A DNA stretch of 24,816 bases from a virus. A program made the translations under genes and the position numbers. A model generated the notes under the pieces. That model saw nothing but the letters and a program-made list of their open reading frames with translations. It was not told the origin of the DNA and ran no database searches. Positions within the stretch are counted from its first letter, which is position 1. Every line of letters begins with the position of its first letter. The stretch is from positions 1-24,816 of IMG/VR virus record IMGVR_UViG_3300022937_000139; one strand, written 5' to 3'. This document shows, one piece after another, positions 1 through 24,816 of the stretch.

Positions 1-1
1 C

Positions 2-199
2 TTCCGTGTTGGACATACTTTTGAAGTTGGTGGCGGATCACAGTATGATTACGATTTTGCCTTTCCACCACCAATACCAGAGAAAAGCGATATTGATGTA
101 AGAGCCACAGTTAGAAGTAACAATGCTAGAGTCACAGCCGCTTTTGATATCCTGCTTGTTGAGAACGATCCAGAAGCACCGATTACCGATCTACTATAA
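2..199 (+). CDS. C-terminal end of a virion-like protein (partial)
   Basis: An open frame enters from the left edge and runs 65 codons to TAA at 197-199. The visible end is Gly/Asp/Phe/Pro-rich (GGGSQYDYDF, then AFPPPIPEKSD) and finishes with a beta-rich stretch (VRATVRSNNARVTAAFDILL). This looks like the C-terminal beta domain of a phage structural protein, but no family can be named from so little sequence. The next gene starts 41 bases downstream behind its own late promoter. Confidence 0.6.
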   Translation, partial: FRVGHTFEVGGGSQYDYDFAFPPPIPEKSDIDVRATVRSNNARVTAAFDILLVENDPEAPITDLL

Positions 200-202
200 T
201 TC

Positions 203-210
203 AATAAATA
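203..210 (+). promoter_or_regulatory. T4-type late promoter AATAAATA
   Basis: AATAAATA followed by C lies between the stop of the previous gene and the nuclease gene. It matches the T4 late core TATAAATA in seven of eight positions. With T4 geometry (+1 six bases after the last A) transcription would start near 216, giving a 24-base leader that contains the AGGAG at 229-233. Confidence 0.6.
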
Positions 211-239
211 CTCATATAATACATACATAGGAGCGAAGT

Positions 240-722
240 ATGACACAGAATGAGTATGACGTGAAAGTTTTAAAAATAGTTGACGGTGACACAGTAGATG
301 TTGATATTGATCTAGGGTTTGGCGTAACTCTAACAGATGAGCGTGTTCGTATCATGGGCATTGACACACCAGAATCAAGAACAAGTGATCGTGTAGAAGA
401 TCTATTTGGTGAAGCCGCAAAGGCAAGACTGAAAGAACTTATGAAGCACGGTGGCAAATTAATTACCACAGAGGATCGCAAAGGCGAGGATATGAAAGGC
501 AAGTTCGGACGTATCCTAGGAGATTTCAAAGTAGACTACAATGGTGAAATGAAAACTGTTACAGACATCCTTGTAGAAGAAGGACATGCTGTTGCTTACT
601 TTGGTGGTAGCAAAGAAGAAATCCAAATGAAGCATATGGCTAACAGAGAAAAACTTCTACGTGAAGGCATTGTTAGCAAGGAAGACTACGATACCGCAGT
701 TAAACTGATGGAAAACAAGTAA
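240..722 (+). CDS. Thermonuclease (SNase/TNase-like) family nuclease
   Basis: This 160 aa protein has the staphylococcal nuclease (OB-fold) signature. VDGDTVDV (D15, D17) is followed by RVRIMGIDTPE, where R37, D42, T43 and E45 line up with SNase R35, D40, T41 and E43. KFGRILGDF carries R91, equivalent to SNase R87, so all the usual Ca2+-binding and catalytic residues are present and the enzyme should be active. SNases cleave DNA and RNA phosphodiester bonds. There is no signal peptide, so it would act in the cytoplasm or in the virion rather than as a secreted enzyme. The start is fixed by AGGAG six bases upstream. The stop overlaps the next ATG (TAATG), so the following gene is probably translationally coupled. 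A role in host nucleic-acid breakdown or DNA processing is inference. Confidence 0.9.
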   Translation: MTQNEYDVKVLKIVDGDTVDVDIDLGFGVTLTDERVRIMGIDTPESRTSDRVEDLFGEAAKARLKELMKHGGKLITTEDRKGEDMKGKFGRILGDFKVDYNGEMKTVTDILVEEGHAVAYFGGSKEEIQMKHMANREKLLREGIVSKEDYDTAVKLMENK

Positions 723-1387
723 TGAAAAAACTTACACTACCTCTTGATATAACAACTCCATACGATAGAGGAGTAAGAGGGGAAGAACTTCTAAAAATTT
801 ATGGTGAGGATCTTGCCCCTCTTATGTATGAGTATTGTGAAACAAGTAATCCGGTAGTGTTTGATAAAAATAAAGATTTTATAAAAGAGCTTAGTAGAAA
901 ACATTCAAAGCAAAAGTCAAAAGAAAAAACACATTTAGATTTGTTTTTCTATAGACTTAAAAAAATAATATTTTTAACAGATCAATTTAAAAGATACGCA
1001 GAATGGAAAAATCCTATTGTTATTAGAGACAGCATAAGAATAGGAACTTATGCTATCTCTGTTGGAGTTGATCGTTGGCATGTTATGAGAAACTTTGGAG
1101 TAAAGGAACACGAGTTTCTATGGCTATCAAATATAGAGTTCAGTTCTGATTTTAAACCGAAACTAAAAACACTGTTTACAGAAGATACTGAGTTCGAACA
1201 TTATTATGTGGAAGAGTCTCAAAGATATAAATTTGAAATAAAACCAAACTTTCAAGAAAGTATTCATTTTAATTTAAAACAATGGCTCAAGTCTACATAC
1301 ATAGAAGGACAGCCTAGTACAATGGTAGCACAACCAAATAGAGTTACTCTTAGAGATGCCGCAATGGCTAAACTAAGAAGCAAATGA
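722..1387 (+). CDS. Conserved phage protein, paralogue 1 of a tandem pair (weak ParB-like signature)
   Basis: A 221 aa protein sharing a scaffold with the next gene: (L)DI.TPY near the N terminus, LKIYG, LMYEYC, NKDFIK, then EWKNPIVI and SVGVDRWHVMRNFGVKEHEF. The order 'WKNP-I-V, then G-x-DR-x-x-(V/I)MR-x-(F/Y)-x-VKE' recalls the ParB N-terminal nuclease-like fold (P-I-V, then G.xR..A...G), but the ParB Glu-Arg motif is not convincing. It has a 50-60 aa C-terminal extension that the paralogue lacks. It is coupled to the nuclease by TAATG and overlaps the next gene by 4 bases (ATGA). No function is assigned. Confidence 0.8.
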   Translation: MKKLTLPLDITTPYDRGVRGEELLKIYGEDLAPLMYEYCETSNPVVFDKNKDFIKELSRKHSKQKSKEKTHLDLFFYRLKKIIFLTDQFKRYAEWKNPIVIRDSIRIGTYAISVGVDRWHVMRNFGVKEHEFLWLSNIEFSSDFKPKLKTLFTEDTEFEHYYVEESQRYKFEIKPNFQESIHFNLKQWLKSTYIEGQPSTMVAQPNRVTLRDAAMAKLRSK

Positions 1388-1923
1388 AGTTCGAGCTATT
1401 CGATCTAGATCTAATATCACCTTATCCTAAAGGACCATCTGAAGACTGGATTGTCAAGCATTACGGAACTACGTTCGGTAAAATTTTATACGATTGGTGT
1501 TGCTCTCCAAACTTTAAGATATTTGAAGAAAACAAAGATCTAATTAAGCAAGAATATCTAAACAATAAGGATCAACCTTTCTTTGTTAGAATAACAAAAT
1601 TATGCCAACTGTCACATGATTGGAGAATCAACAACGTGTGGAAAAACCCACTAATTGTTACAAATATCAACGGAGCGTTTATAGTACATCCAGGACAAGA
1701 TAGATATAACATAATGAAAGCATATAACGTTAAAGAATATAATTGTTGTTTGTTTGAGAAACAAGAAGTACAGCAATCAAATACTGATGCTATTCAAAAA
1801 CTTCATACCAGTGATGTTAAAATTGAATTTAATTCAAAACATTTTACTATAAAAAATTATAAGGTAGATAGATCTTATTTTGAAAAATGGTTGGAAAATA
1901 ATATCACCATAGAGCAGATATAA
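1384..1923 (+). CDS. Conserved phage protein, paralogue 2 of a tandem pair (weak ParB-like signature)
   Basis: A 179 aa protein related to its upstream neighbour: DLDLISPYPKG, KHYG, ILYDWC, NKDLIK, VWKNPLIVTN and FIVHPGQDRYNIMKAYNVKEY align in order with the 722-1387 product. The 'HPGQDR..IMKAY.VKEY' block is the best-kept part and resembles the G-x-x-R helix of ParB/sulfiredoxin-like folds; this is a guess from the motif. It begins inside the previous stop (ATGA) and ends the rightward unit, six bases before a strong hairpin terminator. The pair probably arose by tandem duplication. Confidence 0.8.
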   Translation: MKFELFDLDLISPYPKGPSEDWIVKHYGTTFGKILYDWCCSPNFKIFEENKDLIKQEYLNNKDQPFFVRITKLCQLSHDWRINNVWKNPLIVTNINGAFIVHPGQDRYNIMKAYNVKEYNCCLFEKQEVQQSNTDAIQKLHTSDVKIEFNSKHFTIKNYKVDRSYFEKWLENNITIEQI

Positions 1924-1928
1924 GAAAA

Positions 1929-1970
1929 GGTTGACAGTAAAACTGCCAACCCTTTCATTATTATTATTTT
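1929..1970. terminator. Bidirectional intrinsic terminator between convergent genes
   Basis: Ten-base arms GGTTGACAGT (1929-1938) and ACTGCCAACC (1942-1951) pair with one A-C mismatch around an AAA loop. On the + strand a T-rich tract follows (1960-1972); on the - strand the stem is followed by TTTTCTTA. It sits between the rightward gene ending at 1923 and the leftward gene ending at 2022, so it can stop transcription from both sides. Confidence 0.8.
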
Positions 1971-2021
1971 TTCCCTATGGGCTCTATCTATGTCTTCATC
2001 CCTTTCGGGAACTTTAATAAT

Positions 2022-2336
2022 TTACTTACTATTGTTATTGATGAAGTTGTAGAACTTCTCAGCAGTTTCAAGTACTTGGTCGACACCTGGAACTTCTGGC
2101 ATTTCTACCTTGTTCACAATTTGACCAGTCTTTGGATCACGTTCAACAGTGTTTTCAAAACCCATCCATTTAGATGAATAAGAAAATTCTGTATATGCTT
2201 TTGCCATGTCCAATACTTGAGTACGGATTTCATATCCGTTTTTATTGAACTGTACCTTTGGTAAAGTTTCTTTGATTGCTTGGGTTACTTGTTCGGCACC
2301 ACGTTCGATACCTTCTTTAAATGCTTTAGACATCAT
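2022..2336 (-). CDS. Small conserved phage protein of unknown function (104 aa)
   Basis: A soluble 104 aa protein with an amphipathic N-terminal helix (FKEGIERGAEQVTQAIKETL) and a C-terminal helix (VLETAEKFYNFI). No family is recognised. Two in-frame ATGs stand back to back at the start; AGGAG (complement of 2343-2347) lies six bases before the first and nine before the second, so either could be used. It is transcribed alone from a TATAAATA late promoter on the minus strand, with a long palindrome in its leader, and it ends against the shared terminator. Confidence 0.75.
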   Translation of the reverse strand: MMSKAFKEGIERGAEQVTQAIKETLPKVQFNKNGYEIRTQVLDMAKAYTEFSYSSKWMGFENTVERDPKTGQIVNKVEMPEVPGVDQVLETAEKFYNFINNNSK

Positions 2337-2369
2337 TCATTTCTCCTATGTGTATGTGTTTGTGTCTGA

Positions 2370-2392
2370 AGTTGTTAGAACTTCTAACAACT
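2370..2392. repeat. Perfect 23-bp palindrome in a minus-strand leader
   Basis: AGTTGTTAGAA (2370-2380) and its exact reverse complement TTCTAACAACT (2382-2392) flank a single central C. The element lies between the late promoter at 2412-2419 and the ribosome-binding site at 2343-2347 of the leftward gene. It could be a protein operator or a 5' mRNA hairpin; with a one-base centre an RNA stem would lose some central pairs to form a loop. Confidence 0.75.
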
Positions 2393-2395
2393 GTT

Positions 2396-2447
2396 ACTAA
2401 TGTAACACTGTTATTTATAATAGTCAACAACAGTGTTATCCATTAGT
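2396..2447. repeat. 17-bp inverted repeat surrounding a late promoter
   Basis: ACTAATG+TAACACTGTT (2396-2412) is complementary to AACAGTGTTA (2429-2438) plus CATTAGT (2441-2447), with a two-base bulge. The 16-base spacer, together with the last base of the left arm, holds the minus-strand TATAAATA. The symmetry around a promoter suggests a regulatory or cruciform element; it may also serve as a weak terminator for the leftward operon that ends just upstream. Confidence 0.7.
2412..2419 (-). promoter_or_regulatory. T4-type late promoter TATAAATA (minus strand)
   Basis: An exact T4 late core on the minus strand, preceding the 104 aa gene. Expected +1 is near 2406, giving a leader of about 70 bases that carries the 23-bp palindrome and the AGGAG. 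Confidence 0.7.
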
Positions 2448-2463
2448 GATTTTTATTTACCAA

Positions 2464-2544
2464 TTATTTCTTTTGTGGCTTTGGATTAGAAAGATAGTCT
2501 GCTTCTTCATCAGTTACAGGCCACCAATTACAAATACTATTCAT
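2464..2544 (-). CDS. Predicted 26 aa microprotein
   Basis: The frame ATG 2544 to TAA 2464 encodes 26 residues: MNSICNWWPV, then TDEEADYLSNPKPQKK. The ATG overlaps the stop of the 34 aa membrane peptide (TAATG). A strong GGAGG (complement of 2554-2558) lies nine bases upstream. Nothing is recognised in it. Good initiation signals and coupling to real genes make translation likely, but a peptide this short cannot be proved from sequence alone. Confidence 0.5.
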   Translation of the reverse strand: MNSICNWWPVTDEEADYLSNPKPQKK

Positions 2545-2648
2545 TAGATCATACCTCCCCAGAATGCCGCTACTATTGCGAAGTACCCTACAAGTACTCC
2601 GAATATAACTGTTACAGGTACTGCTACGTCAAAAAAGTTCTTAAGCAT
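2544..2648 (-). CDS. Predicted 34 aa single-pass membrane peptide
   Basis: ATG 2648 to TAA 2544 encodes 34 residues: a short charged start (MLKNFFDV) followed by one uninterrupted hydrophobic segment (about residues 8-29, PVTVIFGVLVGYFAIVAAFW) and GGMI. Its ATG lies inside the end of the 84 aa gene (8-base overlap) and its stop overlaps the next ATG, the usual layout of translationally coupled phage genes. It may modify the host membrane or act as a small holin-like or regulatory peptide; no function can be assigned. Confidence 0.6.
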   Translation of the reverse strand: MLKNFFDVAVPVTVIFGVLVGYFAIVAAFWGGMI

Positions 2649-2895
2649 CTGCGTGTCCTTTCCAGAACGCTACACTCTTACCACGAAAGTAATGGTCTCC
2701 TGGTTCGTAATCACGCTTTGCTTTCTTAACTCTTTCAAGTCTTTGAATAGCACGTTTCTTTTCAATAGTTTCTTTACAACCATTAAGCATTAATTTTTTT
2801 GCTTCGTTGTATAAGCCTTGTGAAGCAAGTTGACTTGCCGCTCTAGCATAGCCTGCTGATACACAAGCGTTTTTTAGTCTTTCCCAAATTAACAT
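2641..2895 (-). CDS. Small basic phage protein of unknown function (84 aa)
   Basis: A helical, basic 84 aa protein (LASQGLYNEAKKLML, then a Lys/Arg-rich EKKRAIQRLERVKKAKRDY). The N-terminal half reads like one helix-turn-helix repeat of a TPR-type pair, but a single repeat is too little to classify it. GAGGAG (complement near 2903-2910) lies eight bases upstream of the ATG. It is the third gene of a leftward operon of five small genes. Confidence 0.7.
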   Translation of the reverse strand: MLIWERLKNACVSAGYARAASQLASQGLYNEAKKLMLNGCKETIEKKRAIQRLERVKKAKRDYEPGDHYFRGKSVAFWKGHADA

Positions 2896-2921
2896 TTTAT
2901 AATCTCCTCTGTGTGTATATG

Positions 2922-3080
2922 TTAAGTTCTTTTGTACCCGAACGGTCCGGTAACGACCTGGCGCCTATCAAGTTCCCTGATACGACGTTCAAGGTCAACA
3001 TGATCAACAGACTTAGACAGATAGTCTTCGTCCCAGTTACGTTGCGAATAGGTGAATAGTTTTTTAAGGAAGCGTAGCAT
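2922..3080 (-). CDS. DUF3563-like small protein (52 aa)
   Basis: ATG 3080 to TAA 2922 encodes 52 residues. The core DEDYLSKSVDHVDLERRIREL closely follows the short bacterial DUF3563 pattern (acidic-x-YL-x-x-(S/A)-V-D-x-x-DLERR-(M/I)-R-x-L), and it ends VVTGPFGYKRT. DUF3563 proteins are about 50-60 aa, so this is full length; their function is unknown. AAGGAGG sits inside the last codons of the upstream gene, and the ATG immediately follows that gene's TAA, so the two are coupled. Confidence 0.75.
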   Translation of the reverse strand: MLRFLKKLFTYSQRNWDEDYLSKSVDHVDLERRIRELDRRQVVTGPFGYKRT

Positions 3081-3281
3081 TTAAGCGACCTCCTTACGGT
3101 AAACAGGACCGTTTAGTTCTCGATGGTTTGGTGCTCTACCGTTGTTATCTAACATAAAACGATAAGCATATTGCCAATCTTTCTTGTACTCAGTTCTGGC
3201 CCAAGTCAATAGATCGTTGCGGTGTCGAGTCGACATGCCGCTATTCATCCATGACATCAGACCACTTATAAAGTGTGTCAT
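3081..3281 (-). CDS. Small phage protein of unknown function (66 aa)
   Basis: First gene of the leftward small-gene operon. The 66 aa product is basic and aromatic (LLTWARTEYKKDWQYAYRF, then NNGRAPNHRELNGPVYRKEVA). No family is recognised. AGGAG six bases upstream fixes the start. It is preceded by a leader of about 178 bases and a TATAAATA promoter on the minus strand. Its last codons carry the Shine-Dalgarno of the DUF3563-like gene. Confidence 0.7.
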   Translation of the reverse strand: MTHFISGLMSWMNSGMSTRHRNDLLTWARTEYKKDWQYAYRFMLDNNGRAPNHRELNGPVYRKEVA

Positions 3282-3464
3282 ACTGTTCTCCTATGATGTA
3301 TGGATGCTTAAGGAAAGCAATACCCCGGAACTTCCCCGGCGGTGCAACTGCCTTTGGCAGTCGTCAATCACTTGTGAGGCGTGGATTACGCCCTGGTCTT
3401 TCCCAGTGTCTGTATGTGTGTCACTTTTGAGGATCAGTTGAACAATCCTGCGCTGTAACACCTT
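3282..3464 (-). other. Long structured leader of the leftward operon
   Basis: No gene fits this stretch on either strand. It is visibly richer in GC than its surroundings and holds three short hairpins: ACTGCC/GGCAGT (3347-3352/3356-3361), GGCGT/ACGCC (3378-3382/3388-3392) and CTGG/CCAG (3393-3396/3403-3406). Transcription from the late promoter at 3465-3472 would put it in a 5' untranslated leader. It may be a regulatory RNA structure. Confidence 0.45.
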
Positions 3465-3472
3465 TATTTATA
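3465..3472 (-). promoter_or_regulatory. T4-type late promoter TATAAATA (minus strand)
   Basis: An exact late core on the minus strand driving the five small genes from 3281 down to 2464; expected +1 is near 3459. It faces away from the rightward promoter at 3596-3603, making a divergent promoter pair. Confidence 0.65.
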
Positions 3473-3527
3473 TTAGTATATTATAAAGTAGAAAAAAATT
3501 CAAGCATTTTTTACGCAAGGCTGTTAT

Positions 3528-3589
3528 GCTGTTTTAGCATGAATCGAATTTTTGTAATCTTATTACTCAGACGAGTGTGCTAAAACAGC
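3528..3589. repeat. 12-bp inverted repeat in the divergent intergenic region
   Basis: GCTGTTTTAGCA (3528-3539) and TGCTAAAACAGC (3578-3589) are exact reverse complements separated by 38 bases. The spacer holds a nested GTAAT-CTT-ATTAC hairpin. The repeat lies between the two divergent late promoters and ends seven bases before the rightward one. The 3473-3680 interval contains no gene. Confidence 0.7.
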
Positions 3590-3595
3590 GCACCC

Positions 3596-3603
3596 TATAA
3601 ATA
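3596..3603 (+). promoter_or_regulatory. T4-type late promoter TATAAATA
   Basis: An exact late core reading into the 3681-6085 operon; expected +1 is near 3609 and the leader is about 70 bases. Confidence 0.7.
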
Positions 3604-3680
3604 TAAAGGTTGAAATATTGTTTTAAAGAATGTATAATAAATGTTGCGAAAAGGTTAAATAGTAAAAAGGCGTTGGAATC

Positions 3681-3956
3681 ATGAAAATTAAAACTAGATC
3701 AATATTACAAGAACTTAATGACATTGCCGCAAATAGAAACACTGAGGCTTTGATCGAAAGTAGAGCTGTTAATATCATTGACAGTGCTATTAATCTTATT
3801 GAATCAATCAATAAACATTATACTCCAGCCGAAGCTGATGAGCTCCAACGCAGACTGATTAATGCTATTAAAGGCGCTGATAGTACAAAGTTTACTAGAG
3901 GTGTAAGAAAAATTACAGAAGCAAAGCGCAAGGCGAAAAAGAATAATGAGCAATAA
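3681..3956 (+). CDS. Small helical phage protein with virion-type N terminus (91 aa)
   Basis: A 91 aa, mostly helical, basic protein beginning MKIKTRSILQELNDIA. The start resembles the short basic-then-hydrophobic leaders of T4-like virion proteins, and I-L-Q-E matches the (I/L)-x-E pattern cut by T4 gp21-type prohead protease. The middle is a long amphipathic helix and the tail is very basic (VRKITEAKRKAKKN). It is the first gene of an operon with the two nucleotidyltransferase-like proteins and overlaps the next gene by 11 bases. The ribosome-binding site is poor (AAGG 14 bases upstream). Function unknown. Confidence 0.7.
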   Translation: MKIKTRSILQELNDIAANRNTEALIESRAVNIIDSAINLIESINKHYTPAEADELQRRLINAIKGADSTKFTRGVRKITEAKRKAKKNNEQ

Positions 3957-4824
3957 CATTTTTAAAGATGCTAAAGGGGAGCACCTAACACAGCGTATCG
4001 CAACTGGTGATGTAGAATCTACTGTTAACTTTCTAGAAAAGATTACAGGACTAGATTTTACAGAAGAAAAAGCCGATGACGGCAAACCTAAAAAATGGTT
4101 AGGTAGCACAGGAAGAAAAGAAAATCCAGATGGTACATTTGAGCTGAACAGTTCAGGCGACCTTGATCTAAGTGTAGACCTAAACGAGGTAAGCAAAGAA
4201 CAAGTTATTGCTAAACTAGTTGCTTGGTGTAAATCACAAGGCATTGAACAAGATGATATCATGAATGTTAGTGCTGGCGATATGAGGAAGAAAACAGGCG
4301 ACAAAACAGCACCTAAGAAAAAAGATGGCTGGATCGAAAAAGCAGGCGACCAAATACACTTTCGTACACCGATAAACGGTGACGGCAAGAATGGATACGT
4401 TCAGGCAGACTTTATGTTTACAGATAATCCTTCCTATCAGCAAGGATCAATGATTGGTGACCCGGGCGGTACTTGGAAAGGAGAGCATAGACACATTCTA
4501 TTAAGTTCGATTGCTAGAGCAAAAAACTTAAAATATTCACCCAAGTTTGGTTTGCTTGATCCAGATAGCAACGAAGTTATTTCCAACGACTGGAATGTTA
4601 TTACCAAAGAGCTGTTAGGTCAAACAGCAACAATCAAAGATATTAAAACAGTTGATTCGATTATTAACTATATTAAAAAACTTCCTAACTATGAAGAACT
4701 TGTTAGTGCGGCAAGAGAAACACTAGGCAAACAAGGATTAGAACTTCCAACCAAAGAAGCGTTTGAAAGTTACAAGCCAGGAAGCATTGGTTGGATGCGT
4801 TCAATCATTGATATAGTGTCATGA
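3946..4824 (+). CDS. DNA polymerase X-like nucleotidyltransferase
   Basis: A 292 aa protein with the pol-beta superfamily nucleotidyltransferase signature. WLGSTGRK (G53-S54) followed by SSGDLDLSVD (D72, D74) corresponds to GS-x-RRG...SGD-x-D of family X polymerases, and VQADFMF supplies the third metal-binding Asp (D155). Downstream, GEHRHILLSSIARAKNLKYS (180-199) followed by FGLLDP and ITKELLG follows the family X order 'GS-x-EHN..LR..A...G..L...GL......I...LG'. The N-terminal lyase/HhH region of PolX is not recognisable, and 13-25 extra residues separate the GS from the GDLDL. It should transfer nucleotides to a DNA or RNA end. Its ATG lies inside the previous gene and its stop overlaps the next ATG. 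The family assignment comes from motif order only. Confidence 0.65.
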   Translation: MSNNIFKDAKGEHLTQRIATGDVESTVNFLEKITGLDFTEEKADDGKPKKWLGSTGRKENPDGTFELNSSGDLDLSVDLNEVSKEQVIAKLVAWCKSQGIEQDDIMNVSAGDMRKKTGDKTAPKKKDGWIEKAGDQIHFRTPINGDGKNGYVQADFMFTDNPSYQQGSMIGDPGGTWKGEHRHILLSSIARAKNLKYSPKFGLLDPDSNEVISNDWNVITKELLGQTATIKDIKTVDSIINYIKKLPNYEELVSAARETLGKQGLELPTKEAFESYKPGSIGWMRSIIDIVS

Positions 4825-4979
4825 AGATAAAAGAAGTTGTTGACATTAGATACAGTGCTTTTGATAAACCAGGACAACAGTTTACTATAGGCGATGTATA
4901 CGGTAAAAAGAATTTAAAAGTTCCACACGCTAAGTACGTGGACAAAACAAATAGACAAAAGAAGTTACTTAAGAAATGA
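4821..4979 (+). CDS. Small basic linker-gene product (52 aa)
   Basis: ATG 4821 overlaps the previous stop (ATGA) and the TGA at 4977-4979 overlaps the next ATG (ATGA). The product is 52 aa and strongly basic: MKIKEVVDIRYSAFD, then FTIGDVYGKKNLKVP and a Lys-rich tail NRQKKLLKK. It has no recognised domain. Perfect coupling at both ends between the PolX-like and ligase-like genes argues that it is translated and works with them, perhaps as a nucleic-acid-binding partner (inference). Confidence 0.65.
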   Translation: MKIKEVVDIRYSAFDKPGQQFTIGDVYGKKNLKVPHAKYVDKTNRQKKLLKK

Positions 4980-6085
4980 GAGCATTTGAATTTTTAACAG
5001 AAGCAGTGTTAACAGAAGCAGTTGGTAGAGAGTTTAATCATCTCGAGGACCTTGTGTTTACTGATCCAGGCGGAGCTCTTAAGGCAGTTGACATTTTAAA
5101 GAATGTAGCATCAGGTGCTAAAGATGTTGCTGTTAAATGGGACGGCAATCCTACTGTATACTGGGGACGTGATGAAGACGGTTCCTTTCATCTAGTTGGT
5201 AAAAACAACTGGACAAAATCAGACGGCAAATCGAATAGCGCAGACGAATTAGAACAGTTTATTCTAAGTAGAGGCAAAGGCGAAACATGGAGACCAAAGT
5301 TTGCTAAAGATATGGCAGGACTTTGGGATATGTTTGAGAAAGCAACACCTGATAGTTTTGTAGGATATGTTTATGGTGATCTATTGTATCATCCAGGAAA
5401 GCCAAAAGGTATTGAAGATGGTAGAATAAGTTTTACTCCTAATCAAGTTACCTACAATGTAAATCCAGATAGTGAAATTGGAGAAAGCATTAAACAAAGT
5501 AAAGTTGGTGTAGCAGTACACTCACTGTATACACACTTTGGCGATAAAGTAGGCGAACCAATTAAAGACGTTGACATGTTTAAAGGTAATCCAGAAGTTT
5601 TTGTTGTTGGACAAACCTATGTAACTCACAGGCCTGCGGTTGGTGCTGAAAACCTTAACAAGATTGCCGCAGAAGCAAAAAAGAGTCAAGGTGCCATTGC
5701 TAAAATTTTACAAAAACAACCAGGACTTTCTGATGTTCCAGATATGGTTTATAGATTTATAAACACTATGAGTAGGAACAAACAGTTAGACAAACTTGAT
5801 CCTAAAAACTTTTTTGACTGGCTTCCTAACGGAAAGGTATCACAACCTAAACAGCAAAAAGTTGCCGCTCTTAACGAACAAAACCCAGAAGCATTTGCTT
5901 CAATGTTTTTCCTTATTAGAGAAATAATGAAAGCCAAAGACGAAGTTATTAAAGAACTTGACGCAACCGAAGGCGATATTAAAACACACACTAAAGGTGT
6001 ACCAGGCGGCGAAGGTTATGTTAAAACTGGTGAAAAAGTAAAATTTGTACCTAGAGACCGTTGGACGCCATTCAGATCTGACTAA
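4976..6085 (+). CDS. Ligase-like nucleotidyltransferase (KxDG family), probable virion protein
   Basis: A 369 aa protein carrying the motifs of covalent nucleotidyltransferases (DNA/RNA ligases, capping enzymes). Motif I is KWDG (K54-G57; K54 would be the adenylated Lys), a motif III candidate is FVGYVYGDLLY (128-138), motif IV is EGYVK (346-350) and a motif V-like VKFV follows at 355-358. The gap between III and IV is long and holds a region unlike classical ligases, so the substrate is open. Phage proteins of this sort are often listed as a DUF (DUF6267, from memory). The N terminus, MRAFEFLTEA followed by VLTEA, carries two L-T-E-A sites matching the T4 gp21 prohead-protease consensus, suggesting packaging into the head. 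The start overlaps the preceding stop (ATGA). It is the last gene of the operon. Confidence 0.65.
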   Translation: MRAFEFLTEAVLTEAVGREFNHLEDLVFTDPGGALKAVDILKNVASGAKDVAVKWDGNPTVYWGRDEDGSFHLVGKNNWTKSDGKSNSADELEQFILSRGKGETWRPKFAKDMAGLWDMFEKATPDSFVGYVYGDLLYHPGKPKGIEDGRISFTPNQVTYNVNPDSEIGESIKQSKVGVAVHSLYTHFGDKVGEPIKDVDMFKGNPEVFVVGQTYVTHRPAVGAENLNKIAAEAKKSQGAIAKILQKQPGLSDVPDMVYRFINTMSRNKQLDKLDPKNFFDWLPNGKVSQPKQQKVAALNEQNPEAFASMFFLIREIMKAKDEVIKELDATEGDIKTHTKGVPGGEGYVKTGEKVKFVPRDRWTPFRSD

Positions 6086-6088
6086 AAT

Positions 6089-6110
6089 AAAGCCCTTACA
6101 CCGCTTTTTT
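6089..6110 (+). terminator. Possible weak intrinsic terminator
   Basis: AAAGC (6089-6093) and GCTTT (6103-6107) form a five-pair stem with a nine-base loop, followed directly by a T run to 6110. It lies four bases after the ligase-like gene. The stem is short, so termination may be partial. Confidence 0.4.
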
Positions 6111-6119
6111 CTCCAAAAT

Positions 6120-6127
6120 GATAAATA
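6120..6127 (+). promoter_or_regulatory. T4-type late promoter GATAAATA
   Basis: GATAAATA-C lies upstream of the 132 aa gene, with an expected +1 near 6133 and a leader of about 68 bases ending in AAGGAG eight bases before the ATG. Confidence 0.65.
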
Positions 6128-6200
6128 CTTGTACTAAGAATCATGGGATACTTAGATATTACAGCCCTGGAGAGGGGTATATGATTAAGGAGAAAATATC

Positions 6201-6599
6201 ATGGCTAATACATTCGGTGTAGTATCACCAAATTATCAAAAAATCAAAGTAGGTGCTCAGTTAGGAACACCTGAACTAAAGTTCATTGAAGTTGCCGCTG
6301 TTCACAGCGCATCTGCAGTTGACTTTACTAAGAAAGACCTTGCTGGCGCAGGCGCTTACACTGACTCACAGTCACTAATGGCTCTTGCTGTTAACGCACT
6401 ACAAGGCTTCGCAGAAGTTTACATTGTAGGTACACCTTCAGCTACTGAGTTTGTTGTTGCTATCAACGACAACACAGACAACGACGGTGTTGTTGCTGCA
6501 TCTTACAGCTCAATGGAAGCTGCAATTCTAGCTGCAATCGGCGCTGACACTTCAGTAACAATTACTGGATTGACACTAACTGGTGACGACCTAGTATAA
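6201..6599 (+). CDS. Probable abundant small virion protein (132 aa)
   Basis: A 132 aa, Ala/Val/Thr-rich acidic protein with no charged clusters and a beta-rich C terminus (TSVTITGLTLTGDDLV). It has its own late promoter, a strong AAGGAG and a strong private terminator, and it uses the codons GCT, GTT, GAC and AAC more uniformly than its neighbours. This is what one expects of a highly expressed structural component such as a head decoration or tail protein. No sequence family is recognised, so the role is inferred from context. Confidence 0.75.
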   Translation: MANTFGVVSPNYQKIKVGAQLGTPELKFIEVAAVHSASAVDFTKKDLAGAGAYTDSQSLMALAVNALQGFAEVYIVGTPSATEFVVAINDNTDNDGVVAASYSSMEAAILAAIGADTSVTITGLTLTGDDLV

Positions 6600-6638
6600 T
6601 AATTCCTAACTACCTTAGGAACCGTGTTTAGGCACAAT

Positions 6639-6672
6639 AAAGAGCGGAAGAGAAATTTTCCGCTCTTTTTTT
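6639..6672 (+). terminator. Strong intrinsic terminator
   Basis: AAAGAGCGGAA (6639-6649) pairs perfectly with TTCCGCTCTTT (6658-6668) around an eight-base loop, and the T run continues to 6672. It closes the single-gene unit of the 132 aa protein. Confidence 0.92.
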
Positions 6673-6678
6673 ATCTGC

Positions 6679-6686
6679 TTAAATAA
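6679..6686 (+). promoter_or_regulatory. Possible late promoter TTAAATAA
   Basis: TTAAATAA follows the terminator directly. T4 spacing (+1 six bases after the A at 6685) would start the RNA near 6691, only five bases before the ATG at 6696. The match to the core is weaker than at other sites. Confidence 0.4.
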
Positions 6687-6695
6687 TAGCAGATT

Positions 6696-7067
6696 ATGAA
6701 ATATGTTATTCAAACACAAGTTGACATTACTAAAGCAAACCCTTTAAGGGACGATCCCGATATGACTAAACAAGGGCAACAGGCAAACTTTAATACACTT
6801 CGTCAAGCAATTGAGCTTCGAGGTATTATTGTAGATAATGGTGATCCTAAGATAGTTGAAGAGGACGGAACCAAATGGTGGCGTTATGAATTTGCTACAG
6901 ATAGAGAAGATGTGTTCTTAAAGGACGCCGATCCAGTAGGACATTTATTGGATGATTTAAACGGTGTTCCTATAGTATCTGGACTAAATAGTAATGTAGA
7001 ATTTGAACACCCTGTGTTCAAAACAAAGGGCAAAAATCCAAACACAAAGGTAACAATTACCGACTAG
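6696..7067 (+). CDS. Conserved T4-like phage protein of unknown function (123 aa)
   Basis: A 123 aa protein that starts MKYVIQTQVDITKANP, with a central QQANFNTLRQAIELRG block and a TKWWRYEFATDRED segment. Its overall look is familiar from small conserved proteins of marine T4-like phages, but no role is known to me. No Shine-Dalgarno is visible before the ATG. The transcript may begin only about five bases upstream. It stands as a separate unit between the terminator at 6672 and the late promoter at 7072. Confidence 0.75.
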   Translation: MKYVIQTQVDITKANPLRDDPDMTKQGQQANFNTLRQAIELRGIIVDNGDPKIVEEDGTKWWRYEFATDREDVFLKDADPVGHLLDDLNGVPIVSGLNSNVEFEHPVFKTKGKNPNTKVTITD

Positions 7068-7071
7068 TTTG

Positions 7072-7079
7072 ATAAATAC
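7072..7079 (+). promoter_or_regulatory. T4-type late promoter GATAAATA
   Basis: GATAAATA-C sits right after the stop of the 123 aa gene. Expected +1 is near 7085, giving a leader of about 96 bases to the ATG at 7181. The leader holds a GTTATC/GATAAC hairpin (7149-7154/7160-7165) just upstream of the GGGAG at 7166-7170. Confidence 0.65.
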
Positions 7080-7180
7080 TAGTATCAAAAGGCAATACCA
7101 GGCAACAATAAAGGCCAACTAAGAGTTTACTTTATTAACCATAAGTTTGTTATCGGAGCGATAACGGGAGTTTATAATAA

Positions 7181-7426
7181 ATGGCTGGTATCCAAACAAC
7201 CAAACTAGAAAGAGAAAATTTAGAAGCACACGTTGACTTATGCGCAGAGCGTTACAGCCAACTAGAATCACGCCTATCCAATCTTGAAGAAAAAGTCGAA
7301 CACATTCATAACGACATCGTACACGGGCAAAAGAGTTTATCCAAAGTTATTATCACTACAACCGGCACAGTAATAGCTGGTTTGATTTCAACAGTGGTTG
7401 TAATTTTAATGAAAATGCCAAATTAA
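7181..7426 (+). CDS. XhlA/holin-like coiled-coil membrane protein (81 aa)
   Basis: An 81 aa protein with a heptad-rich N-terminal coiled coil (about residues 8-45, ERYSQLESRLSNLEEKVEHI) and one C-terminal membrane segment (about 56-76, VIITTTGTVIAGLISTVVVI), ending in MKMPN. This layout matches XhlA-type haemolysin/holin-associated proteins and similar small proteins of marine T4-like phages. It would sit in the host inner membrane with the coiled coil on one side. A lysis role is plausible but not shown. GGGAG lies ten bases before the ATG; a second GGAG is exposed in the loop of the upstream hairpin. A terminator follows. Confidence 0.7.
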   Translation: MAGIQTTKLERENLEAHVDLCAERYSQLESRLSNLEEKVEHIHNDIVHGQKSLSKVIITTTGTVIAGLISTVVVILMKMPN

Positions 7427-7447
7427 GCCTATCAATTATATTAGCAT

Positions 7448-7455
7448 ATTAAATA
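7448..7455 (+). promoter_or_regulatory. Late promoter ATTAAATA overlapping a terminator
   Basis: ATTAAATA-C lies two bases upstream of the terminator hairpin. T4 spacing places +1 at 7461, inside the hairpin's left arm, so RNA starting here would lack two of the arm's A residues and two of its G residues. Confidence 0.5.
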
Positions 7456-7456
7456 C

Positions 7457-7484
7457 AAGGGCACATTTATAAGGCCCTTTTTTT
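7457..7484 (+). terminator. Intrinsic terminator interleaved with the next promoter
   Basis: AAGGGC (7457-7462) pairs with GCCCTT (7474-7479) around an 11-base loop, followed by T residues to 7484. It ends one base before the next ATG and would stop readthrough from the membrane-protein gene. Confidence 0.75.
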
Positions 7485-7485
7485 A

Positions 7486-7929
7486 ATGACTGATATTCAA
7501 AAAAAATTAGACAGAGTAATTCGTAATGTACACAAGACACTTGCGAAAGATGACTTTGTTATTCCTCAAAAAACAGAAGAGGGCATACTGATTGGTAAAG
7601 TCCTTATGATCAGCAATGGAGTTCACAAGGATCTCTATACTGCTCAAAATAAAGATTTACTCTACAAAGGAATACATTTGAATAAGTGTGCTATTAAAAT
7701 GGCTAATCTTATAGCATTAGACAGAGATATAAACAAAGTAAATAAAATTTACCAAGCAGATCAGAAGTTTGGTGCGGCGTTAAGCGATTATGGCATGTTT
7801 AAAGACAAGTTTATACGTGCTAAAAAACAAAAAGATGCTTTTAAAGAGGATTTGTATGTGGCTAGGATGTTACATGCCAAAGATAAGTACGAATCCGCAA
7901 AGTTTCAAGCGATACGTTTAACGCTATAA
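7486..7929 (+). CDS. Conserved T4-like phage protein of unknown function (147 aa)
   Basis: A basic, helical 147 aa protein: MTDIQKKLDRVIRNVHKTL, DDFVIPQKTEEGILIGKVLM, then KDLYTAQNK and GIHLNKCAIKMANLIA, and a Lys-rich helical tail with repeated KDKF/KDKYESAK elements. The general pattern recalls small conserved virion-associated proteins of marine T4-like phages; no role is known to me. The only possible Shine-Dalgarno is AAGG at 7471-7474, 11 bases before the ATG, inside the terminator's right half. The next in-frame Met is too far in to be the start. Confidence 0.75.
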   Translation: MTDIQKKLDRVIRNVHKTLAKDDFVIPQKTEEGILIGKVLMISNGVHKDLYTAQNKDLLYKGIHLNKCAIKMANLIALDRDINKVNKIYQADQKFGAALSDYGMFKDKFIRAKKQKDAFKEDLYVARMLHAKDKYESAKFQAIRLTL

Positions 7930-7931
7930 GT

Positions 7932-7939
7932 AATAAATA
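7932..7939 (+). promoter_or_regulatory. T4-type late promoter AATAAATA
   Basis: AATAAATA-C lies three bases after the previous stop. Expected +1 is near 7945, giving a 24-base leader with GGTGGAG before the ATG at 7969. A second AT-rich block (ATTATAAATT) follows. Confidence 0.6.
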
Positions 7940-7968
7940 CATTATAAATTACTTGGGTGGAGAGTTTC

Positions 7969-8781
7969 ATGAAAACAACAGATATTTTTAGAAAAACAGA
8001 TTCGAAAAAGATCAACGAAACAGTTGAAAAAGTGTTCGGAACAAAACTTAATCTAGAGTCATACGAAACCGGTGATCTAGAAGATATGCGCAATAAGTTA
8101 AGAACACAAATTTTTAATTTTAAACAAAGTGCTACGTTCAACGAAACAGTAGAAAACGAAACATATACAAAAGCACAATGGATGCTTGATGCTGTAAATG
8201 CTGAACTAGTCGCAAGAGAAGAAACTAACCCAGGTATTGATGAACCTGTAACAAATGAAGAATCCCAAGGAGAAGAAATGGAACCCCAAGTAAACGAAAG
8301 CGCAACTGATCAGGCTAGTGCGATTGTTGCCGCAAAGACAATGGTTGATAAAGTAGGCCGTTGGATTGAAGAACTAGCATCAATGGAAAACGATCAAATG
8401 CTTGATCTAAGCGATAGCATTAGAGATGAAATGGGCCTAGAAGCAAGTAAACAATTTGTTTCAACAGTGGCACCTGCTATTGAAAGCGCATTAGAAAATT
8501 TAAAACAAGCACGTGAAACTCTAGCAAGTGGTGTAAGAACATTAACTGGCGAAGAAAGCCCAACAGATATGTTAGGTGCTGAACCAGAAGGTGAAACTCC
8601 AGACATGCCAGAACCAGCAGGTGACGATGAAATGAATACTGAGCCTGAAATGGATGACGAAGCACCAGCAGATGACTTTGCTACAGCTGAGCCAGCAACT
8701 GGCGGCGCTGAAGAAGCAGGCAGAGCACAGCGTGAATCAGTTGATCATTCACACTCACTACTAAGAACATTGGCTGGCTAA
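7969..8781 (+). CDS. Acidic virion/prohead-core-like protein (270 aa)
   Basis: The frame is open from a GTG at 7957, but ATG 7969 is preferred: GGAG at 7959-7962 is six bases upstream. The 270 aa product starts MKTTDIFRKTDSKKINETVE and has a helical N-terminal half (LNLESYETGDLEDMRNKL, ATFNETVENETYTKAQWMLD), a second helical domain (about 105-195), and a disordered acidic, Pro-rich tail (PEPAGDDEMNTEPEMDDEAP). It ends VDHSHSLLRTLAG. Acidic low-complexity tails and coiled helices are usual in prohead core/scaffold proteins of T4-like phages, and several L-x-E or I-x-E sites occur. The scaffold role is inference. The next gene begins right after its stop. Confidence 0.65.
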   Translation: MKTTDIFRKTDSKKINETVEKVFGTKLNLESYETGDLEDMRNKLRTQIFNFKQSATFNETVENETYTKAQWMLDAVNAELVAREETNPGIDEPVTNEESQGEEMEPQVNESATDQASAIVAAKTMVDKVGRWIEELASMENDQMLDLSDSIRDEMGLEASKQFVSTVAPAIESALENLKQARETLASGVRTLTGEESPTDMLGAEPEGETPDMPEPAGDDEMNTEPEMDDEAPADDFATAEPATGGAEEAGRAQRESVDHSHSLLRTLAG

Positions 8782-9294
8782 ATGCGTCTCTATGAAGTTG
8801 AATACAGTAAAGATGAACTTGCTCAGCTAAGGGAAGAACTTAGAAGAGAGTATCCTGATCTTACTGAAGAACAACTTGACGAAATACTTCCACTTATTCC
8901 TTTAGCACTAGGTACAGCCGCAAGAGCTGGTGTTGGTATGCTGGCTAGAGGTGCTATGGGAGCAGGCAGACTTGCTATGAAAGGTATTGGTGCCGCCGCA
9001 CGTGGTGTTGGCAAAGTGGCTAAAAATGTAGGTGGTACTATTCACCAAGCAGGAAGCTCTTTATCTCAGGTAGGTAAAGACAAATTAAAAAAGCAAGCCA
9101 TAAAAACAGTTACAAATAAACTAACAACAGGTGGCAGAACTAATCAATCAGACGGAGGCGATATAGACGCAGTAGCACAAGAGCTTGGAGCCATCCAACA
9201 AGCCAATAGTGCTAAAGAAGCAGAGTATATTGCTAAAATGGCTGAGATTGAAAAAAGTGTTCAAGATATGAAAAAGACGTTAGGCGCAAAATGA
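8782..9294 (+). CDS. Gly/Ala-rich protein with virion-type N terminus (170 aa)
   Basis: A 170 aa protein starting MRLYEVEYSKDELAQL, with an acidic helix (ELRREYPDLTEEQLDEI) and then a long Gly/Ala/Arg-Lys-rich amphipathic stretch (about 42-95) with repeated small-x-x-x-small spacing (ARGAMGAGRLAMKGIGAAAR). It ends in a coiled coil (MAEIEKSVQDMKKTLG). The MRxYE start recurs in two other genes here and may be a head-packaging leader. The middle could insert into or across a membrane, as in ejected phage proteins (inference). Its ATG follows the previous TAA directly, and its end overlaps the next start (ATGA). Confidence 0.65.
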   Translation: MRLYEVEYSKDELAQLREELRREYPDLTEEQLDEILPLIPLALGTAARAGVGMLARGAMGAGRLAMKGIGAAARGVGKVAKNVGGTIHQAGSSLSQVGKDKLKKQAIKTVTNKLTTGGRTNQSDGGDIDAVAQELGAIQQANSAKEAEYIAKMAEIEKSVQDMKKTLGAK

Positions 9295-9647
9295 GAATTT
9301 ACGAAATAGATCAAAGCAACGTTGAAGCGTTAGCAGTTATTTTTAAAACACTAATTGGCCGCGCCAGAAGTAAATCACAACCTGCTAAATTTAATTGGCA
9401 GGGAATAAATTCAATTCTCCAAAAGACAAGTAGAGACCCAATTGACTACGAAACATTTGATGCTATCTATAACAGCAGTCAATTAATTCAATCAATGGTA
9501 CACGACTATAACAGTGACGGTATTGAACTAGATGTTCCGGGAGCACCAAACAGTGATAGTCCACAAGCCAAAACAGATTCAGAAAAAGCACAAGACAATG
9601 TAAACAAAACTGCCGCAAGTGCAGCCATGAATAACATTAAGTCTTGA
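9291..9647 (+). CDS. Small phage protein with virion-type N terminus (118 aa)
   Basis: A 118 aa protein starting MRIYEIDQSNVEALAVIF, with a compact core (NWQGINSILQKT, DPIDYETFDAIYNSS, SMVHDYNSDGIEL) and a disordered C-terminal tail rich in Ser, Asp, Lys and Ala (from about 86). The MRIYE start matches the MRLYE of the gene before it. It is coupled by ATGA and ends the late unit; its stop lies inside the -35 of the next promoter. Probably a minor virion component; no family named. Confidence 0.65.
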   Translation: MRIYEIDQSNVEALAVIFKTLIGRARSKSQPAKFNWQGINSILQKTSRDPIDYETFDAIYNSSQLIQSMVHDYNSDGIELDVPGAPNSDSPQAKTDSEKAQDNVNKTAASAAMNNIKS

Positions 9648-9672
9648 CAAATCCAATAAATTCATATACAAT
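9644..9672 (+). promoter_or_regulatory. Sigma70-type promoter TTGACA-N17-TACAAT
   Basis: A perfect -35 (TTGACA, 9644-9649) and TACAAT (9667-9672) with exactly 17 bases between them precede the exonuclease gene. The -35 overlaps the previous stop codon. RNA should start near 9679. Confidence 0.85.
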
Positions 9673-9714
9673 ATAACAATACTGTGAATATAGGCACAGT
9701 TAATTGGAAAAATA

Positions 9715-10410
9715 ATGACTGAACAACTAGCACCTCCACCATTTGTGGAAAAAATCAAATATCATGAATGTAAACAAATTAATGATCCTGTAACTCGTAA
9801 GAGAGTTTATCTAACACCAGATGGAGAGAAAACTCCTAGTGTTACTACTATTCTTAGTTCTACAAAAGATATGACCCATTTAAATGAATGGAAGCGAAGA
9901 GTAGGTGAAGACAAAGCACGACAAATTACCACAGAAGCCGCAGGTATAGGTACAGCAATGCACGCTAATCTAGAACGCTTTGTTGTAGGTGAGCAACGAC
10001 AACCAGGCAATAATCCTGTACACGTTCAAGCAAACAAAATGGCAACAGTCATTATTGAAAATGCTCTTAAAGATGTAAATGAAATATGGAGCATGGAACA
10101 GAGTCTATACTATCCAGGATTATACTCAGGTACTACAGACCTTGTGGGAGAGTATAAAGGAAATCCTAGTATAATGGACTATAAGCAAACCAATAAACCT
10201 AAAAAAGAAGAGTGGGTAGAAGATTATTATCTACAACTTATGGCGTATGCTCTAGCACACAACGAAGTATATGGTACTGAAATACGTGAAGGACACATCT
10301 TTATGTGTAGTAGAGCGTGTGAATACCAACAATTTGATCTTACTCCAGATAATTGGAACAAATACGAGGATATGTGGCTTTCTAAGCTCGAAGAATACTA
10401 TAACTTATAG
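9715..10410 (+). CDS. PD-(D/E)XK superfamily exonuclease (RecB/Cas4-like)
   Basis: A 231 aa nuclease. PSVTTILSSTKD opens the core; GIGTAMHANLERF gives the G-x-x-x-H-x-x-x-E helix (H83, E87); SGTTDLVGEY supplies the motif II Asp (D142); IMDYKQTNKPK is the catalytic D-x-K (D155, K157); and QLMAYALAH is the Q-x-x-x-Y motif (Q174, Y178). All are typical of RecB-like exonucleases, with no four-Cys Fe-S cluster as in Cas4. Such enzymes act on DNA ends during phage recombination and replication. It is expressed from a host-type sigma70 promoter rather than a late promoter, fitting an early or middle role. The ribosome-binding site is weak (GGAAA). Confidence 0.88.
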   Translation: MTEQLAPPPFVEKIKYHECKQINDPVTRKRVYLTPDGEKTPSVTTILSSTKDMTHLNEWKRRVGEDKARQITTEAAGIGTAMHANLERFVVGEQRQPGNNPVHVQANKMATVIIENALKDVNEIWSMEQSLYYPGLYSGTTDLVGEYKGNPSIMDYKQTNKPKKEEWVEDYYLQLMAYALAHNEVYGTEIREGHIFMCSRACEYQQFDLTPDNWNKYEDMWLSKLEEYYNL

Positions 10411-10420
10411 CATTGCTCCA

Positions 10421-10428
10421 GATAAATA
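10421..10428 (+). promoter_or_regulatory. T4-type late promoter GATAAATA
   Basis: GATAAATA lies upstream of the tailspike gene with an expected +1 near 10434. The 21-base leader contains AGGAG eight bases before the ATG. Confidence 0.65.
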
Positions 10429-10454
10429 AGTTTATAATATTCAGGAGTAATTAG

Positions 10455-12023
10455 ATGGCAGTTGTCCAAATCTCAAAGATTCAAGTACGTAGAGGACGTA
10501 AGCAAGGTGAAGCTGGCGTTCCGCAATTATCAAGTGGTGAACTAGCATGGGCAGTTGACACGCAAGAATTGTACATAGGTAATGGAAGCGTACAAGATGG
10601 TGCTCCTGCTGTAGGAAACAGCAAGGTACTAACTGAGCATGACAACCTACTAAACCTAATTGAAAGTTATAAGTTTGCTAGAGACGATGCTAGTATTACA
10701 AAAAGCGTCTTTAGAACACTACAAGCAAAACTAGATGATCGTGTTAATGTTAAAGACTTTGGCGCTATCGGTGACGGTATTGCTGATGATACTCAAGCAT
10801 TTCAAAATGCTGTAGATGAACTATTTAGAAATTCTAATGCTGAATTCCGCAAACAACTTTTCATTCCTACAGGACATTATCTAATTGCCAACACTTTAAC
10901 TATTCCAAGTTTTGCTCTGCTAGAAGGTGAGTCACAAGTAGGAACAGTTATACTTGTAAACAGTTCAAGCATCACAGTAACATCAAGTGCTGGAACAGTT
11001 CCAAACAACTGGACATCACTAGACAGACCAAAGAACATTATTATCGATAGAATGACATTTAGATTTACTACAGGACATTTTAATATTAGTGGATTGGCGG
11101 ACAGTAAATTTAATAGGGTTACATTCGAAGGACCATTATCAACCAATAGCGATGTAGCATCAGCTTCTGTCACAGATGCCATGGTGTTCATGAGCAACAC
11201 AAGTAATACAGGTACTGTGTTAAGTGGCTTAGAATTTACAGACTGTAGATTTCAAAATGCCTACAGAGCATTTAACTTTACACAAACACAACCTTTAAGT
11301 TGTGATGTAACAATTAATGACAGTGAATTTCATAATTTGTATTATGGCATTGAAGTAAATGGTGTGTCTGGACAATCATGTAATTGGAATATTGATCATA
11401 ACACATTCCAAGAAGTTGTAGGATCAGTTTTACAGGCAGACTATGGACAAGGATTTAAGTTTACCAAAAACAAAATTATAAATTGTGGTAATGATATTAA
11501 TCAAGTAACTGATCCAGAAAGAAGTATTATTGTGTTTGGAGAATACGGAAACAATGTTGTAATTGATAATAGTTTTGACAGACAAAAACTAGCTTATTCA
11601 CAAGTTCTTACAGGAGATCAGAGAGTACACTATCCTGAAGTACTTAACGGTGCTATGGTAACAACTAATGATCAAATCAAACAAAACTTGTTTGTAAACT
11701 TTTCACCAACACCTTTAGCAATGTTTTCAGCATTGAATAGAAAAACAACTTTAAATTATATTGTTGATTTCCAAAACGGCAGTTCAAGACAAGGCGAAAT
11801 CACAATTTCAAACGGCGATAGTTTACAAAACCCAACTATCACCGATAGATATACTACAACTAACAATGGGGACTCAAACGTAACTTCGTTATCGTTTAGT
11901 GTTAGATTAGTAGACAGGAGCGACTCAACAGCAGGAAGTGAAACTATGGTATTAGATTACGTAAATCCTGATGCGGGATCAACACCAGATACTATTTCTT
12001 ACTTTGTTAGTTACGGTGTTTAA
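10455..12023 (+). CDS. Tailspike/tail fibre protein with pectate-lyase-type beta-helix
   Basis: A 522 aa protein with two visible parts. The N terminus (1-60: IQVRRGRKQGEAGVPQLSSG, ELAWAVDTQELYIGNGS) is the common phage fibre module that attaches the fibre to the tail. Then VNVKDFGAIGDGIADDTQAF (97-116) is the hallmark start of a Pectate_lyase_3 right-handed beta-helix, followed by many parallel-helix rungs to about residue 400 and a beta-rich C-terminal domain. Trimers of this type bind and often cut surface polysaccharides. No active-site residues can be named. It would sit at the tail tip or baseplate and fix host range. Its last codons overlap the next gene. Confidence 0.85.
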   Translation: MAVVQISKIQVRRGRKQGEAGVPQLSSGELAWAVDTQELYIGNGSVQDGAPAVGNSKVLTEHDNLLNLIESYKFARDDASITKSVFRTLQAKLDDRVNVKDFGAIGDGIADDTQAFQNAVDELFRNSNAEFRKQLFIPTGHYLIANTLTIPSFALLEGESQVGTVILVNSSSITVTSSAGTVPNNWTSLDRPKNIIIDRMTFRFTTGHFNISGLADSKFNRVTFEGPLSTNSDVASASVTDAMVFMSNTSNTGTVLSGLEFTDCRFQNAYRAFNFTQTQPLSCDVTINDSEFHNLYYGIEVNGVSGQSCNWNIDHNTFQEVVGSVLQADYGQGFKFTKNKIINCGNDINQVTDPERSIIVFGEYGNNVVIDNSFDRQKLAYSQVLTGDQRVHYPEVLNGAMVTTNDQIKQNLFVNFSPTPLAMFSALNRKTTLNYIVDFQNGSSRQGEITISNGDSLQNPTITDRYTTTNNGDSNVTSLSFSVRLVDRSDSTAGSETMVLDYVNPDAGSTPDTISYFVSYGV

Positions 12024-12438
12024 TCTAAGAACTGAAGATAGACTAAGAACGTGGAGAGAATTCCGCGACACATTAGAAACAAGTAAAACACCTTTTGATG
12101 ATGTTGCTCAGTTCTGGGCAAAAACTCCATACAACTCTAAAGTGTTAGATCCTTTCTATAAGGATTCATGGCCTGACCCTTGGAAATTGGTAATCAACAA
12201 CCGCTATGATCTTCTTGCTATTACTCTCGGAATGTGTTATACTTTAACTTTAACTGCTCGCTTTAAGGAGTGTAAATGTGAAATATATATGTCAGTAGTC
12301 CCGGGAGATGATCCTAGATTTATGAGCGTAATTAACAACGAACACGTTTTAAACTTACATCACGGTGCGGTTACTACAGTAGACGACATGCCCCCATCTG
12401 CTATACTGCTTTGGGATAATATTAACAGTCAGAAGTAG
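12016..12438 (+). CDS. Tail-fibre-linked conserved protein (140 aa)
   Basis: The frame is open from ATG 11971, but the recognisable protein starts at FNLRTEDRLRTWREFRDTLE, so GTG 12016 (overlapping the tailspike stop by eight bases) is the preferred start; TTG 12004 is also possible. Features: W-aromatic N-terminal helix, AKTPYNSKVLDPF, DSWPDPWKLV, LAITLGMCYTLTLTARF, and a C-terminal ILLWDNI. Similar small proteins sit behind fibre genes in marine T4-like phages. It could be a fibre chaperone or modifier, but there is no direct evidence. No Shine-Dalgarno is visible, so translational coupling to the tailspike is likely. Confidence 0.65.
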   Translation: MFNLRTEDRLRTWREFRDTLETSKTPFDDVAQFWAKTPYNSKVLDPFYKDSWPDPWKLVINNRYDLLAITLGMCYTLTLTARFKECKCEIYMSVVPGDDPRFMSVINNEHVLNLHHGAVTTVDDMPPSAILLWDNINSQK

Positions 12439-12457
12439 ACGATTATTTGTTTAAGAT

Positions 12458-12465
12458 ATTAAATA
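12458..12465 (+). promoter_or_regulatory. Late promoter ATTAAATA upstream of nrdA
   Basis: ATTAAATA-C lies between the fibre-linked gene and nrdA; expected +1 is near 12471, with a leader of about 32 bases. It is one base off the T4 core. A late-type promoter before nucleotide-metabolism genes is slightly unexpected. Confidence 0.5.
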
Positions 12466-12502
12466 CTCAACTGACGGGGAACAATTAAGGAAAGAGAGAA
12501 AA

Positions 12503-14875
12503 ATGAACCAAACTAAAGAGATTCTGATCACTAAGAGAGACGGAAGAAAAGAAAAACTGAATCTTGATAAGATTCACTTTGTAGTAGAAGAAGCATGTAA
12601 TGAATTATCGGGAGTAAGTGCTTCACAGATTGAAATGAATGCCGACCTACAATTTTATGATGGCATGAGCACAGACGAAATTCAAAATATTCTTATTAGA
12701 TCAGCTAACGATTTGATTTCTTTAGACAATCCAAATTATCAGTTTGCGGCCGCAAGGTTGTTGCTTTACGGATTACATAAACAAGTGTACGGTAAATATG
12801 ATCACCTTTCTCTTTCCGAAATTATTGACCTTAACATTAAACGTGGTGTTTATGATCCTTCTATCCGTGAAAAGTATTCTGAAACAGAAATTAAAAAACT
12901 AAACACATATATTAAGCATGACCGTAATGAAGAATTTACTTACGCTGGCTTACGTCAAGTAGTAGATAAGTATTTGTGTCAAGACAGAAGCAACGGAGAT
13001 ATGTTCGAAACTCCGCAGTTTATGTATATGATGATTGCGGCAACACTCTTTGCTGAGTACCCAAAGGAGACACGTTTAAACTACGTGAAAAAATATTATG
13101 ACGCGACCTCACTTTTTAAAATCAACATTCCAACGCCTGTCATGGCAGGAGTGCGTACTCCTATTCGTCAGTTTGCCAGTTGTGTTCTTGTTGATGTGGA
13201 CGATACTCTTCCTAGTATCTTTAGCTCTAATAGCGCAATCGGTTATTACATTGCTCAAAGGGCAGGAATTGGAATCAACTCGGGACGAGTACGAGCTATT
13301 AATTCAAAAATCAGAGGCGGAGAAGTAGCACACACAGGTGTTATTCCGTTTCTAAAAGTATACGAAGCAACAGTAAGAAGTTGTACACAAAATGGTGTAC
13401 GTGGCGGCAGTGCTACTACACATTTCCCATTATGGCATTATGAAATTGAAGATGTTTTAGTTCTTAAAAACAACAAAGGCACAGAAGACAACCGTGTGCG
13501 TAAACTAGACTATTCAATTCAATTAAACAAATTAATGTATGAAAGGTTATTGAGTGGTGGAGAAATTACTCTTTTCTCGCCACATGACGTTCCTGGACTT
13601 TACGAAGCATTTTATGCCGACCAAGATAAGTTTAAAGAACTATATGAAGCGGCAGAAAGAAAAACTTCTATTCGTAAAAAGAAAATTAACGCACAGACCC
13701 TCTTTGGTGCGTTACTAAAAGAAAGAGCAGAAACAGGTCGCATTTATATTATGAATGTTGATCACTGTAATACACACAGTTCATTTAAAGATCCTGTGTA
13801 CATGAGTAACCTATGTCAAGAAATCACGTTGCCTACAAAACCAATACAGCATATTGATGATGACGATGGTGAAATTGCTCTTTGTATCCTAAGTGCTATC
13901 AATATTGGTGGACTAACACTTAATAAGGAAAATGCTGAACTTGAAGAACTATGCGAATTAGCCGTTAGAGCTCTTGAGGAAATCATTGAGTATCAAGGTT
14001 ATCCTGTTAAGGCGGCAGAGAAATCTACCAAAGCTCGACGCTCATTAGGTATTGGCTACATAGGTCTAGCTCATTACCTAGCTAAACATCATGTGAAGTA
14101 CAGCGATAAAGAGGCTTGGAAACTTGTCCACGACCTAACTGAAAGTTTCCAATACTATCTACTTAAGGCAAGTAATACACTTGCTCAAGAACGTGGTGCT
14201 TGTGAATACTTTAATCGTACTAAGTACAGTGACGGCATTCTTCCAATTGATACATACAAGGAAGATGTTGATAGTATAGTTGGTAAAAAATTAAATCATG
14301 ATTGGACTGGTCTTAGAAAATCTATTAAAGAACACGGCTTACGCCACAGCACATTGTCCGCACAGATGCCATCGGAGAGTAGTTCCGTTGTGTCAAACGC
14401 AACAAACGGAATTGAGCCACCTAGAGGATACTTGTCCGTTAAGAAGTCAAAGAAAGGGCCTCTTAAACAGATTGTTCCAGGCTATCAGCAACTAAAGAAC
14501 TTCTATACCCTATTATGGGATATGGAAAGCAACGAAGGTTACATTAATATTGTGGCTGTAATGCAAAAGTTCTTTGATCAAGCCATTAGTGGTAACTGGT
14601 CATACAATCCTCTACAGTACGAAAACAATGAAGTACCTATGAGTGTTATGATGAAGGACATGTTGACAACTTACAAGATGGGTTGGAAAACAAGTTACTA
14701 TCAAAACACATACGACTTTAAGGGTGCTGAAGATGATTTGGAAGATAAGGCAGTTGACACAGCACAAGAAGATGTTAAACTAAATGGTATGAATGGCCAT
14801 GTGAATGGTGTCAATGGACATTCACCAAACACTGAAACACAAGATGACGAGCATTGTGATGCTTGTGCCATTTAA
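12503..14875 (+). CDS. nrdA: Class Ia ribonucleoside-diphosphate reductase, alpha subunit
   Basis: A 790 aa protein that reduces ribonucleoside diphosphates to deoxy forms with the beta subunit encoded next. Residues 5-95 form an ATP-cone (TKRDGRKEKLNLDKI). FASCVLVDVDDT carries C227, the first redox Cys; SNLCQEI holds N436, C438 (thiyl radical) and E440; C461 in IALCILSA is the redox partner. MPSESSSVVSNATNGIEPPR (near 625-650) is the phosphate-binding block, and TSYYQNT carries the two radical-transfer Tyr. The tail ends CDACAI (C785, C788), the shuttle Cys pair. It is slightly longer than E. coli NrdA (761) because of a linker with NGMNGHVNGVNGH before the Cys pair. nrdB begins seven bases downstream. 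Transcription is probably from the late-type promoter upstream. Confidence 0.98.
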   Translation: MNQTKEILITKRDGRKEKLNLDKIHFVVEEACNELSGVSASQIEMNADLQFYDGMSTDEIQNILIRSANDLISLDNPNYQFAAARLLLYGLHKQVYGKYDHLSLSEIIDLNIKRGVYDPSIREKYSETEIKKLNTYIKHDRNEEFTYAGLRQVVDKYLCQDRSNGDMFETPQFMYMMIAATLFAEYPKETRLNYVKKYYDATSLFKINIPTPVMAGVRTPIRQFASCVLVDVDDTLPSIFSSNSAIGYYIAQRAGIGINSGRVRAINSKIRGGEVAHTGVIPFLKVYEATVRSCTQNGVRGGSATTHFPLWHYEIEDVLVLKNNKGTEDNRVRKLDYSIQLNKLMYERLLSGGEITLFSPHDVPGLYEAFYADQDKFKELYEAAERKTSIRKKKINAQTLFGALLKERAETGRIYIMNVDHCNTHSSFKDPVYMSNLCQEITLPTKPIQHIDDDDGEIALCILSAINIGGLTLNKENAELEELCELAVRALEEIIEYQGYPVKAAEKSTKARRSLGIGYIGLAHYLAKHHVKYSDKEAWKLVHDLTESFQYYLLKASNTLAQERGACEYFNRTKYSDGILPIDTYKEDVDSIVGKKLNHDWTGLRKSIKEHGLRHSTLSAQMPSESSSVVSNATNGIEPPRGYLSVKKSKKGPLKQIVPGYQQLKNFYTLLWDMESNEGYINIVAVMQKFFDQAISGNWSYNPLQYENNEVPMSVMMKDMLTTYKMGWKTSYYQNTYDFKGAEDDLEDKAVDTAQEDVKLNGMNGHVNGVNGHSPNTETQDDEHCDACAI

Positions 14876-14881
14876 GGATTT

Positions 14882-16015
14882 ATGAGCAAGAAAGAAGGTA
14901 AAAATAAGCGAATGAGTAAAACAGTATTCAACAGAGATAAGGTAGATTTCACTAAAGAGTATATGTTCTTTGGAGCGGATCAAAACACACAGAGATATGA
15001 CGTTTTCAAATATCCAGAGTATGATAAACTTAATCAAACAATGTTAAGTTATTTCTGGCGTCCAGAAGAAGTTAGTCTACAAAAGGACAGAGGCGATTAC
15101 GCAGACTTTCGTCCAGAACAAAAACATATTTTCACAAGTAATCTAAAATATCAAACACTGTTGGATAGTGTACAAGGTCGCGGACCTTGTTTGAGCTTTT
15201 TGCCTTACTGTTCTAATCCAGAGCTAGAAAGTTGTATTGTGGCCTGGGACTTTTTTGAAACTATTCACAGTCGTTCATATACACACATTGTAAAAAATGT
15301 ATATCCAGATCCGGCAGAAGTATTTGATACTATCCTAGATGATGAAAAAATTATTGAACGTGCTGTAAGTGTAACTAAAAATTACGATGCGTTTAACGAA
15401 ATTGCTGACGCACATTTTCACAAAGGTAAAGGCACAATTTACGATGTGAAAAAAGCATTGTACAAAGCAATGATGACTGTAAACATTCTTGAAGGCTTAC
15501 GCTTTTATGTTTCGTTTGCTTGTACGTTTGCGTTCGGTGAACTTAAACTAATGGAAGGATCTGCTAAGATTATTTCACTAATTGCTCGAGATGAAGCAAC
15601 ACACTTGAATTTGTCAACACACATTCTTAAGCATTGGGCTAAAGGTAACGATGATCCAGACTTTGTCAAGATTGCTAAAGAGTGTGAAGAAGAAATGTAT
15701 GATATGTGGCGTGAGTGTGTAGAAGAAGAAAAGCGTTGGGCAGACTACTTGTTCAAAGACGGATCAATGATTGGTCTTAACACTAACCTACTTCATGCGT
15801 ATGTTGAGTTTATTGCCAACAAAAGACTTAAAGCTCTTGGTATGAAAACAATTTATGATCGTCCACTAAACACTAACCCACTACCTTGGACACAGCATTG
15901 GTTATCTAGTGCTGGACTTCAAGTTGCTCCACAAGAAACAGAAGTTGAATCTTACTTAATTGGTGGAGTGAAGCAAGATATCTCCGAGGACACATTTAAA
16001 GGATTTAAACTATGA
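14882..16015 (+). CDS. nrdB: Class Ia ribonucleoside-diphosphate reductase, beta subunit
   Basis: A 377 aa radical-generating subunit. Di-iron ligands are all visible: D95 (TLLDSVQG), E126 and H129 (FFETIHSRSY), E204 (LEGLRFY), E238 and H241 (ARDEATH). The radical Tyr is Y133 in SRSY. The C-terminal half (DYLFKDGSMIGLN, VAPQETEVESYLIG) is typical NrdB, and the acidic C-terminal tail that docks on NrdA is present (SEDTFKGFKL). The retained Tyr and carboxylates make this a standard Fe-type class Ia protein rather than a Tyr-less variant. AAGGA before the ATG fixes the start; an alternative Met at residue 11 is less likely. The stop overlaps the glutaredoxin start (ATGA). Confidence 0.98.
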   Translation: MSKKEGKNKRMSKTVFNRDKVDFTKEYMFFGADQNTQRYDVFKYPEYDKLNQTMLSYFWRPEEVSLQKDRGDYADFRPEQKHIFTSNLKYQTLLDSVQGRGPCLSFLPYCSNPELESCIVAWDFFETIHSRSYTHIVKNVYPDPAEVFDTILDDEKIIERAVSVTKNYDAFNEIADAHFHKGKGTIYDVKKALYKAMMTVNILEGLRFYVSFACTFAFGELKLMEGSAKIISLIARDEATHLNLSTHILKHWAKGNDDPDFVKIAKECEEEMYDMWRECVEEEKRWADYLFKDGSMIGLNTNLLHAYVEFIANKRLKALGMKTIYDRPLNTNPLPWTQHWLSSAGLQVAPQETEVESYLIGGVKQDISEDTFKGFKL

Positions 16016-16269
16016 GTATAGAAATTTGGGGCAAGCCTTTTTGCCCATCATGTCAAAAAGCAAAAGCAGTGTGCGAAAACAGAGGTTTCAAATACACTTA
16101 TAAAGAACTTGGAAAAGACTTCGAACGTGAAGAAGTTTTTGAACAGTTTCCGGGTGCTAAAACATTTCCACAGATTAAAGTTAACAGCCAAGCAGTAGGT
16201 GGATATGAAACTTTTATGAAGTATCTTGATGACACAGGTTACAACGGTACTGGACATTCACTAGGATAA
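16012..16269 (+). CDS. Glutaredoxin
   Basis: An 85 aa thioredoxin-fold protein with active site FCPSC (C11, C14), the cis-Pro loop TFPQI (P53) and the glutathione-binding GGYETF near 64-69. Length and motifs are those of a classic dithiol glutaredoxin. Directly coupled to nrdB (ATGA overlap, with AAGGA upstream), it almost certainly re-reduces the NrdA Cys pair during phage dNTP synthesis, like NrdC/Grx of T4. The CPSC active site differs from the CPYC of most bacterial Grx. Confidence 0.95.
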   Translation: MSIEIWGKPFCPSCQKAKAVCENRGFKYTYKELGKDFEREEVFEQFPGAKTFPQIKVNSQAVGGYETFMKYLDDTGYNGTGHSLG

Positions 16270-16272
16270 TAT

Positions 16273-16572
16273 ATGTTAATAACAACACCATACAAAGAAG
16301 GCGACATTGTATCAATCAAAGTTACCAGCGGAGAAGAAATAATCGCTAAATTGGTTGACGAGTCAGATGATCGTTTAACTGTTACAAAACCATTTGCTCT
16401 TGTTCCTGGACAAGGCGGCGGCCTAGGCATGATGCCGTGGGTTCTAAGTATAGCACCGGACCAAAAAATTCAAATAAATAAGAATACAACAATGTTGGTT
16501 CATAAAACAGAAGATGGTATTAGTAAGCAATATCTAGAACAAACAACCGGACTTACTATGGTAACAAAGTAG
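16273..16572 (+). CDS. Small conserved phage protein with Sm/SH3-barrel look (99 aa)
   Basis: A 99 aa protein. The first half, GDIVSIKVTSGEEIIAKLVD followed by ESDDRLTVTKP, follows the Sm1-like pattern of small beta-barrels (G-x-x-V-x-(V/I)-x-x-x-x-G-x-x-(I/V)-x-(A/G)-x-(L/V)), then a Gly/Met-rich loop (PGQGGGLGMMPWV) and a C-terminal strand-helix. Proteins of this size are conserved in T4-like marine phages without a known role. AGGA lies six bases before the ATG. RNA binding would fit an Sm-like fold, but this is inference. Confidence 0.65.
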   Translation: MLITTPYKEGDIVSIKVTSGEEIIAKLVDESDDRLTVTKPFALVPGQGGGLGMMPWVLSIAPDQKIQINKNTTMLVHKTEDGISKQYLEQTTGLTMVTK

Positions 16573-16583
16573 GAGATTAATAC

Positions 16584-17360
16584 ATGAGCTCACCTTATAC
16601 AATAGGTACACTAACCGGCCAGACAAGTGGCACACTAACTGGCATAAATTACTCAGACGAATTCGTCGCCATCGCCACTGCGATTGACAATCTTAGATTA
16701 GAACTTGTCAAAACCAATGTCGAATTGACCGCCGCCAACACTAATTTTTTAGCCGCTTTTGGTGTAGGCACAAGCTCAGTACCAGGCACAGTTGCTTATT
16801 CATTAGATACTCTAGCATTAGCACAATATGACACCGCAGGACATATGGCCCAAGCGGCTGATAACTTAACTACTATTAATGCTTCATTAACAGCACAGCA
16901 TGATGATTTAACTGGAAATATTTCAGCTAACCTAGCAACACTATCTGCGGCGGCATCTGTAATGATTGCTCAGAATGGTGAAAAAATTGCTTTTGAACAG
17001 GCCGCGACACAGTCTGCTCTTAAAAGATCTAATCTACCAGAAGTTGAAGTTCCGCAACCTGACATTGAAGACACAATTAAAAAAGCCGTAAGCAACGCTT
17101 CGGTAGTAAGTGCCCAAACAAAAGCAACTGGCTTTATCAGTGAATCTATCAGTGATGCTCTTAGCTTTGGTACCGATGTTGCTAAAGCTCAGTTACTTAA
17201 ATTTGATTTTATTGCTGACTCAGTAACAAAAGCTCAAAATATGATGGCAAGTGCTACTGGAAAAGTACCGCAAACTACAGATGGTTCGCAGACGACAAAC
17301 AATAGCGTAACAAATGCTAAACTTACGGCTAACGGTAACGCTGTAGTTGTACAAGCATAA
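16584..17360 (+). CDS. Virion-type helical protein next to the spike genes (258 aa)
   Basis: A 258 aa Ala/Thr/Ser/Asn-rich protein starting with a doubled motif (TIGTLTGQTSGTLTG), followed by long helical segments (LRLELVKTNVELTAANTNF; AKAQLLKFDFIADSVTKAQN) and a disordered Thr/Asn-rich tail. The composition is that of a fibrous or tail-associated structural protein. AGGAG lies eight bases before the ATG. The stop overlaps the following oxygenase ATG (TAATG), and the PAAR tip follows that gene, so a baseplate or spike role is likely. No family is recognised. Confidence 0.65.
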   Translation: MSSPYTIGTLTGQTSGTLTGINYSDEFVAIATAIDNLRLELVKTNVELTAANTNFLAAFGVGTSSVPGTVAYSLDTLALAQYDTAGHMAQAADNLTTINASLTAQHDDLTGNISANLATLSAAASVMIAQNGEKIAFEQAATQSALKRSNLPEVEVPQPDIEDTIKKAVSNASVVSAQTKATGFISESISDALSFGTDVAKAQLLKFDFIADSVTKAQNMMASATGKVPQTTDGSQTTNNSVTNAKLTANGNAVVVQA

Positions 17361-17914
17361 TGATTAGAGCTTGTCCATATTGGTTATATGATAAGCAACC
17401 TTTAAAAGAACTAGCAGATAGCATTATTGATTCTAATATCGCTGTAAACAAAGCCAATACTGATACACATGATCTAGTAAACACTAGAGCTAGTAATGTA
17501 AGTTTTCTAACAGCCCAAAGTGATTTGGGTAAACAAATCTTTAATAAAGTTTGGGGTTATGTTACAGATGCTAATATACAAGCAGGTTGGAATTTTAATC
17601 TAACAACCTGTGAACCTTTCCAATATACAGAATATTCAATAGATCAAAAATATGATTGGCACATTGACAATCGTTTTGATGAAGATGATACACGCAAATT
17701 GAGTTTTACAATTTTGCTAACAGACGATCACAAAGGTGGTGATTTTCAATTCGAATTAGGAAGCCCCAGTGACGAACTTAGAATAACTACTGTTAGCATG
17801 AAGAAAGGCGACCTTGTGATATTTCCAAGTTACACTTGGCACAGGGTTACACCAGTAAAAGACGGAATAAGGAAAAGTTTAGTCGGCTGGTGTAGAGGAC
17901 CTCAATTTATTTAG
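17360..17914 (+). CDS. 2-oxoglutarate/Fe(II) dioxygenase, PKHD/prolyl-4-hydroxylase type
   Basis: A 184 aa enzyme with the double-stranded beta-helix iron site YDWHIDNRF (H101, D103) and the distal TWHRVTPV (H161), followed by R171 in GIRKSLVGW, which would hold 2-oxoglutarate. FPSYTWHRV and GGDFQFELG are typical of PKHD-type hydroxylases (PiuC/Ofd1 group). Such enzymes hydroxylate Pro or other residues in proteins; the substrate is unknown. It is placed between a virion protein and the PAAR tip, suggesting modification of a structural protein (inference). No Shine-Dalgarno; coupled through TAATG. Confidence 0.9.
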   Translation: MIRACPYWLYDKQPLKELADSIIDSNIAVNKANTDTHDLVNTRASNVSFLTAQSDLGKQIFNKVWGYVTDANIQAGWNFNLTTCEPFQYTEYSIDQKYDWHIDNRFDEDDTRKLSFTILLTDDHKGGDFQFELGSPSDELRITTVSMKKGDLVIFPSYTWHRVTPVKDGIRKSLVGWCRGPQFI

Positions 17915-17923
17915 GAGTACACT

Positions 17924-18181
17924 ATGGCAAAACATTTAGCAGTTATAAACGAAGATGTAGCAGACGCAGTACTTGTTGCTAGTCCAAACACTTCAGTTAG
18001 AGCGAACTATAATGATGTTGCCACTGTAGGCGCTACAACAGCAAAAGGTAGCGTAGTAGTTCAAGGTAGTAACAGTATTAAGATCGAAGGTAGAGAACTA
18101 GCAAGAACAACAGACACAACAAATACCGGAGCGGCGATACAAACAGGGTCCAATAGTCAAACTATTTGCGCAGGAGATTAA
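17924..18181 (+). CDS. PAAR-like spike tip protein
   Basis: An 85 aa protein built of short beta repeats: VVVQGSNSIKIEGRELARTT and then IQTGSNSQTICAGD. The 'GS-x-x-(I/V)-x-(I/V)-(E/N)-G-x-x-x-A-R' core is the PAAR signature, though the P-A-A-R itself is replaced (ELAR). PAAR proteins cap the central baseplate spike and pierce the outer membrane, as gp5.4 does in T4. AGGAG is six bases before the ATG, and the stop abuts the next ATG. Confidence 0.85.
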   Translation: MAKHLAVINEDVADAVLVASPNTSVRANYNDVATVGATTAKGSVVVQGSNSIKIEGRELARTTDTTNTGAAIQTGSNSQTICAGD

Positions 18182-18601
18182 ATGGACAAAATCAAAAAAT
18201 ATATCTACATGGGAATAGGATTTTTCTGTGTTGGTATGGCATATATCGGCTTCGTAACACCCGGTATACCTTTTTCAATATTTCTAGTAGCCGCGGCTTG
18301 GGCATTTGCTAAAAGCTCACCTAAAATGGAAGCCTGGCTATATAACCATCCTTGGTTCGGTAAGTTTCTAACTAACTGGAACAAGAAACGTGTATTTCCT
18401 ACAAAAGGAAAATACGCAATGATCGTAGTAATGGCATCGACATTGCTGATCACTTACCATGCTACTGGCAACCTTAAAGCAGTACTATGGAGCGGAGGCT
18501 TTATGGCGTTAGTCGCTATATGGGCTTGGAGATATCCAGGTTCGTTAGAAGAACATGCTCGTAGAATTAAAGAAGGTAAAAGAGTAGCGTGGCTGAAATG
18601 A
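18182..18601 (+). CDS. DUF454 (YbaN-like) inner-membrane protein
   Basis: A 139 aa membrane protein with four hydrophobic segments (about 9-26, 29-44, 79-92 and 99-113). The sequence FVTPGIPFSIFLVAAAWAFA, then SSPKMEAWLYNHPWFG and NWNKKRVFPTKGKYA follows the DUF454/YbaN pattern (G-x-x-x-P-x-x-P-F-x-x-x-x-x-x-x-F-A-(R/K)-S-S-P, then W-L-x-x-H-x-x-F-G). The function of DUF454 is unknown; it lies in the inner membrane. It is usually a cellular gene, so here it is a candidate acquired host gene. AGGAG is five bases upstream; its end overlaps the next start (ATGA). Confidence 0.85.
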   Translation: MDKIKKYIYMGIGFFCVGMAYIGFVTPGIPFSIFLVAAAWAFAKSSPKMEAWLYNHPWFGKFLTNWNKKRVFPTKGKYAMIVVMASTLLITYHATGNLKAVLWSGGFMALVAIWAWRYPGSLEEHARRIKEGKRVAWLK

Positions 18602-19224
18602 AACATGAAATAATTCCACTATTTTCAATTCCTTTGTATAAAGCGGAACTTTCTCCACTTGACCCTCTTATGTTTCAAAAGTTAACAAACAATGAGTGGG
18701 AGAAAACAGAAGGCTTCGTGACACACGTTGAAACAGCAGAAAGACATTTGCTAGACAGACCTGAATACAAGGGATTGAAAAAAGCAATACAACAACACGT
18801 TGATTATTTTGCTTACGAAGTATTAGGTTGTCAGCGTGATTTAACTTGGGAAATTACTACAAGTTGGGTTAACAGATCAAAGAATGGAGACTACCATGCT
18901 AATCATTGGCACAGTAACAGTTTGATTAGTGGAGTATTTTACATTTACACAAATCCAAGCAGTGGCGCTATTGTATTCCATAAAGATAAGAATCATAAAA
19001 ATTTGTGGGGAGACACTCTGCGTATTGATTGGGATAAAGAAACAGACTATAACTCAGAAGCGGTAGGTATACTACCTAAAACAAATGAACTTCTTATGTT
19101 CCCTAGTATTCTAGCACACTCAGTACTAAGCAATACTTCAAACGAAAGTCGTTATAGTCTAGCGTTTAATGTATTTCCAAGAGGAGTATTTGGCGAGTCA
19201 GGAAATAGCGAGCTAACACTATGA
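18598..19224 (+). CDS. 2OG-Fe(II) oxygenase-like protein (TIGR02466/PF13759 type), paralogue 1
   Basis: The frame is open from GTG 18589, but ATG 18598 (ATGA overlap) gives the family start MKHEIIPLFSIPLYKAEL; 208 aa. SWVNRSKNGDYHANHWHSNS followed by LISGVFYI is the family's iron-site region, where an H-x-H-x-x-S replaces the usual H-x-D. FPSILAHSVLSNTSNESRYS followed by LAFNVFPRG gives the distal His and the 2OG-binding Arg. Members are found in many phages and marine bacteria; their substrates are unknown. It is followed by a tandem paralogue. Confidence 0.85.
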   Translation: MKHEIIPLFSIPLYKAELSPLDPLMFQKLTNNEWEKTEGFVTHVETAERHLLDRPEYKGLKKAIQQHVDYFAYEVLGCQRDLTWEITTSWVNRSKNGDYHANHWHSNSLISGVFYIYTNPSSGAIVFHKDKNHKNLWGDTLRIDWDKETDYNSEAVGILPKTNELLMFPSILAHSVLSNTSNESRYSLAFNVFPRGVFGESGNSELTL

Positions 19225-19856
19225 TGGAACATACTGTTACACCGTTATTCCCTATCCCGTTATATTCTGCTTCGTTAGGATCTTTAGAAAACAACATTCG
19301 TAATTCTGTTAACAGTTTAGAATTCGAAAGAATGCCATCAGAAGACGGTCATTACACTGTTGATAAGTTTGTGCTAGACAGAGAAGAATTTGCTCCTTTA
19401 AAACAAAAAATACAAAATCATATTGAGCAGTTTTTATATGAAGTATTAAATTGTGATCCGGAAGTTAATTTTGAAATACAAAATAGTTGGATCAACAAGC
19501 ACAACGAAAATGATTCAGCAGGCTTACACAATCATTCAAACAGTTTGATAAGTGGAGTATATTATATTGATGTAGACGATGTGTCTGGTGCTATATCATT
19601 TTTAAAAGATAAGGGACATATTAACCTATGGCCAGACGTGGTTAATATTCAAACAGACTACGATAGCAAAAAATTAAATATCTTTAATACTCAATGGTGG
19701 AACTATATTCCAAAAAAGAATGATTTAATTATGTTTCCTTCAATGCTGTATCACCAGGTAGAAGAAAATAAATCCAAGAAAATTCGCTATAGTCTAGCAT
19801 TCAATGTATTTCCAAGAGGAAATCTTGGCGGTACTCTTAATAAATTAAAAATTTAA
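19221..19856 (+). CDS. 2OG-Fe(II) oxygenase-like protein (TIGR02466/PF13759 type), paralogue 2
   Basis: A 211 aa paralogue of the preceding protein: HTVTPLFPIPLYSASLGSLE, NSWINKHNENDSAGLHNHSN followed by SLISGVYYI, and FPSMLYHQV then RYSLAFNVFPRG match block for block. The middle (20-60) and the 140-165 insert differ most, suggesting that substrate recognition has diverged. Two adjacent ATGs overlap the previous stop (ATGATGG); either can start the protein. It ends one base before the -35 of the tmRNA promoter. Confidence 0.85.
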   Translation: MMEHTVTPLFPIPLYSASLGSLENNIRNSVNSLEFERMPSEDGHYTVDKFVLDREEFAPLKQKIQNHIEQFLYEVLNCDPEVNFEIQNSWINKHNENDSAGLHNHSNSLISGVYYIDVDDVSGAISFLKDKGHINLWPDVVNIQTDYDSKKLNIFNTQWWNYIPKKNDLIMFPSMLYHQVEENKSKKIRYSLAFNVFPRGNLGGTLNKLKI

Positions 19857-19857
19857 C

Positions 19858-19886
19858 TTGACAAAATCCAAAATAGATGCTTAAAT
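19858..19886 (+). promoter_or_regulatory. Sigma70-type promoter of the tmRNA gene
   Basis: TTGACA (19858-19863), 17 bases, then TTAAAT (19881-19886). RNA should start near 19892-19895. The -10 with the next A reads TTAAATA and could double as a degenerate late promoter. Confidence 0.75.
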
Positions 19887-19892
19887 AGCATT

Positions 19893-20190
19893 GTAACGTT
19901 GAAGCCAATCAACGACAATCTGGACCGGGGGGCGGTACCCCGCACCTCCACCATAAGCACTCTATCCCAACCTGACGAGGGTGGATCGTAAAGAACTAAA
20001 CAGAGTGCTTATGATGGGGGTGAACTAGGATCGACAGGTGTAAGAGAGAACGTGGAGTTACCGGTAGGCGATGACCGTAAATCAAGCAAAAAAACTAAAC
20101 GCAAACGATAACTTTGCATCTGAGGATTACGCCCTAGCGGCATAATCACTCGGGGTGGGCAACCGGCCTAGCAACAGAAACGGTTGCACT
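19893..20190 (+). ncRNA. ssrA: Circularly permuted two-piece tmRNA
   Basis: Transfer-messenger RNA that rescues stalled ribosomes and tags the peptide for proteolysis. The acceptor piece comes first (about 19893-19953): a hairpin CGTTG/CAACG, a T-arm CGGGG/CCCCG (19926-19930/19938-19942) with loop GGCGGTA, then CACCTCC, A and an encoded CCA (19951-19953). After a 62-base spacer the coding piece starts GGGGGTG (20016-20022), which pairs with CACCTCC over seven bases, the third pair being the G-U that AlaRS needs. AACTAGGATCGACAGG is the conserved 5' tmRNA sequence. The resume codon is GCA 20101, and the frame to TAA 20143-20145 encodes ANDNFASEDYALAA, an ALAA-ending tag of alphaproteobacterial look. 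A GCAACC/GGTTGC stem (20159-20164/20182-20187) suits a pseudoknot. The 3' end is approximate. SmpB is not seen in this window. Confidence 0.95.
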
Positions 20191-20193
20191 TCA

Positions 20194-20201
20194 AATAAAT
20201 A
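20194..20201 (+). promoter_or_regulatory. T4-type late promoter AATAAATA, predicting a leaderless mRNA
   Basis: AATAAATA-C ends at 20201. T4 spacing puts +1 exactly at 20207, the A of the next ATG. No Shine-Dalgarno lies between the tmRNA and that ATG. Confidence 0.55.
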
Positions 20202-20206
20202 CTAAC

Positions 20207-20809
20207 ATGAACAAAACTTTAGAACTTCTTTATACTCCGGTTATTCCTATAGAAAATTATACCGGCGCTGGCTGGAACAAAGGTCTTAGTGCTATTTGGA
20301 CTGGTGAACTATCAGATAATATGTCTGTTAGTTTTAACGGACAACCATTATGGGAATCTATATGTCTACCGAAAGAAAATATTGTTTCTTCAGGATCAAC
20401 ACAAACAACTACAGTTAACTTTGATCCTAGTATTACTAATACTATATCATTTGTTAATGAGCAACAATATGGCGATTATAGAATTAGACCGTTTGGCAAT
20501 ATTACAATAACGCCACTATCATCTAACCAATATCAGATCGATTTTGTTTATAATTGGAGAGATGAATGCTCAGAAGAAAATTATATAGAGATTCAAAAAG
20601 GTTTCAAAGTAAAACAAGAAGGGTTTACGTTTGAAGTTAATAATTTTAAAACAATTGAAGAAAGTAGAATTATACCAGGTATTAAGTATACATCAAATCA
20701 CACATTAACTTGGAATACAACTAATCCTATAATTTTTACAATTACAGAATCTGGCCAAACAATTAAAGATATTCCTTATAAAAATTCTCACCAATTTACC
20801 CTAACTTAG
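20207..20809 (+). CDS. Beta-rich phage protein of unknown function (200 aa)
   Basis: A 200 aa protein rich in Thr, Asn, Ile and Tyr with alternating beta-type hydrophobic residues (IRPFGNITITPLSSNQYQID, YTSNHTLTWNTTNPIIFTIT), and no signal peptide or membrane segment. The composition suggests a fibre- or virion-associated beta protein; no family is recognised. There is no ribosome-binding site, and the upstream late promoter would place the RNA 5' end on the ATG. It ends just before a sigma70-type promoter. Confidence 0.65.
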   Translation: MNKTLELLYTPVIPIENYTGAGWNKGLSAIWTGELSDNMSVSFNGQPLWESICLPKENIVSSGSTQTTTVNFDPSITNTISFVNEQQYGDYRIRPFGNITITPLSSNQYQIDFVYNWRDECSEENYIEIQKGFKVKQEGFTFEVNNFKTIEESRIIPGIKYTSNHTLTWNTTNPIIFTITESGQTIKDIPYKNSHQFTLT

Positions 20810-20812
20810 GGG

Positions 20813-20841
20813 TTGACACATCCTTTAATTTATTATACAAT
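20813..20841 (+). promoter_or_regulatory. Sigma70-type promoter TTGACA-N17-TACAAT
   Basis: TTGACA (20813-20818) and TACAAT (20836-20841) with 17 bases between them, three bases after the previous stop. It drives the wall hydrolase gene and has the same -35 and -10 sequences as the promoter at 9644. Confidence 0.88.
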
Positions 20842-20914
20842 AATAACTTAGAAATAGTTAAAGTACGTTATTTCTAATGCTTTTATTAACTTTAAATAAA
20901 GTATGAGGATTTTG

Positions 20915-21544
20915 ATGAGACTAAACATATCTATGTTTTTGGTAGTATTAACTACCACCCTATGTTTTGCTGACATTAGTGTTGGTGAGACAATAGCACT
21001 GAAAGACAATAACGGAAAGATTACGTATCTTATAAATGGAAAAGAAACTAATAACATTCCTGAATTGTACACAAAAGAATCAGAGCCAGAACTTTACTGT
21101 TTGGCTTTGAATATCTACCATGAAAGCAGATCGGATAACATGGCTGGTCAAGCGGCCGTTGCTGATGTTGTGCTTAATAGGGTAACCGATGCCAGATATC
21201 CAAATACCATTTGTGAAGTTGTAAAGGAAGGTCCTATTAGAGAAAGTTGGAAAACTAGACAAGATCCAAATTTATCCGATAGTGAACGAAAATTCAACCC
21301 TGTTCGAAATCGTTGTCAATTTAGTTGGTGGTGTGACGGTAAAAGCGATGAGCCACGACAGCCATTGGCTTGGAGAAAAGCACAAGAAATCGCTTATCAT
21401 CTTGTTCACAACAACTTATTTCGTGGAATATCAGAAGGTGCTACACACTATCATGCTACCTATGTAGATCCACATTGGAATAAATCAATGATTGAAATTG
21501 GACGAATTGGTGAACATATTTTCTATAGAAGTTTACCAAAATAG
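20915..21544 (+). CDS. Secreted cell-wall hydrolase, SleB/Hydrolase_2 family
   Basis: A 209 aa lytic enzyme. ATG 20915 is preferred over ATG 20903 because GAGGA (20905-20909) is five bases upstream. Residues 1-19 (MRLNISMFLVVLTTTLCFA) are a Sec signal peptide. LALNIYHESRSDNMAGQAAV, then ADVVLNRV is the SleB hallmark, with E70 the probable catalytic Glu; CQFSWWCDGK, AWRKAQEIAYHL and GATHYHATYV complete the domain. SleB-type proteins are lytic transglycosylases that cut peptidoglycan. Export by the host Sec system implies action in the periplasm, as an endolysin or for superinfection exclusion or wall remodelling. The sigma70-type promoter suggests it is not purely late. Confidence 0.9.
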   Translation: MRLNISMFLVVLTTTLCFADISVGETIALKDNNGKITYLINGKETNNIPELYTKESEPELYCLALNIYHESRSDNMAGQAAVADVVLNRVTDARYPNTICEVVKEGPIRESWKTRQDPNLSDSERKFNPVRNRCQFSWWCDGKSDEPRQPLAWRKAQEIAYHLVHNNLFRGISEGATHYHATYVDPHWNKSMIEIGRIGEHIFYRSLPK

Positions 21545-21545
21545 G

Positions 21546-21574
21546 TTGACAATTAGTATACTCTATAGTATTAT
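21546..21574 (+). promoter_or_regulatory. Sigma70-type promoter TTGACA-N17-TATTAT
   Basis: TTGACA (21546-21551) and TATTAT (21569-21574), 17 bases apart, start two bases after the hydrolase stop and serve the lipoprotein genes. Confidence 0.85.
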
Positions 21575-21614
21575 TAACTTACATTAACACATACACACAG
21601 AAAGAGGTATGAAT

Positions 21615-22094
21615 ATGAAAGGCACGTTTAAGGCAGTAACATTGGCGGCAACACTACTAACACTTGGTGCTTGTAGTTCAATGACAACAATAGCAGAGCG
21701 AGATAGTTACGCACAACCTAAATGGTATGCTGACTGCGCTCAAGCAGGAACCGAAGGTTGGTTCTGGTGGGAAAAAGAATACGCATACGCATGTGGCGCT
21801 GGTGAGTCTCGATATCAGCAAGCCGCTGAAGAACAGATGTATGCGATCGCAATGAACAACTTTGCGAAACGTATTAACGGCAAAGTTAATTCGGAAACAA
21901 ACATCGACATCAAAAACGATGTGAAAAATACTTCTACACAGATTAGTTATACCGTAACTGATACAAGAATCACTCAGCATCTAGAAGAAGAACGTTCAAC
22001 ATTTGTATATGCTGGACAGCAATATACTTTTGTTAAATTAAAGATGCCTAAGGAAGTATTTGATCAACTCTTGGTAGAAAACAAGGGGCAGTAA
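21615..22094 (+). CDS. Outer-membrane-type lipoprotein (LPP20-like)
   Basis: A 159 aa lipoprotein. ATG 21615 is preferred to ATG 21609, since GAGG is one base from the latter and seven from the former. KAVTLAATLLTLGAC is a lipoprotein signal with lipobox LGAC (Cys about residue 20), followed by SSM, so no inner-membrane-retention Asp at +2. PKWYADC starts the mature domain. QQAAEEQMYAIAMNNFAKRI, then VNSETNI and ERSTFVYAGQQYTFVKLKMP follow the LPP20 pattern (helix with A..A...L, then beta strands). Its role in a phage is unknown; surface alteration or superinfection exclusion is a guess. RBS AGAGG. Confidence 0.75.
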   Translation: MKGTFKAVTLAATLLTLGACSSMTTIAERDSYAQPKWYADCAQAGTEGWFWWEKEYAYACGAGESRYQQAAEEQMYAIAMNNFAKRINGKVNSETNIDIKNDVKNTSTQISYTVTDTRITQHLEEERSTFVYAGQQYTFVKLKMPKEVFDQLLVENKGQ

Positions 22095-22095
22095 T

Positions 22096-22437
22096 ATGCT
22101 TCGTGTACTGCTACCTATAATCGGAATCGCGGTACTTTCAGGCTGTGCCGCGAAAACCGAATCAGTACTATATTCTGACGCATCGCACAACCAATACTGT
22201 TATACAAAACAAGATATAACAATTCGTAATGGTGAAACAGTTAACAGTGAAACAAAACTAGACTGTTCCGACGACATGGTTGATAAACTTGTTATGAAAA
22301 AAACAGGTATGGCAAAGGATTGCGAATACTATAGAAACAAATTTATGCTAGGAGGAAAGTATGTATCGAAGATTGGCTTGCGTTGTAGGCTACCTAACAA
22401 CGATTTTGTTATTGTCGACGACGATATTCACAACTAG
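22096..22437 (+). CDS. Small lipoprotein (113 aa)
   Basis: A 113 aa protein with lipoprotein signal LLPIIGIAVLSGC (lipobox LSGC) and mature start AAKTES. The mature part has four Cys (YCYTKQ, LDCSDD, DCEYYR, RCRL), so disulfides in the periplasm are likely. AAGGGG is upstream of the ATG, which comes one base after the previous stop. Its last 77 bases overlap the next gene in another frame. No family is recognised. Confidence 0.7.
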   Translation: MLRVLLPIIGIAVLSGCAAKTESVLYSDASHNQYCYTKQDITIRNGETVNSETKLDCSDDMVDKLVMKKTGMAKDCEYYRNKFMLGGKYVSKIGLRCRLPNNDFVIVDDDIHN

Positions 22438-22759
22438 TGTAAACGCTGAAAATCTTTTTTCGAGAACTAAAACTGTTGCTTTTGGTTGGTTTGAAAAATT
22501 AGACGAAGCACAGATGAACAGTTATCTATCGTCACTACAACAGGCTATATTGTATGCTGATAACGGTGAAGCAGTTCATTGGAGTAAAAATAAAGCGTGG
22601 GGCTTGACTAGAATACTACATACTGATTCAAATTCAAGAGGTTATTGTAGAACTATGTACATAGAAATTAATGCTTTTAAAAAGCAAAAATCCGATGTAC
22701 ACAAATATTGCTACGTTAACAGCACTGGACGTTGGGAACAAGACTACGTAAGGCGATAA
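22361..22759 (+). CDS. Periplasmic protein resembling the 17-kDa surface-antigen C-terminal domain
   Basis: A 132 aa protein with a Sec signal peptide (VVGYLTTILLLSTTIFTTSV, cut after about 29: SVNA). The mature part VHWSKNKAWGLTRILHTDSN, then GYCRTMYIEI and HKYCYVNSTGRWEQ follows the pattern of RT0821/17-kDa-antigen-type domains (W-x(n)-G-x-x-x-x, C-R-x-(F/Y)-x(n)-C-x-x-x-x-G-x-W), common in alphaproteobacteria. AGGAGG right before ATG 22361 makes the start secure although it lies 77 bases inside the previous gene. Probably a structural or surface component of the envelope. Confidence 0.75.
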   Translation: MYRRLACVVGYLTTILLLSTTIFTTSVNAENLFSRTKTVAFGWFEKLDEAQMNSYLSSLQQAILYADNGEAVHWSKNKAWGLTRILHTDSNSRGYCRTMYIEINAFKKQKSDVHKYCYVNSTGRWEQDYVRR

Positions 22760-22762
22760 ATA
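22755..22762 (+). promoter_or_regulatory. T4-type late promoter GATAAATA, predicting a leaderless mRNA
   Basis: GATAAATA ends at 22762; T4 spacing puts +1 at 22768, the A of the next ATG. It overlaps the last codons of the previous gene. Confidence 0.5.
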
Positions 22763-22767
22763 TAAAC

Positions 22768-24351
22768 ATGGCGTTAGGAATTATAACTTTATTATCAGCA
22801 TTAACTATTTCTGCTATTGCTATCTATTATAGTGTAGCAGGTCTTGCCGCGATCTTTGCGGCCGCAGTTATTCCCATTATTGTAATGGGTGTAGCACTTG
22901 AAATTGGAAAACTTGTAACAGCAGTTTGGCTTCATAGATATTGGAGTCGTGCTACTTGGTGGTTAAAGACTTATCTAAGTACAGCAGTTCTTGTACTAAT
23001 GTTTATTACATCAATGGGTATCTTTGGTTTCTTATCAAAAGCACACATTGAGCAAACATCACTATCACAAGAGCAGGTTGCTCTTATTGAAACACTAGAC
23101 GACAAAGAAACTAGAGCTCAGGCTAAGATAGAACGTTGGCGAGGAGAGCTTGATCGACTGATGAAGGGTGAAGATGTCCGTGTTGACAGTTTGATTGAGA
23201 AAGAGCAAGAAGGTTTAGACAAAATATATGCCCGTATTAAAGACGAAAAAGATGCTGTAAGGGCAGATGCTAAGTTCGAAATAGAACAACAACAGTTACG
23301 TATTACACAAGCACAAGAAAGACGTGATGCTGAAATAGCCGCGGCTGAGAAAAAGTTTGAAGGTTCACTAGGTGGATCTAAACAATATGAAGAAGCAGTA
23401 TCTAAAGCAAAAGCAAACGAACTAAGTGTAGCAAGTAGAGCACAAAAAGAAATTCTTGCTATTAACAATAAACTTGACGAAGACCTAGCAAAGATTGATA
23501 CAAAATACGCAGGCGACATTAAAGCATTTAATGATCGTATACAAGACCTACGTAATCAAGCAAATAACAAAACAGTAGACATTGAAGGTCGCATTACAGA
23601 ACTTGAAGGATTCATTGAAAAAGAACAAAAAACAATTGATGATGTCCGTGAAGAAAAGTTTGGCTACGAAAAAGAATATCGTAAACTTGAAGCAGAAGTA
23701 GGACCAATCAAATACATTGCAGAGTTTATCTACGGCGAACAAGCAGACAATAATTTACTTGAAGAAGCAGTTCGTTGGGTCATTATTGTTATTATATTTG
23801 TGTTTGATCCACTAGCAGTTTTATTACTAATTGCTAGTCAATACACATTTAATTGGAATCGACAGGACAAAGGCAACCCTTTACCGCCATCTGATCCAGA
23901 TCCAGATCCAGAACCACAAGATGATCCAGAACCACCTTTTACTGAAGAAGAGTGGCAAGAGGCACATCGACTAAATGACGAGTTTGATAGAGCAAAGAAA
24001 ATTAACGACAATATTCCGCCGGACTTTGAAAAGCCAACTGAGTCAATGGTATCAGATTTAGATAAATGGAATGACTGGGTTGATGCCGCTAATGCTGAAG
24101 CAGAAAAAGAAGCAGAAGAAAAATTTAAAATTATACCAGAACTACAAGAAGAAATTGATAAAAAATCTTGGGTTAAAACTAGAAACCCAATGTACTTTGC
24201 TAACGAAGCAGAAGAAGTTAAAAAAACAATCAAAGTAAATGAATTCTATGATAAAGAAGGCTTTGACCAAGTCAAAAAATCATACACACAAAATGAGGAG
24301 CAAACGGAAGGTACTCTATGGAACAGAGTAAAACGGCCGCTGGATGAATAA
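22768..24351 (+). CDS. Large membrane/coiled-coil phage protein (527 aa)
   Basis: The frame is open upstream to a TTG at 22732, but ATG 22768 is the plausible start. Three N-terminal membrane segments (about 3-20, 23-48 and 68-91; ALEIGKLVTAVWLHRYW between the last two) are followed by a long charged coiled coil (about 100-325), a fourth membrane segment (about 337-358, FVFDPLAVLLLIAS), a Pro/Asp repeat (SDPDPDPEPQDDPEPP) and a charged helical tail. The layout resembles DUF4407-type proteins and a conserved large membrane protein of T4-like marine phages. It may shape or tether at the host inner membrane; no role is proven. No Shine-Dalgarno except distant AAGGCG. Confidence 0.75.
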   Translation: MALGIITLLSALTISAIAIYYSVAGLAAIFAAAVIPIIVMGVALEIGKLVTAVWLHRYWSRATWWLKTYLSTAVLVLMFITSMGIFGFLSKAHIEQTSLSQEQVALIETLDDKETRAQAKIERWRGELDRLMKGEDVRVDSLIEKEQEGLDKIYARIKDEKDAVRADAKFEIEQQQLRITQAQERRDAEIAAAEKKFEGSLGGSKQYEEAVSKAKANELSVASRAQKEILAINNKLDEDLAKIDTKYAGDIKAFNDRIQDLRNQANNKTVDIEGRITELEGFIEKEQKTIDDVREEKFGYEKEYRKLEAEVGPIKYIAEFIYGEQADNNLLEEAVRWVIIVIIFVFDPLAVLLLIASQYTFNWNRQDKGNPLPPSDPDPDPEPQDDPEPPFTEEEWQEAHRLNDEFDRAKKINDNIPPDFEKPTESMVSDLDKWNDWVDAANAEAEKEAEEKFKIIPELQEEIDKKSWVKTRNPMYFANEAEEVKKTIKVNEFYDKEGFDQVKKSYTQNEEQTEGTLWNRVKRPLDE

Positions 24352-24721
24352 AGTATATCTTGTAACCGCACCTGACGATGTTACTTACGACTCTAAAAAA
24401 ATTATCTGCGTCGGACTCGACGAAACTCAAAAAGAAATTGTAAGCCAAGCACTACAGAGGTTTAAAACTATGCCAACCACTGTACTTTATGTTTGGAGCA
24501 ATGGTGAAAGTCAAGAATGGCTTTTAGACAAAAAACAAAAATGTGACTTAATTATTTTTAATGCTAATAATGAGGACAAATCACTAGTTGGTTATTTTGC
24601 CGCTCATGATAAAGCATATTATATGGGAGAGCTAGGTATGCTTTCACGTGTTAATAATAGAGTCATATACGACACAGATGAGTGTCATAAACTAATAGAG
24701 GAGAAAATATATCACGTATGA
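24344..24721 (+). CDS. Conserved T4-like phage protein of unknown function (125 aa)
   Basis: A 125 aa soluble protein: VYLVTAPDDVTYDSKKIICV, TTVLYVWSNGESQEWLLDKK, DLIIFNAN, VGYFAAHDKAYYMGEL, NNRVIYD. Alternating beta strands and helices suggest a small Rossmann-like fold, but no catalytic motif is evident. Similar proteins seem common in marine T4-like phages (from memory). Its ATG overlaps the end of the membrane-protein gene by eight bases, and its stop overlaps the bS21 ATG (ATGA), so the three genes are coupled. Confidence 0.75.
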   Translation: MNKVYLVTAPDDVTYDSKKIICVGLDETQKEIVSQALQRFKTMPTTVLYVWSNGESQEWLLDKKQKCDLIIFNANNEDKSLVGYFAAHDKAYYMGELGMLSRVNNRVIYDTDECHKLIEEKIYHV

Positions 24722-24816
24722 GAAACTTTGATAGAAAACCCAGACCTAGAGAAGAAGGCCTTATGGTACACGTTAGGGATGGTGAGCCTATAGAGAAAGC
24801 TCTAAGAAGACTAAAA
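24718..24816 (+). CDS. rpsU: Ribosomal protein bS21 (partial, 5' end)
   Basis: Thirty-three codons to the right edge. LMVHVRDGEPIEKALRRLK matches the bS21 hallmark (V-x-V-x-x-(N/G)-E-x-x-E-x-ALRR-(F/L)-K), after a 15 aa basic leader (MRNFDRKPRPREEG). bS21 binds the 30S platform near the anti-Shine-Dalgarno end of 16S rRNA and helps initiation. Phage bS21 homologues are known and may replace the host copy. The ATG overlaps the previous stop (ATGA), and GAGGAG lies 14 bases upstream. Confidence 0.85.
   Translation, partial: MRNFDRKPRPREEGLMVHVRDGEPIEKALRRLK

Follow-up and report, generated by a model that had tools for sequence, protein, structure and literature searches.

Permuted tmRNA genes have previously been reported in dozens of aquatic phages. 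Buchholz et al. (2022) listed 402 phages with a tmRNA, of which 53 were called as two-piece by ARAGORN and 50 of these 53 were aquatic (PMC9004378), and a tmRNA database published in 2025 holds 79 bacteriophage tmRNA sequences and is the source of the Rfam model RF04321 (PMC11915505). The locus described here, carried on a virus record of 24,816 bases (the window, by which we mean the whole stretch of DNA analysed), is a new example. A sequence-only reading of this DNA had recognized the gene and left open whether a permuted phage tmRNA had been described before; the 2022 survey (PMC9004378) answers that question.

Among the closest described systems is that of phage Melnitz, in which a permuted alphaproteobacterial-type tmRNA is likewise encoded by a T4-like aquatic phage, with nrdA and nrdB in the genome and a promoter directly upstream (PMC9004378). 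The window differs in its neighbouring genes, in having its own tag and in the lack of a detectable glutamine riboswitch: a search for a glnA-family riboswitch beside the tmRNA, as claimed for Melnitz, gave no match at E values up to 5 between positions 19500 and 20500. Permuted tmRNAs were also found in the annotated phages Mosig EXVC030M, HTVC008M, DSS3_MAL1 and MD18. The Pelagibacter phages HTVC008M and Mosig match RF04321 at 90.6 and 93.6 bits, respectively, and are linked to the window through nrdA (Mosig) and 2OG-Fe(II) oxygenases (both phages); their tags are shorter than that of the window, whose tmRNA shares only 56% identity with its Mosig counterpart across the aligned core. The roseobacter phages DSS3_MAL1, where the tmRNA is annotated in the record, and MD18, where it is not, share 92.5% identity with the window across a 40-base stretch of the acceptor piece, but differ from it in their tag (ANTNAAPMEMAIAA), their large tRNA clusters and an otherwise unrelated neighbourhood. 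A match to GOLLD RNA (169.6 bits) was observed close to the tmRNA of Phaeobacter phage MD18 (L125, 2055-2522, - strand). Compared with the two-piece tmRNA of alphaproteobacteria (RF01849), the window shares gene order, acceptor and T arms, GGATCGAC, the layout of resume codon and tag, and an intervening hairpin, whereas its 3' domain is shortened, its promoter is different and its score is 114 bits, where rhizobial genes reach 303-310.

An intact two-piece gene in T4-like phage DNA

Two covariance models, ARAGORN and direct reading agree on a permuted tmRNA at 19893-20190, as the sequence-only reading had claimed, and the searches with the Rfam alpha_tmRNA model and ARAGORN that it proposed as a check were both positive. 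ARAGORN calls a permuted tmRNA at 19859-20236 with the tag ANDNFASEDYALAA, the only tmRNA that it reports over the whole window, alongside no tRNA. The tmRNA_permuted model RF04321 matches at 19893-20145 (128.1 bits, cutoff 47, E 4e-25, model positions 1-213) and alpha_tmRNA RF01849 at 19854-20190 (114.3 bits, cutoff 50, E 7.6e-31, model positions 1-355), both above their curated cutoffs and far beyond chance; the alignment to RF01849 needs a large deletion in the 3' domain, and the pseudoknots of the coding half are not part of either model as used. At a loose threshold, Rfam gave no other credible family near the tmRNA.

The acceptor piece (19893-19953, + strand) precedes the coding piece (20016-20190, + strand), with an intervening segment between them (19954-20015) that is expected to be cut out. 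The acceptor piece contains the T arm CGGGG-GGCGGTA-CCCCG, with a five-pair stem, and the 3' acceptor strand CACCTCC followed by an encoded ACCA, so that it reads ...CACCTCCACCA at its end at 19953; the coding piece opens with the 5' acceptor strand GGGGGTG at 20016 and continues through a D-loop-like region with AGGATCGAC to the resume codon, the tag and the 3' domain. The mature RNA ends are predicted at 19953 and 20016. Paired with each other, GGGGGTG and CACCTCC form seven pairs including G3-U70, which together with the T arm and CCA make up an alanine-accepting type of tRNA-like domain. From the resume codon, an open frame (20101-20145, + strand; GCA AAC GAT AAC TTT GCA TCT GAG GAT TAC GCC CTA GCG GCA TAA) encodes ANDNFASEDYALAA, ends in a hydrophobic protease signal and closes with TAA at 20143-20145. 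Each of the features previously read from the letters, namely the CCA end, the start of the coding half, the seven-pair stem with G3-U70 and the tag, is thereby recovered, and the permuted order, intact structure and RF01849 match uphold the assignment to the alphaproteobacterial kind.

In the predicted fold, the intervening segment is closed by a ten-pair stem, TAAGCACTCT (19954-19963) with AGAGTGCTTA (20002-20011), that lengthens the acceptor helix in the precursor. Of the 86 phage intervening segments long enough to be assessed, 79 have a closing helix of eight or more pairs, compared with about 6% of shuffles. By reading of the sequence, with no shuffle scoring, the tmRNA genes of Sinorhizobium, Shinella and Methylobacterium appear to share the stem; we therefore reject the idea of a phage invention, and the closing stem seems to be part of a general precursor design.

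The surrounding genes comprise ribonucleotide reductase subunits, a glutaredoxin, several 2OG-Fe(II) oxygenases, an exonuclease, a tail spike, a virion structural protein and a cell-wall hydrolase, and are those of a T4-like myovirus, probably a marine one. Upstream on the + strand lie nrdA (12503-14875; phrog_84, E reported as 0), nrdB (14882-16015; phrog_86) and a glutaredoxin/thioredoxin-like gene (16012-16269; phrog_22), all three syntenic neighbours of the tmRNA, followed by two 2OG-Fe(II) oxygenase genes (18589-19224 and 19221-19856; both phrog_81), the second of which abuts the tmRNA promoter. An ORF of 200 amino acids directly downstream (20207-20809) has no relatives in the phage records, viral contigs or PHROGs searched, and is followed by a syntenic cell-wall hydrolase, or endolysin, gene (20903-21544, + strand; phrog_938, PF07486). 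The product of nrdA, the large ribonucleotide reductase subunit, is closest to that of Pelagibacter phage Mosig (69% identical), with cyanophages close behind, a relationship that suggests a marine phage without naming its host.

Conservation, synteny and the question of the host

Relatives were retrieved from IMG/VR with a broad T-arm/acceptor pattern and a tag pattern, the latter giving at least 119 matches in viral contigs. Among the matches listed, 228 loci were taken up, in which ARAGORN identified 137 permuted and 6 standard tmRNAs; Rfam added permuted tmRNAs that ARAGORN missed (L007, L059, L078, L042 and L012). The order nrdA-nrdB-grx, tmRNA, endolysin or later genes is kept in relatives such as L007, L059, L033, L105, L114 and L078, and across viral contigs that share genes with the window the tmRNA stands after nrdA-nrdB-grx-16273 and before a nuclease, the endolysin or the 22732 ORF. 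Its closest counterpart among the tmRNAs compared, in L033, is 75% identical. Since synteny is kept while the RNA is at most 75% identical to any compared, the tmRNA appears to have been maintained rather than freshly captured. A narrow pattern for a very similar T arm and acceptor matched no bacterial genome. The tmRNA of L114 (2855-3231) has an unusually long frame, given by ARAGORN as ANDNALSNVTFVDFSAPVTAVNEDFALAA, and from the look of the alignment that of L042 (11917-12421) is similarly long.

The stems themselves are conserved through compensation. With the best-pairing register chosen, a full seven-pair acceptor stem can be placed in 130 of 140 permuted tmRNA sequences, almost all of them from phages, and its variants (GGGGGCG/CGCCTCC in 58, GGGGGTG/CACCTCC in 50, GGGGCCG/CGGCTCC and GGGGCTG/CAGCTCC in 5 each) differ mostly by compensatory changes; because of this choice of register, and because U70 was fixed in the pattern that retrieved some of the sequences, the count is supportive and not unbiased. 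Seven pairs with G3-U70 are also found in 56 of the 62 sequences fetched otherwise, mostly by the tag pattern. A complete five-pair T stem, built from many pair types, is present in 129 of the 130.

The same relatives bear on the proposal, made from the sequence alone, that the tag predicts the host clade. This proposal is not supported, on three counts: beta_tmRNA is the best-scoring model for L033 and L059, both syntenic relatives of the window phage; Mosig and HTVC008M infect a single Pelagibacter host strain yet differ in their tags (GEDNFALAA and ANFNEYALAA, respectively); and the ssrA of Melnitz falls in the alphaproteobacterial group, whereas its host OM43 is gammaproteobacterial (PMC9004378). 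The tmRNA subtype varies within one phage lineage, and neither subtype nor tag appears to label the host.

Ribosome rescue and competing explanations

We consider it probable, at roughly 0.77, that the locus is a complete and functional two-piece tmRNA of a T4-like phage which would be processed and charged by the host and would act with host SmpB and proteases to add ribosome rescue. The intact anatomy, the conserved stems and the synteny are its basis, and we infer expression, processing, charging, use of host SmpB and a benefit to the phage as follows. A single precursor would be transcribed from the promoter of the tmRNA itself and would fold such that the stem of the intervening segment continues the acceptor helix, after which host RNase P and 3' nucleases would cleave it to give a coding RNA and an acceptor RNA with CCA at its end. 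G3-U70 would direct charging by the host AlaRS, host SmpB would carry the tmRNA to stalled ribosomes, and the tag ANDNFASEDYALAA would mark unfinished proteins for host proteases, giving extra rescue capacity during infection while host mRNA is degraded. SmpB (PF01668) was found in 10 of 14 control genomes and in none of the 20 phage records searched, four complete isolate genomes included; because of this absence, host SmpB would probably have to serve the phage tmRNA, although an SmpB gene may lie outside the window, which is a fragment of its genome. The locus then represents a clean further case of aquatic T4-like phages, which often carry their own rescue RNA and apparently leave SmpB to the host.

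The wide variation among phage tags (GEDNFALAA, ANFNEYALAA, ANDNFASEDYALAA, ANTNAAPMEMAIAA and DNHIDYRMAA) could instead indicate that the phage tmRNA mainly redirects tagging, either by sending tagged proteins to another protease or by marking host proteins for amino-acid recycling, as has been proposed for Melnitz (PMC9004378). We regard this as unlikely: most phage tags compared, including that of the window, have the usual LAA end and an ordinary bacterial look, and tmRNA is recruited by stalled ribosomes and not by the identity of the protein. It is less likely still that the RNA acts as a decoy, competing with the host tmRNA or inhibiting it, in the manner of the CDS-less tmRNA of mycobacteriophage DS6A. 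Work cited in PMC11915505 reports that a frameless phage tmRNA-like RNA expressed in E. coli inhibits the endogenous tmRNA, but the window tmRNA keeps a resume codon, a tag, a stop and a coding half, all of them needless for a decoy.

That the gene is an unused passenger, an ssrA acquired by imprecise excision or recombination, seems very improbable, even though phages commonly integrate at host ssrA genes and such an origin was suggested for the ssrA of Melnitz (PMC9004378): the window has no identified integrase, the lineage appears to be lytic and T4-like, the position of the gene is syntenic in diverged relatives, and its stems and promoter are conserved under divergence. A bacterial chromosome or a misassembly, to which the 24.8-kb length of the record and the lack of identified capsid or terminase genes in it might point, is scarcely credible given that the record is viral, that phage gene families flank the tmRNA, that other viral contigs keep the same order, and that permuted tmRNAs occur in complete genomes of phage isolates; the view that the DNA is phage and not bacterial, taken in the sequence-only reading, holds.

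A putative promoter shared among phage tmRNAs

Directly upstream of the acceptor piece is a putative promoter (19858-19888, + strand) composed of TTGACA (19858-19863), a 17-nt spacer ending in ATGC (an extended -10) and TTAAATA (19881-19887). It matches the sigma-70 consensus at 10 of 12 positions, allowing TTGACA/TTAAAT, and its second box is one base from the late-box core ATAAATA, making it a weaker form of an element that recurs upstream of other phage tmRNAs at a roughly constant distance from the CCA end. The window element is missed by the generic promoter scan, which requires the second hexamer to have A in position 2. Across 131 distinct upstream regions, sigma-70 boxes with at least 9 of 12 matches are found in 99, of which 83 have a spacing of 17 and 59 contain TATAAATA; under a stricter rule, a TTGACA-like box combined with TATAAATA, the element is found in 54 of the 131 regions, whereas elsewhere in these loci 11 of 657 sigma-70-like sites have it. 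The shared form is TTGACA-N12-TRTGN-TATAAATA, also with TTGACW as first box (e.g. L138, L096, L035 and L047), in which TRTGN before the second box is an extended -10. The spacer sequences vary, forming 29 groups at 60% identity, yet the element itself is conserved.

The sequence TATAAATA is the T4 late promoter, and overlapping early and late promoters have been described in RB49 and cyanophage S-PM2 (PMC2984593). We therefore put forward, tentatively and at somewhat less than even odds, that in many T4-like phages the permuted tmRNA is driven by a single fused promoter, in which the -10 of a sigma-70 early box (TTGACA, extended -10) doubles as the T4 late box TATAAATA. No such promoter is obvious upstream of the tmRNA in Mosig, HTVC008M or the roseobacter phages DSS3_MAL1 and MD18. 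The element may alternatively have been inherited with the gene from a host and not built by phages; the three bacterial tmRNA genes compared (Sinorhizobium, Shinella and Methylobacterium) lack TATAAATA. We have not seen a fused promoter of phage tmRNAs described: literature on tmRNA and the late box, judged by title and abstract, consisted only of general phage-genome papers, and we claim no priority.

If the fused promoter is real, phage tmRNA may be produced at both early and late times, from the first minutes of infection into its late phase, and the phage would need ribosome rescue throughout rather than early on only; the shared promoter thus yields a simple, testable prediction on when phages need rescue. 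Elsewhere in the window, NATAAATA motifs occur on the + strand at 203, 6120, 7071, 7932, 10421, 16473 and 20194, each 13-111 bases 5' of an ORF start, and are consistent with T4-type late promoters.
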